Assembly: GCA_903829815.1 (NCBI GenBank)
Contig: CAIKRR010000027.1
Coordinates: forward strand, 25,112-89,111
DNA from: an uncultured Pseudomonadota bacterium
Lineage (GTDB): Bacteria; Pseudomonadota; Gammaproteobacteria; Burkholderiales; SG8-39
Direction: 5' to 3'
DNA: 64,000 nucleotides
Shown here: piece by piece, positions 1-64,000 of the stretch
How positions within the stretch are numbered: the first letter of the stretch is position 1
Layout: every line of letters begins with the position of its first letter
Made by a program: the position numbers and the translations under genes
Notes under the pieces: generated by a model
What the model was told of the DNA's origin: nothing
What the model saw: the letters and a program-made list of their open reading frames with translations, nothing else
Database searches by the model: none

Positions 1-641
1 TGCGTGCGCGCATCGGCTCGGGCAAGCGGCGGATGCACCGCCTCGAAGGCTGCACAGGCCGTGGCATCGAGCGCACGCATCGGCTCGCGCGCTGCAGAGA
101 GCAAACGCCGCGCCAGACGCTGCTCGAGATCGAAATGCCGATGCAGGTAAAGCCTGTCGCCGGCATCGAGCACGAGCGGCATGGCTTCGGGGTGCCCGGC
201 AGCGCCAACCACGCCCGAGGCCAGCAAGGCCATGCGCAGCCCCTGCAGGCCAGAGAGGGTGTCACGCATCGGGTCGCCAGGGCGCTCGTCAGCCACCCCT
301 TCGTCGGGCCATGCATCGGCAAGGTCTGTGGCTACCCAGTCAGCGCCATCAGCCCAATGAGCCCAGGCCCCCTCCACATCATCGGCCTGGACCGGGGGCG
401 CGTCGGCAGGATCAGTGCCTGCCACAGCATCGGCAGCGCCTCCTGTCGGCTCGTGCACGAACTCCACCGATGCCAGTGGCAGGCAGACATGACCGGCCGC
501 AATCGCACGACTGAGCGCCCAGGCAGTGCGATGCAGGTGGGGGAGGATGGCAGCCGCGGCCCCGCGGTCCCGTGCCCATGCCACCAGCCGCCGCGCGAAG
601 GCCCGAGCAAGACTGCGCTCACCGTAGTTGCGATCGCTCAT
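1..641 (-). CDS. recD: Exodeoxyribonuclease V subunit alpha RecD, N-terminal part (truncated by window edge)
   Basis: Open minus-strand frame from ATG at 641 (ATGA overlap with recB stop) to the window edge; MSDRNYGERSLARAFARRLVAWARDRG...RLYLHRHFDLEQRLARRLL is RecD-N-like; follows recC-recB. Confidence 0.8.
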   Translation of the reverse strand, partial: MSDRNYGERSLARAFARRLVAWARDRGAAAAILPHLHRTAWALSRAIAAGHVCLPLASVEFVHEPTGGAADAVAGTDPADAPPVQADDVEGAWAHWADGADWVATDLADAWPDEGVADERPGDPMRDTLSGLQGLRMALLASGVVGAAGHPEAMPLVLDAGDRLYLHRHFDLEQRLARRLLSAAREPMRALDATACAAFEAVHPPLARADART

Positions 642-3600
642 TCGTGGCCTCCTTGCAAAAGCCGGTCGAGCCGCTCGATCACGGCCCGCGCTGGCCGATG
701 AAAGTACACGCCCGGCGAGGGCGATGCGGCATCGACCCAGGCCGGCTGCACACCGCGCATGAACAGGTAGTGCACCCCGCCCACATGCTGGTCGTAGTCG
801 TAACCGACCAGGCGGCGCGACAACATCCGGTGCAGCGCAACGGTGTAGAGCAGGTACTGCAGATGGTAGCCGTGGCTCGCCATCGCCTCGGCCATCGAGG
901 TCTGCCTGTAGTCGATCGGGCTTGCGCCCAGATAGTTCGATTTCCAGTCGGCAATCCAGTAGCGGCCGCCGTGCCGGTAGACGATGTCGACAAAGCCCCG
1001 CAGATAACCTCGAAACTGTCCAAAGGTGAGACGCGGCCCGGGATAGTCGGGCAGCGCCAGTGCCTCGTTCAGGGCCCGATCGGTGAACTCTGGCGCCGGC
1101 AACCAGAACGACCACTCGGTGATCCGCTCGGCCAGCGGCACTTCGGCAAGCCGCACCCCACCTGGCAAGGGCATGTCGACCACGTTCTTGAGCATCGTCG
1201 CGAGCATCAGCGGCAGACGTCGGTCCGCTTCGCTGCGTTCGACACCCGCCAGTGTCTGCGGGTGAGCCGCCAGAGCACGTTCGATCGCCCCAGGCCAGGT
1301 CAGCGCCTGGGTGAAATCGGCCGCCTCCATCACCGCGTGCACGCAGATGCCTGCCGTGGTGCCGCGTGGGAAGCCCAGAATGTCATCGGCAGCGAGCGGC
1401 GCGCTCGGGTATTCAGGGTCGGGCGCCGCAAGGGTGACCGCGACGGGGGCCGCCAGTGCAACCGCGGCATCGTGATCGGACGCATCGGCTTCCTCGACGC
1501 GAGCCTCGGGCATCAGCGCCTCGCTGCCCAGACTCAGACTGCTGTAACTGCCGGTTCGCCAGCGCGTCGGAATCCGCGCCGGTGCAGGGAGCGCCCGCAG
1601 GCGCCCCGGATCGTCGGCATCGGGCGGCAGGTGCTCGCCGGGGGTGCGGTCGAGGTCACGCAGGTGGATGCTCTGGGCATTGCCGTCGGCAAAGGCACGC
1701 CAGGTGCTCGCGATCGCCTCCGCCGAGGGGCGCGACTTGTCGTCGAACCAGGCGGCAGCGGTGAGGTCACGACCGGCCACGAGCCAGTTGAGCGGCGCGC
1801 ACGTCACCGGCTTGCTGACCCTGGATCGCGCCCCCAGCCCCCAGCCCACCACCAGATAGCAACGATGCACGGCGCGGGTGAGGCCGACATAGGCAAGGCG
1901 GATGGCCTCGGCGTAGCTCTCCATCCGCGCTCGTTCACGCGCAACCTGGGGATCGAAGGCGGCACCCGCGCTGGTATCGCCCCGGTCGCGATAATCGATG
2001 AGCTGGGTACCATCGTCGGCATGCGAGACGATGCCATCGACCCGCTTCGGGGCCGGACTGCTCGCGATGTCCCACAGGGTCGGGCAGAACACCACCGGAT
2101 ACTCCAGGCCCTTGGACTTGTGATAGGTGACGATCTGCACCAGGTTGCGATCGGAGTCCAGCCGCAATTCAGCCATCTCGTCGCCATCACTTGCACGGGT
2201 ACCGTGACGCAGCCAGGCAAGCAGCGCCTCGGGCGACACGTGCTCACGCGAGGCAGCCTGCAGGCAATCGCCCAGATGCAGCAGATTGGTCAGACGGCGC
2301 TCGCCATCGCCGCGCGCGAGCAGCCGCCCGATGACGCCTTCACGGGCGAGCAACGTGCGATACATGAAGCCGATGCCCCGTTGCCGCCAGGCATCGGCGT
2401 ATTCGCGAAAGCGCAGGGTGGTCTCCAGGGCCAGCGTCTCGTCACTGCGCAGCGCCGCGATCTGGCTGGCTGGCAAGCCCAGGAGGTCGGTCGAGAACGC
2501 AGCGCACAGTCGCGCGATGCGTGCCGGTTCGAGAACCGCGGCGAGCACCAGCACGAGTTCGCTCGCGTCGACCGACTGATAGACGCTCTCGCGCGTCGTG
2601 ATCACGCTGCCGATCCCCAGTTCGGCCAGGGCCTCACGAGCACGCAAACCCTGGTGATGACTGCGAACGAGAATGGCAATGTCACCCGGCACGAGGGTGC
2701 GCTCGCCGATGCGCGTCCGGCCTGCTTGCGCATCGCGCAGCAGGCGCGAAATTTCGGCCGCCATGGCACTCATCGACAGGCGCAGCGCGGCTTGCTTGGT
2801 CAGCGCCGCGCCGCGGGATGGCAACTGCCAGACCTGCATCGCTGCCGCCTCGCCTGCCGGATCGATCAGCACGGGTGGGCGCCTCGCCCCTGGCGTCACC
2901 CAGCGATAGGCCAGGCCCTCCATCATGAACGGTTCGCGCACCGCCTCGCCCCGTTGGGCACCGTCAGCCGCACCGAACAGCAGATTCACCGCGCGTATGA
3001 GCGAGTCGGCCGAGCGCTGATTGGCCCCGATCGACCAGGTGAGGGGCGCCAGCGCCCGGGCACCCAGATAGGTATGCAGGTCGGCCTGGCGAAAGCTGTA
3101 GATCGCCTGCTTGGGGTCGCCCACCAGAAAGAGCGGTCCGGTCTGCCCCTGATAGAGGGTGCGAAAGATCTCGAACTGGATCGGGTCAGTGTCCTGAAAC
3201 TCATCGATCAGGGCCACCGGATAGCGGGCACGCAGGCGTTGCGCCAGTGCCTCGCGTGCCGCCGGATCGCCCGCCTCGTCGCAGAGGGCGACATGCAGTT
3301 CGCGCAGCATGTCATCGAAGGCGATCACACGCCGCGAACGCTTCACTTCGCGCAGTGCGGGCACGCAGTCATCGATGAGTTGGCGGATGAGTCCGCGACG
3401 CGCCAGACGCAGCCCGCCTGCCAGGGCAGCTGCCGCCTCGAAGACCTGCTGCCACTGATCGAAGAACGGATGCGAAGGGGGCTGGCAGTTCTTCTTGGGG
3501 GCCTCTTTGAGGCGCTGGCTCGTGTAGAGGCGCACCTTGGCGCCGTCGTCCTCCCACTTGCCGTGCTCGAGATGCTTTTCAACCAGCGCAAGGAGAGCCA

Positions 3601-4441
3601 GCGGTTCGCCATCGGCGAACATGTGCTCGATGAGGTCGGCACCCTGCGCGATGCCCTCCACACGATACGAGTTGCCGTTTACCTGTGCCCGACCCGCCTG
3701 CAGGCACCGCTGCACCTCACCAGGCTCGGCACACCAGATGGATCGAGCCTGCTGCCATGCATCGTCCAGTGCAGTGGTATCGATGGCGGGGGCGAGTGCG
3801 CCCGAAGAGGGCAGCCCCAGCACCCGGGCCAGCGGCTGCTTGAGGTGCTGGCGCACGATGGCATCGAAGGTCTCGGGCGTGTCGCCACGGCGCACCAGGT
3901 AACGGACCAGTACCGGTGCGGTCACACCCGAGGCAAATGTGCGGCGCCAGAAATCATGCACCACCTCACGGCGCAGATCAGCATCGTCCGTGATGACCTC
4001 GGTGGCAAAGGGCGATGCTGCCGAGAACGGTGCATCGGCAAGCGCGCGCTGGCAGAAGCCGTGAATGGTGAACACCGCCGCGGCATCAAATGCCTCGAGG
4101 GCCAGTTCGAGGCGCTCGCACTGGGCCTTGCGCTCCACACCGCCGGCCTCGATCTGCGCCACCAGTGCGGCGATGAAAGTCTCGCCAGGCGCGGTCAGCC
4201 CCTCGCGCAGGTAGAGCAGAGCATCGGCCAGCCGGGCGCGCAGCCGATCGCGTAGTTCGGCCGTGGCAGCGGTGGTAAAGGTAACGACCAGAATCCGATC
4301 GACCTGCATCGCCTGCTCGAGCACCAGGCGCAGATACAGGCCGCAGATGGCCCAGGTCTTGCCCGTGCCCGCTGAAGCCTCGATGAGGGCAATGTCCTCG
4401 AGCGGGCAGGCAAGAACGTCAAGCGGCTGGGCGATGCTCAT
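638..4441 (-). CDS. recB: Exodeoxyribonuclease V subunit beta RecB
   Basis: 1267 aa; UvrD-type Walker A IEASAGTGKTWAI, LIDEFQDTDPIQ, VGDPKQAIYSFRQAD, C-terminal nuclease motif YWIADWKSNYLG. Confidence 0.95.
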   Translation of the reverse strand: MSIAQPLDVLACPLEDIALIEASAGTGKTWAICGLYLRLVLEQAMQVDRILVVTFTTAATAELRDRLRARLADALLYLREGLTAPGETFIAALVAQIEAGGVERKAQCERLELALEAFDAAAVFTIHGFCQRALADAPFSAASPFATEVITDDADLRREVVHDFWRRTFASGVTAPVLVRYLVRRGDTPETFDAIVRQHLKQPLARVLGLPSSGALAPAIDTTALDDAWQQARSIWCAEPGEVQRCLQAGRAQVNGNSYRVEGIAQGADLIEHMFADGEPLALLALVEKHLEHGKWEDDGAKVRLYTSQRLKEAPKKNCQPPSHPFFDQWQQVFEAAAALAGGLRLARRGLIRQLIDDCVPALREVKRSRRVIAFDDMLRELHVALCDEAGDPAAREALAQRLRARYPVALIDEFQDTDPIQFEIFRTLYQGQTGPLFLVGDPKQAIYSFRQADLHTYLGARALAPLTWSIGANQRSADSLIRAVNLLFGAADGAQRGEAVREPFMMEGLAYRWVTPGARRPPVLIDPAGEAAAMQVWQLPSRGAALTKQAALRLSMSAMAAEISRLLRDAQAGRTRIGERTLVPGDIAILVRSHHQGLRAREALAELGIGSVITTRESVYQSVDASELVLVLAAVLEPARIARLCAAFSTDLLGLPASQIAALRSDETLALETTLRFREYADAWRQRGIGFMYRTLLAREGVIGRLLARGDGERRLTNLLHLGDCLQAASREHVSPEALLAWLRHGTRASDGDEMAELRLDSDRNLVQIVTYHKSKGLEYPVVFCPTLWDIASSPAPKRVDGIVSHADDGTQLIDYRDRGDTSAGAAFDPQVARERARMESYAEAIRLAYVGLTRAVHRCYLVVGWGLGARSRVSKPVTCAPLNWLVAGRDLTAAAWFDDKSRPSAEAIASTWRAFADGNAQSIHLRDLDRTPGEHLPPDADDPGRLRALPAPARIPTRWRTGSYSSLSLGSEALMPEARVEEADASDHDAAVALAAPVAVTLAAPDPEYPSAPLAADDILGFPRGTTAGICVHAVMEAADFTQALTWPGAIERALAAHPQTLAGVERSEADRRLPLMLATMLKNVVDMPLPGGVRLAEVPLAERITEWSFWLPAPEFTDRALNEALALPDYPGPRLTFGQFRGYLRGFVDIVYRHGGRYWIADWKSNYLGASPIDYRQTSMAEAMASHGYHLQYLLYTVALHRMLSRRLVGYDYDQHVGGVHYLFMRGVQPAWVDAASPSPGVYFHRPARAVIERLDRLLQGGHE

Positions 4442-7400
4442 CGCGACGCCTTCGGTCTTGCAGCGCCCGGCACATGCTCGAAGAGTGGCCAGAGAATCTC
4501 ACGGGCCAGACCGCTGAAGGCGTCATCGAGGGGATCGGGCTCACCCCGCAAGGCCAGACGCAGCGATGAAAATTCCGACTCGCCCAGCGGACCACGGTCG
4601 GAGCGACGCGGCTCCCAGACCTTGCGTGCCGCAGCCAGAGGCCTTGGCGTCGAGCCCTTTGCCTTGTCGCTCGATGCGCGCAAGGCTTGTGTGGCGCATT
4701 CGGCCCAGGCCATCGCGCTGCGCGGGTAGAAGTGCAAGGGGGCACGCATGCCTTGTGCGTACCGGGCGAGCAAGCACGCCAGATACTCACCGGCCAGGTG
4801 CTCGCCCAAGGGGGGCATCTCGATCCGCCGGCCCTTGAGATGGACAATGGTCCGTGCGAGTGCATCGGGCGGGGCCAGTCGGTTCAGACACAGATGATGG
4901 ATCCAGGCCTTGATGAGCATCCGGTCGTCACGATCGCGGTAGCTCTGCAGTACCAGACCCGTGGTGCGCAGCGACCCGAGGGCGATCGACAGTTCCCATA
5001 TCGCATCGGCCACCGGCATGAGCACGGGCACCTGCCGTGCCGGCAACAGCGTCCCCTGGCAGTCGGCCCGCACCGCGCTCGCAAAGTGTTCGATCGCCGC
5101 GAGGTCACGGGCAAGCGCAGCCTCGCCGATCGCGCCGCCTGGGTACTCGGTGCCAGCCGTGGCAAAGGCATGCACTTCATCGATGCTGCAGCCCTCGAGA
5201 AGGCGCGGCACCAGGCGTTCGGCCAGCAACCGTTCGGTACGATCATCAGGCAGGAAAGGCTCATCGTCCTGGACTGCGTCTTCGTACACCCAGGTATCGA
5301 TGTCCAGGCGCCGCCGCAGCAGCACACCGGCCGGATCAGCGAAGAAGCTCGCCAGATCCGTCATCGAGACGGCATGGGTGCCATCGGCACGGGCCTCCAG
5401 GGGCAGGAGTGGACGATCGAAGAAGGCCGGGGCAAAGGGGTTGGGGGTGTAACGCTCGGGCAGTTCTTCCTCGTCCGACTCGTCCGACTCGTCCGACTCA
5501 TCGGACTCATCGGATTCATCGGACCTGGCCGACTCAGCCGACTGGGCCGACCGAGACCGTTCACTATCGGGCAACGCATCGACCCGAGCGGATTCGAGGG
5601 CATCGGGTGCAGGTACATCGCTCCCGCCGGTAGTGGCGCGGACCGCTGCCTGGACCTGCTCCAGCCCGCGCGCGATGGCGCTGCAGTACGGCTCTTCGTG
5701 ACTGGCGCGGCGCGGATCGACATCGGGCTCGAAATATTCGATCGAGAAGGGCTGCAAGGGATGCACGACCATCAGACGCTGGCGAGCGGCCTTGCGCGCC
5801 TCGACCGAGGTCGGATCGGTGGCACCGGCCGCGGCCAGATAGTCGAGCAACTCGGCAACCAGGACCGAGGGCGGCCGTGGCTGGTTGTCACGCACGCCCA
5901 GACCGGTGTAGCTGAGGTACAGACGTTCGCGGGCAGCAAGGATGAGATCGAGAAAGAGGTTGCGATCGTCGTCGCGCCTTGACCGATCGCCCTTGCGCGG
6001 GTCAAGCCGCATGAGATCGAGTTCATCGGGCCTGGGTGGCGCCGGAAACGCGCCGTCATCCAGACCGATGATGCACAGATGCCTGAAGGGCAACCCCCGC
6101 ATGCTGGCCATCGAGGCAAAGGTGACGGCGCCCCCCACCACGCTGCCGCCGGCAGCCGCATCGAGTCGATCGGTGAGTGCACGCTGCACCAGGGCAAGCG
6201 GTACGGCCTCGGTGTGCCCCCCAGCCACCATATCGTCGTTGAGCGCACGGATGGCCGCGCGCAGTGCCGCAACCGCGTCGAGATCAGACGCCAGCGCCTT
6301 GAGAAACCGGTCGATGCATCCGTTGAGCGCCAGCACCCAGGCGGCCGGGGTCAGCGCACCCGACAAGGTTTCGCGGGTGCGCTCGATCTCGTCCATGAAG
6401 CCACAGAGCGAACCCAGCACCAGGGCGCGGCTGCCACTGGCCTGTCCTGCTGCATTGCGCCCGTCAAAGGGCTGATCGATGGCATCGGGCAGTGCGTAGC
6501 CCAGCAGCAGGCGGTCGATGCCATCGCGGAAGGTAAACCGCTCCTCGGCCGGCAGACCCTGACGCGCACGGTGGGCAGCATCGATGCCCCAGCGAATGCC
6601 GGCCTCCTCGAACCACAGGCGCAGGGTCTCGAGTTCATCGGCGGCAAGCCCGAAGCGGCGCGCAATGAGCGGCTGGTGCAGCACCTGCAGCACCTCGCTC
6701 GCCAGAAAGCGAGACCCCGACAGCCGCAGCAGATCAAGCAGCGCGCGTGCCGCCGGATTCACCACGCTTGGCCGGGTACCTGCCAGCGTGTAAGGAATCC
6801 GTCTGCGGGCAGGTGCCGTGCCGAAGATGGAATCGATGAGCGGGGCCGCAGCGTCGATGTCGGGCATGACCACGAGGATCTGGTCGAGCATCGGCGGATC
6901 ATCGGCCGCAAGCACGCTCAGCAACTGATCGTGCAGAACCTCGACCTGCCGGGTCAGCGAGTGGCAGACATGCACCTCGATCGAACGGTCGTCGGCCGGG
7001 GGCACAAGGTCGCCGGGCACAAGTTCCCGCAACTCGAGAATCGATGCCTGCAATTGGCCGAGCCGCGTTGCGGGGTGGTCGGCACTGAAGAAGGCATCAT
7101 CGGTCATGCCATCGCCCGAGGCTTCGAACAATGCCTGGACATGCGATCGCGTCTGCTGGCCCCACGCCGAGAGCAGCCGGTGTCCGGTTTCATGGTGATC
7201 GATCTGACCACGGGCGGCCAGATGGCGCCACTGCACCGGGGAGACGATGTCGTGCCAGAACGCCTCGCACGGGTTGAGCACGAGCAGGACCACATCCATG
7301 TGGGCCGAGAGTTGTTGCAGCATCGCCAGATAAAGCGGCGGCACCGAGGGCAGGCACACCACATGCACCCGCGCCGGGCGGGCGTGCCGGGTACCGCGCT

Positions 7401-8040
7401 GCAGTGCTCCGATGGCGGCATGCACCGGATGCACGCGGGCGACACCCAGCCCTTCCAGGACGCGCTGGCACAAGGCTGCCTGCCACTGCAGATCGGCGAG
7501 CAGCACCGGATCGGTCAAGGGCGTACCGATCACGGCCGGCTGCCCGACGCTCCAGGCTTCGGTCCAGTCGGGACGCCAGGTGCTGTACTGCTCGACAAGG
7601 CGCGCCATTTCGCAGGCAAGCTCGTAGCGCATGACCGGATCGCCCGATGCAAGGTAATGCGCCAGGCGCGGAAATCGGGCTACGAAGTTTGCATCGGCAA
7701 GGATGCCGGCAATACGCCAGACCAGTGGCCCTGCGCCAAAGGGCGACTGGCTCGCGACCCCGGGCACGAGCGCTGCGACCTGACGCCACAGCCACTGCGC
7801 AAGAAAGGAAAACTCGACCCCGGCGCAGATGCCCTGGCGCCTGGCAATCGCCAGTTCCAGCGTGCGCCGCATCGCCGCACCCGGAATGACGATCTGCTCG
7901 GTCGTGAACGGGTCGGCGGGCTGCTGCTCGAGGGACTCGAGCAGCGCTGCCTGCAACATCTCGAACCGATTGGAGAAGACGACCCGCAGCATGGAGAAAT
8001 CCGGATTGGCCTGAGGCCGGTCAGGTCGAGGGGATGACAC
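4438..8040 (-). CDS. recC: Exodeoxyribonuclease V subunit gamma RecC
   Basis: 1200 aa; MLRVVFSNRFEMLQAALLESLEQQPADPFTTEQIVIPGAAMRRTLELAIA is RecC N-terminus-like; 4-nt overlap with recB; contains acidic SDE repeat. Confidence 0.93.
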   Translation of the reverse strand: MSSPRPDRPQANPDFSMLRVVFSNRFEMLQAALLESLEQQPADPFTTEQIVIPGAAMRRTLELAIARRQGICAGVEFSFLAQWLWRQVAALVPGVASQSPFGAGPLVWRIAGILADANFVARFPRLAHYLASGDPVMRYELACEMARLVEQYSTWRPDWTEAWSVGQPAVIGTPLTDPVLLADLQWQAALCQRVLEGLGVARVHPVHAAIGALQRGTRHARPARVHVVCLPSVPPLYLAMLQQLSAHMDVVLLVLNPCEAFWHDIVSPVQWRHLAARGQIDHHETGHRLLSAWGQQTRSHVQALFEASGDGMTDDAFFSADHPATRLGQLQASILELRELVPGDLVPPADDRSIEVHVCHSLTRQVEVLHDQLLSVLAADDPPMLDQILVVMPDIDAAAPLIDSIFGTAPARRRIPYTLAGTRPSVVNPAARALLDLLRLSGSRFLASEVLQVLHQPLIARRFGLAADELETLRLWFEEAGIRWGIDAAHRARQGLPAEERFTFRDGIDRLLLGYALPDAIDQPFDGRNAAGQASGSRALVLGSLCGFMDEIERTRETLSGALTPAAWVLALNGCIDRFLKALASDLDAVAALRAAIRALNDDMVAGGHTEAVPLALVQRALTDRLDAAAGGSVVGGAVTFASMASMRGLPFRHLCIIGLDDGAFPAPPRPDELDLMRLDPRKGDRSRRDDDRNLFLDLILAARERLYLSYTGLGVRDNQPRPPSVLVAELLDYLAAAGATDPTSVEARKAARQRLMVVHPLQPFSIEYFEPDVDPRRASHEEPYCSAIARGLEQVQAAVRATTGGSDVPAPDALESARVDALPDSERSRSAQSAESARSDESDESDESDESDESDEEELPERYTPNPFAPAFFDRPLLPLEARADGTHAVSMTDLASFFADPAGVLLRRRLDIDTWVYEDAVQDDEPFLPDDRTERLLAERLVPRLLEGCSIDEVHAFATAGTEYPGGAIGEAALARDLAAIEHFASAVRADCQGTLLPARQVPVLMPVADAIWELSIALGSLRTTGLVLQSYRDRDDRMLIKAWIHHLCLNRLAPPDALARTIVHLKGRRIEMPPLGEHLAGEYLACLLARYAQGMRAPLHFYPRSAMAWAECATQALRASSDKAKGSTPRPLAAARKVWEPRRSDRGPLGESEFSSLRLALRGEPDPLDDAFSGLAREILWPLFEHVPGAARPKASR
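5471..5524. repeat. Six tandem 9-bp units (tcgtccgac x3, tcatcggac, tcatcggat, tcatcggac) inside recC
   Basis: Read directly; on the minus strand each unit encodes Ser-Asp-Glu (SDESDESDESDESDESDEEE). Confidence 0.95.
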
Positions 8041-8062
8041 TCAGGGGACCATTATTGCCCCC

Positions 8063-8089
8063 CCACTGGCTCACCCGCTGAGCCAGTGG
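8063..8089. terminator. Hairpin with perfect 10-bp stem between the VOC gene and recC
   Basis: ccactggctc-acccgct-gagccagtgg; lies downstream of the minus-strand VOC gene and just upstream of recC. No U-tract follows, so terminator function is tentative. Confidence 0.5.
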
Positions 8090-8104
8090 TCGACGCCCGG
8101 CCTT

Positions 8105-8512
8105 TCAGTCGCCGTCCTTCGTCCCCACCCAGCCCTTGCGCGAGATATCGAAGATGATGCCCTCGGGGTCCTTGAACTTGCGCTCGAAGTTCTGCTTGTC
8201 CTCGCCTTCGCCCAACTGGAAGAAGAAGCGACCACCAGCCGCTTCGATACGCGCTTCGGTCTCGGCGATGTCATCGACCACGAAACCGAAATGATGCGCC
8301 CCCGAAAAGGATGCGGCATCGGCGAGTCCGGACCCCTTCTCGCCCTTGTAACGCAAGAGAGCCAGGTTCACCACGCCATCGGACAGGTAGATGGCTGAGC
8401 CCATGTCGAGGTCTTCGCGCCCGACCTGCTTCAGATCGAACACGCTCTCGTAGAACCGCGCCGAAGCGTCCAGATCCTTCACCACGACCGCAATATGTCT
8501 CAACTTCGCCAT
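8105..8512 (-). CDS. VOC (glyoxalase/bleomycin resistance) family protein
   Basis: MAKLRHIAVVVKDLDASARFYESVFDLKQVG...GAHHFGFVVDDIAETEARIEAAGG; internal ATG at 8512 chosen over the longer ORF. Confidence 0.85.
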   Translation of the reverse strand: MAKLRHIAVVVKDLDASARFYESVFDLKQVGREDLDMGSAIYLSDGVVNLALLRYKGEKGSGLADAASFSGAHHFGFVVDDIAETEARIEAAGGRFFFQLGEGEDKQNFERKFKDPEGIIFDISRKGWVGTKDGD

Positions 8513-8685
8513 GAGTGCTTCCTCGTGAAGAGCGTGGGCGCAGTGTACCCGGCGCGAATCGTGCCACAGACCCTCGACAGCGAGCCGCCCGAGCCGGCCC
8601 CCCGACGCTTGTCGGCTACGCGGCATGACAGCCATGAGCGGTGATGCACTACCTGGCTTGATGCAAGGTCTGTACCATTCCGGGC

Positions 8686-9564
8686 ATGAAACCCGCACCC
8701 TTGGATATCCTCGCACCGACCTCGGTCGCGCACGCCCTCAGTCTTCTTGTCGAGCATGGCGATCAGGCCCGACTGATTGCCGGCGGGCAGAGCCTGATGC
8801 CGATTCTGGCCATGCGTCTGGCCGCCCCGGCCATCCTCATCGACCTCAATGGCATCGGCGCCCTGCGCGGCATCCATGCCCAGGCCGATGGCAGCGTCAT
8901 CATCGGTGCGCTCAGCCGCCACCGTGATCTTGAACGCAGCGATCTGGTCGCCGAACGCTTGCCCCTCATCGCGGCAGCCATGCCCTGGGTCGCGCATGTA
9001 CAGATCCGCAATCGCGGCACGATAGGCGGAAGCCTTGCGCATGCCGATCCGGCGGCCGAACTGCCCGCCCTGTGCCTCGCCCTGGGCGCCACGCTCGAAC
9101 TGCACTCGCCCCGCGGCGCCCGACACGTGGCCGCGGCTGATTTCTTCCAGGGCGTCTTTGCCACCGAGCGCGCCGATGACGAGATGATCACCGCGGTGCA
9201 CCTGCCGGCGGCCTCGCCCGGGCAACGCTGGGCCTTCATCGAACTGGCGCGCCGCCATGGCGACTTTGCGCTGTGCGGCATTGCCCTTACCGCCGACTGT
9301 TCACCGATCGGCCAGGTGCTGGGCGCCCGTATCGTGGTCTTTGGCGTCAGCGACTGCGCGCAACGCCTGCCGCAGCTCGAAGCTGCCATCGTGGGCACCA
9401 CCCCGACACCGACTTCGATCGACCAGGCGATGCCGGCGCTCGATCAGGTCGAGGCGCGCAGCGACCATCATGCCTCGAGCGAATACCGCCTCGAGCTGCT
9501 GGCAACACTGGCCCGGCGCGCGCTGCGCCAGGCATTTGGCTTTGATGAAAGGATTGCACCATGA
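8686..9564 (+). CDS. Xanthine dehydrogenase/CoxM family FAD-binding subunit
   Basis: LIAGGQSLMPILAMRLAAPAILIDLNGI...VQIRNRGTIGGSLAHADPAAELPA are FAD-binding motifs of molybdopterin dehydrogenases. Confidence 0.92.
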   Translation: MKPAPLDILAPTSVAHALSLLVEHGDQARLIAGGQSLMPILAMRLAAPAILIDLNGIGALRGIHAQADGSVIIGALSRHRDLERSDLVAERLPLIAAAMPWVAHVQIRNRGTIGGSLAHADPAAELPALCLALGATLELHSPRGARHVAAADFFQGVFATERADDEMITAVHLPAASPGQRWAFIELARRHGDFALCGIALTADCSPIGQVLGARIVVFGVSDCAQRLPQLEAAIVGTTPTPTSIDQAMPALDQVEARSDHHASSEYRLELLATLARRALRQAFGFDERIAP

Positions 9565-10091
9565 ACCCCACCCGGGAGATCACCCTGCGGGTGAACGGCA
9601 ACACGGTTCGAGCCGTGTGCGAAACCCGCATCACGCTGCTTGATTTCCTGCGCGATCAGGCAGGGCTCACCGGCACCCACGCCGGCTGCGAGCATGGCGT
9701 ATGTGGTGCCTGCACGGTGCAACTGGATGGTGAGTCGGTGCGTTCATGCCTGCTCTTTGCCGCCCAGGTGAGCACCGGTGAGATCACCACGGTCGAGGGC
9801 CTGGCGCCGGCAGGAAGCCTCACCGACCTGCAACGCGCCTTTCGACGTCATCACGCACTGCAGTGCGGCTTCTGCACACCGGGCATGCTGATGACGGCCG
9901 ATGCACTGCTGCGCGAATCGCCCAACCCCGATGAGGCGGCAGTGCGCGCCGCGCTGTCAGGAAATCTGTGCCGCTGCACCGGTTATCAGCCGATCATCGA
10001 GGCGGTGCTCGATTGTGCCGAATCGCGGGCCGAAGCCACGCTGCGCGCCGACCAACGCCACGCCCCGACCACCAGCGGCGGTGCAGCATGA
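9561..10091 (+). CDS. (2Fe-2S)-binding subunit, CoxS/xanthine dehydrogenase small subunit family
   Basis: [12 protein letters not shown]...[25 protein letters not shown]; 4-nt overlaps with both neighbours. Confidence 0.94.
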
Positions 10092-12355
10092 ACGCGCCCG
10101 ACCGCACCGGCCTTGGCAATGCCTTTGAGGCAACCGCCAGCGGCACCCTGACAGGTGCGCCGATCGAACGGGTCGAAGACGAACGGTTCCTCACCGGTGC
10201 CGGGTGCTTCACTGACGATGTGCGCTTCGAGGGCATGGTCCATGCCGCGATCCTGCGCAGCAGTCATGCGCATGCACGCATCCGAGGCATCGACTGCAGC
10301 GCGGCACGAGCCCTGCCCGGGGTGCTTCTGGTAGCCACCGCAGCCGAGATCGGCCACGCGCACAAGCCTATCCCCATCCGGCTCGCACCGCTCCCCGGAC
10401 TCGATCGCTTCCTGCAGCCGACCATCGCCGCTGATGAAGTGCGCTATGTCGGTGAACCGGTGGCCATCGTGGTTGCGACGAGCCGCTATATCGCCGAAGA
10501 CGCGCTCGATCTGATCGAGACCGACTACGAGGAACTGCCGGCCGTTACCGGCATCGAGCAGTCGATCGCTGGCGCAGCACTGGTCCATGCGTCCGTCGGC
10601 ACCAATGTGGCGACGCAGTATCCGGTGGGGCGAGGCGATGCAGAGCAGGCCTTCGCCAGCGCACCCTACACCCGGCGCGAGCGCTTTCGCTGCCACCGGC
10701 ATACCGGCGCACCGATGGAAACCCGCGGTCTGGTCGCCGAATGGAACGGCAGCCTGATGCGGGTCTGGGGCGCCACCAAGGTGCCCTTCTTCAACCGCGG
10801 ACTGCTTGCCAGCATGTTCGACCTGCCCGAGACGGCCGTCGACATGATCGAAACCGACATCGGCGGGGGCTTTGGCATCCGAGGCGAGTTCTACCCTGAA
10901 GACTTTCTCGTGCCTTGGGCCTCGATGCAGTTGGGCCGACCGGTGAAATGGATCGAAGACCGCCGCGAACACCTGATGGCTGCCAACCATGCGCGCGAGA
11001 CCGAGTGCGAACTCGAGATCGCGATGGACCACGATGGCACGATACGGGGCCTGCGCGGCCGCGCCATGGCCGACCTGGGCGCCTATGTCCGCACCGGCGG
11101 CGGTGTAGCCATATCGAGGCTCGCCCAGTACCTGCCCGGGCCCTACCGAATCACCGACTTTGCCTGCGAAGTGATGGCGGTGATCACCAACAAGACCCCG
11201 GTGGGCACCTTTCGCGGCCCCGGACGCTACGAGGCCAACTTCTTTCGCGAGCGACTGCTCGACCTGGCCTGCGCCGACCTGGGGCTCGACCCGGTGGCGG
11301 TACGCGAGAAGAACCTCATCGCAAAGCATGAGATGCCCTGGCCCATTGGCCGCCTCGTACCCACCGAAGGCGAAGGGGCCTATGACGTTGGCGACTTCCA
11401 CTCGGGCCTGCACAAGGCACTGGCCGCCATCGGCTACGAGCGCCTGCCGCGTGGCGGCACGCGCATCGACGGCTGGCTGCACGGGGTGGGCGTGGCCTGC
11501 TTCGTCGAATCCAGCGGTGGGGGCAAGTCTGAAAACGCACGCATCATCGCGCGCACCGATGGCAGCTTCGACATCTATTCGGGCGTGTCCACCATGGGGC
11601 AGGGCCACGAGACGGTCTTTGCGCAGATTGCGGGCGACGAACTCGGGGTCCCGCTCGATGCCTTCAGGGTGCATCACGGGTCGACCGCGCATGTCGACTA
11701 TGGCTGGGGCACCTTTCACAGCCGCGCCATCGTGGTGGGCGGCAGTGCGGTGAAACTGGCAGCGGCCCAACTGCGTGAACAACTCGATGCGCTCGCCGCC
11801 ACCGGACATGTCGGCGCACCGGCCGAAGACATCGAAGTGAAACTGCGCTACGACACTCGCGGCCCGACCTACAGCTACGGCACCCACGTGGCGCATGTGG
11901 CCGTCGACCCCGAGACCGCCCGCGTCAAGGTGCTGGCCTATGTGGCGCTCGAGGATGTCGGTCGTGTGATGAACCCCCTGCTTGCCCATGGCCAGGCGGT
12001 GGGTGGTGCGGTGCAAGGCATCGGGGCCACCTTCCTCGACGAACTGCGCTATGACGAGGCCGGGCAACTGCTCTCGGGCAGCTACGCCGACTACCTGATG
12101 GCCACCAGCACCGAAGTGCCGGCGGTGCAGGCCGTGCTGCTCGAGGAATCACCCTCACCATCCAACCCGCTGGGCGCCAAGGGTGCAGGCGAAGGCGGCA
12201 TCGTTGCAACGGGTGGGGCGCTTGCAAATGCGGTGGGGGATGCCCTCGCGGGCTACCGGCTGCCGCTCACCACCCTGCCACTGTCGCTCGACAACCTGGC
12301 CCGGGCCCTGCGCCAGGCGCGTGCCGCCGGCAACGCACCCCAAGCAGGTCACTGA
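10088..12355 (+). CDS. Xanthine dehydrogenase family molybdopterin-binding (large) subunit
   Basis: IERVEDERFLTGAGCFTDDV, DIGGGFGIRGEFYPEDFLVPWAS, GTFRGPGRYEANFF, LGAKGAGEGG (catalytic Glu region). ATG at 10088 overlaps the upstream stop. Confidence 0.93.
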   Translation: MNAPDRTGLGNAFEATASGTLTGAPIERVEDERFLTGAGCFTDDVRFEGMVHAAILRSSHAHARIRGIDCSAARALPGVLLVATAAEIGHAHKPIPIRLAPLPGLDRFLQPTIAADEVRYVGEPVAIVVATSRYIAEDALDLIETDYEELPAVTGIEQSIAGAALVHASVGTNVATQYPVGRGDAEQAFASAPYTRRERFRCHRHTGAPMETRGLVAEWNGSLMRVWGATKVPFFNRGLLASMFDLPETAVDMIETDIGGGFGIRGEFYPEDFLVPWASMQLGRPVKWIEDRREHLMAANHARETECELEIAMDHDGTIRGLRGRAMADLGAYVRTGGGVAISRLAQYLPGPYRITDFACEVMAVITNKTPVGTFRGPGRYEANFFRERLLDLACADLGLDPVAVREKNLIAKHEMPWPIGRLVPTEGEGAYDVGDFHSGLHKALAAIGYERLPRGGTRIDGWLHGVGVACFVESSGGGKSENARIIARTDGSFDIYSGVSTMGQGHETVFAQIAGDELGVPLDAFRVHHGSTAHVDYGWGTFHSRAIVVGGSAVKLAAAQLREQLDALAATGHVGAPAEDIEVKLRYDTRGPTYSYGTHVAHVAVDPETARVKVLAYVALEDVGRVMNPLLAHGQAVGGAVQGIGATFLDELRYDEAGQLLSGSYADYLMATSTEVPAVQAVLLEESPSPSNPLGAKGAGEGGIVATGGALANAVGDALAGYRLPLTTLPLSLDNLARALRQARAAGNAPQAGH

Positions 12356-12357
12356 CC

Positions 12358-13344
12358 ATGGGGCCGACCCGCGCGCTCGGTGCCGTGCTGGTTGGCCTCT
12401 TCAGTCTGCAACTGCTCGGTCTGCCGCGGGCACACGCAGCCGAAACGCCCGACTATCCGCGCCACCCCTTGCGCTTCATGATCGGGTTTGCCCCCGGGGG
12501 CAGTGCCGATCTGGTGAGCCGTCTGCTCGCGCAAAAGCTCTCCGAGAAGCTGGGTCAACCTATCGTGGCCGAGCAGAAGATGGGGGCTACCGGCATTCTT
12601 GCCAACGAGGTGGTGGTGCGCGCCGCCCCCGATGGGCATGTGCTGGTGCTGCTCACCGGCGGGCATGCCGCCTCGGCCGTCATCATGAAGACGATGCCGC
12701 ACGACCCGGTGCACGACTTCGCGATGGTCTCCACCGTCACCGGTTATCCGATGGTGATCTCGGCATCGCCTGATGCGCCCTTTCGCAACCTTGCCGAATT
12801 CATCACCTGGGCGCGCGCGCGTCCCAATCAGGTGACCTATGCGATGTCGGGCATCGGCAGCGTGCATCACCTGCTGGGTGAACTCATCAACATCGAGGCC
12901 GGTACCCAGATGACCGGCATCCCGCTCAAGGGCGCTTCGCAAAGCCTGGTCGAGGTTCTGGGTGGGCGCATCGACATCATGGTCGAGACGGCTACCGCCT
13001 CGTTCGGCCCGATCAAGGGTGGCCGATTGCGCGCGCTGGCACTCTCGTCGACCGGACGCTATCCGCTCATGCCCGATGTACCCACCATCGCCGAGACCCT
13101 GCCCGGCGTCGAAGTCACTTCGTGGCTGGGCCTCGCTACCACCCCCGGCACGCCCAGGCCGGTGATCGATCGGCTCAACCGCGAAGTGCGCGCCCTCCTG
13201 GCCGAGCGCGAGGTGCAGGCACGCCTGGCCGATCTGGGCGGCGTCGCCATCCCCTCCACACCGGAGGAGATGCGCGATCGCGTGGAGCGTGAGATCGTGC
13301 GCTGGACGCGGGTGGTCGAGTTGAAGAAGATCGAGCGCCAGTAG
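12358..13344 (+). CDS. Bug/TctC family tripartite tricarboxylate transporter-type substrate-binding protein
   Basis: Signal peptide then YPRHPLRFMIGFAPGGSADLVSRLLAQKLSEKLGQPIVAEQKMGATG...PDGHVLVLL; typical Bug N-terminal fold. Confidence 0.9.
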   Translation: MGPTRALGAVLVGLFSLQLLGLPRAHAAETPDYPRHPLRFMIGFAPGGSADLVSRLLAQKLSEKLGQPIVAEQKMGATGILANEVVVRAAPDGHVLVLLTGGHAASAVIMKTMPHDPVHDFAMVSTVTGYPMVISASPDAPFRNLAEFITWARARPNQVTYAMSGIGSVHHLLGELINIEAGTQMTGIPLKGASQSLVEVLGGRIDIMVETATASFGPIKGGRLRALALSSTGRYPLMPDVPTIAETLPGVEVTSWLGLATTPGTPRPVIDRLNREVRALLAEREVQARLADLGGVAIPSTPEEMRDRVEREIVRWTRVVELKKIERQ

Positions 13345-13371
13345 GCAGCCCAGCGCAGCCCATCAGCCTGC

Positions 13372-14145
13372 TCAGAGCACCCGGTCGTCGAAAACCCGCC
13401 GCACGTCCATCTCGTAGTCGAGGATATCGACCGGCGGACGGACAAAGTGCCAGGTGATGCCACCGGGGGCGGCGCCGCGCGGCAGCAGTTCGCTCTCGAT
13501 GAGCGGGTGAATGTCATGGACGGTGTAGACATGCGTGGAGCCCACATCGCGCCAGCCCACGCCCAGCATGCCCATGCGGCGCTCCATTTCGCCCAGCACC
13601 CAGCGCATCTTGTCACGCAGTCCATCGGGCGAGACATCGCCGGCCCGGATCACGTGCCCGGCGTATCCGCCCTTGCCCTCGGGCGCCTCGGCACTGCCCG
13701 AGACAATGAAACTGGGGGCCGCCGGCACACCGGCTGGCAGGGGCACGGTGTAGGAGAAAGCATAGAGCGAGGGTACTGCAGGCGGGGCAACTTTGGGACA
13801 GACGTTGCTGCGCGCTACCGGGTTGGCGTCACCGCGGGCGATGCCCCAGCGCTCGAGCGTTGATACATAGACGCGGTTGAAAGCGATGAAGCCGGCATCA
13901 TCGAACGGAGCCGGTGATCGCAACTCGCAGGCACAGAACGCGGTTGTGGGGCGTCCCTCGGCACGCAGATGCGCCTCGATGCGTGCAAACCCTTCGGCCA
14001 GCGGCAACGGCGTCAGAAAGCGCACTCGGCGGATGGCGTAACCGGGATCGGCGATCACGCCCGACGAATACTGGAATACGCCCGGAGCGTGATGATAATT
14101 GCCTGGAGCAAAGGGCAGAGACTGAGTCACGAGGAAGCCTTCCAT
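13372..14145 (-). CDS. Conserved protein resembling the 2-amino-5-chloromuconate deaminase (CnbZ)-annotated family; function tentative
   Basis: LPFAPGNYHHAPGVFQYSSGVIADPGYAIRRVRF...IEAHLRAEGRPTTAFCACELRSPAPF; resemblance recalled, not searched. Confidence 0.55.
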   Translation of the reverse strand: MEGFLVTQSLPFAPGNYHHAPGVFQYSSGVIADPGYAIRRVRFLTPLPLAEGFARIEAHLRAEGRPTTAFCACELRSPAPFDDAGFIAFNRVYVSTLERWGIARGDANPVARSNVCPKVAPPAVPSLYAFSYTVPLPAGVPAAPSFIVSGSAEAPEGKGGYAGHVIRAGDVSPDGLRDKMRWVLGEMERRMGMLGVGWRDVGSTHVYTVHDIHPLIESELLPRGAAPGGITWHFVRPPVDILDYEMDVRRVFDDRVL

Positions 14146-14268
14146 TTCAGTTCGAGCCCTGGCGCCAGCAATTCATCCGGGCGTGGGCAGGTTGTTCGAT
14201 GGCGCAAGGTATCACGCCCTCTGCGCCCGTAGAATGCGTGTCAGGCATCCCACGGAGACAAACCGCTC

Positions 14269-15465
14269 ATGACCCATCCGACCCCATCGTGTGCGCTGGC
14301 CGCACTGCGCGTGCTTGACCTCACCCGTGTGCGCGCGGGTCCTACCTGCGTGCGCCAGTTTGCCGACTGGGGTGCCACTGTCATCAAGGTGGAGGAGCGC
14401 GTTGCGGATGAACCGGGTGGCAATCCGGCGGACTTCTCGGCGCGCCACGACCCTGACTTCCAGAACCTGCACCGCAACAAGCGCAGCATCACGCTCGATC
14501 TGAAAAGCCCACGCGGCATCGAAATCCTGAAGAAACTGGTGGCAAACGCCGACGTGCTGGTGGAGAACTACCGACCCGACGTGAAGCATCGCCTGGGCAT
14601 CGACTACGAAAGCCTCAGCGCCGTGAACCCCCGCCTCATCTACGCGAGCATCGCCGGCTTCGGCCAGGATGGCCCTTACAGCAAACGACCGGGGGTCGAT
14701 CAGATCGCGCAAGGCATGTCGGGGCTGATGTCGGTCACCGGCGAACCTGGCCGCGGCCCGATGCGGGTGGGCATCTCGCTCGCCGACCTGTCCTCAGGCC
14801 TGTTTGCCGCCCTGGGCGTGATGACCGCGCTCATCGAGCGCCAGACTTCGGGCAAGGGCCAGTGGGTGCAGACCTCGCTCCTGCAGGCCCAGACCTTCCT
14901 GCTCGACTACCAGGCGGCCCGCTACCTCATGCAAGGCGAGATACCGGGGCAGGCCGGCAACGACCACCCCACCGGCGTGCCCACCGGCACCTTCAAGGCG
15001 CGCGATGGCTGGGTCAACATTGCCCCGACGCCACCGATGTGGAAACGCTTCTGCAAGGCGGTGGGCCACGAGGAATGGATCGATCACCCCCACTTCGCCT
15101 CACCGAAACTGCGGCGCGAGCACCGGGGCGAACTCAATGGCCTCATCGCCGACCTGGTGGCGACCGAAGACCGTGACACCTGGGTCGAACGGCTCAACGC
15201 CGCAGGCGTGCCGTGCGGCCCCATCCTCTCCATCGATCAGACCTTTGCCGACCCGCAGGTGAAGCATCTGGGCATTGCACAGACGGTGCATTCGCCGGTG
15301 CTGGGCGACATCACCCTGGTCGGACAGCCAGTGACGCTCAGCCGCACCCCCAGCGCGCTGGTGACCTCAGCGCCGGAAGCCGGCGAGCACACCGCCGCCA
15401 TCCTCGGTGAACTGGGTTACGACGCGGCGCAGATCGCCGCGCTGCGCGAGGGCGGCGTGGTCTGA
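14269..15465 (+). CDS. CaiB/BaiF (class III) CoA-transferase family protein
   Basis: LRVLDLTRVRAGPTCVRQFADWGATVIKVE, RPGVDQIAQGMSGLMSVTGEPG. Confidence 0.93.
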   Translation: MTHPTPSCALAALRVLDLTRVRAGPTCVRQFADWGATVIKVEERVADEPGGNPADFSARHDPDFQNLHRNKRSITLDLKSPRGIEILKKLVANADVLVENYRPDVKHRLGIDYESLSAVNPRLIYASIAGFGQDGPYSKRPGVDQIAQGMSGLMSVTGEPGRGPMRVGISLADLSSGLFAALGVMTALIERQTSGKGQWVQTSLLQAQTFLLDYQAARYLMQGEIPGQAGNDHPTGVPTGTFKARDGWVNIAPTPPMWKRFCKAVGHEEWIDHPHFASPKLRREHRGELNGLIADLVATEDRDTWVERLNAAGVPCGPILSIDQTFADPQVKHLGIAQTVHSPVLGDITLVGQPVTLSRTPSALVTSAPEAGEHTAAILGELGYDAAQIAALREGGVV

Positions 15466-15553
15466 GGCACGGGTGACATGGGGCTCGCACCCGAGCCATT
15501 GCGCTGGTAGCGCAACGGCGGGACCGGCAACGGCGCCGGACCCGCTCTGCCAC

Positions 15554-16537
15554 TCAGTCGAGCGAGATCTTTGCGCGCTCGATCAGACCGCCCAGGCGCT
15601 TGCCGCCCGATTCGATCGCCTGTGCAATTTCAGCCGGCGTGGAAGGCATCGGCTCGAAACCCATGGTGGCGAGGCGATCACGCACATCCGTGTCGGCCAG
15701 CGTCTTGTTGATGTCGGCATTCAGTTGCGCGCTGATCGCGGGCGGCAGGCCGCGCGGCGCAAGAATCGCCACCCAGCTTCGCACCTCGAAATCCGCCTGG
15801 CCACCTGCCTCGGCGATGGTCGGGATGTCGGGGTAGCCCACCACACGCTTCGGCGCTGCGGCGGCGAGATAGCGAATCTTGCCCGAGCGAGCCACCGCAC
15901 CCGAGGAGGCGACGGTGCCGAAGCCCCAGTCCACTTCGTTGTTGCCGATCGCCGGGTAGAGCAGCGTCACTCCCTGGAACGGGATGTGGGTCATGTTGAG
16001 CCCGGTTGCATTCTCGAAGGCCACGACGCCCAGATGCCCGACGCTGCCGATACCCCACGAACCGTAGGTGAACTTGTCACCCTTCGCCTTGGCGGCGGCG
16101 ATGAACTCGGGCATCGTCTTCCAGGGGGCGTTGGCCGGCACGACGAAGAAGAAGTAGGTCTGGTAGAGACGCGCGATCGGCTCGAAGTCCTTCACCGTGT
16201 CGTAGGGCATCTGCTTGTACAGACGCGGGTTGGCGTTCAGATGGGCGTCATCCATCATCAGCAGCGTGTAGCCATCGGCGGGCGAACGCTTGGCCTGCTC
16301 ACCCGCCACCAGACCATTGGCCGTGGGCTTGTTCTCGATGAGGATCTGCTGCCCCCACATCTTCGTGAGCTTGTCGCCCACCACACGCAGCACCGCATCG
16401 GGGCCGCTGCCGGTCGGATAGGCGGCGATGACCTTGACGGGCTTGTTCGGGAAGGCCTGTGCCAGCGCAGCCGAGCTGGCCGCGGCGAGAGTGATGGTCC
16501 CGAAAGCAGCCAGGCTGCTGGAAATGATCCGGTTCAT
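15554..16537 (-). CDS. Bug/TctC family substrate-binding protein
   Basis: MNRIISSSLAAFGTITLAAASSAALAQAFPNKPVKVIAAYPTGSGPDAVLRVVGDKL; signal peptide plus Bug fold; start moved to 16537. Confidence 0.9.
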   Translation of the reverse strand: MNRIISSSLAAFGTITLAAASSAALAQAFPNKPVKVIAAYPTGSGPDAVLRVVGDKLTKMWGQQILIENKPTANGLVAGEQAKRSPADGYTLLMMDDAHLNANPRLYKQMPYDTVKDFEPIARLYQTYFFFVVPANAPWKTMPEFIAAAKAKGDKFTYGSWGIGSVGHLGVVAFENATGLNMTHIPFQGVTLLYPAIGNNEVDWGFGTVASSGAVARSGKIRYLAAAAPKRVVGYPDIPTIAEAGGQADFEVRSWVAILAPRGLPPAISAQLNADINKTLADTDVRDRLATMGFEPMPSTPAEIAQAIESGGKRLGGLIERAKISLD

Positions 16538-16629
16538 GCCGGGTGTCTCCTGAAGACGCCAAAGCCCGATGCGTTCGGGTCGTGCAGATAAGTGAAAAGC
16601 GGTCATCACCGCCAAGAGCGACAGTGCAG

Positions 16630-16654
16630 TTTCCGATGCTAATCGATTTCCGAT
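16630..16654. promoter_or_regulatory. Direct repeat TTTCCGAT-N9-TTTCCGAT in the divergent Bug/monooxygenase intergenic region
   Basis: Two identical octamers at 16630-16637 and 16647-16654 in a locally AT-richer divergent promoter region; regulator unknown. Confidence 0.25.
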
Positions 16655-16755
16655 ATTGTTGCCCTTTGCCGGAGGTCGATGCAGTGGTTGCAACGACCCC
16701 GCGCGTCTGTCGCTCGAACACTCTGCGACAGTCCGATTGGCCTGGAGGCCTGGAT

Positions 16756-17952
16756 ATGGCAGCACAAGCGCAGGACAAACCCGTACTCGTGGTGGGTGGC
16801 GGTATCGGCGGCATGTCGGCAGCACTCGCCCTGAGCCAGGCCGGATGCAAGGTCGAGGTGCTCGAACAGGCCTCGGAGATCGGCGAGATCGGCGCCGGCA
16901 TCCAGCTCGGGCCCAATGCCTTCACGGCCCTCGATGCACTGGGCGTGGGCGAGGCGGCACGGCGCCGCGCCGTCTACACCGACTTTCTGGTGATGCACGA
17001 CGCGATCGACGAAGCAGAGGTCGCCACGATTCCAGTGGGCGAGGCGTTCCGCACGCGCTTTGGCAACCCCTACGCGGTGATTCACCGTGCCGACATCCAT
17101 CTGTCGATCTACGAAGGCGTGCAGAACGATCCGCAGATCGGCGTGCATACCGGCATACGGGTCGAGGCGATCGACATCGGCCCTGATGGCGTGCGGGTGA
17201 CCGACCAGAAGGGCCGCGTCTTCGAAGGGTCAGCCCTCATTGGCGCCGACGGCGGGCGTTCGGTGGCGCGCCAGACGCTGGTCGGTGACGAGCACCGCGT
17301 CTCAGGGCATGTGGTCTACCGTGCCGTGGTGTCCAACGAGGAGATGCCCGCCGATCTGCGCTGGAACGCCGCATCGATCTGGGTCGGCCCCAACTGCCAT
17401 CTGGTGCACTACCCCTTGCGAGGGGGTGAGCAGTACAACATCGTCGTCACCTTCCACAGTCGCGATATCGAAGAGTGGGGGGTGCGCGAGGGCAGCCGCG
17501 AAGAGGTGATGTCCTACTTCGAGGACATCGGTGCACGTCCGCGCCAGTTGCTTGCCACGCCCCTGTCCTGGAAGCGCTGGGCCACTGCCGACCGTGACCC
17601 TGCCGACCACTGGGGCCATGGCCGCGCCACGCTGCTAGGCGACGCCGCCCACCCGATGCTGCAATACCTCGCGCAAGGCGCCGCCCTGGCCATGGAAGAC
17701 GCCGTGACCTTGCGCGAAGCGCTGCGCGTGTGCTCGGGCGATCTGGAAGCGGCGTTCCGGCTGTACGAAAGCAAACGCATCGCACGCACCGCGCGCGTGG
17801 TGCTCTCGGCCCGCGAAATGGGTCGCATCTATCACGCCAAGGGCGTGGAGCGCCTGGTGCGAAACGACATGTGGCGAGGCCGCACCCCAGAGCGCTTCTA
17901 TGACGCGCTCGAGTGGCTCTACGGCTGGCGCCCGGAGCAGTGCCTGGCCTGA
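16756..17952 (+). CDS. FAD-dependent aromatic monooxygenase, 3-hydroxybenzoate 6-monooxygenase-like
   Basis: VLVVGGGIGGMSAALALSQAGCKVEVLEQ, LIGADGGRSVARQTL, LLGDAAHPMLQYLAQGAALAMEDAVTL; C-terminus ALEWLYGWRPEQCLA resembles 3HB6H. Substrate not proven. Confidence 0.85.
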   Translation: MAAQAQDKPVLVVGGGIGGMSAALALSQAGCKVEVLEQASEIGEIGAGIQLGPNAFTALDALGVGEAARRRAVYTDFLVMHDAIDEAEVATIPVGEAFRTRFGNPYAVIHRADIHLSIYEGVQNDPQIGVHTGIRVEAIDIGPDGVRVTDQKGRVFEGSALIGADGGRSVARQTLVGDEHRVSGHVVYRAVVSNEEMPADLRWNAASIWVGPNCHLVHYPLRGGEQYNIVVTFHSRDIEEWGVREGSREEVMSYFEDIGARPRQLLATPLSWKRWATADRDPADHWGHGRATLLGDAAHPMLQYLAQGAALAMEDAVTLREALRVCSGDLEAAFRLYESKRIARTARVVLSAREMGRIYHAKGVERLVRNDMWRGRTPERFYDALEWLYGWRPEQCLA

Positions 17953-18014
17953 CCCCGGGTCGGGAAGATCGCGCATCGAAACGCGCGCGCCGTACCCGGC
18001 GCTTGCCCCGCGGC

Positions 18015-19580
18015 TCAGCGCCCGGACGCAGCCACCGGTCGGGCGATGTAGCGATCGATGCCCACCGGCACGGCCAGATTGCGTCGGTGGACTTCGCTCA
18101 GATAAGGGGCCACCGGCGCACCGCGCTCGATGATGGCCGCCAGATCGGCGCGCAGGCCCGGCATGAGTTCGGCCACCTCGCGAAAGAGTTCCCGCTCATC
18201 GATGCGGGTCGAGCGCGCCCCATCGACCACCACCTCGCCATCGACGAGCACGGTCTGCACGCTGCGCACCGAAGCCGCATAGACCAGTTGCCGGATCGGA
18301 TCGTTCACCGGGTGCAGCGCCGGATCATTGCGATCGATGAGCGTGAGATCGGCACGAAAACCCGGGGCAATGCGCCCGAGTCGGTCGGCCTGCCCGATGC
18401 CTGCCGCGCTGCCTGTGGTGGCCGCGGCAAAGGCCTCGCGTGCATCGGGCCGCCCGGTGAGGCCATGACTGGCCGATGAAAGGAGCGCCAGCAGCTTCAT
18501 CGCCGTGAACATGTCCTGTGCGTCAGAACAACTGCTGTTGTCGGTGCCGAGGCCCACGCCGACACCGGCCTCGAACAGTTCTCGAATCGGCGCGACACCA
18601 CTCAGGGTCTTCAGGTTGCTGGCCGAATTGAGCGCAACGCGCGCCCCGGCGCGGGCAATCGCCTCGATCTCGGCAGGCTGCAGCCATACGCAGTGCGCCA
18701 TCGTCAGGCGCGGGCCGAGCACACCGATGGCGTCCATCCAGGCAACCAGCGAGCCGCCGTGGTGAGCGAAGTGGGCCCGGGCGTTGACTACCGTCGACTT
18801 CGACTCGTAGAGGTGGGTATAGATCCGGCAATCGAGACGCTCGGCGCGCTCGGTGAGTGCCTGCAGAAACGCATCGCTGCAGTTCTCGGGCGTAGCCGCG
18901 CCCAGCCCCCAGGTCGTACGGGCATGCCGACCACGCCAGCGCTCGATCTGACCGTCGACCAGTTCGAGAATCGCCTCACGGTGTCCCAGGGGCTTCACCG
19001 AGGTCGCCATCGAGCGCCGCAGTTCGGAGGGAACGACCTCATCCCAGTGCGGTACCCGGTATTGACCCGGTGCATCGGCCACCTGCAGGGCAAACTCCAC
19101 CCGAATGCCCACCTCGTCATAGGCATCGAGCACGACGCCCACGTGCGACTCGTCAAACGGATGCAAGGTGCACAGATCCTGCACCGTGGTGATGCCGGAG
19201 CGCAGGCACTCCAGTGCGGCCAGCAGCGCGCGTGCCCGGATTTCTTCGCGACTGCGGGGCGGGTAATTCACCGGCACACCCAAGGCCAGCCAGGCCTCGA
19301 GGGTCATCGGTTCGAAAAGACCGCGCAGCAAGGCATCGTGCGAATGAAAATGCGCGGCAATGAAACCGGGCACGACGTAGCGCTCGCGCGCATCGATGAC
19401 GCGAAGGCCCACCGGCAAGCCACCGGCCGCACGCAGGCGCGCAGCGATGCCCTCGCCCACTTCGCGGATCACGCCCTCCTCGACGAGGATGTCGGCTGCA
19501 CGCGCGCCACTGGCCGCCTCGAGCAGCATGCCCCCTTCGATGAGGAGCGGCCCGGCAGCATGGGTTGTTGAAGCGTTCAT
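18015..19580 (-). CDS. Amidohydrolase family protein (ATZ/TRZ, chlorohydrolase/deaminase-like)
   Basis: YVVPGFIAAHFHSHDALLRGLFEPMTLEAWL, LTMAHCVWLQPAEIEAIARAGARVALNSASNLK, VGLGTDNSSCSDAQDMF. Confidence 0.85.
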   Translation of the reverse strand: MNASTTHAAGPLLIEGGMLLEAASGARAADILVEEGVIREVGEGIAARLRAAGGLPVGLRVIDARERYVVPGFIAAHFHSHDALLRGLFEPMTLEAWLALGVPVNYPPRSREEIRARALLAALECLRSGITTVQDLCTLHPFDESHVGVVLDAYDEVGIRVEFALQVADAPGQYRVPHWDEVVPSELRRSMATSVKPLGHREAILELVDGQIERWRGRHARTTWGLGAATPENCSDAFLQALTERAERLDCRIYTHLYESKSTVVNARAHFAHHGGSLVAWMDAIGVLGPRLTMAHCVWLQPAEIEAIARAGARVALNSASNLKTLSGVAPIRELFEAGVGVGLGTDNSSCSDAQDMFTAMKLLALLSSASHGLTGRPDAREAFAAATTGSAAGIGQADRLGRIAPGFRADLTLIDRNDPALHPVNDPIRQLVYAASVRSVQTVLVDGEVVVDGARSTRIDERELFREVAELMPGLRADLAAIIERGAPVAPYLSEVHRRNLAVPVGIDRYIARPVAASGR

Positions 19581-19643
19581 CGCGAGGCTCGCAGCAGAAA
19601 GGGACAATGCCGTCGATTCTACGGGCCGCGCTATCATCGTGGC

Positions 19644-20672
19644 ATGTCGATCTTCCTCTCACGCCGACTGGCATCGCTGCTCACCGTGTGCTGCCTCGGG
19701 TTCATCGCCCCGGCAGCCCTCGCCCAGGCCCTCTCGGCCATCCGGCTCAACACATTCCCGAACGCCACCAACCTGGCGCTCTACTACGGCCTCGCCCACG
19801 GCGTCTTCGAACGCCACGGCATCGCCCTCGACCTGCGGTTCACGCCCAACTCGGAAGCGCAGCGCGACGGACTCGCCCGCGGCGAATTCGAGATGGCCTA
19901 TTCGGCCGTCGACAACGCCGTCGCCATGGTCGAACTGGCACGCGAAAATGTCGTGATCGTGTCCGGCGGTGACAGCAGCATGAACGAGTTCATGGTGCGC
20001 CCCGAGATCCGTACCCTCGAGGACCTGCGGGGCCGCACGCTCGTTGTCGACCGGCCCGAGACCGCCTACGCACTGCAGGCCAAGAAGGTGCTGCGCCGCG
20101 CCGGCCTCCTGCCGGGTCGCGACTACCAGTTGCGCGCCATCGGCGCGACCATTCCGCGCATCGAGGCCATGCAGGCCGATGCCACGAACGCCATGGCGAT
20201 GCTCAATCCCCCGTTCACGTTCGTGGCCCGCGAAAGGGGTTTGAAGAGCTTCGGGCGCTTCACCGATCTGGTCGGGCCTTACCAGGGCGGCGGGCTTTTC
20301 GTGATGCGCCGCTGGGCCCGGGCGCATGGCGAGGTCCTCGAGCGATTCCTGGCCGCCTACATCGAATCGACTCGCCTCGCGCTCGCACCGGCGCAGCGCG
20401 CCGAGGCCGAACGACTGCTCGTGACCCGGCTGAAGCAGACCCCGGCCGTGGCCACCCAGACCCTCGAGATACTGCTCGCCCCGGGCTTCGGACTCGCCCC
20501 GGACGCAAGGTTCGATCTGGCCGGCTTTCGCGAAGTGCTCTCGCTGCGCGCGGAAGTCGAGGGCCAATGGGGTGGTGTAGCGCCCTCGCCCGAGCGCTAC
20601 TACGATCTCAGCTGGTACGACAACGCCCTCGCGCGCCTCGCGCGCACCGCCTCACCGGAGCAATCACGATGA
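19644..20672 (+). CDS. ABC transporter substrate-binding protein (NMT1/SsuA-like)
   Basis: Signal peptide then IRLNTFPNATNLALYYGLAHGVFERHGIALDLRFTPNSEAQRDGLARGEFEMAYSAVDNAV. Confidence 0.82.
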   Translation: MSIFLSRRLASLLTVCCLGFIAPAALAQALSAIRLNTFPNATNLALYYGLAHGVFERHGIALDLRFTPNSEAQRDGLARGEFEMAYSAVDNAVAMVELARENVVIVSGGDSSMNEFMVRPEIRTLEDLRGRTLVVDRPETAYALQAKKVLRRAGLLPGRDYQLRAIGATIPRIEAMQADATNAMAMLNPPFTFVARERGLKSFGRFTDLVGPYQGGGLFVMRRWARAHGEVLERFLAAYIESTRLALAPAQRAEAERLLVTRLKQTPAVATQTLEILLAPGFGLAPDARFDLAGFREVLSLRAEVEGQWGGVAPSPERYYDLSWYDNALARLARTASPEQSR

Positions 20673-21673
20673 CCCTCGACACAGGCACTCCAGCGGAAGG
20701 CTGGCGACTCCACCAGCACGGTGGTCCCGAGGTACTCACCTGGGCGCAGTGGACGATACCGGCCCCGGGTCCGGGCCAGGTCCTGATGCGCAACACCGCC
20801 ATTGGCGTGAACTACCGTGACGTGCTGGTGCGTGCCGGCGCGCACGCGGTGAAAGGCTTTCCGATCGGTCTGGGTCTGGAGAGTGCCGGGGTCATCGAGG
20901 CCATCGGGCCAGGCGTCGAAGGGCTCACGATCGGGCAACGCATCGTGTGCGTGGCCGGGCCCGACGGCGCCTACGCCACCGCGCGACTCGTCCCGGCAGC
21001 GCGCGTCATCCCGCTACCCAATGCCATCGACGATGCCATCGCTGCCTCGATGATGATTCGCGGGATGACCGCACGCTATCTGCTGCATGACACCTACGCG
21101 GTACAACCGGGCGACACGATCCTCATTCACGCGGCCGCGGGCGGTGTCGGCCTCATCGTCTGTCAGTGGGCGAAGCGGCTGGGGGCCACCGTGATCGGCA
21201 CGGTGGGCAGTCGTGAAAAGGCCGAGATCGCGCGAGCGCACGGCTGCGACTACCCGATCGTCTATACCGAAGAAGATTTCGCCGCCCGCGTGCGCGAGAT
21301 CACCGGCGGCAAGGGCGTGCCCGTCGTCTACGATTCGGTGGGCAAGGACACCTTCGAAGGGTCACTCTCCTGCCTGCGCCCGCGCGGCATCATGGCTTCA
21401 TTCGGGGAAGCCTCGGGCGACCCTGAGCCGATCGCGCCGCGGCGGCTGGGGCAACTCGGGTCGATCTTTCTCACCCACCCGAGCCTGCCCGATTACACCG
21501 CCACCCGCGCCGACCTGCTCAAGTGCGCCAACGACCTCTTTGCGCAGGTGGCGAGCGGTCTGGTGCGCATCTCGGTGCATGCACGCCTTGCACTGCGCGA
21601 AGCGCCGGCAGCCCATGCGCTGCTCGAATCGCGAGGCACCAGCGGCTCGATCGTGCTGACCGTGACCGGTTGA
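20669..21673 (+). CDS. Quinone oxidoreductase-like zinc-independent MDR-family protein
   Basis: HQHGGPEVLTWAQWTIPAPGPGQVLMRNTAIGVNYRDVLVRAG, ILIHAAAGGVGLIVCQWAKRLGATVIGTV; ATGA overlap with upstream gene. Confidence 0.92.
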   Translation: MTLDTGTPAEGWRLHQHGGPEVLTWAQWTIPAPGPGQVLMRNTAIGVNYRDVLVRAGAHAVKGFPIGLGLESAGVIEAIGPGVEGLTIGQRIVCVAGPDGAYATARLVPAARVIPLPNAIDDAIAASMMIRGMTARYLLHDTYAVQPGDTILIHAAAGGVGLIVCQWAKRLGATVIGTVGSREKAEIARAHGCDYPIVYTEEDFAARVREITGGKGVPVVYDSVGKDTFEGSLSCLRPRGIMASFGEASGDPEPIAPRRLGQLGSIFLTHPSLPDYTATRADLLKCANDLFAQVASGLVRISVHARLALREAPAAHALLESRGTSGSIVLTVTG

Positions 21674-21767
21674 ACTCGCCCGCCTCGAGCAGAACCACGT
21701 GCTCGGGCTGGAGCGATCGCGGCGTACGCCAGGAAAATACCGGCCAGTCGGGCTGTTGCCCGTTTCA

Positions 21768-21807
21768 GGCCATGAGCGACAGAAGGGCTTCCCATCGCTC
21801 ACAGGCC
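21768..21807. terminator. Possible bidirectional terminator hairpin between convergent genes
   Basis: ggcc-a-tgagcga ... tcgctca-ca-ggcc near-palindrome spanning the stop of the minus-strand Bug gene; no clear U-tract. Confidence 0.3.
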
Positions 21808-22821
21808 CTGCAGTCTCACCCCCGCCGCCTTCACCACCGGAGTCCAGCGCCGGATGTCATCGGCGATGAACTCGGTGTACTCGGCCTGTCCACGTCCGGA
21901 GAGCACCATCCCGAGTTCGGCAAAGCGGGCCTGAAGGTCGGGGAGTGCAAGGACCTTGCGACCCTCGAGTTGCAGCCGATCGACGATGTCGCGCGGGGTG
22001 CCGGCCGGTGCCGAAATGCCGAACCAGGCAAAGCCGCTCACGCCTGGCACGATCTCGTCCATGGTGGGCGTCTCCGGATAATGGGCCAGGCGCTGCTGGC
22101 TCGAGATGGCGAGCAGGCGCAGCTTGCCCGAACGGACATAGGGGGTGGAGGCCGGCAGCCCGTCGAAGATGGCATCGATCTGTCCTGCCATCAGGTCGGC
22201 AATGGCAGGACCTGTTCCCTTGTAGGGAACATGCACCATGTCGATGCGAGCGCGCTGCTTGATCATCTCGCCGGTGAGATGTCCGGCCGAACCCACCGCG
22301 GCCGAGGCAAAGGTCATGCGCCCGGGGCGCGCCCGCGCCATCCCGAGAAATTCCTCGAAGCTCCTTGCCAGGTGATTGGCATTGACCAGAAACCCGTTGG
22401 CAAACGACGAGATCATCAGCACATGCTCGAAATCGGTCAGTGGCTGGTACCCCGCCGTGCCCTGCACCAGGGGCCCGGTGGAGATCGACGCGTTGTTCGA
22501 CAGCAGCAAGGTGTAGCCATCGGGGGCCGAGCGGGCAACCGCCTCGGCACCGATGAGGCCGGAAGCACCCGGCTTGTTCTCGATGACGATGGGCTGGCGC
22601 AGGACATCGGACAGGCGCGGCACAACCAGACGGGCGATGACGTCGCCACCACCGCTCGGCGCGAAGGGCACGACGAAGCGGATCGGTCGCGCGGGCCATG
22701 TGGTCTGCGCGAACGCCAGCAGGGGCACGAAGGCCGCGAGCGCCATCAGCACCATGAGCCCCCGGAGCGCCGCAGCGGCCGGGCCAGCCCTGCCGGTTTT
22801 CAGAAGGGTACGTTGGTGCAT
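21799..22821 (-). CDS. Bug/TctC family substrate-binding protein
   Basis: WPARPIRFVVPFAPSGGGDVIARLVVPRLSDVLRQPIVIENKPGASGLIGAEAVARSAPDGYTLLL. Confidence 0.92.
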   Translation of the reverse strand: MHQRTLLKTGRAGPAAAALRGLMVLMALAAFVPLLAFAQTTWPARPIRFVVPFAPSGGGDVIARLVVPRLSDVLRQPIVIENKPGASGLIGAEAVARSAPDGYTLLLSNNASISTGPLVQGTAGYQPLTDFEHVLMISSFANGFLVNANHLARSFEEFLGMARARPGRMTFASAAVGSAGHLTGEMIKQRARIDMVHVPYKGTGPAIADLMAGQIDAIFDGLPASTPYVRSGKLRLLAISSQQRLAHYPETPTMDEIVPGVSGFAWFGISAPAGTPRDIVDRLQLEGRKVLALPDLQARFAELGMVLSGRGQAEYTEFIADDIRRWTPVVKAAGVRLQGL

Positions 22822-22928
22822 GGCAGCCGCTTCATGAGAAGTCCTTGACCGGGGTAGGGGCATCGCGCGCCAGCCATCAGACTCGATGAAATCACGCGGC
22901 ACGCCATGCTAGATTCAATCGATCGACG

Positions 22929-24194
22929 ATGCCAGACAAGGCACGATCGCAACAGCGAGCGAGTGGACCGATGACAGACAGATCCCGCCTGAAAGCCTCG
23001 GCAGACGATTGCGTGCTCATCGCAGGCGGTGGCCCGGTGGGGATGACCGCTGCATTGTGCCTTGCCCAGGCTGGCATCTCAGTGCAACTGTTCGAGGCAG
23101 CCGGTGATGTCAGCGAGGACCTGCGCGCCTCGACCTTTCACCCGCCCACGCTCGACATGCTCGATCGCTTCGGCATCACGGCCGAACTCATCGCCCAGGG
23201 ACTCATCTGCCCGAGCTGGCAGATTCGACTGCATCCCTCGGGGGAAAGGGCCGAATTTGATCTCTCGGTACTGGCCAATGACACCGCACACCCCTACAGG
23301 CTGCAGTGCGAGCAGTGGAAACTGTCGCGCGCGCTGCTGCGCCGCTTGCAGGCGCACCCGCTTGCGACGGTGAACTTCAATACCCGCATCACCGGTCTTT
23401 CGCAGGATGACGAAGGTGTCAGCGCAACCCTCGAGCACGATGACGAGACCCGCTCGGTGCGCGGCCGCTACCTCATCGGCGCCGATGGCGCGCGCAGCGT
23501 GGTGCGACAGTCGCTTGGCATCGAGTTCGAGGGGAGCACCTACCCCGAAACCACCATTCTTGCCACCACTCGCTTTGCCTTTGATGAGCACTTGAGCGGG
23601 CTCTCGAATGTGAGCTACTGCTGGCGTGAGGGTGCAGCCAACTTCAGCCTGCTGCGCCTGCCCGGCGTTTGGCGCGTGAGCATCTATCCGCCCGAAGACC
23701 GGCCGATCGAAGAATCCCTCGAGCCACCGGCGATCGAAGAGGCCCTGCAGGCCATCGTGCCCCGCGCCGAGGCGTATGACGTGCTCGAGCGACGCCCCTA
23801 TCGGGTGCATCAGCGCATCGCCACCCGGTATCGCGAGGGGCGGGTCTTTCTGGCCGGTGACGCAGCGCACCTCAACAGCCCCTCGGGCGGCATGGGCATG
23901 AATGGCGGCGTCCACGATGCCATCAACCTTGCCGACAAGGTCACGCAGGTCTGGCGAGGGGCCGATGCGACGCTGCTCGATCGCTACGAACGCCAGCGCC
24001 GGCCCGCCGCCATCGAGCAGATCATCGCCCAGGCCGATGCCAACCGCTCGCGCATGCGCGAGCGCGATACTCGACGCCGCAGCGAGATTCTGGCCGGGCT
24101 GCAGGCCATCATCGCCGACCGCACACGACTGCATGCGCACCTTCTCAAGACCTCGATGATCACAGGGCTGCGACAGGCGGAACAGACGCTCTGA
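22929..24194 (+). CDS. FAD-dependent monooxygenase (PHBH fold, UbiH/aromatic hydroxylase-like)
   Basis: VLIAGGGPVGMTAALCLAQAGISVQLFE, LIGADGARSVVRQSLGIEFEG, FLAGDAAHLNSPSGGMGMNGGVHDAINL. Confidence 0.9.
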   Translation: MPDKARSQQRASGPMTDRSRLKASADDCVLIAGGGPVGMTAALCLAQAGISVQLFEAAGDVSEDLRASTFHPPTLDMLDRFGITAELIAQGLICPSWQIRLHPSGERAEFDLSVLANDTAHPYRLQCEQWKLSRALLRRLQAHPLATVNFNTRITGLSQDDEGVSATLEHDDETRSVRGRYLIGADGARSVVRQSLGIEFEGSTYPETTILATTRFAFDEHLSGLSNVSYCWREGAANFSLLRLPGVWRVSIYPPEDRPIEESLEPPAIEEALQAIVPRAEAYDVLERRPYRVHQRIATRYREGRVFLAGDAAHLNSPSGGMGMNGGVHDAINLADKVTQVWRGADATLLDRYERQRRPAAIEQIIAQADANRSRMRERDTRRRSEILAGLQAIIADRTRLHAHLLKTSMITGLRQAEQTL

Positions 24195-24209
24195 GCCCTC
24201 TGAGCCCAA

Positions 24210-24950
24210 TCAGCCAAGCGTCGCCGCCAGGCGCGGTGCAGCCGCCCTCAGCGTGGCCGAAGCAGGCAGGCCGAGCGAGCGCAGCAACTGCCACGCGCCA
24301 CACAGGTTGGAGGACAGCAGCGGCACCTTCAACCCGGCCTGCCGAGCGAGGATGGCGGGCAGCGTGAGCATGCCAGTGCCCGAGAGCAGCACGGCACTGC
24401 CCGACGAGGGATGCACCCGCGCCAGACCTGCCAGCACTTCGGCCGTCTCGAGTTCATAGGCGCGAAAGATCTCGCCCAGCTTCACCACCTCGCTGACACG
24501 GTGGCCCGAGGCTTCCCAGTAGGCCACGGCGAGCTCGGTCAGCCAGTCAGGGTACGGTGACACGAGGCACAAGGTGTCGCAATCAAGTACGGCCAGCGCC
24601 TCGAGGATGGCGCGACTCGCCGTCCAGACCGGCTTGCCGCCAGCCGCCGCAGCGAGTTCCTCGCTCAGCGCCCGATCGGCTGCTGGGCCCAGGGCATAGG
24701 TGGCACCGGTCGAGCCCACATAGAGGGCATCGAGCCGCAAGGCCCCAAAACTGGCAATCGCGGGCGAATAGTGCGCTGCGTAAGCCGCATTGCGCTGCTG
24801 CAGGTTACCCGGCAGCACCGGCAGACGCGTGGTGTACATCGCCACTGCCTCAGGCAATAGCGCATGCAGTTCGGGCTCCACCGTAGGGTTGGCCGGCGGG
24901 GTGATGATGCCCACGCGTGGCTGTGTCCCCTGCAGCAGCCCGTCACTCAT
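24210..24950 (-). CDS. Asp/Glu racemase superfamily protein (arylmalonate decarboxylase/maleate isomerase-like) lacking the canonical Cys pair
   Basis: PRVGIITPPANPTVEPELHALLP...ALYVGSTGATYALG...LVSPYPDWLTELAVAYWEASG...VLLSGTGMLTLPAI. Confidence 0.75.
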   Translation of the reverse strand: MSDGLLQGTQPRVGIITPPANPTVEPELHALLPEAVAMYTTRLPVLPGNLQQRNAAYAAHYSPAIASFGALRLDALYVGSTGATYALGPAADRALSEELAAAAGGKPVWTASRAILEALAVLDCDTLCLVSPYPDWLTELAVAYWEASGHRVSEVVKLGEIFRAYELETAEVLAGLARVHPSSGSAVLLSGTGMLTLPAILARQAGLKVPLLSSNLCGAWQLLRSLGLPASATLRAAAPRLAATLG

Positions 24951-25794
24951 AGCGCTTGCCCAGCGCCAGCAGATCGGGGGTACCAATCACCCGGTTCAAC
25001 TGATCGAAGTCGAGCATGTGCTCGCGCCAGGGCGTTGTCGTACCAGCGGCCTTCAGACTTTCGAAGTAGCCTTGCAGCGCATGCGCAAAGGCGCGCACCG
25101 TGCCGCCCGGGAAGATGGCGATGCGATAACCCAGACGCTCGAGTTCGGCGGCAGGCATGACAGGCGTCTTGCCGCCTTCGACCATGTTGGCAAGCAGCGG
25201 CACACGATGCGCAAAGCGGGCGAGTGCCTGCTGCATCTGGGTCACATCGCGCAACGCCTCGATGAAGAGCACATCGGCACCGGCTACCAGGTACTGCTCG
25301 GCACGCTCGAGCGCCGCCTCCAGCCCTTCGACCGCCACTGCGTCGGTGCGCGCAATGATGAGGGTCTCGGTGCTGGCACGCGCATCGAGCGCAGCGCGGA
25401 TCTTGCCGGTCATCTCGTCCGTGGTCACCAGCGTCTTGCCGTCGAGGTGGCCGCAGCGCTTGGGCAGCGTCTGGTCCTCGAGCTGCAGCGCACTGGCACC
25501 GGCGCGCTCGAACATCCTCACCGTACGCATGACGTTGAGCGCATTGCCAAAGCCGGTATCGGCATCGACGATGAGCGGCAGCGCCACCCGCTCGCGGATG
25601 TTCTCGATGACATTGGCCACTTCACTCGCGGTGACGAGGCCAATGTCGGAGCGGCCAAGCCGGGTGTAGGCAATGCTTGCACCCGAGAGATAGGCAGCCT
25701 CGAACCCGGCCTGCTCAACCAGCAGGGCAGTGAGCGCGTCGTGAACGCCGGGGGCGAGCAAGAGGGCCGGTCGGGCAAGGCGTTGTCTGAGCAT
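24943..25794 (-). CDS. Isocitrate lyase/PEP mutase superfamily lyase (methylisocitrate/dimethylmalate lyase or oxaloacetate decarboxylase-like)
   Basis: LLAPGVHDALTALLVEQAGFEAAYLSGASIAYTRLG, LIVDADTGFGN, LEDQTLPKRCGHLDGK. Confidence 0.9.
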   Translation of the reverse strand: MLRQRLARPALLLAPGVHDALTALLVEQAGFEAAYLSGASIAYTRLGRSDIGLVTASEVANVIENIRERVALPLIVDADTGFGNALNVMRTVRMFERAGASALQLEDQTLPKRCGHLDGKTLVTTDEMTGKIRAALDARASTETLIIARTDAVAVEGLEAALERAEQYLVAGADVLFIEALRDVTQMQQALARFAHRVPLLANMVEGGKTPVMPAAELERLGYRIAIFPGGTVRAFAHALQGYFESLKAAGTTTPWREHMLDFDQLNRVIGTPDLLALGKRYE

Positions 25795-25956
25795 CTTGAT
25801 GGCTCGCGTCGATGAGTGACTGCAATGATCGCAGGCTCGGGGGCGTCGTGCAGGCCACGCGCAACGGGCCTCGAGCAACGGCGATGGGCTCCCACCGCCC
25901 AGCCCGACCGGCATGGCATGATGCCAGCCTCACGCGCCCCCAGGAGGAGCTCAGAC

Positions 25957-26778
25957 ATGCAACGCACTTTCTCGATGCTGGCAGCCGCAGCCCTTGTCGG
26001 CCTGGCCGGCAACACCGCAACACTCGCACAGACCGCCCCCGAAGTCACCCTGTCGCGGATCGACTGCGGCACGCCGGTGCTCAACGACGTGGCGGTGCGC
26101 TTCAGCGACACCTTCGCCTACAACGGCCTCAAGGTGATGTTCACCTTCAGTTGCTACCTGGTGCGCCATGGCGACGAGTACCTGCTTTGGGATACCGGAC
26201 ACTCGATGAGTGCCGGTGCCCCGGCACCCAAGGTGAGCATCGTCGACCAGCTCGCCGCGGCGCGCGTCACCCCCGAGCAGATCAGGTACGTCGGCATCAG
26301 TCACTTTCACGCCGACCACACCGGGCAGGTGGCGTCCTTTCCGGGCGCCACCCTGCTGATCGGCAAGGGTGACTGGGATGGCATCACGGCAGTGCCGCCC
26401 ATGCCGGGTGCCAACGCGGCACCCTTTGCCCACTGGGCCAGCGGTGCCGGCAAGCGTGAGTCCCTCGGCGGCGACAAGGACGTGTTCGGCGATGGCACGG
26501 TCATCATCATGAACACACCCGGTCATACGCCAGGCCATCGCAGCCTGCTCGTTCGCCTGAAGGAAAAGGGGCCCGTGCTCATCAGCGGCGACCTCACGCA
26601 CTTTCACGAGAACTACGAATCGAACGGCGTGCCGTCGTTCAACTTCCATCGCGGCGATACGCTCGCCTCGCTCGACCGGTTCAAGAAGGCTGCGGCCAAC
26701 CTGAAGGCCACGGTCGTGATCCAGCACGACGCGCGCGATGTGGGGCTCTTGCCTGCACTGCCGGCGTTCGCCAGGTAA
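25957..26778 (+). CDS. Metallo-beta-lactamase-fold hydrolase, N-acyl-homoserine lactonase-like, with predicted signal peptide
   Basis: MQRTFSMLAAAALVGLAGNTATLAQ; ISHFHADHTGQVASF (HxHxDH), NTPGHTPGHRSLLVRL, LISGDLTHF. Confidence 0.85.
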   Translation: MQRTFSMLAAAALVGLAGNTATLAQTAPEVTLSRIDCGTPVLNDVAVRFSDTFAYNGLKVMFTFSCYLVRHGDEYLLWDTGHSMSAGAPAPKVSIVDQLAAARVTPEQIRYVGISHFHADHTGQVASFPGATLLIGKGDWDGITAVPPMPGANAAPFAHWASGAGKRESLGGDKDVFGDGTVIIMNTPGHTPGHRSLLVRLKEKGPVLISGDLTHFHENYESNGVPSFNFHRGDTLASLDRFKKAAANLKATVVIQHDARDVGLLPALPAFAR

Positions 26779-26786
26779 GGGGGCGG

Positions 26787-27869
26787 CTACTCGGGTTCGA
26801 TGCCGGCCAGTCGCACCATCTCGGCGTAGAGCTTCAACTGGCCTTCGAGATAGGCGCGAAATTCCTCGGGACTCGTGGGCGAGGGTTCGAAGCCCTGCTC
26901 CTGCAGTCGCTTGCGCAGGGCGGGGTCATCGAACACGCGGCGCATCGCGGCGTTGAGGCGCGCCACCACCTCGGGCGCCATGCCCGCAGGACCGAGCAGG
27001 CCGAACCAGCCGGCATCGATGTCCATGCCCGGGATTCCCGCCTCACCCAGCGTGGGGATATCGGGCAGGGAGGCAAGCCGGCGATGGCCGGTCACGGCCA
27101 GCGCACGCAGACGACCCGAAGCCTGGTAGGGCAGCACGAGAAGCTCGTTGGACATCATGGCCTGGATCTCGCCCGAGAGCAGTGCGCCAGTGGCAAGCCC
27201 GCCGCTCTTGTAAGGCACATGCGTCATGTGCAGGCCGGCCCGTGCATTGAAGAGTGCCCCTGCGAGATGAATCGTGTTGCCGATGCCCGGTGAGCCGTAG
27301 GCGATGTTGGTCTCGGGCCGGCGGGCCAGCGCCACGAATTCGGCAGCACTGCGCGCTGGCAGCGATGGCGTGACAGCCAGGATGAACGCCTGCTGCGAGC
27401 ACAGGTTGGTGATCGGTGTGAAATCGCGCAAGGGGTCGAACGGCAGCTTGCGATAGATGCTCGGGTTCACCACCAGCGAGGCCGAGACCACGAGCAGCGT
27501 ATGCCCATCGGGCGCCGCCTTGGCGACCGCATCGGCACCAATGATGCCGTTGGCGCCCAGCCGGTTCTCGACCACCACCGATTGCCCGGTCTGCGCTGCG
27601 TACTGCTGTCCGACCAGCCGTGCGATGGTATCGGGCGCACCCGGCCCGAAGGGCACGATGATGCGGATCGGACGGGCAGCGGTGCCTTGCGCCTGCGCGG
27701 GCACTGTCCATCCGGTGAGACTGGCCAGCACGAGCGCAGCACCAAGCCCGACGCGGGCGGCCAGTGCCCGGCCGACATGCCCGGCGGTTCGTGCCCCGCT
27801 CGTCGCCCCGCTCGTCGCCACTACCGCACGGCAGACCCGCCGAACACGCCTGCGCGCATTCACGCTCAT
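26787..27869 (-). CDS. Bug/TctC family substrate-binding protein
   Basis: RPIRIIVPFGPGAPDTIARLVGQQYAAQTGQSVVVENRLGANGIIGADAVAKAAPDGHTLLV; ATGA overlap with upstream M20 gene. Confidence 0.92.
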   Translation of the reverse strand: MSVNARRRVRRVCRAVVATSGATSGARTAGHVGRALAARVGLGAALVLASLTGWTVPAQAQGTAARPIRIIVPFGPGAPDTIARLVGQQYAAQTGQSVVVENRLGANGIIGADAVAKAAPDGHTLLVVSASLVVNPSIYRKLPFDPLRDFTPITNLCSQQAFILAVTPSLPARSAAEFVALARRPETNIAYGSPGIGNTIHLAGALFNARAGLHMTHVPYKSGGLATGALLSGEIQAMMSNELLVLPYQASGRLRALAVTGHRRLASLPDIPTLGEAGIPGMDIDAGWFGLLGPAGMAPEVVARLNAAMRRVFDDPALRKRLQEQGFEPSPTSPEEFRAYLEGQLKLYAEMVRLAGIEPE

Positions 27870-29074
27870 GATGATGTTGTCCCCTTCAACCCGAGCACGG
27901 CCCGCACCACATCGAGCTGGATGAGCGACGCGTCGATCATCTGTGCGATTGGAATCGATTCATTCGGCGCATGGCCCTGCCCACCCTCGCCCGGCCCGAA
28001 ATCGATGATCTCGATACCGTCGCGGGCGAAGTAGCGTCCATCGAAGACGCCGACAGCATTCACGAAACGCGCTGGCGCCCCCAGGTGGCTGGCGATGGCG
28101 GCATTGAAGGCCGCAAACATGGGCCCGTCGTCACGACTCTGGAAGCCGGCCGAGGCGGTGAGCTGGCTCACCTCGACGGTGCCCTCAGGCTCACCGGCAC
28201 TCAGGAGGCAATCGCGCAATTCGGCAAAGGCGTCAGCGGGGTTCTCGCTCGGCAGCAGACGCCGGTCGATCCGGACCTTGCAGTGCGCAGGCACCACATT
28301 GGGCTGCTCGCCCCCCTCGATGGTGCCCACATTGATCATCGAGGCCAGCTCGCCGCCCGGCGATGCGGCACGCCGGCGGGCAATGGCCGGACTCAGATCG
28401 CGCTCGACACGGGAGAGCAATCGCATCATTCGAAGAATGGCGTTGTCACCCGTCGGCGCGGCGCCGGCGTGGGCAGCACGGCCATGAGTGACCACTTGCA
28501 CCCAGATTACGCCCCGTTCGGCCACGATCATCTGATTTTCGGTCGGGGCACCGACCACCAGCATGTCGGGCCGCACCATGCCTTCGCCACGCAGTCGAGC
28601 CAGCCCGTCGGGACCGAGATTTTCCTCGTCGCCCACGAAAGTGAAGACGACCTCGCCACGCGCCGGCCCTCCGGCGCGAGCAATTTCGCGCGCAAGCCAC
28701 AGGTGACAGGCAGCAGCGCCCTTGGCGTTGGAGGCCCCAAGGCCATGCAGACGCCCCTCGCGAACCACCGGACCATACGGCTCGGTATGCCAGGCCGCCA
28801 GATCACCCGGGCCGATGGTGTCAACGTGCACGTTGAAAACGAGCGAAGGATGACCGCTGCCCAGACGTGCCACCACATTGGTCGAGGCACCGAAGCGAGG
28901 CGTGTCGACCCGGTAGCCGCTGGCGAGGAGATCGCGCGCGATGCGCTCGGCGATGGCGCTGGTATCACCCGGGGGCGAGCGTGAATCGATCGCCACCAGA
29001 TCACCCAGCGTGGCAACCAGATCGCGCCCGATCGGCTCGCGGTCGACGGGGCGTCCAGATTGGCTGTGCGTCAT
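27866..29074 (-). CDS. M20 family metallopeptidase/deacylase (ArgE/DapE-like)
   Basis: LVFNVHVDTIGPGDLAAW, GLGASNAKGAAACHLW, FTFVGDEENLGPDG; start MTHSQSGRPVDREPIG at 29074. Confidence 0.85.
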   Translation of the reverse strand: MTHSQSGRPVDREPIGRDLVATLGDLVAIDSRSPPGDTSAIAERIARDLLASGYRVDTPRFGASTNVVARLGSGHPSLVFNVHVDTIGPGDLAAWHTEPYGPVVREGRLHGLGASNAKGAAACHLWLAREIARAGGPARGEVVFTFVGDEENLGPDGLARLRGEGMVRPDMLVVGAPTENQMIVAERGVIWVQVVTHGRAAHAGAAPTGDNAILRMMRLLSRVERDLSPAIARRRAASPGGELASMINVGTIEGGEQPNVVPAHCKVRIDRRLLPSENPADAFAELRDCLLSAGEPEGTVEVSQLTASAGFQSRDDGPMFAAFNAAIASHLGAPARFVNAVGVFDGRYFARDGIEIIDFGPGEGGQGHAPNESIPIAQMIDASLIQLDVVRAVLGLKGTTSS

Positions 29075-30492
29075 CAGGGACGCCAGGCGGTGATCGACTC
29101 GGTGGTGTGCTCGAGATTGCGCGGCGCGGCCGGCGCCATCTGCTGCGTGGCCTTCACCGAGCGCCCCCAACCGCGGTCACCCACCAGTGCACCGTCCTTG
29201 GCAACGACGCGACCCCGCACCATCGTGAGCACCGGGCCGGCCGTGGTACGCCAGCCATGCCAGGGCGAAATCTTCGACTTCGAGAAGAGCGACTCATCGC
29301 GAATGTCGCGCTCCAGCGCCATGTCGACCAGCACGATGTCGGCATCGGCGCCCACCTGCAGCACGCCCTTGTGCGGATACAGACCCCAGGCCCGTGCCGG
29401 GTTCACGCACGCCCAGCGCACATAGTCGTTGAGGGTCATGCGCCCGGCGTTCACCTGAGTGAGCATGAGGGGCATCTGGGTCTGCACACCGGGGAAGCCG
29501 CATTCGCAGTTCCAGATCGTGTCGCGGCGTTTTTCCTCGATGGTGTGCGGCGCATGGTCGGTCGCAATCATGTCGACCGTGCCGTCGTGCAGGGCCTCCC
29601 ACAGCGCCACGTCGTGCCCGGGCTCGCGGATCGGCGGGTTCACCTTGGCAAGACCATGCATGGTCTTCATCTGCTCGCTGGTGAGGAGCAGGTACTGCGG
29701 GCAGGTCTCCACCGTGACATCGACCCCGCGGCGCTTGGCATCGCGCACGAAATAAAGACCATCGCGCGAGCTCTTGTGGGCGATGTGCAGGCGCGCGCCG
29801 GTCCACTCGGCAAAGAGCGTGGCGCGACTCACCGCTTCCATCGCGGCAATGGCCGGGCGCGCGGCCAGATGGGCGAGCGGATCGACGCGCCCGGCGGCCT
29901 CGAGCTTGCCCTGGCGGCGCGCCATGATCGAGGCATTCTCGGCGTGCACCGTGCACCGAAGGCCGAGCTGGGCCAGGATCTCGAAGCCCTCGAGCATCGC
30001 GCCATCAGTCGGGGCCGGCAGATTGCCGAAGGTATTGCCCATGAAGCACTTGAAGCTTGCTGCCCCGGCAGCAGCCAGGTCTGCAAGCTGGTCGATATTG
30101 TTCTCGGCGAGCAGGCCGTAGATGCCGAAGTCGACATGAGCATCCCGGCTGGCGATGCCGATCTTCTGCTCCATCGCTGCCACCGTGCCGGTGGGCGGGT
30201 TGGTGTTGGGCATCTCGAACACGGTGGTCACACCACCCAGGGCAGCCGCACCGGTACCGGTATGCCAGTCTTCCTTGTACTCATAGCCAGGCGTACGAAA
30301 GTGCACGTGGGAGTCGATGGCACCCGGAATCACGTACTTGCCGGTGGCGTCGATCACCTGCGCAGCCGGTGGCATCAGGGCCTCATCACCGATGGCAACG
30401 ATGCGCTCGCCCACGATGGCGATGGCCGCCTCGACGGTCGACTCGGGGCTCACCACCTTGCCACCGCGGATCAGGATGTCGATCTTGTTCAT
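29074..30492 (-). CDS. Dihydroorotase/hydantoinase/allantoinase-type cyclic amidohydrolase
   Basis: YVIPGAIDSHVHFRTPGYEYKEDW, ASFKCFMG (carboxy-Lys), VHAENAS, LHIAHKSS, ATDHAPH; all metal-ligand positions present. Confidence 0.9.
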   Translation of the reverse strand: MNKIDILIRGGKVVSPESTVEAAIAIVGERIVAIGDEALMPPAAQVIDATGKYVIPGAIDSHVHFRTPGYEYKEDWHTGTGAAALGGVTTVFEMPNTNPPTGTVAAMEQKIGIASRDAHVDFGIYGLLAENNIDQLADLAAAGAASFKCFMGNTFGNLPAPTDGAMLEGFEILAQLGLRCTVHAENASIMARRQGKLEAAGRVDPLAHLAARPAIAAMEAVSRATLFAEWTGARLHIAHKSSRDGLYFVRDAKRRGVDVTVETCPQYLLLTSEQMKTMHGLAKVNPPIREPGHDVALWEALHDGTVDMIATDHAPHTIEEKRRDTIWNCECGFPGVQTQMPLMLTQVNAGRMTLNDYVRWACVNPARAWGLYPHKGVLQVGADADIVLVDMALERDIRDESLFSKSKISPWHGWRTTAGPVLTMVRGRVVAKDGALVGDRGWGRSVKATQQMAPAAPRNLEHTTESITAWRP

Positions 30493-30579
30493 GTCTTCCC
30501 CATCATGTGAGTCGTGCCAGGCCTGAGTGCCGGCAGGTGCACCGTGAATGCAGGCGCAGGCCCGAGTTTACGCGAGCGC

Positions 30580-31545
30580 TCAGAGCCCGAGCAGGCGGGC
30601 CGCATTGCCCCCCAGAATCGCCGCCTTGTCCTCGGCCGCGAGATCAAGCGCATCGACATGCGCCGTGTCGGCGTCGATGTAGGGATCATCGGTTGCGAAC
30701 AGCAGATGGTCGGCACCGGCAAAGCCGATGGCCATGTCGAGTACCGGGCCGAAGAACGACGCGGTGTCGTAGTAGAGCTGCTTCGCATAGACACTGGGCA
30801 ACTGCGAGATGTGCTCGCGGCAGGCCGGGAAGATGCGAAAACCGTTGTCGAGGCGCTCGATGAGGGTGAGCAGGGTGCCCCCGGTGTGGGCCAGAACGAT
30901 GGCGATGTCGGGATGGCGCTCGAGAACCCCGCCGTAGATGAGACGGGTGGCCGCGAGCGTGGTGTCAAACGGGAACCCGACCCGCAGCGGCAGTTCGTAA
31001 CCGTCCATGCCCGAGGTATTGGCCGGGAACATCGGGTGCATGAAGGCGGGCAGCGAGAGGGCACTCATCTGCTCCCAGAGCGGCTCGAACATCGGGTCAT
31101 CGAGCTGGCGGCCACTGACGTTGGAACCCAGCGCAATGCCGCGCATGCCAAGGTCGTTGACCGCCCGATCCAGTTCGCGCATCGAGGCATCGATGTCGCC
31201 CAGCGGCAGGCTGGCCATGCCCACGAAGCGATCGGGGTGCGCTGCGCACATCTCGTAGACACGATCGTTGATCATGCGCGCCACCTCGATCTGGATGCTC
31301 GGCTCCCAGGCGTACACATTGGGCGTGCTGAGCGAGATGGCGCGCATGTCGATGCCCTTGCGATCCATTGCACGCAAGCGGTCATCGACTTCGAACATGT
31401 CAGGCCGCGACCACGCCACGGTATTGCCACCGCGCCCGAGAAAGGTCTTGTCGCCACTCTCGGTCACCTCGAGCCCCAGGTGGGTGCGCAACTGCTCGAG
31501 ATATTGTCGATCGACGATGTGGGCGTGAATGTCGATGCAGGTCAT
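30580..31545 (-). CDS. ACMSD-type amidohydrolase (amidohydro_2 family decarboxylase/hydrolase)
   Basis: MTCIDIHAHIVDRQYL, PAFMHPMFPANT, IVLAHTGGTLLTLIERLDNGF, LLFATDDPYID. Confidence 0.85.
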   Translation of the reverse strand: MTCIDIHAHIVDRQYLEQLRTHLGLEVTESGDKTFLGRGGNTVAWSRPDMFEVDDRLRAMDRKGIDMRAISLSTPNVYAWEPSIQIEVARMINDRVYEMCAAHPDRFVGMASLPLGDIDASMRELDRAVNDLGMRGIALGSNVSGRQLDDPMFEPLWEQMSALSLPAFMHPMFPANTSGMDGYELPLRVGFPFDTTLAATRLIYGGVLERHPDIAIVLAHTGGTLLTLIERLDNGFRIFPACREHISQLPSVYAKQLYYDTASFFGPVLDMAIGFAGADHLLFATDDPYIDADTAHVDALDLAAEDKAAILGGNAARLLGL

Positions 31546-31645
31546 GCGAACTCCTTGGACGTGCGATATGGCCTGCAGGGCGCAAGGCCAGGAACGAGGA
31601 CAGGCGAGGTGACGTGCAATGGCCTGGGCAGAACAGGGCACATGG

Positions 31646-32173
31646 TCAGAGGATACCGCTCAGCCCGAGGATTGCGCCAAGCGCGATGAGCCACAGAGGG
31701 CTTACTCGGGTTTTCAGCACCACCAGCGCCGTCAGCGCAGTGAGCAGGTAGGCCGTCGGCCCGTGTGCGGCGGCCACGGTGATGAGGCAGCCCCCGGAGA
31801 GGGCCAGGCCAACGATGACCGGAAAGAGGCCTGCCTGAGTCACCCGGCGCCATCGTGCTCCCTGGAACCGATCCCACACCAACACGACCAGCATCGCCAG
31901 CAGGGCCGAGGGGCCAGCCATGGCGAGGGTTGCCACCAGGCAACCCGGAATGCCGGCAACGTGATAACCGATGAGGCTCACCACGAGCACGTTGGGGCCT
32001 GGCATCGCGTACCCCAGGCCGTACAGGTCGGCAAAGGTGCGCGCGTCCATCCATTGATGGTGCTCGACCACCACCCGCTGGATCTCGGTGAGGGCCGAGG
32101 TCATCCCGCCAAAGGAGAGCACCGAGAGGATCGAGAATTCGACCGCCAGATCAATGAGTGAGGCCTCGTTCAT
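31646..32173 (-). CDS. Chromate transporter (CHR) family protein, short form
   Basis: EFSILSVLSFGGMTSALTEIQRVVVEHHQWMDARTFADLYGLGYAMPGPNVLVVSLIGYHVAGIPG. Confidence 0.9.
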   Translation of the reverse strand: MNEASLIDLAVEFSILSVLSFGGMTSALTEIQRVVVEHHQWMDARTFADLYGLGYAMPGPNVLVVSLIGYHVAGIPGCLVATLAMAGPSALLAMLVVLVWDRFQGARWRRVTQAGLFPVIVGLALSGGCLITVAAAHGPTAYLLTALTALVVLKTRVSPLWLIALGAILGLSGIL

Positions 32174-32805
32174 CGCACGCGCCTCGACGCCATCAGGACA
32201 CCCAGAGGCCCCATGGTGACCAGCACCACCGGCAGGCTGAGTCGGAAGACCACGACCGCCACAAAGGTGAGGACGGCGACGATCGCGATCGGGTTGCGAA
32301 GGCCCGGAGCCGCCGCAGTCTTCAGACCGAACGAGAGCATGAGGCCTGCAGCCACCGGTGAGATGCCACGCATCGCGTTCTTCACGGCAGGCAGATCACC
32401 GTACTGGGCGTAGAGCGTTCCGAGAATCAGCACGAAGATGAGTGGCACGGTCATGATGGCGATCGAGGACACCACCATGCCCGTGGTACCCCGCAGATGT
32501 CGGCTGACCGCCGCAATGAGATTGAAGACGTTGGGCCCGGGCATGAACTGGGCAATGGAAAGACCGTTGTTGAATTCCTCGGCCGTAAGCCAATGCCGCT
32601 CCTCGACCATGAGCCGGCGCAACCAGACGATGGAGCCCCCGAAGCCAGTAGCCCCGACCAGTGCATGGGTCCAGAAGAGCGTTGCGAGTGACGGCGGCTC
32701 TCGGCTGGGGCTGCCCTCGGGACCGGCGTGATGCGGTTCGCTCTCGGGGCGGCCGGGCACATCACCATCGCGGACATCGGCTGCGGCATCCCGAACCGTC
32801 GTCAT
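32170..32805 (-). CDS. Chromate transporter (CHR) family protein, short form
   Basis: LFWTHALVGATGFGGSIVWLRRLMVEERHWLTAEEFNNGLSIAQFMPGPNVFNLIAAVSRHLRGTTG; 4-nt overlap with its partner. Confidence 0.9.
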   Translation of the reverse strand: MTTVRDAAADVRDGDVPGRPESEPHHAGPEGSPSREPPSLATLFWTHALVGATGFGGSIVWLRRLMVEERHWLTAEEFNNGLSIAQFMPGPNVFNLIAAVSRHLRGTTGMVVSSIAIMTVPLIFVLILGTLYAQYGDLPAVKNAMRGISPVAAGLMLSFGLKTAAAPGLRNPIAIVAVLTFVAVVVFRLSLPVVLVTMGPLGVLMASRRVR

Positions 32806-33758
32806 GAAGCGCCTCCGGAAGGGGCGTCTCCGAGCGGGGCCCCGGCCCCGGTGCGCTCCAGAATCAGCCCGTAATGCTCGGGGCGGCGGTGCGCGGCAAA
32901 GTTGAAGACGTTCTGGCGAAAACGATCACCGACCGCCAGATCGGCATTCACGAAGATCACTTCATCGTCTTCAGACTGCGACTGCGCCATGATCTCGCCA
33001 CTGGGCGACACGATGACTGAACCGCCAATCATGTGAAAGCCATCCTCGAGGCCGGCCTTGGCCGCTGCCGCTACCCAAAGGGCGTTCTGGTAGGCGCCCG
33101 ACTGGAGGGTGAGCAGATGATGGAACATCCGCAGGTGGGGTGGCTCAGACCAGTGGATGTTGACCGAGGGCGTGCTGAACCCCAGGGTCACGATCTCAGC
33201 ACTTTGCAGACCCAGCACCCGGAAGGTCTCGGGCCAGCGGCGGTCGTTGCAGATGCACATGCCGATGCGCGCATCCATCGCGCTCCAGGCGCGGAAGCCT
33301 TCATTGCCAACCTGGAAATAGCGCTTTTCCAGGTGCTGGAAGGGCGCCGTGGGCTTGTGATCGGCGTGCCCCGGCAGATGAATCTTGCGATAGCGGCCCA
33401 CAATCCGGCCCTGCGCATCCACGAGAATCTGGGTATTGAAGCGCTCGCCCCGAGGGGTGAGTTCGGCAAACCCGAGGGTAAAGCCGATGCCCAGGTCGCG
33501 TGCACGCTCGAAGAGCACGCGCGTCTCGGGGCCGGGCATCTCGCGCTCGTAGAAGTGGTCGAGCGCTTCGCCATCCTCGAGCCAGTAGCGCGGAAAGAAC
33601 GTGGTGAGTGCGAGTTCGGGAAACACCACCAGCCGGGCGCCGCGGCTCGCCGCCTCAGTCATCAGCGCGAGCAGTCGCGCGACCGCCGAAGCGCGGCTGT
33701 CAGCCCTGTGAACAGGCCCCATCTGGGCCACGGCAAGCCCGAAGGGGCGACGAATCAT
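32802..33758 (-). CDS. N-carbamoyl-D-amino-acid hydrolase-like nitrilase superfamily protein
   Basis: LAVAQMGPVHRADSRASAVARLLALMTEAASRGARLVVFPELALTTFFPRYW, YRKIHLPGHAD, FQHLEKRYFQVG, MCICNDRRWPETFRVLGLQSAEI; catalytic E-K-C present. Confidence 0.88.
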   Translation of the reverse strand: MIRRPFGLAVAQMGPVHRADSRASAVARLLALMTEAASRGARLVVFPELALTTFFPRYWLEDGEALDHFYEREMPGPETRVLFERARDLGIGFTLGFAELTPRGERFNTQILVDAQGRIVGRYRKIHLPGHADHKPTAPFQHLEKRYFQVGNEGFRAWSAMDARIGMCICNDRRWPETFRVLGLQSAEIVTLGFSTPSVNIHWSEPPHLRMFHHLLTLQSGAYQNALWVAAAAKAGLEDGFHMIGGSVIVSPSGEIMAQSQSEDDEVIFVNADLAVGDRFRQNVFNFAAHRRPEHYGLILERTGAGAPLGDAPSGGAS

Positions 33759-33861
33759 GACATCTCCTGCAATCGACGGGTGCTCAGGCATACTCGTTGC
33801 TTGGACAACGCATGGCTGAACGCAGCCTGCATCCTATCCACCCCACCGCGGAATCACAAAC

Positions 33862-34938
33862 ATGGCCCCCTCGCTGCCGCTCGATACCCCGACCTCGCGC
33901 CACCCCGCGTTTCGCCCGCTGCGACGCACCCTGGCATGCCTTGCGGTTGCCGCTGCGAGCCTCACCGGGCTGGGGCTTCCGGCTGCGCAGGCCCAGACCC
34001 CGATCAAGTTCTCGCTCAACTTCAAGCCCGATGGGTCCAACGCCGCCTGGTTCCTCGCTGCCGAACGCGGCTACTTCAAGGAAGCGGGCCTCGATGTTGC
34101 CCTGGATACCTCGGCGGGTACCGGCGACGTGATCCAGCGCCTCGCCTCGAACACCTACGACCTGGGGTGCGCCGACATCGGCACGCTCATCGAATTTGCC
34201 GGGCGCAATCCGCAGCAGGCACCGGTAACGGTCATGGTGCTCTACGCACGATCACCCCTTGCCATCATCAGCTTCAAGAAGGCGGGTATCAACCGACCCT
34301 CTGATCTCATCGGCAAGCGCATGGGGGCACCGGCCAACGACGGCGCCTTTCGCATGTGGCCGACCTTTGCCAAGGCCGCCGGCATCGATGCATCGAAGGT
34401 GCAGAACCAGAACGTCGACATCCGGGTGCGTGAAACGATGCTGGTGCGCGGTGAATACGAAGGGGCCTATGGCTACGACTCGAGCATGTGGTTCAACCTG
34501 AAGCCCATGGGCGTGAAGCTCGAGGACTTGTCGTTCCTGCGCTATGCCGACTACGGCCTGGACTTCTACGGCAACTCGGTGATGGCGTCGAGAAAGTTCA
34601 TGGCCGAGCACCCGAAGGAAGTCGAAGCATTCACCCGCATCACGGCGCGTGCCTGGCGCGAGGCGATGGCCGATCCGAAAGCGGCGGTTGCCGCGCTCTA
34701 CAAGCGCGAGCCGCTCATCAATGTCGAGGTCGAGATCGAAAAGCTGCAGTGGCTCACGAAGAACCAGCTCACCACGCCGCAGACGCGCGCCGAGGGCATG
34801 GGGGCGGTCGACATCGGTCGGCTGGACAAACAGATCGCTGCCATCACCGAAGCCTTCCAGCTGCCCTCGCTCCCGGCCACGAACGCCATCTACGATGCCA
34901 AGTTCCTGCCGCCGCGGGCCGAGCGGCAACTGCCCTGA
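33862..34938 (+). CDS. ABC transporter substrate-binding protein (NMT1/SsuA/TauA-like)
   Basis: Signal peptide then IKFSLNFKPDGSNAAWFLAAERGYFKEAGLDVALDTSAGTGDVIQRLASNTYDLGCADI. Confidence 0.88.
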   Translation: MAPSLPLDTPTSRHPAFRPLRRTLACLAVAAASLTGLGLPAAQAQTPIKFSLNFKPDGSNAAWFLAAERGYFKEAGLDVALDTSAGTGDVIQRLASNTYDLGCADIGTLIEFAGRNPQQAPVTVMVLYARSPLAIISFKKAGINRPSDLIGKRMGAPANDGAFRMWPTFAKAAGIDASKVQNQNVDIRVRETMLVRGEYEGAYGYDSSMWFNLKPMGVKLEDLSFLRYADYGLDFYGNSVMASRKFMAEHPKEVEAFTRITARAWREAMADPKAAVAALYKREPLINVEVEIEKLQWLTKNQLTTPQTRAEGMGAVDIGRLDKQIAAITEAFQLPSLPATNAIYDAKFLPPRAERQLP

Positions 34939-34961
34939 GCCCAGCGCAGAGAGGGCTGCAA

Positions 34962-35693
34962 TCAGTCCGAAAAAAGTGGTTTCTCGAGCTTTGAATAGTG
35001 ATTCGGGTCGAGGGCGTGCGCTTGCGAGTGCGGCCGTGAAGGGGTCTGATACAGACTGTAGATGAGCCCCTCCTTCGCCGAGTGCATGAACCTCGCCGGG
35101 TATTTGTGCAAGACCGGTGCCATTGCCAGGGTATAGGCAATCGGGCCTGATACGCGTAGAACGCCGATGCGACCCACCCCGAACCAGGGTGCCGAATAGC
35201 AGTTCATGTTGTCGATGACCTGATCGAGAACGCGGCGAAGAAACGGATGGTTCTTTTCGGCGATGACGAACCACTGCTGAAATTCGCCCCCTGCCACTCG
35301 CGCCAATTCCGGATATACCCCGGCACCCTGTGCAGCTTCGCCCATCCGATTGGGCCACTGCGAGAGCACGAACGTGTCGCTCGCTCGCAATATGTCGTTC
35401 AGAGGTCTCGAGACAGTGCTCTTGATGTCGAGATAGACCCCACCTTCCTCGTAGATGACGAGATAACGGAAGACATCGGCCAGCACGACTCGATACAGGG
35501 GATCCAGCTTCCGGATGAGACGCTTGAAGTCGTTGCCAAGATGCGTGACCAGATACTCGTCCATCTCCTGGTCATTGAAAACCCGGCAAGACCACTCGGG
35601 ATTGAGTTCTCTGAGCTTCGCCATGTTTGCAACGATTTCCACCGGAAGGGCGTCAACGTCGCGGCACGCCTGAAAGAGCTTTTTTGCTATCAA
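34962..35693 (-). CDS. GT32-like glycosyltransferase (DXD sugar-binding region family)
   Basis: AKKLFQACRDVDALPVEIVANMAKLRELNPEWSCRVFNDQEMDEYL...DPLYRVVLADVFRYLVIYEEGGVYLDIKS; apparent TTG start. Confidence 0.82.
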   Translation of the reverse strand: MIAKKLFQACRDVDALPVEIVANMAKLRELNPEWSCRVFNDQEMDEYLVTHLGNDFKRLIRKLDPLYRVVLADVFRYLVIYEEGGVYLDIKSTVSRPLNDILRASDTFVLSQWPNRMGEAAQGAGVYPELARVAGGEFQQWFVIAEKNHPFLRRVLDQVIDNMNCYSAPWFGVGRIGVLRVSGPIAYTLAMAPVLHKYPARFMHSAKEGLIYSLYQTPSRPHSQAHALDPNHYSKLEKPLFSD

Positions 35694-35789
35694 CTGTGAA
35701 ATCTCGCGAAGCCGTTGCCCGATGGATTCGTTTCAGTCTAACAACTGCAGGGCGCGGGTGTGCCTGGGGCAAGCATTCTCAACACCGCA

Positions 35790-37226
35790 CTAAAGCTGAA
35801 AGGCCAGCCAGAGCAACAGCCCTTCGGCCGTGTCGCGAAAGATCGAGGGGCGACGTGCCGGGTAGACGCTGGCATCGGCCGCAGCACGCGCAGCCCACCC
35901 CCTCAGCCACGCGATGTCCTGCGCGTCATAGAACGCGGTCATCGACTCGAAATTGAGAAAGAGGCTGCGGCCATCGAGATTCACTGAACCGCAAAGCGCC
36001 ATCGATTCGTCGATGACGACCAGCTTGGCATGCAGCATGGTGGGCGCGAACCGCACGGTGACACCGGCGTGCACGAGGCTGCGCAGACCGCGATGGCGGG
36101 CAATATCTGCGAGCGGATGGTTGGAGCGTTCAGGCAGCAGCAGGTCAACCACCACGCCACGCCCTGCCGCATGGCGCATGGCCTCGAGCAAACCATCATC
36201 GGGCACGAAGTAGGGCGTCACCGCAATCACCCTTGACTCGGCTCGATACAGTGCCGTGAGCAGCAGGGCGTAGACCGTATCCTCGACCTGGTCGGGGCCA
36301 CTGGCAATCACCTGAGCGGCATGCGCGCCTGCAGGCAGTGCGGTTTCAGTCAGGCGGCGTCGCGAGGCCATCGAGCGAGCGCCTGCCGCATGTGCCCAGG
36401 TCGCCTCGAACATATCGAGCGCCTGCACCGCCAGCATTCCGCGCGCCTCGAAGGTGAGATCAATCCAGGGGCCGCGTCCGTGGTGACCGGTGAAGTATTC
36501 GGCACCCAGATTGCGGCCGCCGGACCAGCACACCCCCGCATCGGCGATGGCCAGCTTGCGGTGGCAGCGCGCATTGGCGTGGCCCCGCGGCGACCAGCGC
36601 AGCATCGGCATGAACCAGCGCACCTGCACGCCGGCTGCGCGCAATCGGCGTAGCCGCGCGCGTGAAGTCAGGAAGCCGCCAAAACCATCGATGAGCACGC
36701 GCACTTGCACGCCACTGCCGGCCGCACGCGCGAGGCGCATCGCGATATCGGCTCCGATGGCATCGTCGCGCCACAAGTAGGTGCTCAGATCGATGCGCTC
36801 TCGTGCCCCGTCGATGAGGGCCTGAAGCGAGGCCAGAGACCGGAGGCCGTCTTCATGGAAGACCAGTGCTTCGCTCGCGACCGGTGGCGCGATGCCCATG
36901 CCGTTCAGTGTGGCCGCAGCCCAGCGGGGCGCAGGCGAGGCAAGATGCGATTCTGACCCCGCCAGCGCCACACCGACGATAGCCCCTGCCGCCCCATGCC
37001 GATGGGCCTGCCGGCCTGCGGGTCGCAACTTGCGCGTGCCAAAGAGCAGATAGAGCGGTACCGCTACATAGGGCAGCAGCACGATCAGCAGCACCCAGGC
37101 AATCGCCGCAGGGCTGCGGCGATGCTCACGCCGCAGGTGGGTGGTGACCACATAGAGGAGCAAACCACCGAGCACGCTCGCCAGGTGCAGCGAGAGGGGA
37201 ATGGCATCGAGCCCGAATCGGGACAC
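35790..37226 (-). CDS. Cardiolipin synthase-like phospholipase D family protein
   Basis: Two HKD motifs: CHRKLAIADAGVCWSGGRNLGAEYF and LHAKLVVIDESMALCGSVNLDGRSLFLNFE; N-terminal transmembrane segments. Confidence 0.92.
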   Translation of the reverse strand: MSRFGLDAIPLSLHLASVLGGLLLYVVTTHLRREHRRSPAAIAWVLLIVLLPYVAVPLYLLFGTRKLRPAGRQAHRHGAAGAIVGVALAGSESHLASPAPRWAAATLNGMGIAPPVASEALVFHEDGLRSLASLQALIDGARERIDLSTYLWRDDAIGADIAMRLARAAGSGVQVRVLIDGFGGFLTSRARLRRLRAAGVQVRWFMPMLRWSPRGHANARCHRKLAIADAGVCWSGGRNLGAEYFTGHHGRGPWIDLTFEARGMLAVQALDMFEATWAHAAGARSMASRRRLTETALPAGAHAAQVIASGPDQVEDTVYALLLTALYRAESRVIAVTPYFVPDDGLLEAMRHAAGRGVVVDLLLPERSNHPLADIARHRGLRSLVHAGVTVRFAPTMLHAKLVVIDESMALCGSVNLDGRSLFLNFESMTAFYDAQDIAWLRGWAARAAADASVYPARRPSIFRDTAEGLLLWLAFQL

Positions 37227-37256
37227 GGCCGTGTTTCCCGCGGCAATCGGCCCCGC

Positions 37257-37727
37257 TCAGTGTCCGGTGTCGCGGTGGATGTTGTCGATCCAGCGCACTT
37301 CCTCGGGCTCTTCCACCATCGGGATGTTCAGGTTCACCACCACCGGCTCCTGACCGGTACGCACCAGCACGCACGAGAGCGGCGCCTTGTCATCGGCGTT
37401 GATCTCCTGATGCGGCACGTAGGGCGGTACGTAGATGAAGTCGCCCGGGCCCGCCTCGGCGATGAATTCGAGCTGATCGCCCCAGCGCATGCGCGCACGA
37501 CCACTCACGATGTAGATGACGCTCTCCACGGGCCCATGGTGGTGCGCGCCCGTCTTGGCATTGGGGTGAATCACCACGGTGCCGGCCCAGAGCTGCTCGG
37601 CGCCGGTGCGCGCGTGCGTGATGGCGGCGGCGCGGTTCATGCCAGGCGTCTGCGCCGTGTTGATGTCGAGTTCATTGGCATGGACCACGCGCACGCCACT
37701 GTTGCGCCACTTCGATTCGTCAGTCAT
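37257..37727 (-). CDS. Cupin domain protein
   Basis: GTVVIHPNAKTGAHHHGPVESVIYIVSGRARMRWGDQLEFIAEAGPGDFIYVPPYVPHQEIN. Confidence 0.9.
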   Translation of the reverse strand: MTDESKWRNSGVRVVHANELDINTAQTPGMNRAAAITHARTGAEQLWAGTVVIHPNAKTGAHHHGPVESVIYIVSGRARMRWGDQLEFIAEAGPGDFIYVPPYVPHQEINADDKAPLSCVLVRTGQEPVVVNLNIPMVEEPEEVRWIDNIHRDTGH

Positions 37728-37853
37728 GAGCCTGCCACTCCGGTGCCGGTGGGAATACCCCTATTGTGCACCGGCTCGTCCAGGTCGCGGCAGGGAGACG
37801 CATCAAGCAGACGCTATCATGAGCCACTGCCGATCCAACCCGAGGTCATCTGC

Positions 37854-38888
37854 TTGAAACTGCGCATCCTCTCCGAACGAGACTGCCGTGCCGTGCTCGA
37901 CATGAGCCACGCCATCGAACTGCAACGCGAAGCCTTCCAGCACCTGGCCCAAGGGCGTGCGGTGGGCGGGCTGCGCAGCGTGGCACAAGGCAGCGAGCCG
38001 CCGAGCGTCACCATCTTCAACCCGTGCTTTCTCACCGGCGGTGGCGGATTTGGCGTGAAGGTGGTGTCCGACTTCGAGCAGAACACCGCCATCGGGCGCA
38101 CCCGGCTCACCGCGCTCGTGGCTGTCTTCGATGGCGCCTCGGGCTACCCCGAAGCGGTGATGGAAGGGGGTTACCTCACCGATGTGCGTACCGGCGCCGG
38201 AGTGGCACTGGCAGCCCGGTTGATGGCCCGCCCCGAGAGCCGTTCACTGACCCTCATCGGTGCCGGGCGCATCAGCGCCCATGTGCTTTCGGCCGTGGCC
38301 GAGGTGTTCGACCTGGAGCGGGTGCAAGTGCATACCCGCAGCCGCGCCCGCGGTGAAGCCTTCGTGGCTGCGGCCCGGGCGGCGGGCGGTCGGATACCCG
38401 ATCGGATCACCCTCACCGACGACCCGGCCACCGCGGTCGCCGAATCCGATCTGGTGATCGCCGCGACCACCGCGAGCACACCCGTGATTCAAGGCAACTG
38501 GCTGCGCGCGGGCACCTTCGTCGCCTCGGCCGGCAGCTATTCGGCCGCGGCACGCGAAGTGGATACGCGAACCATCGAGCGCGCCGCGGTGCGTGTGGTG
38601 GACAGCGTGCGCGACAGCCTCGATCGGGTAGGCGACTACGTGATACCACTGGCCGAGGGTGCCATCGAACGCAGCTCGGTCATCGATTTCGGTCAGGTGG
38701 TGGCAGGCCTCGTGCCCGGACGCACGAGCGCGGCCGACATCACCTACTTCAAGTCGTGCGGCGTTGCTGCACAAGACCTCATCACGGCACAGTTCATTGC
38801 ACGAGCCTGTACGGCACGGGGCCTGGGCACCGTGGTCGACATCGGTGGCGACGAGCCACCCGCCAACGGAAGCAAAACCCATGCATGA
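37854..38888 (+). CDS. Ornithine cyclodeaminase/mu-crystallin family protein
   Basis: LKLRILSERDCRAVLDMSHAIELQREAF, GGYLTDVRTGAGVALAARLMARPESRSLTLIGAGRISAHVLSAV; inferred TTG start at 37854. Confidence 0.85.
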   Translation: MKLRILSERDCRAVLDMSHAIELQREAFQHLAQGRAVGGLRSVAQGSEPPSVTIFNPCFLTGGGGFGVKVVSDFEQNTAIGRTRLTALVAVFDGASGYPEAVMEGGYLTDVRTGAGVALAARLMARPESRSLTLIGAGRISAHVLSAVAEVFDLERVQVHTRSRARGEAFVAAARAAGGRIPDRITLTDDPATAVAESDLVIAATTASTPVIQGNWLRAGTFVASAGSYSAAAREVDTRTIERAAVRVVDSVRDSLDRVGDYVIPLAEGAIERSSVIDFGQVVAGLVPGRTSAADITYFKSCGVAAQDLITAQFIARACTARGLGTVVDIGGDEPPANGSKTHA

Positions 38889-40278
38889 CCTTGCCATCAC
38901 CTCAGCCACGCTGGTCACCTCGAGCGGGCGGCGACACGCCACGATCGTGATCGATGAGGGCCGGATCAGTGCGCTGCTCGCGCCTGGCGCGGCATTCGAT
39001 GCACGCGAGGTCATCGACGCCTCGGGCCTCCTCGTGCTGCCCGGTCTGGTCGATGCCCATGTGCATCTGCGCGACCCCGGGCTCACCCACAAGGAAGACT
39101 TTGCCAGCGGCACCGCTGCGGCCGCGGTGGGTGGCATCACGACCGTGATGGTGATGCCCACCGACCGGCCCATGACGACGACGGCCGCGCTTCTCGAGGC
39201 GAAGCGCCATCTGGGCGAGGGTCGTGCGCAGGTGGACTTTGCACTGCAGGCGCTGGTGGGCCCGGGCACCGAACCGGGCGAGGTCGAGCGGCTTGCCGCG
39301 GCCGGCGCGATCTCATTCGAGCTCTTCCTCGCCGACATGGCGTCACCCATGCAGGTGAACACGGGCGCGGAACTGCTCGCCTGTCTGCGCGCCGTGGCGG
39401 CCACCGGTCGGGTGGCCGGCATCAGCGCCGGTGACGAGAGCATCGTGGCGGCACACACACAGACCGGCATGCACGAGCAGGCCAGCAGCCGCGAGGCGTT
39501 TCTGCGCTCACGACCCGCCGTGGCCGAGGCCATGGGCCTTGCGCGCGCACTCATCGCCGCCCAGGCCGCGGGGGCGCGCGTGCACATCCGTCAGATGAGC
39601 AGCGCGCAGGGGCTGGCGGTGCTCGAGGGACTGCGAGGCACAGGCAGCCTTGATGGCGAGCCCTCTGCCGGGCCGTCGGACGCCACTCGCATCGACGTGA
39701 CAAGCGAGGTCACGCCGCACAACCTGCTGCTCGACGAGGGCTTCGTGAAGGTGCTGGGGCCGGTGGCCAAGGTACTGCCCCCGTTGCGCCGCGCGCACGA
39801 CCTTGCCTGCTTGCGCACCGCCTTGCGTGAAGGGCGCATCGACATGGTGGCCACGGACCACGCGCCGCACCTGCCTGCCGAGAAAGCCGCCGGCGAGGTC
39901 GACCTGGCGCTGGCACCGGGCGGTCTCGCGGGTCTGCAGACCTGGCTCCCGCTCATGCTCTCGATGGTGTCTGACCGCCTGCTCGACGAGAGCACGCTGG
40001 TGCGTGTCTGCTGCGAAGCACCGGCACGTCGGTTCGGACTGTGGCCACGCAAGGGCTCGCTTGAACCCGGCGCCGATGCCGATCTCGTACTCATCGACCC
40101 ACGCCGCCCGCTCACCATCCGCAATGCCGATCAACTGAGTCGTGCAGCGCAAACGCCCTTTGACGGCCGCCAGACGCCAGCCACACCCGTACTCACCCTG
40201 CTGCGCGGCGAGGTCATTGCGCGCGAAGGCAAGGTGGTGGGCAGCGCACATGGGCGCTTTGTCGCGCCGGATGTGTAG
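38881..40278 (+). CDS. Dihydroorotase-like amidohydrolase with substituted metal ligands
   Basis: LVLPGLVDAHVHLRDPGLTHKEDF and VATDHAPHLPAEK intact, but ISFELFL (K to E), GISAGDES (H to S), VHIRQMSS (H to Q). Overlaps upstream gene by 8 nt. Confidence 0.88.
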   Translation: MHDLAITSATLVTSSGRRHATIVIDEGRISALLAPGAAFDAREVIDASGLLVLPGLVDAHVHLRDPGLTHKEDFASGTAAAAVGGITTVMVMPTDRPMTTTAALLEAKRHLGEGRAQVDFALQALVGPGTEPGEVERLAAAGAISFELFLADMASPMQVNTGAELLACLRAVAATGRVAGISAGDESIVAAHTQTGMHEQASSREAFLRSRPAVAEAMGLARALIAAQAAGARVHIRQMSSAQGLAVLEGLRGTGSLDGEPSAGPSDATRIDVTSEVTPHNLLLDEGFVKVLGPVAKVLPPLRRAHDLACLRTALREGRIDMVATDHAPHLPAEKAAGEVDLALAPGGLAGLQTWLPLMLSMVSDRLLDESTLVRVCCEAPARRFGLWPRKGSLEPGADADLVLIDPRRPLTIRNADQLSRAAQTPFDGRQTPATPVLTLLRGEVIAREGKVVGSAHGRFVAPDV

Positions 40279-40354
40279 CGCAAGGCCGGTCGATCGATGG
40301 TGAGACCACGAAACATCCGGATGCCAGTGAACTGAAAGCGCGGTGCGCAAGCCC

Positions 40355-41575
40355 TCAGAGCGCCACCGTCTCCAACCGCTCCACCACACCGGCCAGGGCT
40401 TCACAACCCAGGACGATGTCGGCCTCGTCGGTGTTCTCGACGATGTCGTGACTGCGCCCGCCGATGCTCGGAATGAACAGCATGGCCGCGGGCATCACAC
40501 GGCCGACAATCATCGCGTCATGACCCGCACCGCTCACCATGCGCATCGAAGGCACCGACAATGCCCCGGCCACACCATCGATCATCGCCACCAGGCGCGG
40601 ATCCATCAGCGTGGGCGTGCTGCGGGCGATCGGCTGCGCCGACACCACAACGCCGCCTCGCCCATCGGCGGCTGCAATCTGGGCACGGAAAGCCGCCTCG
40701 ACCCGATCGAGCACCGCCAGTTCGGTATCGCGAAACTCGACCACCATCGAGGCCTCGGCGGGCACCACATTGGCCGCACCGGGCAATACACTCATCACGC
40801 CGACGTTCCAGACGGTATCGGGTCCCCCCAGGCCAGCGATGGCCTCGTGCACCCAGTGCGCCAGACCGATGAGCGAACGCGCTGCATCACGACGCAGATT
40901 GATCGGCGTCGTACCCGCGTGGTCGGCCTGGCCCTTGCAGATCACCCGAAAACGGCGGATGCCGACGATGCCGGTGACCGCCCCCAGACGCAGGGCAGCC
41001 GCCTCGAGTCGCGGCCCCTGCTCGATATGGGCTTCGAGATAGGCCACATGCCGGGCCGGGTCGCGCAGCCACACCGCGCCGCCGTAGCCGGCGCGTTCGA
41101 TCGCCTGGGGCACGGTTTCGCCACCAGGGGTTCGCGCCGCCGCCAGTTCGCTCTCGGGCAGATCGGCACAGAAGGCACGGCTCCCGAGGCACGACAGATA
41201 GGTGCCCTCTTCATCCTGAAACGAGGCGACATCGACGCCCAGGGTCGCGGCACGACCTTGTTCGATGCGTGAGCGCGCAATCTCCAGACCGTAGATGACA
41301 CCCATCGCCCCGTCGAGCCAGCCGCCGCGCGGCACCGTGTCGGTATGCGAGCCGATGACCACGGCACGTGAGGCACCCGGCGTCACGCCCGCCACGTTGC
41401 CAACCCGGTCGATGCGCGCTTGCAACCCGGCCGATTGCATGCGCTCGACCAGCCACTGACGGGCCTCGATATCGGGCGCGGAGAAGGACACCCGGTCGAC
41501 CCCGGTACCACAGGCACCGAAGCGGGCCAGCGCGCGCAGATCGGCCATCAGACGGCCGGCATTGATACGACTCAT
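40355..41575 (-). CDS. M20 family Zn-dependent hydrolase (N-carbamoyl-L-amino-acid hydrolase/allantoate amidohydrolase-like)
   Basis: VDRVSFSAPDIEARQWLVERMQSAGL, VIGSHTDTVPRGGWLDGAMGVIYGLEIAR, FQDEEGTYLSCLGSRAF, LEAHIEQGPRLE, SGAGHDAM. Confidence 0.9.
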   Translation of the reverse strand: MSRINAGRLMADLRALARFGACGTGVDRVSFSAPDIEARQWLVERMQSAGLQARIDRVGNVAGVTPGASRAVVIGSHTDTVPRGGWLDGAMGVIYGLEIARSRIEQGRAATLGVDVASFQDEEGTYLSCLGSRAFCADLPESELAAARTPGGETVPQAIERAGYGGAVWLRDPARHVAYLEAHIEQGPRLEAAALRLGAVTGIVGIRRFRVICKGQADHAGTTPINLRRDAARSLIGLAHWVHEAIAGLGGPDTVWNVGVMSVLPGAANVVPAEASMVVEFRDTELAVLDRVEAAFRAQIAAADGRGGVVVSAQPIARSTPTLMDPRLVAMIDGVAGALSVPSMRMVSGAGHDAMIVGRVMPAAMLFIPSIGGRSHDIVENTDEADIVLGCEALAGVVERLETVAL

Positions 41576-41578
41576 GAG

Positions 41579-42298
41579 TCAGACCTCCATCAGGCGCCCA
41601 AGCCCAGAGGGCCGCGCCGCGACACCTGCCACCCGCAAGGCCGACCAGAGCAGCGTCTGATTGGATCCGAGTACCGGTATCCCGCAACGTGACTCGAGCG
41701 CCTCGATGCTGCCAAAGGTGGGCAGGTCGGTGGCGAGCAGGACGATGGCCTGCGCGCCGCGAGCGGCAATGGTGCCGACAAAATCGGTCAGGCGCGCATT
41801 GTCGACCGTGGGTACTTCACGCATCTGCACGATATCGAGCGTGGCATGGCCGGTGATCGTGTAGCCGGCCTGCTCGAAGAAGGCCGGCGCAAGATCGTGA
41901 ATGGCCTTCGGATACGGTGTGCCGAGGGCAAAGCGCTGCACCCCCAGCGCGGCGAGTGCATCGCGCAGTGCGGTCCACGCCGACAGGCAGGGCGTGCCGG
42001 TGCGCGCCGAGAGCGCCGCCATCTTCTCTTCGCTCCACTGCCGGTTCATGATGAAAGTGGTGACCATGTCGGCGTAGGCGATGACATCGACGCCGGTGGC
42101 TGCCAGTTCATCGACCGCGCGCTCGACCTCGGCCTCCATGCGCTCGATCGCCTCGTGGGTGAGCGCGCCGCGCGCCATGATGCGGGTGGCGTAAGCCGCC
42201 ACGCCCGCGGGCAGCCGCGACCACCATTCCGGTTCGATCACCGAATTGTTGGCGGGCACCACGACGCCGATGCGACCACCCGCGCCATAGACCGGCAT
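41579..42298 (-). CDS. Maleate isomerase/Asp-Glu racemase superfamily protein lacking canonical Cys pair
   Basis: GRIGVVVPANNSVIEPEWWSRLPAGVAAYATRI...IAYADMVTTFIMN...FALGTPYPKAIHDLAPAFFEQAGYTITGH...IVLLATDLPTFGSIEALE. Confidence 0.78.
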   Translation of the reverse strand: MPVYGAGGRIGVVVPANNSVIEPEWWSRLPAGVAAYATRIMARGALTHEAIERMEAEVERAVDELAATGVDVIAYADMVTTFIMNRQWSEEKMAALSARTGTPCLSAWTALRDALAALGVQRFALGTPYPKAIHDLAPAFFEQAGYTITGHATLDIVQMREVPTVDNARLTDFVGTIAARGAQAIVLLATDLPTFGSIEALESRCGIPVLGSNQTLLWSALRVAGVAARPSGLGRLMEV

Positions 42299-42317
42299 TG
42301 CAGCACCTCGCCCGAGC

Positions 42318-43310
42318 TCAGTCGGGGGTGGCATTGGAGAGCCTGATGGCCAGCGCCCAGCGGGCGATTTCACGATCGAGAAACACACCGAACTCGGGCC
42401 CATTCATGAACTGCACCGTCATGCCGGTCTTTTCGAAGGTCTGCACGACCTCGGGCAGCGCAACGATGCGGCGCAATTCAGCCTCGAGACGCGCAACGAT
42501 GGTGGGGGGCGTCCCAGCAGGAGCCATGATGCCGGTCCAGCCGCCCATTTCCATCTGCGGATAGCCCTGCTCGATCATGGTGGGCACATCGGGCAGGAGC
42601 GGGCTGCGTTGGGCGCTGGTGACCGCCAGCGCACGGATCTTGCCGGCGCGGATGTTCTGGTAGGAGATCGACAGCGAATCGAACATGAAATCGACATCGC
42701 CCGCGAGAATGGCTGCCGTGGCGGCCGGTGCGCCGCGAAACGGCACATGGAGGGCATCGTATTTCGCGTAGTACTTCATCAGCTCACCCGAGAGCTGGAT
42801 GGTGGTGCCGGTACCGTTGGAGGCAAAGTTGAGCTTGCCCGGATTGCGCCGCGCAAACTCGACGAACTCGGCCACGCTGCGTGCGCTGATGCGACTGCCC
42901 ACCACCAGCACATTGGGTACGCTGCCAAGGAGCGCGATCGGAACGAAATCGCGCTTCATGTCAAAAGGCACCGAAGGATAGAGCGTGACGCTGATCGCGT
43001 TGGGCGGGCCGGCCAGGAGCAGCGTGTGGCCGTCAGGGTTCGCCTTGGCCACGTAGTCGGTGCCGATGTTGCCGCCCGAGCCCGAGCGATTCTCGACCAC
43101 CACCGGTTGCCCGAGTACCTCACCCAGCCTGGGCGCAACCACCCGCGCGCTGAAGTCGGTGATACCCCCGGGTGGGAAATTCACGATCAGGCGCACGGCC
43201 CGCGTGGGCCAGGCCTGCGGCTGGGCGAGCGCCGCTACCGCAAAGAGACTGGCAGCGCCAACGCCCGCAAGCAGCAGGGTGGCGCGCAGCAATGGGCGAG
43301 ATGAGGTCAT
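42318..43310 (-). CDS. Bug/TctC family substrate-binding protein
   Basis: WPTRAVRLIVNFPPGGITDFSARVVAPRLGEVLGQPVVVENRSGSGGNIGTDYVAKANPDGHTLLL. Confidence 0.92.
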   Translation of the reverse strand: MTSSRPLLRATLLLAGVGAASLFAVAALAQPQAWPTRAVRLIVNFPPGGITDFSARVVAPRLGEVLGQPVVVENRSGSGGNIGTDYVAKANPDGHTLLLAGPPNAISVTLYPSVPFDMKRDFVPIALLGSVPNVLVVGSRISARSVAEFVEFARRNPGKLNFASNGTGTTIQLSGELMKYYAKYDALHVPFRGAPAATAAILAGDVDFMFDSLSISYQNIRAGKIRALAVTSAQRSPLLPDVPTMIEQGYPQMEMGGWTGIMAPAGTPPTIVARLEAELRRIVALPEVVQTFEKTGMTVQFMNGPEFGVFLDREIARWALAIRLSNATPD

Positions 43311-43374
43311 GGTGTCTCTGGTCTTCTGGTGAATCAGGCCGTCGTATTGTAGGGGCAGCACCGCCACCCCGGGC

Positions 43375-44382
43375 TCAGTCAGCCGTTGCGCCGGATACCT
43401 TGACCATGCGGCCCCAGGTAACCAGTTCGTCGCGCATCAGTTGCCGAAAACTCGCCGGGGTGCTGGTCATGGGCTCGAGGCCATTGCGAGAAAGCACCTG
43501 GTCGACGAACTCGGCCGAACGCACCACCCGGGTGATATCGGCAGCGATTCGCTCGACCAGCGGCTCGGGAATATGCGCCGGCCCCACCACGCCAAACCAC
43601 GAGGTCACCGCGAGGCCCTGCACCCCCTGCTCGCGCACGGTGGGAAACTCGGGGCGTGAGGCCAGCCGACCGGGCGTGGTCGCGGCCAGCACGCGCAGCT
43701 TGCCCTGACGCACGAAGGGGTCGGCCACGTTGAGGTTGACCACCATCAAGGCGATCTCGCCGCTCACCAGATCAGTCATCGCAGGGGATGCCCCCTTGTA
43801 GGGCACGTGCACGAGATCGATGCCGTTCACCTGGCGAAAGTTCTCGATGGCAATGTGCGCATACGTACCCACCCCCATGGTGCCGTAACTGAGTGCACCT
43901 GGACGCGACTTGGCCAGCGCAACGAGTTCGCGCATGTTTCTTGCCGCTATCGCCGCGTTGACCACCAGCACCGGAAAGTTCTCGGCCACCAGCGCCACCG
44001 GCGTGAAATCGCGCAAGGTGTCGTAGGGGAGATTGCGGTACAGGTGCGGATTCACCACGAAGGTGGCCGCTTCGGTCAGGAACAAGGTATGTCCGTCGGG
44101 GGCCGACTTCACCAGCATCTCGGCAGCGATGATCTTGCCTGCGCCGGGCTTGTTTTCAATCAGTACCGGATAACCCCAGGTCTGCGCCAGGCGCTGACCC
44201 AGCATGCGCCCGAGCAGATCAGTGACGCCACCCGGCGGGCTCGGGAGGATGATCTTGACCGGGTGGGTCGGAAAGGGGGGTGCCGAAGGCGCACCCGCGG
44301 GCGATACGGCACCCTGTGCCCATACCGAGGAACCGCCCAGCGCAAGCACGAGCAGGGACAGACCCAGGCGCCAACGACCCAC
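43375..44382 (-). CDS. Bug/TctC family substrate-binding protein
   Basis: FPTHPVKIILPSPPGGVTDLLGRMLGQRLAQTWGYPVLIENKPGAGKIIAAEMLVKSAPDGHTLFL; GTG at 44382 preferred (GGAGG 6 nt upstream, good signal peptide MGRWRLGLSLLVLALGGSSVWAQ). Confidence 0.88.
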   Translation of the reverse strand: MGRWRLGLSLLVLALGGSSVWAQGAVSPAGAPSAPPFPTHPVKIILPSPPGGVTDLLGRMLGQRLAQTWGYPVLIENKPGAGKIIAAEMLVKSAPDGHTLFLTEAATFVVNPHLYRNLPYDTLRDFTPVALVAENFPVLVVNAAIAARNMRELVALAKSRPGALSYGTMGVGTYAHIAIENFRQVNGIDLVHVPYKGASPAMTDLVSGEIALMVVNLNVADPFVRQGKLRVLAATTPGRLASRPEFPTVREQGVQGLAVTSWFGVVGPAHIPEPLVERIAADITRVVRSAEFVDQVLSRNGLEPMTSTPASFRQLMRDELVTWGRMVKVSGATAD

Positions 44383-44395
44383 GCCCCGCCTCCGA

Positions 44396-45361
44396 TCAGA
44401 CGCCGAAACGCGGCAGGAGCCGCAGGGCATTGTCACGCTCGATCGCCCGCAGATCGGCGGCGTTCAAGTTGAGTGCGGCCAGTTGATCGACCCAGATCTG
44501 CGGCGACCAGAATGGAAAGTCGGTACCAAAGAGGAGCTGCGACACCCCGAAGAGTTCGCGCGCTGCATTGAACGACACGGTGTTGGTGGCATTGACGATG
44601 TCGTAGTACTGGCGCCTGAATTCGTAGAGGGCACCGTGCGGAATGCTTGCCGCCAGCTCCTTGCGGGTGCCGGCAACCGCGGCCATGCGCCCGGCCAGCA
44701 TCGGCAACGCACCACCCGCATGCGAGAAGATGAAGCGGATGTCGGGACAACGGCTGAAGGTGCCACTGAAGAGCAGCGAGGCCACCGCCCGCGTCGTGTC
44801 AAAGGGAAACTCGAGTGTCGGCGCAGGCAGTTCAGGCATCACGCCGGCACAGTAATCGGCCGCATGCGGGTGAAAGTAGACGACCGCCTTGCGCCGGTTG
44901 AGTTCGTCGAACACCGGCGCGAGCTTCGCATCACCGGGCCACATCGCGCCGTAGTTGGTCATGAGGCCGAAGCCGTCGGCCTTGAGAACATCGCAGGCGT
45001 ACTCGATCTCGCGCAGGCTGCCATCGACATCGGGCAGGGGCAGCGCGGCAAAGTTGCCGAAACGACCCGGATAGTCGCGCGCCATCTGCGCAGCATACTC
45101 GTTGCACTCGCGCGAAATTTCGATCGAATCGGCGGCATGCCCGAACCAGCAACCGGGCGAGGATATCGACGTGATCGAGGTGGCAATACCCGAACGGTCC
45201 ATGGCCTCGATGGCGATCGTGGGCGTCCACTCGACCATCTTCGGCATGTGCACATGCGCAATGCGCTCGATCTCGTCACGGCGGCGCGCGAGGTAACGCG
45301 GCGGCACGATGTGGTGATGGGTGTCGATGCGATGCGCTGCAGGCATGTGGCTGGCCGTCAT
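44396..45361 (-). CDS. ACMSD-type amidohydrolase (amidohydro_2 family)
   Basis: HRIDTHHHIVPPRYL, KAVVYFHPHAADYC, IRFIFSHAGGALPMLAGRM, LLFGTDFPFWSPQ. Confidence 0.87.
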   Translation of the reverse strand: MTASHMPAAHRIDTHHHIVPPRYLARRRDEIERIAHVHMPKMVEWTPTIAIEAMDRSGIATSITSISSPGCWFGHAADSIEISRECNEYAAQMARDYPGRFGNFAALPLPDVDGSLREIEYACDVLKADGFGLMTNYGAMWPGDAKLAPVFDELNRRKAVVYFHPHAADYCAGVMPELPAPTLEFPFDTTRAVASLLFSGTFSRCPDIRFIFSHAGGALPMLAGRMAAVAGTRKELAASIPHGALYEFRRQYYDIVNATNTVSFNAARELFGVSQLLFGTDFPFWSPQIWVDQLAALNLNAADLRAIERDNALRLLPRFGV

Positions 45362-45488
45362 GGTTGTCTCCCCTGTCGCCCTGTCGAGGTACGGGCGAAA
45401 TACGATGATACGCGAGCGATCACGCCCGGCGGACCTGCTCGTTTATCATGGGGTCCCGCCAGAGATTCGGCTTTACCGGCAGCACCTC

Positions 45489-47852
45489 GTGGACACCATC
45501 GATCGGCCCGGCACCCCCGGAGACTCTGTCGGACAGCCCGTCCGACGCAAGGAAGACCTGCGACTCGTCACCGGGCGCGGTCAGTTCAGCGATGACTTCA
45601 GCCTCGAGGGCCAGACCTATGCCGTGATGGTGCGCTCGCCACACCCGCATGCCCGCATCCGCGCCATCGACGCGCGCCGGGCGGCCGCCCTGCCCGGTGT
45701 GCTCGGGGTCTTCACCGGGGCCGACTGCGCCGCTGACGGCCTGGGTGCCATTCCGCACAGCCCGGTGCCCTCGACCCGTCACGACATGAAATTGCATGGC
45801 CGCGACGGCACCCCGGTCTTCATCGGGCCCCACCTGCTGCTGCCCGCCGACCGCGCGCGCCATGTCGGCGAGGCCGTCGCGATGGTCGTTGCCGATACCC
45901 CAGGACGCGCGATGGACGCGGCCGAAGCGGTCGAGGTCGACTACGAATCCCTGCCCTGGATCTCGCAGTGGCACCAGGCACTCGAACCCGGCGCGCCGGT
46001 CGTATGGGATGAAGCCCCCGACAACACCCCGGTCGATACCTGGTTTGGCGACAAGACGGGTACGGAAGCTGCCTTTGCCGGCGCCGACCATGTGGTGCGC
46101 CTCGACCTGCACATCGATCGGGTCACCGCAGTCGCGATGGAGCCACGCGCAGCGCTCGGCTCGTTCGATGCCGCGACCGGTCGTTACACGCTCTACGCCG
46201 GCAGTGGTGGCGCGGTGCGCCAGAAGCGCGAACTGGCGAGCGTGCTGGGTACCGACCCGGACAATGTGCGGGTGCTCTCCTTCGATGTCGGAGGCAACTT
46301 CGGCTCGCGCAACCGCGCCTTCGTCGAGTTTGGCCTGGTGCTGTGGGCCTCGCGCAAGATCGGTCGTCCGGTGAAATTCACCGCAACCCGCTCGGAGTCG
46401 TTTCTGTCCGACTACCAGGGACGCGATCTGGCCACGACGGTCGAACTGGCGCTGCGGGCCGATGGCCGCTTTCTGGCCCTGCGCGCCTCCAACGTGAGCA
46501 ATCTGGGCGCACGCTGCGTCTCGCTATCGCCCTTGAGCAAGGGCTCAGGCCTGGTGACGGGCTCCTACGACATTCCGGTCGCCAGCCTGCGCAGCCGGGC
46601 GGTCTTCACCAACACCATGCCCACCCAGGCCTATCGCAGTTCGGGGCGCCCCGAGGTCACTTACGCGATCGAGCGTCTGGTCGACCAGGCCGCGGCGCAA
46701 CTGGGGTTCGATCGGGTCGAACTGCGGCGCATGAATCTCGTGCGCGACGCGGCCTTTCCCTACCGCAACGGCACCGGTGCGGTGTACGACAGCGGCGAGT
46801 ACACAGGCAATCTCGACCGCGCCCTGGCGCTGGCCGACTGGGACGGCTTTGCCGCACGACGCAGCGCCGCCGAGGCGCGCGGCAAGCTGCTCGGCCGCGG
46901 CCTTGCGCATTACGTCGAGTCCTCGATCGGCTCACCCCTGGAGCGGGTCGAACTGCGGGTTGATCAGGCCGGCGCCGTGCGTCTGGTCATTGGCACACAG
47001 CCCACCGGACAGGGCCACGAGACAAGCTTTGCCCAAGTGGCCGCAGCGCAACTCGGGATCGCCATGAGCGCGATCGACGTAGTGACCGCCGATACCGACA
47101 TCGTGAAGGCCGGTGGCGGTTCACACTCGGGCCGCTCGATGCGCCATGCGGGCACCGTGATCAGCAAGGCCACGGTGATGCTCATCGAGCAGGCTCGGCG
47201 CGAGGCGGCGCAGGTGCTCGAAACTGCACTCGATGACATCACCTTCGAGGATGGGCGCTTCTTCGTGGCAGGCACCGACCGCGGCCTTGACTGGTTCGAA
47301 CTCGCGCAGCGCATCGCCACCCGCACTGTGCTCGAAGTGGCGGCCGACAACGAGATGCATGACCCGGTGTTTCCCAACGGGTGCACCGCGTGCGAGTGCG
47401 AAATCGACCCCGATACCGGCGAGATGGTCATCACGCGTTATGCCGCGATCGACGACGTAGGACGCTGCATCAACCCGATGATCGTGCATGGCCAGACCCA
47501 CGGTGGCATCGCACAAGGCGTGGGCCAGGCGGTGGGCGAGCACTTCGCCATCGACCGCGAGTCAGGCCAACCGGTGTGCGGCTCGCTGATGGACTACTGC
47601 CTGCCGCGTGCCGACACCCTGCCCTCGTTCGCCACGCAGATCGTGGAAGTGCTCTCGCCCACCAATCCACTGGGCATCAAGGCGGGTGGCGAAGGGGGCA
47701 CCACACCGGCGCTTGCCGTGATCGTCAGTGCCGTGCTCGATGCGCTGCGCCCCCTCGGTGTCCAGACCATCGACATGCCGGTCACGCCACAGAAACTGTG
47801 GCGCGTCATTCACGAAGCACGCGCACGAACAGGCGCGCGAGTGGGCTCGTGA
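45489..47852 (+). CDS. Xanthine dehydrogenase family molybdopterin-binding subunit (no FAD/Fe-S partner adjacent)
   Basis: VGQPVRRKEDLRLVTGRGQFSDDFSLEGQTYAVMVRSPHPHARI, FDVGGNFGSRNRAFVEFGLVLWAS, PLGIKAGGEGG. Start uncertain (GTG 45489 or ATG 45405). Confidence 0.9.
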   Translation: MDTIDRPGTPGDSVGQPVRRKEDLRLVTGRGQFSDDFSLEGQTYAVMVRSPHPHARIRAIDARRAAALPGVLGVFTGADCAADGLGAIPHSPVPSTRHDMKLHGRDGTPVFIGPHLLLPADRARHVGEAVAMVVADTPGRAMDAAEAVEVDYESLPWISQWHQALEPGAPVVWDEAPDNTPVDTWFGDKTGTEAAFAGADHVVRLDLHIDRVTAVAMEPRAALGSFDAATGRYTLYAGSGGAVRQKRELASVLGTDPDNVRVLSFDVGGNFGSRNRAFVEFGLVLWASRKIGRPVKFTATRSESFLSDYQGRDLATTVELALRADGRFLALRASNVSNLGARCVSLSPLSKGSGLVTGSYDIPVASLRSRAVFTNTMPTQAYRSSGRPEVTYAIERLVDQAAAQLGFDRVELRRMNLVRDAAFPYRNGTGAVYDSGEYTGNLDRALALADWDGFAARRSAAEARGKLLGRGLAHYVESSIGSPLERVELRVDQAGAVRLVIGTQPTGQGHETSFAQVAAAQLGIAMSAIDVVTADTDIVKAGGGSHSGRSMRHAGTVISKATVMLIEQARREAAQVLETALDDITFEDGRFFVAGTDRGLDWFELAQRIATRTVLEVAADNEMHDPVFPNGCTACECEIDPDTGEMVITRYAAIDDVGRCINPMIVHGQTHGGIAQGVGQAVGEHFAIDRESGQPVCGSLMDYCLPRADTLPSFATQIVEVLSPTNPLGIKAGGEGGTTPALAVIVSAVLDALRPLGVQTIDMPVTPQKLWRVIHEARARTGARVGS

Positions 47853-48859
47853 GACAGTCGCTGGTCAGAGTCGCACTGCGCAGAACGACCCTCGCGCTGA
47901 CAGCCTGCGTGTTGCTCGTCTCCCCCGGTTTGCATGCGGCGCAGGCTGCCGACGGGCCGGCCAGCTACCCGCGGGGCCCGGTGCGCTACGTAGTGCCGTT
48001 TCCGGTGGGCGGTGGGGTGGATGTGGCCGGGCGCATCCTCGCGCAGCGCCTGGCCGAGCACTTCGGCAAGCCCTTCGTGGTCGAGAATCGGGGTGGTGCC
48101 AACGGCAACATCGGCACCGAAGTGGTCGCCCATGCAGCCCCCGATGGCATGACGCTCCTCTTCACCGGGGCGGGCTTCGTGACCAACCCCAGCCTCTACT
48201 CGAAGATTCCCTACGATCCGATTCGCGACTTCGCCCCGGTGGCGATGATGGCCTTCGGGCCGAACGTGCTCGTCGTGAACGCCTCGCTACCGGTAAAGAG
48301 CGTGCAGGAACTCATCGCGCTGGCGCGGGCCAGGCCCGACCAGATCGGCTTTGCCGGCTCAGGCAACGGCAGCACGCCGCACCTGGCCGGTGAGCTGATG
48401 AACCAGATCGCGGGCATCCGCATGGTGCACATCCCCTACCGCGGCACAGGGCCTGCCCTGGTGGCGATTCTCGGGGGCGAGGCGCCGGTGATGTTTCTCC
48501 CGGCCATCAATGCCGGGCCCAACATCGCCAGTGGCCGCCTGCGGGCGCTGGCGGTCACCAGCCGCGAACGACTGCAGAGCCTGCCCCAGGTGCCCACGGT
48601 TGCCGAGTCGGGCCTGCCCGGTTACGAGTCGGCGCAGTGGTATGGCGTACTGGCCCCAGCCGGCACCGATGCGGCCATTCTCAATGCGCTGAATGCGGCC
48701 ATTGCACGGATCATGCACACGAGCGACATGCAGGCCCGCATGCATGAAGACGGGCTGGTGCCGATCGGTGGCAGCCGCGAGCAGTTTGCCGCGCTGATCA
48801 CCAGCGAAATCACCAAGTGGGCCAAGGTCATCAAGCTCTCGGGCGCTCGGGTCGACTGA
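47849..48859 (+). CDS. Bug/TctC family substrate-binding protein
   Basis: YPRGPVRYVVPFPVGGGVDVAGRILAQRLAEHFGKPFVVENRGGANGNIGTEVVAHAAPDGMTLLF; GTGA overlap with upstream Mo subunit. Confidence 0.92.
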   Translation: MRQSLVRVALRRTTLALTACVLLVSPGLHAAQAADGPASYPRGPVRYVVPFPVGGGVDVAGRILAQRLAEHFGKPFVVENRGGANGNIGTEVVAHAAPDGMTLLFTGAGFVTNPSLYSKIPYDPIRDFAPVAMMAFGPNVLVVNASLPVKSVQELIALARARPDQIGFAGSGNGSTPHLAGELMNQIAGIRMVHIPYRGTGPALVAILGGEAPVMFLPAINAGPNIASGRLRALAVTSRERLQSLPQVPTVAESGLPGYESAQWYGVLAPAGTDAAILNALNAAIARIMHTSDMQARMHEDGLVPIGGSREQFAALITSEITKWAKVIKLSGARVD

Positions 48860-48937
48860 TCGGCCTCAGGCCACCAGACGGGCTAGACTCGCGCCTTGGC
48901 GACGCGCGTCGCTGCAACCCCATCCTGCGAGTCATCC

Positions 48938-49540
48938 ATGACGCTCCTCATCCTTGGCCTCATCCTCTTCCTCGGAAGTCACTCGATCCGCATCGTGGCC
49001 GAACCGTGGCGGCTGCGCACGATCGCCACCATGGGCGCCAATCGGTGGAAAGGGACACTGGGTCTCGTGTCGCTTGCCGGCTTCGTGATGCTCGTGATGG
49101 GCTACGGCGAGGTGCGCGGCACCACCGACATGCTCTGGATGCCCCCGACTGGCCTGCGCCATCTGGCGGGGCTGCTGGTGCTGGTGGCCTTCATTCTCCT
49201 GGCTGCCTCGGGCTTTCCCGGCAATGCCATCAAGGCGCGAGTCGGCCACCCGATGATCCTGGGCGTGAAGGTGTGGGCACTGGCGCACCTTCTGGCCAAT
49301 GGCAGCGCCCTGGACATGGCCGTGTTTGGCTGCTTTCTGGTCTGGGCGGTATTTTCATTCCGTGCTGCCAGGCAGCGTGACCGCGCCGCCGGCGCGGCCG
49401 AAAGCGCCGTGGGTGTCGTTGAGGCAGTACCCGTCAGCGCCCGCGCCACCACCCTCACGGTGGTGGCCGGCATCATCGGCTGGGCCCTCTTTGCCTTCTG
49501 GCTGCACGGGCTGCTGATCGGCGTACGGCCCTTTGGCTGA
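48938..49540 (+). CDS. NnrU family membrane protein
   Basis: MTLLILGLILFLGSHSIRIVAEPWRLRTIATMGANRWKGTLGLVSLAGFVMLVMGYGEVRG; multiple TM segments. Confidence 0.85.
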   Translation: MTLLILGLILFLGSHSIRIVAEPWRLRTIATMGANRWKGTLGLVSLAGFVMLVMGYGEVRGTTDMLWMPPTGLRHLAGLLVLVAFILLAASGFPGNAIKARVGHPMILGVKVWALAHLLANGSALDMAVFGCFLVWAVFSFRAARQRDRAAGAAESAVGVVEAVPVSARATTLTVVAGIIGWALFAFWLHGLLIGVRPFG

Positions 49541-49578
49541 GCGCCAGCACAACAGCCCCGGCGCCGCCTGAGCGCTGC

Positions 49579-51222
49579 CTACGCCCCTTCGGTCACCGGC
49601 AGGATGAGGACCGACGGGCAGTTGGCCGAATGGTGCACCGTGTCGGTGCCGATCTTCGATGGCGCGTAGTAGTGCGTCCACAGCACGTCGGTCACAGCGG
49701 AGTCGCCATTGACCAGTTCGAGCCGCACCCGGTTGCCCGCCTTGAAGCGGTGTGCCATCGGCTCGATGCTGATCTCGTAGCAGTACACCTGGCCGGGTTC
49801 GATCGGCTGCGGATCATCATGATTGCGCCAGGGCTCGAGCGGTGTGCTGCGCACCGGATCGATCGCACGATGCGAAGCGCGTAGCCACCCCTTGGTGATC
49901 CAGAACGATGCCGGGTTCAGACCCTTTGCACGATCTTCGGCTGACTGCGGCAGCTGTTCCGACAGCTTGATGAAGAAGTCGGTGTCGGTTGCGGTTGAAG
50001 AGGCATGGAGTCGTAGCAGGATGGGGCCTGCAATCTCCAGGTCGCTGGCGAGCGGCGCGGTGCACCAGGTCAGCACCTTGCGTACCGGGTCGGGTTGCAT
50101 GTTGGGGCCGATCGACACCACCCCGAACATCCATGCCGGATCAGGATAGGTATAGGCCGTGGCAGGGGCGTGTTCGAGCACCCGCGATGCATCTCGCTCC
50201 AGCGAACCGTCGTTGAGTGAGGTGACGCTGCCGCTTGCGCGGGCCGAGAGATGATATTCAACCGGGCGCATCGTTGCCGGTGGCCAGCTGTCGGCACTTC
50301 GTACGGCATTGGCACCGCGCACGAAGTACTCCACCGCCGGACGCGCTGCCCAGGCGGTGTCCTTGCCCTTCAGATAGTGATCGTAGAAAGGCAGCAGCAG
50401 ATCCCGATGCATCTCGGGGCTATTGAACTCGCGGTTGGCGGCAAAGGCATTGATCGGGCCGTTCATGCGCAGCTTCTTTGGCCCACTCGCCCGCCGAAAC
50501 CCGTTGATATTGCCGCGGGTGTGCAGGTCGACTTTGCCCCAGATGCCCACCGAGTAGAGCGGTACCTCGATGTCCTCGAGGCGCTCGGCAGCCGTTCGCT
50601 CGCGCCAGAAGTCATCGTAGGTCGGATGCTGCTGAATCGCCAGGTTCAGGTCGAAGGGCTGCTCACGCGGATGCTCGCCGTTGGCCGGATGACGGTTGAT
50701 GATCCTGTTCTGATTCCACCAGTAGCTGCCGAAGAAGTCACCCAGTATGCCGCCCTGGTAGACCGACGCGCGGTAGGGATCGTTCAGGCCGTCGAAGGCG
50801 GCCAGGCAAGCAAGCGACGGTGGCCGCTGGATCCCCATCCACCACTGCACCATGCAGAAGTACGACTGACCGATGCCACCCACCTTGCCGCTCGACCAGG
50901 GTTGGGCACCCAACCACTCGATCACGTCGTACAGATCGCGCTGCTCGGCCTGGTCGAGAAGACGGAACTCGCCACCCGACTTGCCACAACCGCGCAAATC
51001 CATATTGGCATAGACATAGCCCTGCTCGACGTAGAATTCGATGGGCCCGGTCTCTCGCCACAGGAATTGCGGTGTGGCCGGCAAAGTGTTGTTGTCATAG
51101 CGGTAGGGCGAGGCCGCGAGCAGCACCGGAAACGGGCCCTCCCCCTCGGGCATGTAGAGGGCCACGGCAATCTCGATGCCGTCGTGGACCGTGATGCGTA
51201 CTTCTTTCATGCGAGAGGGCAT
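49579..51222 (-). CDS. CocE/NonD family (X-Pro dipeptidyl-peptidase-like) hydrolase
   Basis: VRITVHDGIEIAVALYMPEGEGPFPVLLAASPYRYDN, VYANMDLRGCGKSGGEF, KVGGIGQSYFCMVQWWMG; start moved to 51222. Confidence 0.88.
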   Translation of the reverse strand: MPSRMKEVRITVHDGIEIAVALYMPEGEGPFPVLLAASPYRYDNNTLPATPQFLWRETGPIEFYVEQGYVYANMDLRGCGKSGGEFRLLDQAEQRDLYDVIEWLGAQPWSSGKVGGIGQSYFCMVQWWMGIQRPPSLACLAAFDGLNDPYRASVYQGGILGDFFGSYWWNQNRIINRHPANGEHPREQPFDLNLAIQQHPTYDDFWRERTAAERLEDIEVPLYSVGIWGKVDLHTRGNINGFRRASGPKKLRMNGPINAFAANREFNSPEMHRDLLLPFYDHYLKGKDTAWAARPAVEYFVRGANAVRSADSWPPATMRPVEYHLSARASGSVTSLNDGSLERDASRVLEHAPATAYTYPDPAWMFGVVSIGPNMQPDPVRKVLTWCTAPLASDLEIAGPILLRLHASSTATDTDFFIKLSEQLPQSAEDRAKGLNPASFWITKGWLRASHRAIDPVRSTPLEPWRNHDDPQPIEPGQVYCYEISIEPMAHRFKAGNRVRLELVNGDSAVTDVLWTHYYAPSKIGTDTVHHSANCPSVLILPVTEGA

Positions 51223-51495
51223 GTTGCTGCTCCTGATGAGGATCTCGGAATGATGTCGGGTCTGTCGACGTCGTCGGGCATGAGGCGTGGGGCATGAGGC
51301 ACCAGCCCCTGCTTGCCTGACCACCGGCGCACCACGCTCGCATTCGGCGGGATCATAATGCAGCCACTGCTCAGGTGCCGGCCACGTCTGGGCACCCTTC
51401 CCCCGGAGACCAAGGATGCTCGAGTATTTCGATGGCAACTCCACCTGGAACATGGCCGTGAACATTGCTTTTTCGCTGACTGCGGCGCGCAGAGC

Positions 51496-52296
51496 ATGAG
51501 CACGCCCGGGCCCCGCATCGCGCTCATCCATGCCACAGCGCTGGCAATCACGCCGGTGGTCACGGCCTTCAAGGCCCTCTGGCCCGCGGCAACGCTGATG
51601 AACCTGCTGGAGGACAGCCTGTCGGTCGATCGGGCTGCAGCAGGGGCGCTCACCGACGCGATGGTGCTGCGCTTCATCGACCTCGCGCGCTATGCAAAGG
51701 CCAGCGGCGCCCAGGGCATTCTCTTCACCTGTTCGGCCTTCGGTCCGGCCATCGAAGCGGCGGGCGCCGCGGTCGGCATTCCAACGCTCAAGCCCAATGA
51801 AGCCATGTTCAGCGAGGCCCTCGCCCGCGCGAGCCTCGTGGCCGGGCGATCGTTCCCGGCCGGTGGCAGCCTTGCCGCGCGAGGTGACCTCGCCGCGCAC
51901 GACACCGCCCGCCCTGCACGTATCGGCCTCATCGCAACCTTTCGCGCATCCATCGACTCGATGGCGACAGAACTCGAGGCGATGGCCGCTGCGCAAGGTG
52001 TCGACATCCAGATCGTGCCCGCCTTCGTGCCCGGTGCCATGGATGCGCTCGCCCGCGGTGACGCCACGACCCATCATCAGGCGGTTGCCGCCGGGGTTCA
52101 GACGCTCGCGCATTGCGATGTGATCACGCTTGCGCAGTTCTCGATGGCTGCTGCACAGGGACTCGCCCAGGCAAGCCTCGCGCGCGCCTCATCCGGGGCG
52201 TCCGGCACCACGTCCTCGTTCATTCCCCCGGTGCTCGCAAGCCCTGCCTGCGCCGTCACCGCCTTGAAGGAAGCCCTCGACCGTGTCACCGCCTGA
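51496..52296 (+). CDS. Asp/Glu/hydantoin racemase superfamily protein
   Basis: PRIALIHATALAITPVVTAFKALWPAATLMNLLEDSLSVDR...GAQGILFTCSAFGPAIEAAG; one canonical Cys retained. Confidence 0.8.
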   Translation: MSTPGPRIALIHATALAITPVVTAFKALWPAATLMNLLEDSLSVDRAAAGALTDAMVLRFIDLARYAKASGAQGILFTCSAFGPAIEAAGAAVGIPTLKPNEAMFSEALARASLVAGRSFPAGGSLAARGDLAAHDTARPARIGLIATFRASIDSMATELEAMAAAQGVDIQIVPAFVPGAMDALARGDATTHHQAVAAGVQTLAHCDVITLAQFSMAAAQGLAQASLARASSGASGTTSSFIPPVLASPACAVTALKEALDRVTA

Positions 52297-53353
52297 ACAA
52301 CGTTTTTCCGTCGCACAACTGCAGCGCTTCATCGCCAGTGCACTGGCACACCTGGGGATGCCCGAGGCCGATGCCCAGACCGTGGGCGGGCTCATGGCCG
52401 AGGCCGACCTGCAAGGGTCCGACGGGCATGGGGTGATCCGCCTCCCCAACTATGCGAAGCGCATCCGCCAGGGCGGCATGAACCTCACGCCCAACATCCG
52501 CATCATCGAGGAACGTGCGGGGACTGCACTCCTCGATGGTGACAATGGCATGGGCCATCTGGTCATGAAACGGGCTGCAGAAATCGCCATCGAGAAGGCG
52601 CGCACCACCGGCATCGCCTGGGTGGGCTCGCGCCTCTCGAACCATGCCGGGCCCGCCTCGCTCTACGCCCGCATGCCGCTTGCGCACGACATGATCGGCC
52701 TGTACTTCGCGGTGGGCAACGCCAACCACCTGCCGGCCTGGGGAGGGCTGTCGATGCTGCTCTCCACCAACCCGATTGCGGCAGCAGTGCCCGCCGGCGA
52801 CGAACCACCGATCGTGCTCGACATGGCCACCACGGTTGCAGCCTACGGCAAGGTAAAGACCAAGGCCCAGCGCGGCGAGATGATGCCCGAGGGCTGGATG
52901 GTCGACCGCACCGGCAAGCCGCTGCTTGACCCCAACCGCGCCGACGAAGGCTTCCTGCTGCCGATCGGCGGCTACAAGGGGTATGGCCTCTCGCTGATCG
53001 TCGGACTGCTCGCGGGCACGCTCAATGGTGCTGCAATGGGCCGCGACGTGGTCGACTTCAATCGTGACTTCCAGACCACCACCAACACCGGCCAGGCGAT
53101 TGCTGCCATCGATCTGGCCGCCTTCGGTGACGTGTCAGCACTGAAGGCTCGGGTCGACCAGGTGGTGCGCGATCTTCGCGCCAGCGAGCGCATGCCAGGG
53201 GTCGACCGGGTATGGCTGCCGGGTGAGCAAAGCCATGAACGACGCGAAGTGAATCTGCGTGAAGGCATCGCACTGCCGCCAGCCCTGCTTGCCAGCCTCG
53301 ATGCCTTTGCGCACGACATCGGCGTGAACACGCTGGGGGCGACCACAGCGTGA
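52283..53353 (+). CDS. Ldh2 family malate/lactate/ureidoglycolate dehydrogenase
   Basis: DLQGSDGHGVIRLPNYAKRIRQGGMNLTPNIRII, VGNANHLPAWGGLSMLLSTNPIAAAVPAGDEPPIVLDMATTVAAYGKV, GGYKGYGLSLIVGLLAGTL; GTG start. Confidence 0.92.
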   Translation: MSPPEQRFSVAQLQRFIASALAHLGMPEADAQTVGGLMAEADLQGSDGHGVIRLPNYAKRIRQGGMNLTPNIRIIEERAGTALLDGDNGMGHLVMKRAAEIAIEKARTTGIAWVGSRLSNHAGPASLYARMPLAHDMIGLYFAVGNANHLPAWGGLSMLLSTNPIAAAVPAGDEPPIVLDMATTVAAYGKVKTKAQRGEMMPEGWMVDRTGKPLLDPNRADEGFLLPIGGYKGYGLSLIVGLLAGTLNGAAMGRDVVDFNRDFQTTTNTGQAIAAIDLAAFGDVSALKARVDQVVRDLRASERMPGVDRVWLPGEQSHERREVNLREGIALPPALLASLDAFAHDIGVNTLGATTA

Positions 53354-54372
53354 ATCCCGCTTTGAATACGGCCTTGAGTCCGGGTTTGCGGCTCATTCTG
53401 GCGCGACAGGTCCGGGCAGGGCTTGCAGCCCTCCTTGCCGGCTGCCTGTCGCCGGCTGTACTCGCCCAACCGGCGCCGGCGAACTGGCCGGTGAAACCGG
53501 TGCGCGTGGTGGTACCACTCGCTGCCGGCAGTGCGGTGGACAATGCCGCGCGCATCGTGCTCCAGAAGGTGGGCGACGCGCTCGGGCAGACCTTCACGAT
53601 CGAGAACCAGCCCGGCGCCTCGGGACTCATCGGTGCGGAGCGCGTGGCGCGAGCCGCACCCGATGGCTATGTGCTGGGTGGCTTCAACGACAGCATCATG
53701 ACGATGCTACCCCACATGGAACCGAAACCGGCCTGGGACATCCTGCGTGACTTCACGCCGATTACCCTCGCTGCCACCATCGACTGGGGCCTGGTGGTGG
53801 GGTCCCAGACACGCCTGAACACGGTGGGCGATCTCATCGCCCGCGCCAAGGCCAATCCCGGCGACATCGATTTCGGCTCGGGCGGCAACGGCAGTCCGCA
53901 GCACATCGGCATGGCGCTCCTCGCGGCACGTGCCGGCATCACGCTCACGCATGTGCCCTACAAGGGCGCCTCGCAAGCCGCTGTGGGCGTGGCCGGCGGC
54001 GAAGTAGCCGCCGCGCTTCAGGGCATCGCAACGGTGTACTCGCTGGTGCGTGCCGGCAAGCTGCGGCTCATCGGTGTGGCCACCCGAACACGGCTCGGAG
54101 CCTTCCCCGACACGCCCACGCTGGCCGAATCGGGCCTGCCCGGGTTCGAGTTCAATTCCTGGTTCACCCTGATGGGGCCGCACGCGCTCCCGCGGCCGAT
54201 CGTGACCACCTTGCGCAACGAAGTGGTGCGGGCACTGGCCGACCCCACCGTTCGCGAGAAACTCGTTGCCCAGGGTCTCACACCACAAGGCAGTACCCCG
54301 GAAGAGCTCGCCCAGGCCACCCAGGCGCAACTGACACGCTACGGCGAATTGATGCGTCAGATGGGCCTCTGA
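53350..54372 (+). CDS. Bug/TctC family substrate-binding protein
   Basis: NWPVKPVRVVVPLAAGSAVDNAARIVLQKVGDALGQTFTIENQPGASGLIGAERVARAAPDGYVL; GTGA overlap with upstream gene. Confidence 0.92.
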   Translation: MNPALNTALSPGLRLILARQVRAGLAALLAGCLSPAVLAQPAPANWPVKPVRVVVPLAAGSAVDNAARIVLQKVGDALGQTFTIENQPGASGLIGAERVARAAPDGYVLGGFNDSIMTMLPHMEPKPAWDILRDFTPITLAATIDWGLVVGSQTRLNTVGDLIARAKANPGDIDFGSGGNGSPQHIGMALLAARAGITLTHVPYKGASQAAVGVAGGEVAAALQGIATVYSLVRAGKLRLIGVATRTRLGAFPDTPTLAESGLPGFEFNSWFTLMGPHALPRPIVTTLRNEVVRALADPTVREKLVAQGLTPQGSTPEELAQATQAQLTRYGELMRQMGL

Positions 54373-54406
54373 GGCGGGACTGAGCGGGCCGCTGCGCTCG
54401 ACGCTG

Positions 54407-55297
54407 TCAGGCGGTGTCGCCTCCGCGCGCCTGCTGGCGCAAGGCCGCGTGCGGGATCGCCAGGCGCTCGGCCAGTTCCACCAGCAGGTAGAGCGCCACA
54501 CCCACGACGGTGAGCGCAATCACACCGGCAAAGAGGAGCGGCGTATCCATACTGCCATTGGCGGTCAGGAGCACGTACCCGAGTCCTTCCTCGCCCCCCA
54601 CGAATTCGCCCACGACCGCACCGACCACAGCCAGCGTGATGGCAATCTTCATGCCCCCAAACACGGTGGGCAAGGCACTGGGCAGGCGAATCTTGAAAAA
54701 GGTGTCGAGCGCCGACAGGCCCATCGAACGGGCGAGCAGGATCTTCTCGCGCTCGATCGACTCGAGCCCCACCGCGGTGTTGATCACGATGGGGAAGAAC
54801 GCGATCAGAAACGCGATGAGCACCTTGGGCAGCAGGCCGAAGCCGAACCACACCACAAAGAGCGGCGCCACCGCCACCTTGGGAACGGCCTGCGAGGACA
54901 CGAGGAGCGGATACACCGAGCGCGAAAATGCAGGCCACAGGAAGAGAGCCATGGCAAGAGGAACGCCCACGACCACACTCAGCCCGAACCCGAGCAGGAT
55001 CTCGACCAGCGTGGCCCAGCCGTTGTTGAGCAGCAGACCCCAGTGCGCCGCCAGCGACTGTGCAATGAGACTGGGTGGCGGCAGGATGAAGGGTGGCACG
55101 CCAGCTGCGCGCGTGCCGTATTCCCAGAGCAGCCCGATCACCACGACCACCAGAATGGGGTAGCCAAGCGCTGCCCGACGGGCCCGCGCGGTGCGCTTGC
55201 GCAAGCCGGCCTGCACCCGTGCCTCGACCGCGGCGAGCGCGGTTTCGTGTTCATCGGGGGACTCCTCGCCTGAGGCATGCTGATTCGTGGTGCTCAT
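54407..55297 (-). CDS. ABC transporter permease (SsuC/TauC-like)
   Basis: Hydrophobic protein with EILLGFGLSVVVGVPLAMALFLWPAFSRSVYPLLVSSQAVPKVAVAPLFVVWFGFGLLPKVLIAFLIAFFPIVINT (EAA-loop-like). Confidence 0.93.
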   Translation of the reverse strand: MSTTNQHASGEESPDEHETALAAVEARVQAGLRKRTARARRAALGYPILVVVVIGLLWEYGTRAAGVPPFILPPPSLIAQSLAAHWGLLLNNGWATLVEILLGFGLSVVVGVPLAMALFLWPAFSRSVYPLLVSSQAVPKVAVAPLFVVWFGFGLLPKVLIAFLIAFFPIVINTAVGLESIEREKILLARSMGLSALDTFFKIRLPSALPTVFGGMKIAITLAVVGAVVGEFVGGEEGLGYVLLTANGSMDTPLLFAGVIALTVVGVALYLLVELAERLAIPHAALRQQARGGDTA

Positions 55298-56133
55298 CGT
55301 GACAACCCCGCCGCGCGTTCGCGCAGGACGCCCTGCTCGAGAAAGAAGTCAGTGATCTCGCGACTCACCGCATGAAACACCGCGCTGTCACGCATGGCGA
55401 GCGTGCGTGGGCGCGGCAGATCAACCACGATTTCGCGCGCAATGCGCCCGGGGCGTGGCGTCATCACGATGATGCGATCGGAGAGGAACACCGCCTCGGC
55501 AATACTGTGAGTGACAAAGAGCACGGTCATGCGTTCGGACTGCCAGAGCTCCTGCAGGTCAAGCACCAGTTGATCACGGGTAAGCGCGTCAAGCGCACCG
55601 AAAGGCTCATCCATCAGCAGTTGCGGCGGTGTGTGGACAAGCGCACGGCAGATCGACACCCGCTGGCGCATGCCCCCGGAGAGCTCATGCGGGTACTTGT
55701 GCTCGAACCCTGCCAGACCCACCGCAGCCAGCAGCGAGCGCGCTCGCCGTTCGGCATCCGCGGCCGGCAGGCGCCGCGCTTCGGCCTGCAGCATCACGTT
55801 CTCGAGCGCCGTGCGCCATTCGAGGAGCACCGGACTCTGGAACACGATACCCAGGTCGGTCTGCGGCCGATCGACCACGCGCCCGCCCACCCGCACCGTG
55901 CCATCGGATGCCGGAAGGAGGCCCGCCGCAATCATCATGAGCGTGCTCTTGCCGCAACCGCTCGGCCCGACAATCGAGATGAACTCACCGCGCCGCGCCT
56001 GCATCGACACCCGGTCGAGCGCGCGCACCGCGCCGCCTGCACTGGCGTACACCTGAGTCACCCGATCGATGTCGATCAGGACTTCATCGGTCACTTGCCC
56101 GGATGGGGCCATTGCAGCAGCCATCTGCATCAT
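55294..56133 (-). CDS. ABC transporter ATP-binding protein (SsuB/TauB-like)
   Basis: IVGPSGCGKSTLMMIAAGLLPASDG, LSGGMRQRVSICRALVHTPPQLLMDEPFGALDALTR. Confidence 0.96.
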   Translation of the reverse strand: MMQMAAAMAPSGQVTDEVLIDIDRVTQVYASAGGAVRALDRVSMQARRGEFISIVGPSGCGKSTLMMIAAGLLPASDGTVRVGGRVVDRPQTDLGIVFQSPVLLEWRTALENVMLQAEARRLPAADAERRARSLLAAVGLAGFEHKYPHELSGGMRQRVSICRALVHTPPQLLMDEPFGALDALTRDQLVLDLQELWQSERMTVLFVTHSIAEAVFLSDRIIVMTPRPGRIAREIVVDLPRPRTLAMRDSAVFHAVSREITDFFLEQGVLRERAAGLSR

Positions 56134-56759
56134 GCCGCCCAGGTATCGATGACGGCCTGGGCAGTGGTCACCAGCCCGTAGTCACGCGAGAAGCGGGGCA
56201 GAACGCCCTCGTGGTCGCCGCGACTCGCCGCCGCGCAGCAATCGGCCACCAGCGTCACATACCAGTCGGCAAAGTAGGCATCGCGCGCGGTCGACTCGAC
56301 GCAGGTATCGGTGGCCACCCCGGTGAGCAGCAGACTCTGGATGCCGCGCTCGCGAAGGAGGGCTGGGAGCGCAGGGTCAGTCATGGCGCTGTAGCGATGC
56401 TTGATGATGACCACATCCGTTGCCTGCGGGCGCACCCGGTAGAAGTCGGCCCCCCAGGACCCGGTGAGACAGCGCGGCAAGGTCGATCCGGTGCGCGCGT
56501 TGCGCTCGCGCATGGCAGCAGACAGATCGGGCGGATCGTAGATGGCCTGCACGAAGACCACCAGCACGCCAGCCGCACGCGCAGACTCGATCAGTCGCTC
56601 GAGCGGTGGCACCGATTGCTGGATGAACCCGACATCGGCACCGATGCGGGCAAAGAAGCCGCCGTCGGCCACGAAATCGTTCTGCACATCGATGACGACG
56701 AGCGCGGCATTGCCAGGCGCCGCCTTGAGGGCAAGCGTATCGAGCAGGGGCGTGGTCAT
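56130..56759 (-). CDS. Isochorismatase family cysteine hydrolase
   Basis: NAALVVIDVQNDFVADGGFF, LLTGVATDTCVESTARDAYFADWYVTLVAD; start moved to 56759. Confidence 0.9.
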   Translation of the reverse strand: MTTPLLDTLALKAAPGNAALVVIDVQNDFVADGGFFARIGADVGFIQQSVPPLERLIESARAAGVLVVFVQAIYDPPDLSAAMRERNARTGSTLPRCLTGSWGADFYRVRPQATDVVIIKHRYSAMTDPALPALLRERGIQSLLLTGVATDTCVESTARDAYFADWYVTLVADCCAAASRGDHEGVLPRFSRDYGLVTTAQAVIDTWAA

Positions 56760-56790
56760 GGTTGCTGGGGCGAGTGCGCGACGAGAGGGT

Positions 56791-57900
56791 TCAACTGGCG
56801 GGCTGCGGCGGAACGAAGTCGGCCGCTGTGGGCACGAACTCGTTGGTGTAGAGCTGTGAGGCCTCGAGCGGCGTGGTGACCCCCCCATACGTCTTCAGCA
56901 CATCGACCGTGGCGGCCCAGTCCTTGTCCGACATCCAGCCCAGGGGCTTGCCCGCCGTGTTGGGCGTGACCCACGTATTCCACGACAATTCCATCTCACG
57001 TCGCGTGATGGCAGGCTCGATGGTCTCGAGATACTTTTTCACGATCTGTACGGTCTCGTCGGGGTTGCGCCGCGCGTAGAGAAAACCGCGCAGGCTGGCC
57101 GCCACGAAATCACCCACCAGGGCCGGGTCTTCACGCAGCAGATCATTGTGCACGATGATGCCGTTGCTCACTGCGGCCACGCCACAGTCGGCGTACCAGA
57201 GCGCACGCGCCTTCTTGCCACCGCGGAACTCGATACCGGGAATGTAGCCTTGGGCGAAACCCGCCACCGCATTCACCTGCCCGGTGATGAGCGCGGGCGC
57301 ACTGCCGGCCGCATCGATGTTGACGATGCGTACCTTGGCCGGATCGAGCCCGCAGCCTTTCATGAAGGCCGGAAACTGCTGGAACTGGGCCGCACCACTG
57401 GGGATGCCGATCGACTTGCCCTCCAGATCCTTGGCGGTCCGGATGCCCGAGTCCTCGAGCACCACCACAGCGGTCGGGTTGCGTCGATAGACCGCACCCA
57501 CCATGCGGATGTTCATGCCTTTGGACACGCTGTTGCCCACCACGAACCCGTCGGCAAATCCGAACTGCGAGGCCTTGGTGGCGATAAGCTGTGCCGTCGA
57601 ACCCGAGCCCTTGCCCGGCCCGATCGTGACATCCATGCCAGCCTGTTCGTAGAAGCCCTTGTCTTTCGCCACGATGAAGCCTGCGTTCGGGCCCTGGAAT
57701 ATCCAGTCAAGGCGCATGCTCACCGGGCGCAGGGTCGCAGCGCGCACCGTCGAGAACGGCAGCGCAAGCACCCCAGCGGCAAGGCCCGCCCCTGCGATGA
57801 AGCGGCGACGCGAGGCGCGGTCGGTGCCCGGATTCAAGGATGAAGATGCCTCGTCGCCGAGGCTCACAGGGGAGGAAACAGTATCTGTCAAATGGCTCAT
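56791..57900 (-). CDS. ABC transporter substrate-binding protein (NMT1/SsuA-like) with apparent Tat signal
   Basis: DRASRRRFIAGAGLAAGVLALPFSTVRA then MRLDWIFQGPNAGFIVAKDKGFYEQAGMDVTIGPGKGSGSTAQLIATKASQFGFAD. Confidence 0.9.
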   Translation of the reverse strand: MSHLTDTVSSPVSLGDEASSSLNPGTDRASRRRFIAGAGLAAGVLALPFSTVRAATLRPVSMRLDWIFQGPNAGFIVAKDKGFYEQAGMDVTIGPGKGSGSTAQLIATKASQFGFADGFVVGNSVSKGMNIRMVGAVYRRNPTAVVVLEDSGIRTAKDLEGKSIGIPSGAAQFQQFPAFMKGCGLDPAKVRIVNIDAAGSAPALITGQVNAVAGFAQGYIPGIEFRGGKKARALWYADCGVAAVSNGIIVHNDLLREDPALVGDFVAASLRGFLYARRNPDETVQIVKKYLETIEPAITRREMELSWNTWVTPNTAGKPLGWMSDKDWAATVDVLKTYGGVTTPLEASQLYTNEFVPTAADFVPPQPAS

Positions 57901-57919
57901 GGATCTCTCGAGGCGAGGT

Positions 57920-60259
57920 TCAGGGTCGGTGAATCATTGCCCAGATGCGATCGGGTGAGAGGGGTAGTTCACGCGGATCGGCACCAAAGTCGGCGAGTGC
58001 GGCTGCCACCGCATTCGCAATGATGCCACCCACTGGCACGATGCCACCCTCGCCACCGCCCTTGGCGCCGAGCGGATTGTGCGGCGCGCGATAGTTGCCG
58101 AGGACGACGGCACGCACCCGCGGAAAATCGGTACAGGCAGGCAGCAGGTAATCGGCCAGAGAGCCGGTCTGCAACTGGCCCTGGCTGTCGTAAACCAGGT
58201 TCTCGAGCAAGGTGCCGCCGAGGCCCTGGATGATGGCGCCAATGGCCTGACCGTGCGCGGTGAGCGGGTTGATCACGCGCCCGATGTCCTCGACGTTGAC
58301 GTAATCGAGAATCTCGATCTGCCCGGTACCCGGGTCGATGGCGACATGAGCAGCCGCAGCGCCATAGGCATAGGTGTGATGATGGCTCGAGAACGTGCCC
58401 TCGGCCGAGAGCCCGGCTGGCGCACACTGAGCCAGGGCCACCACCTTGCCGGCCACGCTCACCTGCAAGCCGGCACCGATGTCCACCGCTTCCGGTGAGC
58501 AGGCGCAGGCCGTCGCCACTGCACCCCGTATCTCGGCCTTCAGCGCATCGGCTGCTGCCAGGATGGCCGAGCCGCCCATCACCACCGAGCGGGAGTGATA
58601 GGAACCAAAGCCCTCCTTGAGGAAGGTCGTGGAGCCATGAAAGATGCTGACCCGCTCGGCAGGCAAGGCGAGCGCATCGGACACGATCTGCTGGCACACC
58701 GTTTCGATACCCTGACCGATATTGGTCGAACCGATGTAGAGCTCGACGCATCCGTCGGGCTTCAAGTCCAGCCGTGCGTACTCGCGCGGACCCGCCGCAC
58801 CGCCCTCGATGAAGCACCCGACCGCCAGGCCCTGATAGCGCCCGTCGACCAGACGCCCCTGGAGCGCCTGCTTCTCGGCCCAGCCGATTTCGGCCAGGCA
58901 GCGATCGAGCGTCGCCAGGTAATCGCCGCTGTCGAGCTCCTCGCGCCGCTCGACCGGGGTGAGCGTGGCGAGCGGATAGGGCATCTCGGCTGCCGTCACC
59001 AGATTGCGACGGCGAAACTCGACCGGGTCAAGACCGAGGTCACGCGCGGCGAGATCAAACAGGCGTTCGCGGAAGAAGTCGGCCTCGAAACGCCCCGGAC
59101 CCCGATAGGTGCCGATGGGCGACTTGTTGGTGAACACCATGCTCGAATCGACACGGATCACCGGAACGCGATAGGGCCCGGAGAGAAACTGCGCCACATT
59201 GCGCGGCGAGATGGCGCCTGCCGTACGCACATAGGCCCCCATGTCGACATGGGCGGTACCGAGCAGGGCGAGGATGCGGCCCTCGGCGTCGCAGCGAATC
59301 TCGATTTCGATCTCGCACTCGCGCGCATGGCTGGCAGCCAGCAGATGCTCGCGGCGGTCTTCGATCCACTTCACCGGACGGCCGCTGCGCCGCGCCGCGA
59401 AGGGCACCAGGAAGTCTTCGGGGTGAAACTCGCCGCGTGCACCAAAACCGCCACCGACATCGCCCTCGACCATATCGACACATTCTTCGGGCAGATCGAG
59501 CGTCTGGGCGAGGATGCGCCGGTTGGCGAAGGGCACCTTGGCCGCACCCAGCACCGTCATGTGCGAGCTGCCGCCCTGCCACCAGGCAAGTACGCCGCGT
59601 GGCTCCATGGGCACGGCAGCGTGGCGATGCATCTGGAAGCGCTCGCGGCGGCGGTAACTGCCTTCGGGCAGCGGCGTCGCGTCGGACTCAGGCGTGTGCC
59701 CGGCCCCCTTGCGGGCGTGATACGTCATGCCGCGATTGGCAGCATGACCTTCGAACAGCAGGGTCGGCGCGGACAAGCCCTGCTGGCAGTCGCCGATCAC
59801 CGGCAGCGGATCGATCTCGACCCCGATCAGATCCAGTGCATCCTCGGCGAGCGCCGCGGTCTGTGCAAGCACGATGGCGAGCGGCTCACCCACATAGCGC
59901 ACGCGCTCGCTGGCGATCACCGGTTGCTCGAACGGGGCGAGTTCCGCCATCGGCATCAGCCGCATGGGAATGGTGGGGATACGGCCGCTCGACGCCTCGG
60001 CGACATCGCTCGGGCCATAGACGGCGTGCACACCTGGCAGGCGCCGCGCCGGCTCGAGGTCGAGGCGGCGAACGACGCCGTGAGCGACGGGGCTGCGCAA
60101 GATGGCCGCGTAGAGCATGCCTGCCTCGTGCAGGTCGCTCACGAACTGCCCGCGCCCGGTGAGCAGGCGCAGGTCTTCGATGCGGCGCAGCGGCTGACCG
60201 ATCGAGGCGGTGACGCCAGCGGGCAAGTGCGGCAGGCTGGCGGTCAGCGACTCGGTCAT
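57920..60259 (-). CDS. Xanthine dehydrogenase family molybdopterin-binding subunit
   Basis: IGQPLRRIEDLRLLTGRGQFVSDLHEAGMLYAAILRSPVAHG, DVGGGFGARGEFHPEDFLVPFAARRSGRPVKWIEDRREHL, GAKGGGEGG. Confidence 0.93.
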   Translation of the reverse strand: MTESLTASLPHLPAGVTASIGQPLRRIEDLRLLTGRGQFVSDLHEAGMLYAAILRSPVAHGVVRRLDLEPARRLPGVHAVYGPSDVAEASSGRIPTIPMRLMPMAELAPFEQPVIASERVRYVGEPLAIVLAQTAALAEDALDLIGVEIDPLPVIGDCQQGLSAPTLLFEGHAANRGMTYHARKGAGHTPESDATPLPEGSYRRRERFQMHRHAAVPMEPRGVLAWWQGGSSHMTVLGAAKVPFANRRILAQTLDLPEECVDMVEGDVGGGFGARGEFHPEDFLVPFAARRSGRPVKWIEDRREHLLAASHARECEIEIEIRCDAEGRILALLGTAHVDMGAYVRTAGAISPRNVAQFLSGPYRVPVIRVDSSMVFTNKSPIGTYRGPGRFEADFFRERLFDLAARDLGLDPVEFRRRNLVTAAEMPYPLATLTPVERREELDSGDYLATLDRCLAEIGWAEKQALQGRLVDGRYQGLAVGCFIEGGAAGPREYARLDLKPDGCVELYIGSTNIGQGIETVCQQIVSDALALPAERVSIFHGSTTFLKEGFGSYHSRSVVMGGSAILAAADALKAEIRGAVATACACSPEAVDIGAGLQVSVAGKVVALAQCAPAGLSAEGTFSSHHHTYAYGAAAAHVAIDPGTGQIEILDYVNVEDIGRVINPLTAHGQAIGAIIQGLGGTLLENLVYDSQGQLQTGSLADYLLPACTDFPRVRAVVLGNYRAPHNPLGAKGGGEGGIVPVGGIIANAVAAALADFGADPRELPLSPDRIWAMIHRP

Positions 60260-60268
60260 ATCAAAGAC

Positions 60269-61309
60269 TCATCGTTTGGTGAAGATCGACTTGGGGATCA
60301 TGCCATGCACGCCCTTGGTGCCATCGACGATCTGCGTGACATGGTAGTCGACCGCGACGCTGGCGATCATGTAAGCCTCTTCACGCGTGATCTTGGGAAA
60401 CCTCTGCGTGATGAAGTCGATGGTCTCGCGCACGGCAAGTTTTGCCGCCTCGTCGAGGTCGGGATTCAGACCCATGGCAATCCAGTGGGTGGGGGTCTCG
60501 GCGCGCGGCCAGACGAGTTTCATGTCCTTGCGAACGATGAACTGGAAACGCCCCTTCAGGCCGGTTTCGATGGCCGTGAGATCGACCTCGCCATGGCCCT
60601 GAGCGGCGTGGGAATCCCCCACCGAGAAGAGTGCGCCGGGCGCATGCACGGGCAGATAGAGCGTGGTACCGGCAATCAGATCCTTGTTGTCGAGGTTGCC
60701 GGCATGAACCCCGGGCGGGCCGCTGTTGATGCGCCCCTGCGTGATATCGGGTGCCACGCCCATGGTGCCGAAGAAGGGCCGATCGACCGGCACCAGAACA
60801 TCGGGCAGGATCTGCGAGGTCTTGGCCACCATGTCGATCGGCAGGGTACGTTGCCACAGCGCGGTGAACTGATCGGGAAGCGCGCCGGAGTAAGGCCGCT
60901 GCACGTTGAAGCCGTAGGGAATGGCGAGTTGCACATCGAGGATGCGGACTTCGAGAACATCACCAGGCATCGCGCCGGTGATGGCGATGGGGCCGGTGAG
61001 CACGTGCGGGCCGGGCCCGCGATCTTTCACCTCGCGATAGATCTCGCGGGTGTGTTCGGGCACAGCCGAAGGCGGCACCACGCCCGAGCGATCGATGATG
61101 GCTGGATCCCAGGCGGCGATGGTCTCGAGCGAAACGATGTCACCCGAATTGATGGTGAGCACCGGTGGCACCGCGGCCGAGAAGTGGCCCCAGCGAACCG
61201 TACTGGGCGAGGGCTTGAGTTCGTGATCGGCGGCCTGGACGGCCATACCGGCAGAACCGAAGACAGCACCAAGGGCAACGGACAGAAGAGCTCGTGCAGG
61301 ACGCTTCAT
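60269..61309 (-). CDS. Acetamidase/formamidase family protein with N-terminal signal peptide
   Basis: MKRPARALLSVALGAVFGSAGMAVQAADHELKPSPSTVRWGHFSAAVPPVLTINSGDIVSLET, VGDSHAAQGHGEVDLTAIETGLKGRFQF. Confidence 0.88.
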   Translation of the reverse strand: MKRPARALLSVALGAVFGSAGMAVQAADHELKPSPSTVRWGHFSAAVPPVLTINSGDIVSLETIAAWDPAIIDRSGVVPPSAVPEHTREIYREVKDRGPGPHVLTGPIAITGAMPGDVLEVRILDVQLAIPYGFNVQRPYSGALPDQFTALWQRTLPIDMVAKTSQILPDVLVPVDRPFFGTMGVAPDITQGRINSGPPGVHAGNLDNKDLIAGTTLYLPVHAPGALFSVGDSHAAQGHGEVDLTAIETGLKGRFQFIVRKDMKLVWPRAETPTHWIAMGLNPDLDEAAKLAVRETIDFITQRFPKITREEAYMIASVAVDYHVTQIVDGTKGVHGMIPKSIFTKR

Positions 61310-61338
61310 GAAAGGCCTCTTCAGACTGAAAGTGAGGG

Positions 61339-61390
61339 GGCACCATAGCACCAGCCCCAGAGCAGGTGCAAATAGCACGATGATGGTGCC
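61339..61390. promoter_or_regulatory. Inverted-repeat-rich (GGTGC/GCACC) region upstream of the formamidase operon
   Basis: Perfect 8-bp inverted repeat ggcaccat (61339-61346)/atggtgcc (61383-61390) enclosing a nested gcacc...ggtgc pair; located 30-80 bp upstream of the minus-strand start at 61309. Confidence 0.3.
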
Positions 61391-61436
61391 AACCCTGCTC
61401 GATGACGGTGCGCACGCGCAGGTCGGGCTTTGTCCT

Positions 61437-62408
61437 TCAGACGACCGGTGCGTCGAAGTCGATCACCGGACCCACGGGGACAATGCCGCCTGGATTGAGC
61501 TTGCGATGACTCTCGTAGTAGTGGCGTTTGCAGTGCTCGAGATTCACGGTCTCGCGCACACCCGGCATCTGGTAGAGACGTCGGGTGTAAGCCCACAGTG
61601 CCGGGTAGTCCACGATGCGGCGCAAGTTGCACTTGAAGTGGCCATGATAAACCGCATCGAAACGAACCAGCGTGGGAAAGAGCCGGATGTCGGCTTCGGT
61701 GAGGCAGCCACCCACCAGCCACGGGCTCACCGAGAGCCTCGCCTCGAGCCAGTCGAGCGTGTCAAAGAGCGGCATGACGGCAGCCTCGTAGGCCGTCTGC
61801 GTGGCGGCGAAACCGGACTTGTAGACCCCGTTGTTGAGCGTGTCGTAGACGCGGGCATTGACGGCATCGATTTCGGCGCGCAACGCTTGCGGGTAGTAGT
61901 CACCGGGCCTCGCGCCAAGCGTATCGAACGCGCTGCTCATCATGCGGATGATTTCCGATGATTCATTCGACACGATCGTGCGCCGCTCGCGATCCCACAG
62001 AACCGGCACGGTGACACGCGTGGTGCAGTGCCGGTCGGCCGCCTGGTAGACCTGATACATGCATCGCGCACCCACTTCGGTATCGGCGATCACGCCCGGG
62101 CCAGGTTCGAACTGCCAGCCCTCCTCGGCCATGCGCCAGTGCACGACCGAGAGGCTGATGAGGGCATCGAGCCCCTTCAGGGTGCGCATGATGAGGGTGC
62201 GATGGGCCCATGGGCAGGCCAGGCTCACATAGAGGTGATAACGCCCGGGCGCAGCCGCAAAGCCGCCCTCGCCTGACGGGCCGGGCGCACCGTCGGGCGT
62301 CACCCAGTTGCGAAACGTCGAGGGCTTGCGCTCGAAGCGTCCACCGCTTGCTGCCGCATTGCCATCGGGGCTGTCGGGCAGCCACTGACCGTCAACAAGG
62401 TGTCCCAT
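61437..62408 (-). CDS. Glutathione S-transferase family protein, glutathionyl-hydroquinone reductase (YqjG/ECM4)-like
   Basis: GRYHLYVSLACPWAHRTLIMRTLKGLDALISLSVVHW, VPVLWDRERRTIVSNESSEIIRMM, LVGGCLTEADIRLFPTLVRFDAVYHGHFKCNLRRI. Confidence 0.93.
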   Translation of the reverse strand: MGHLVDGQWLPDSPDGNAAASGGRFERKPSTFRNWVTPDGAPGPSGEGGFAAAPGRYHLYVSLACPWAHRTLIMRTLKGLDALISLSVVHWRMAEEGWQFEPGPGVIADTEVGARCMYQVYQAADRHCTTRVTVPVLWDRERRTIVSNESSEIIRMMSSAFDTLGARPGDYYPQALRAEIDAVNARVYDTLNNGVYKSGFAATQTAYEAAVMPLFDTLDWLEARLSVSPWLVGGCLTEADIRLFPTLVRFDAVYHGHFKCNLRRIVDYPALWAYTRRLYQMPGVRETVNLEHCKRHYYESHRKLNPGGIVPVGPVIDFDAPVV

Positions 62409-62533
62409 GGCGAAATCGCTCCCGATCGATGAAGTCCCAGCATAACCGCTCGGGCCTGGACTGGGTGAGACCCTGATGCGCCCGCGCCGGTTACGCACGC
62501 GAGCGTCTGGTCACGCCCGGTCGCCCTGTGCCA

Positions 62534-62857
62534 TCAAAGGTGTTCAGGATGCAGGTGTACGGCCAGCCACAGCGCGCCCGCACTCACCCGCTCGACCGTG
62601 TGCGGCACCCCCGCAGGAAGAAAGAGGTAATCGCCCGCCACCAGGTGGATCGACTCGCCATCGCACTCGAGCGTGGCTTCACCGGCGACGAGCATCACCC
62701 ATTCGTCCTGCGGTTGCACGTAGCGCACGTGCTCGATGGCGGCTGAGCTCACGATGCGCTCGATCACGAGATTGCGGTGCTCGAGCAGGGTCTCGAAGCG
62801 CTCTCCCGAGGCAGGGGGCTTTGCATCAGCGAAGAGATTGCCGCGGTTCATGGTCAT
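62534..62857 (-). CDS. Small cupin domain protein
   Basis: YVQPQDEWVMLVAGEATLECDGESIHLVAGDYLFLPAGVPHTVERVSAGALWLAVHLHPEH. Confidence 0.87.
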   Translation of the reverse strand: MTMNRGNLFADAKPPASGERFETLLEHRNLVIERIVSSAAIEHVRYVQPQDEWVMLVAGEATLECDGESIHLVAGDYLFLPAGVPHTVERVSAGALWLAVHLHPEHL

Positions 62858-62920
62858 CGATGCGCTCCCGTGTCGATCACGGGTAGAGTACAGACATCAC
62901 CTCGACCTGCGATACCAGTC

Positions 62921-63898
62921 ATGACCTCTCGCATCAGCGCCGCCGGGTTTGCCCTCGCTGCGGGCCTCGGCCTCGCCAGCCTCGCACTGCCGGCGGCCGC
63001 ACAGACCTCGAACCGCATCATCGTCGGCTATCCGCCGGGCGGCTCCCTCGATGCCATGGCGCGCGTGCTGGCCGAGCGGTTTTCCGAAGGCACCGGGCGC
63101 AACTTCGTGGTCGAGAATCGAAGCGGCGCAGCCGGGGTCATCGGCGCAGAACTGCTGAAGAGCGCACCCGGGGATGGCACGACACTGCTCCTTGCGCCCG
63201 ACTCCAACATCAGCGTGTATCCGCACACGGTGAAGAAGACTGCCTACCTCCCCTTGCAGGACTTCGTGGGCATTGCCCATACCGGTGACTACCGCATCGC
63301 GCTGGCGGTACACCCCTCGGTGCCGGCCAACGACCTGCGCAGCTTTCTCGCCTGGACCCGCACGCAGCCGGCACCGGTCGGTTATGGTTCGGCCGGGGCC
63401 GGCACCAACATCCACTTCTATGGCGCCTTGCTCGCCCAAGTGAGCGGCGCCAACATGATTCACGTGCCCTACCGCGGCACCGGCCCAGCTCTGGTCGATC
63501 TGGTCGCGGGCCACCTGCCCTCGGCCGTGCTCACGCTGGGCGGCATGCTGGCCTACGCGCACGCCGGCAAGATTCGCATGCTGGGTCAGACCGGCGAGGG
63601 TCGCTCGCAGAGCCTGCCCGATGTGCCCTCGTTCAAGGAACTGGGCTTTCCGATGCTCGCCACCTCGGGCTGGTATGGCCTCTTTGGCCCGGCCAGCCTG
63701 CGACCGGAACTCGTGCAGCGCTACAACGAACTGGTGACCAAGGCCATTCGCACACCCGAGGTTCGAGAGCGCATGCGCTCGTTCGAACTGGAACCGCGCG
63801 AATTCACCCCCGAGGCGTTCCAGGCGATGGTTAGGGCGGACACCGAACGCTGGGGGCCAATCATCCGCGGCTCGGGGTTCACCGCCGCGAGCGATTGA
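62921..63898 (+). CDS. Bug/TctC family substrate-binding protein
   Basis: Signal peptide then NRIIVGYPPGGSLDAMARVLAERFSEGTGRNFVVENRSGAAGVIGAELLKSAPGDGTTLLL; start moved to 62921. Confidence 0.9.
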   Translation: MTSRISAAGFALAAGLGLASLALPAAAQTSNRIIVGYPPGGSLDAMARVLAERFSEGTGRNFVVENRSGAAGVIGAELLKSAPGDGTTLLLAPDSNISVYPHTVKKTAYLPLQDFVGIAHTGDYRIALAVHPSVPANDLRSFLAWTRTQPAPVGYGSAGAGTNIHFYGALLAQVSGANMIHVPYRGTGPALVDLVAGHLPSAVLTLGGMLAYAHAGKIRMLGQTGEGRSQSLPDVPSFKELGFPMLATSGWYGLFGPASLRPELVQRYNELVTKAIRTPEVRERMRSFELEPREFTPEAFQAMVRADTERWGPIIRGSGFTAASD

Positions 63899-64000
63899 AG
63901 CGCACCCATCCACAACAAGAGTTAACGAAAAGCGGGCCGGAATGCGGGAAGGTCTCTTCCTGATCATCGGGTTACCGCTCCTTGACGCCAGCCATGGCGC

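Follow-up and report, generated by a model that had tools for sequence, protein, structure and literature searches.

What becomes of a dihydroorotase- or hydantoinase-like enzyme when three of the residues expected to hold its metals have been replaced? The question is raised by one gene in a 64,000-nucleotide stretch of DNA (the window) from an uncultured bacterium of the Burkholderiales. An initial annotation had described its open reading frame, coordinates and motifs, and had read three ligand substitutions against an intact homologue in the same window. All of these are confirmed by our alignment of more than 80 homologues, from which the ligand positions were read. The homologue used for comparison is real, lies on the minus strand and shares 38-39% identity with the product of interest. 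The features used below are as follows.

38881-40278, plus strand: cyclic-amidohydrolase (dihydroorotase/hydantoinase-like) gene of the K-to-E subfamily, 465 aa
39058-39066, plus strand: H60-x-H62 alpha-metal motif (DAHVH), invariant in 53/53 clade members
39160-39165, plus strand: T94-D95 replacing the MPN-T motif, clade-specific, a predicted change of the substrate pocket (T-D in 53/53; mostly N-T in intact homologues)
39319-39321, plus strand: Glu147 at the position of the bridging carboxy-lysine (strand beta-4), from the alignment and the AlphaFold strand
39424-39426, plus strand: Ser182 at the position of the first beta-metal His (end of strand beta-5)
39592-39594, plus strand: Gln238 at the position of the second beta-metal His (after strand beta-6)
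39856-39858, plus strand: Asp326, the catalytic/metal Asp, kept (ATDHAPH)
37854-38888, plus strand: ornithine cyclodeaminase (OCD)/mu-crystallin-like gene (EutC/imine-reductase superfamily)
40355-41575, minus strand: M20 hydantoinase/carbamoylase-family amidase (TIGR01879, 277 bits, cutoff 204)
41579-42403, minus strand: EutA/arylmalonate-decarboxylase (AMDase)-like protein (PF17645), a conserved neighbour in window-type loci
45471-47852, plus strand: xanthine-dehydrogenase-type molybdopterin subunit, of a family that recurs near several other window-type members
33862-34938, plus strand: NMT1/THI5-like substrate-binding protein, with relatives near some window-type members
29074-30492, minus strand: intact (H-H-K-H-H-D) homologue, the comparison of the initial annotation, on a separate tree branch

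The lysine at position 147 is replaced by glutamate (ISFELF), the histidine at 182 by serine (GISAGDES) and that at 238 by glutamine (VHIRQMSS). The alpha-metal ligands H60 and H62 (DAHVH) and D326 (ATDHAPH) are retained. The initial annotation had considered that another Lys or His might occupy the metal positions; none is offered by any gap in the alignment near 147, 182 or 238. Among residues of the types H, K, C, D and E, only D95 and E147 are fixed throughout the clade without being so among the intact homologues, and a replacement Lys or His ligand was rejected, none being both invariant and clade-specific. H235, the other histidine of VHIRQ, is not a ligand, since intact homologues conserve it too and the L-hydantoinase 1gkr has an Ile at the aligned position. 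The protein shares with the cyclic amidohydrolase superfamily its full-length sequence, its (beta/alpha)8 fold as predicted, the HxH motif and the beta-8 Asp, and lacks its bridging carboxylated lysine and two beta-metal histidines (the subfamily has E147, S/T182 with one Q182, and Q238).

The initial annotation had proposed modelling the structure. AlphaFold2 (mean pLDDT 94.5, pTM 0.94) predicts a full cyclic-amidohydrolase fold, in which E147 lies within strand 145-149, S182 ends strand 178-182 and Q238 falls just past strand 233-236, all three in the usual ligand places of the fold. The best Foldseek matches are the L-hydantoinase 1gkr (TM 0.92/0.95) and the allantoinases 3hm7 and 8hfd, with TM up to 0.95. 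Residues 257-271 (window 39649-39693), modelled with low confidence, form an insertion of some 15 residues that separates strand 6 from the strand after it; it is present in the window protein and a 95% identical relative and missing from nearly all others.

Relatives were taken from species-representative genomes and divided into those with at least 41% identity (n=53, non-redundant) and more distant ones (n=27). The ligand set in the closer relatives is H-H-E-S-Q-D (44 proteins), H-H-E-T-Q-D (8) or H-H-E-Q-Q-D (1), and the same set occurs in three annotated plasmids, whereas the more distant homologues have H-H-K-H-H in 27/27 cases, with the final D in 26 and G in one. H60, H62, E147, D326, R64 and H330 are each invariant in 53/53 clade members, as expected for a functional site. 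The invariants peculiar to the clade are Thr94-Asp95 (for Asn-Thr), Thr99, Gln123, Ser145, Arg237 and Gln238.

In a maximum-likelihood tree (66 proteins, of which five are reference enzymes of solved structure), the E-type proteins form a single clade (support 100/99), apart from the branch of the intact homologue. An acidobacterial protein (locus L062) is sister to this clade (100/98); its ligands in that alignment, H-H-E-S-M-D, share the K-to-E change and the loss of both beta-histidines. The clade comprises Betaproteobacteria, including the family of the window, Alphaproteobacteria (Mesorhizobium, Rhizobium, Phyllobacterium, Roseomonas, Microvirga and Paracoccus) and Caballeronia. Among its members are proteins of Rhizobium johnstonii 3841 (RL_RS33540, WP_011648913) and Paracoccus aminophilus (WP_020952757). 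The subfamily is rare, with one further match among 298 other Pseudomonadota genomes (E<=1e-85), and no viral carrier of the gene was found. Nei-Gojobori dN/dS is 0.13 for a same-genus pair and 0.18 against a 67% identical relative, a pair in which synonymous sites are near saturation. The clade is under purifying selection. Sequencing error, chance and a decaying pseudogene are excluded by the 53/53 conservation in independent genomes and by dN/dS of 0.13-0.18. The initial annotation had allowed that these residues might be normal in some characterised subfamily; the subfamily exists, and no characterised member of it was found. Nor did the open-licence literature yield a paper on a Glu-bridged cyclic amidohydrolase of this branch.

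To which known family the protein belongs is answered only broadly by profile scores. It just passes TIGR00857, a broad dihydroorotase multi-family subfamily model (286.5 against a cutoff of 279.05), and passes none of the dihydroorotase, allantoinase and hydantoinase equivalog models among the families listed: the best dihydroorotase equivalog score is 304 bits against 452 (NF002668), with 301 against 358 for AllB (TIGR03178) and 241 against 393 for TIGR02033. Plasmid-genome records name members "dihydroorotase family protein", a name to which the metal site and the equivalog scores give no support. The closest solved structure, 1gkr of Arthrobacter aurescens, matches over the whole length (224 bits with the single sequence, 348 bits with a profile), but has the full K/H/H binuclear site and lies on a separate branch with the allantoinases. 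PyrC and PyrC' of pyrimidine synthesis were rejected as identities, both being encoded elsewhere in the genome: canonical PyrC on another contig (451.7 bits, cutoff 293), and a degenerate PyrC' (L003; G000 C59) beside pyrB on a third contig, outside that of the window. The likeness to PyrC'-like pseudo-dihydroorotases suggested by the initial annotation is a poor fit. PyrC' is of the same superfamily and has degenerate ligands too, but it is a separate gene, distant in the tree, in which the alpha-site is lost as well (A-R-S-R-R-D, with HxH gone), and at most window-type loci no intact paralogue is seen within ~6 kb.

Some superfamily members bridge their metals with Glu instead of carboxy-lysine, and the site could by that precedent still be binuclear, its two metals bridged by Glu147 and a weak beta-site completed by Gln238 and a water. 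Some type-I dihydroorotases with Asp at the lysine position also bind two zincs (PMC3880350). We nevertheless regard a binuclear site as very improbable: every member lacks both beta-site histidines, zinc is poorly held by Ser/Thr and Gln, and the dihydroorotases of B. anthracis and T. thermophilus still have the histidine pair.

By analogy, the closest mechanistic precedent is the type-I dihydroorotase of Aquifex aeolicus, which has a single alpha-site zinc with the ligands His61, His63 and Asp153, the last close to the carboxy-lysine place, and with Asp305 nearby (PMC3880350). The window protein has the same mononuclear pattern of HxH, a carboxylate at the lysine position and an Asp, its ligands being read from the alignment. 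Removal of the beta-site of the Aquifex enzyme (His180Ala/His232Ala) leaves Km unchanged and lowers Vmax by 21% (PMC3880350). The comparison is only an analogy, because the Aquifex enzyme naturally keeps both beta-histidines and has a slightly shifted Asp, not Glu; it also needs ATCase for activity and serves pyrimidine biosynthesis (PMC3880350). The window protein resembles a form of the beta-deleted Aquifex mutant that became fixed in nature, with Glu for Asp.

The initial annotation had offered three outcomes for the altered site: a mononuclear enzyme, a non-catalytic partner or a new chemistry. We favour the first, because the alpha-site and Glu147 are invariant and the Aquifex dihydroorotase works without a beta-site (PMC3880350), and consider it rather likely that the window protein is an active mononuclear cyclic amidohydrolase acting on some carboxylated N-heterocycle or ureide. 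The sequence changes, their conservation, the monophyly of the clade, the predicted fold and the gene context are what the data show; metal number, activity, substrate and order of steps are what we infer. One alpha-site metal would be held by H60, H62, D326 and the carboxylate of Glu147, which takes the usual place of the bridging carboxy-lysine; the beta-site would be dismantled (Ser/Thr182, Gln238), and a metal-bound water, activated by D326, would attack the ring amide as in the Aquifex enzyme. The pocket would have been re-tuned, with T94-D95, Q123, R237 and Q238 invariant and Arg64 and His330 kept. Some considerations speak against this mononuclear reading. A metal in the conserved pocket might have a purely structural role, and in binuclear relatives (Klebsiella dihydroorotase and allantoinase) replacement of the corresponding beta-site histidines abolished activity (as cited in PMC3880350). 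Judged from the sequences, the E-type branch probably represents a two-metal site rebuilt by half into a one-metal ring-opening enzyme for N-heterocycle breakdown. If active, it would be a natural and evolutionarily stable beta-site-deleted enzyme, so far only made by mutation in Aquifex, and would test the need for carboxy-lysine and a second metal in cyclic amide hydrolysis.

In dihydroorotases, the carboxylate of the substrate is bound by three residues: the Arg that follows HxH, the MPN asparagine and the DHAPH histidine. Two of these three are kept here (Arg64 and His330) and the Asn is changed, and we therefore infer a carboxylated substrate that is not dihydroorotate. This suggests a carboxylated N-heterocycle or cyclic ureide.

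The neighbouring genes were counted within ~6 kb at 14 window-type loci, 40 rhizobial/Caballeronia-type loci and 26 loci of intact homologues. The initial annotation had drawn attention to the OCD-like gene, the end of which overlaps the amidohydrolase start by 8 bases (ATGCATGA). The association holds at 10 of the 14 window-type loci, but the overlap is confined to the genus of the window (the gene lies 3-6 kb from the amidohydrolase at L010 (G073), L011, L013, L015 and L017), and the gene is absent from the rhizobial loci. More strongly linked is the EutA/AMDase-like gene, which the initial annotation did not mention: it is found at 13/14 window-type loci (one match weak, at 29%; the contig of the 14th ends at the gene). 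M20 carbamoylase-like genes occur at 9/14, class-I aminotransferases at 6/14, and xanthine-dehydrogenase subunits often. The intact-homologue loci have EutA-like genes in 0, OCD-like in 2 and M20 in 2 of 26 cases. None of these counts is independent, since related loci have a common ancestry. The acidobacterial sister locus has weak EutA-like and OCD-like neighbours.

In window-type loci, the ring would be opened by the amidohydrolase and the resulting open chain cleaved by the M20 carbamoylase-like enzyme, with the ring or its imine form being processed by the EutA-like and EutC/OCD-like proteins. The ectoine pathway was rejected: two window neighbours are EutA-like (92 bits) and EutC-like (140 bits), respectively, but fall far below the curated cutoffs of 318 and 472, and EutB, EutD and EutE were not recognised in the window cluster. 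The EutA/AMDase-like neighbour in the window, like its relatives near L008-L017, L020 and L028, apparently has no Cys at either of two motif positions that we take to be the catalytic Cys positions expected in its superfamily. The two motifs read (A/C)DMVTTF and ATDLPTF, with conserved Asp residues; in L014 the first is ACLATSL. Going by these motifs, the neighbour may be a second remodelled enzyme in the cluster. Another AMDase-like protein of the window (24210-24986, minus strand, 54 bits) also has no Cys at the same two motifs.

A second genomic context is found in rhizobia, Caballeronia and the Paracoccus plasmid pAMI1 (the 40 loci and three annotated plasmids). The neighbours here are a PuuE-like protein (39/40), a sugar-epimerase-like dehydrogenase (38/40) and a hydantoinase (37/40), as well as SDRs and a thiamine-diphosphate enzyme or MFS transporter; EutA- or OCD-like genes are absent from these loci. 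Since the members with this context form one tree branch (100/100), the subfamily was drawn into a second pathway. In the plasmids pAMI1 and pRL12 (L088, 6097-14951, and L089, 4129-12952) the E-type amidohydrolase belongs to a conserved operon of unknown function with an ABC transporter, a hydantoinase, SDRs, a PuuE-like protein and a thiamine-diphosphate enzyme. We found no paper on the gene-neighbour combination or on the Rhizobium pRL12 locus in the open-licence literature, and a search there on Paracoccus pAMI1 turned up genome papers but no mention of dihydropyrimidinase.

The complete difference in neighbours between the two contexts might mean that the reaction departs from ordinary ring hydrolysis, and the clade-specific invariants near the active site (T94-D95, Q123, R237, Q238) exceed what ligand loss alone involves. 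A metalloenzyme with non-hydrolytic chemistry on the same kind of ring substrate (an isomerase, lyase or decarboxylase) is still rather improbable, given that the protein retains the hydrolytic family's Asp326, Arg64 and His330 and that M20 carbamoylase-like neighbours suit the product of ring hydrolysis.

The neighbourhoods also bear on whether the protein has lost catalysis and serves an active partner by assembly or regulation, in the manner of PyrC' and ATCase; the rhizobial copies could so pair with the intact hydantoinase of their operon. Three classical ligands are lost, the hydantoinase-like gene lies within ~6 kb at 37/40 rhizobial/Caballeronia-type loci with an intact K/H/H set in the members inspected, the window's genus has an intact homologue 9-12 kb away, and the OCD-like gene overlaps by 8 bases. 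We consider such a role unlikely. The catalytic site usually drifts in pseudoenzymes, whereas here the alpha-site is invariant across all 53 members, as are the residues around it (HxH is gone in the PyrC' of this genome), and window-type loci such as L013 and L015 show no second cyclic amidohydrolase within the flanks that were covered.

Returning to the one-metal hydrolase that we favour, the subfamily marks two uncharacterised N-heterocycle/ureide gene clusters in soil and plant-associated bacteria. A broader proposition is tentative and, on balance, doubtful: that the subfamily is a distinct and widespread one-metal family, with Glu as a direct ligand and the beta-site gone by nature, serving two unrelated, undescribed N-heterocycle catabolic pathways and possibly performing a reaction novel for the dihydroorotase/hydantoinase group.

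The gene lies in a catabolic region of the window (21799-48859). Inspection by eye gives at least six genes for TctC-like (Bug) substrate-binding proteins there; an FAD monooxygenase, a PEP-mutase-like gene and two Amidohydro_2 genes are also present.
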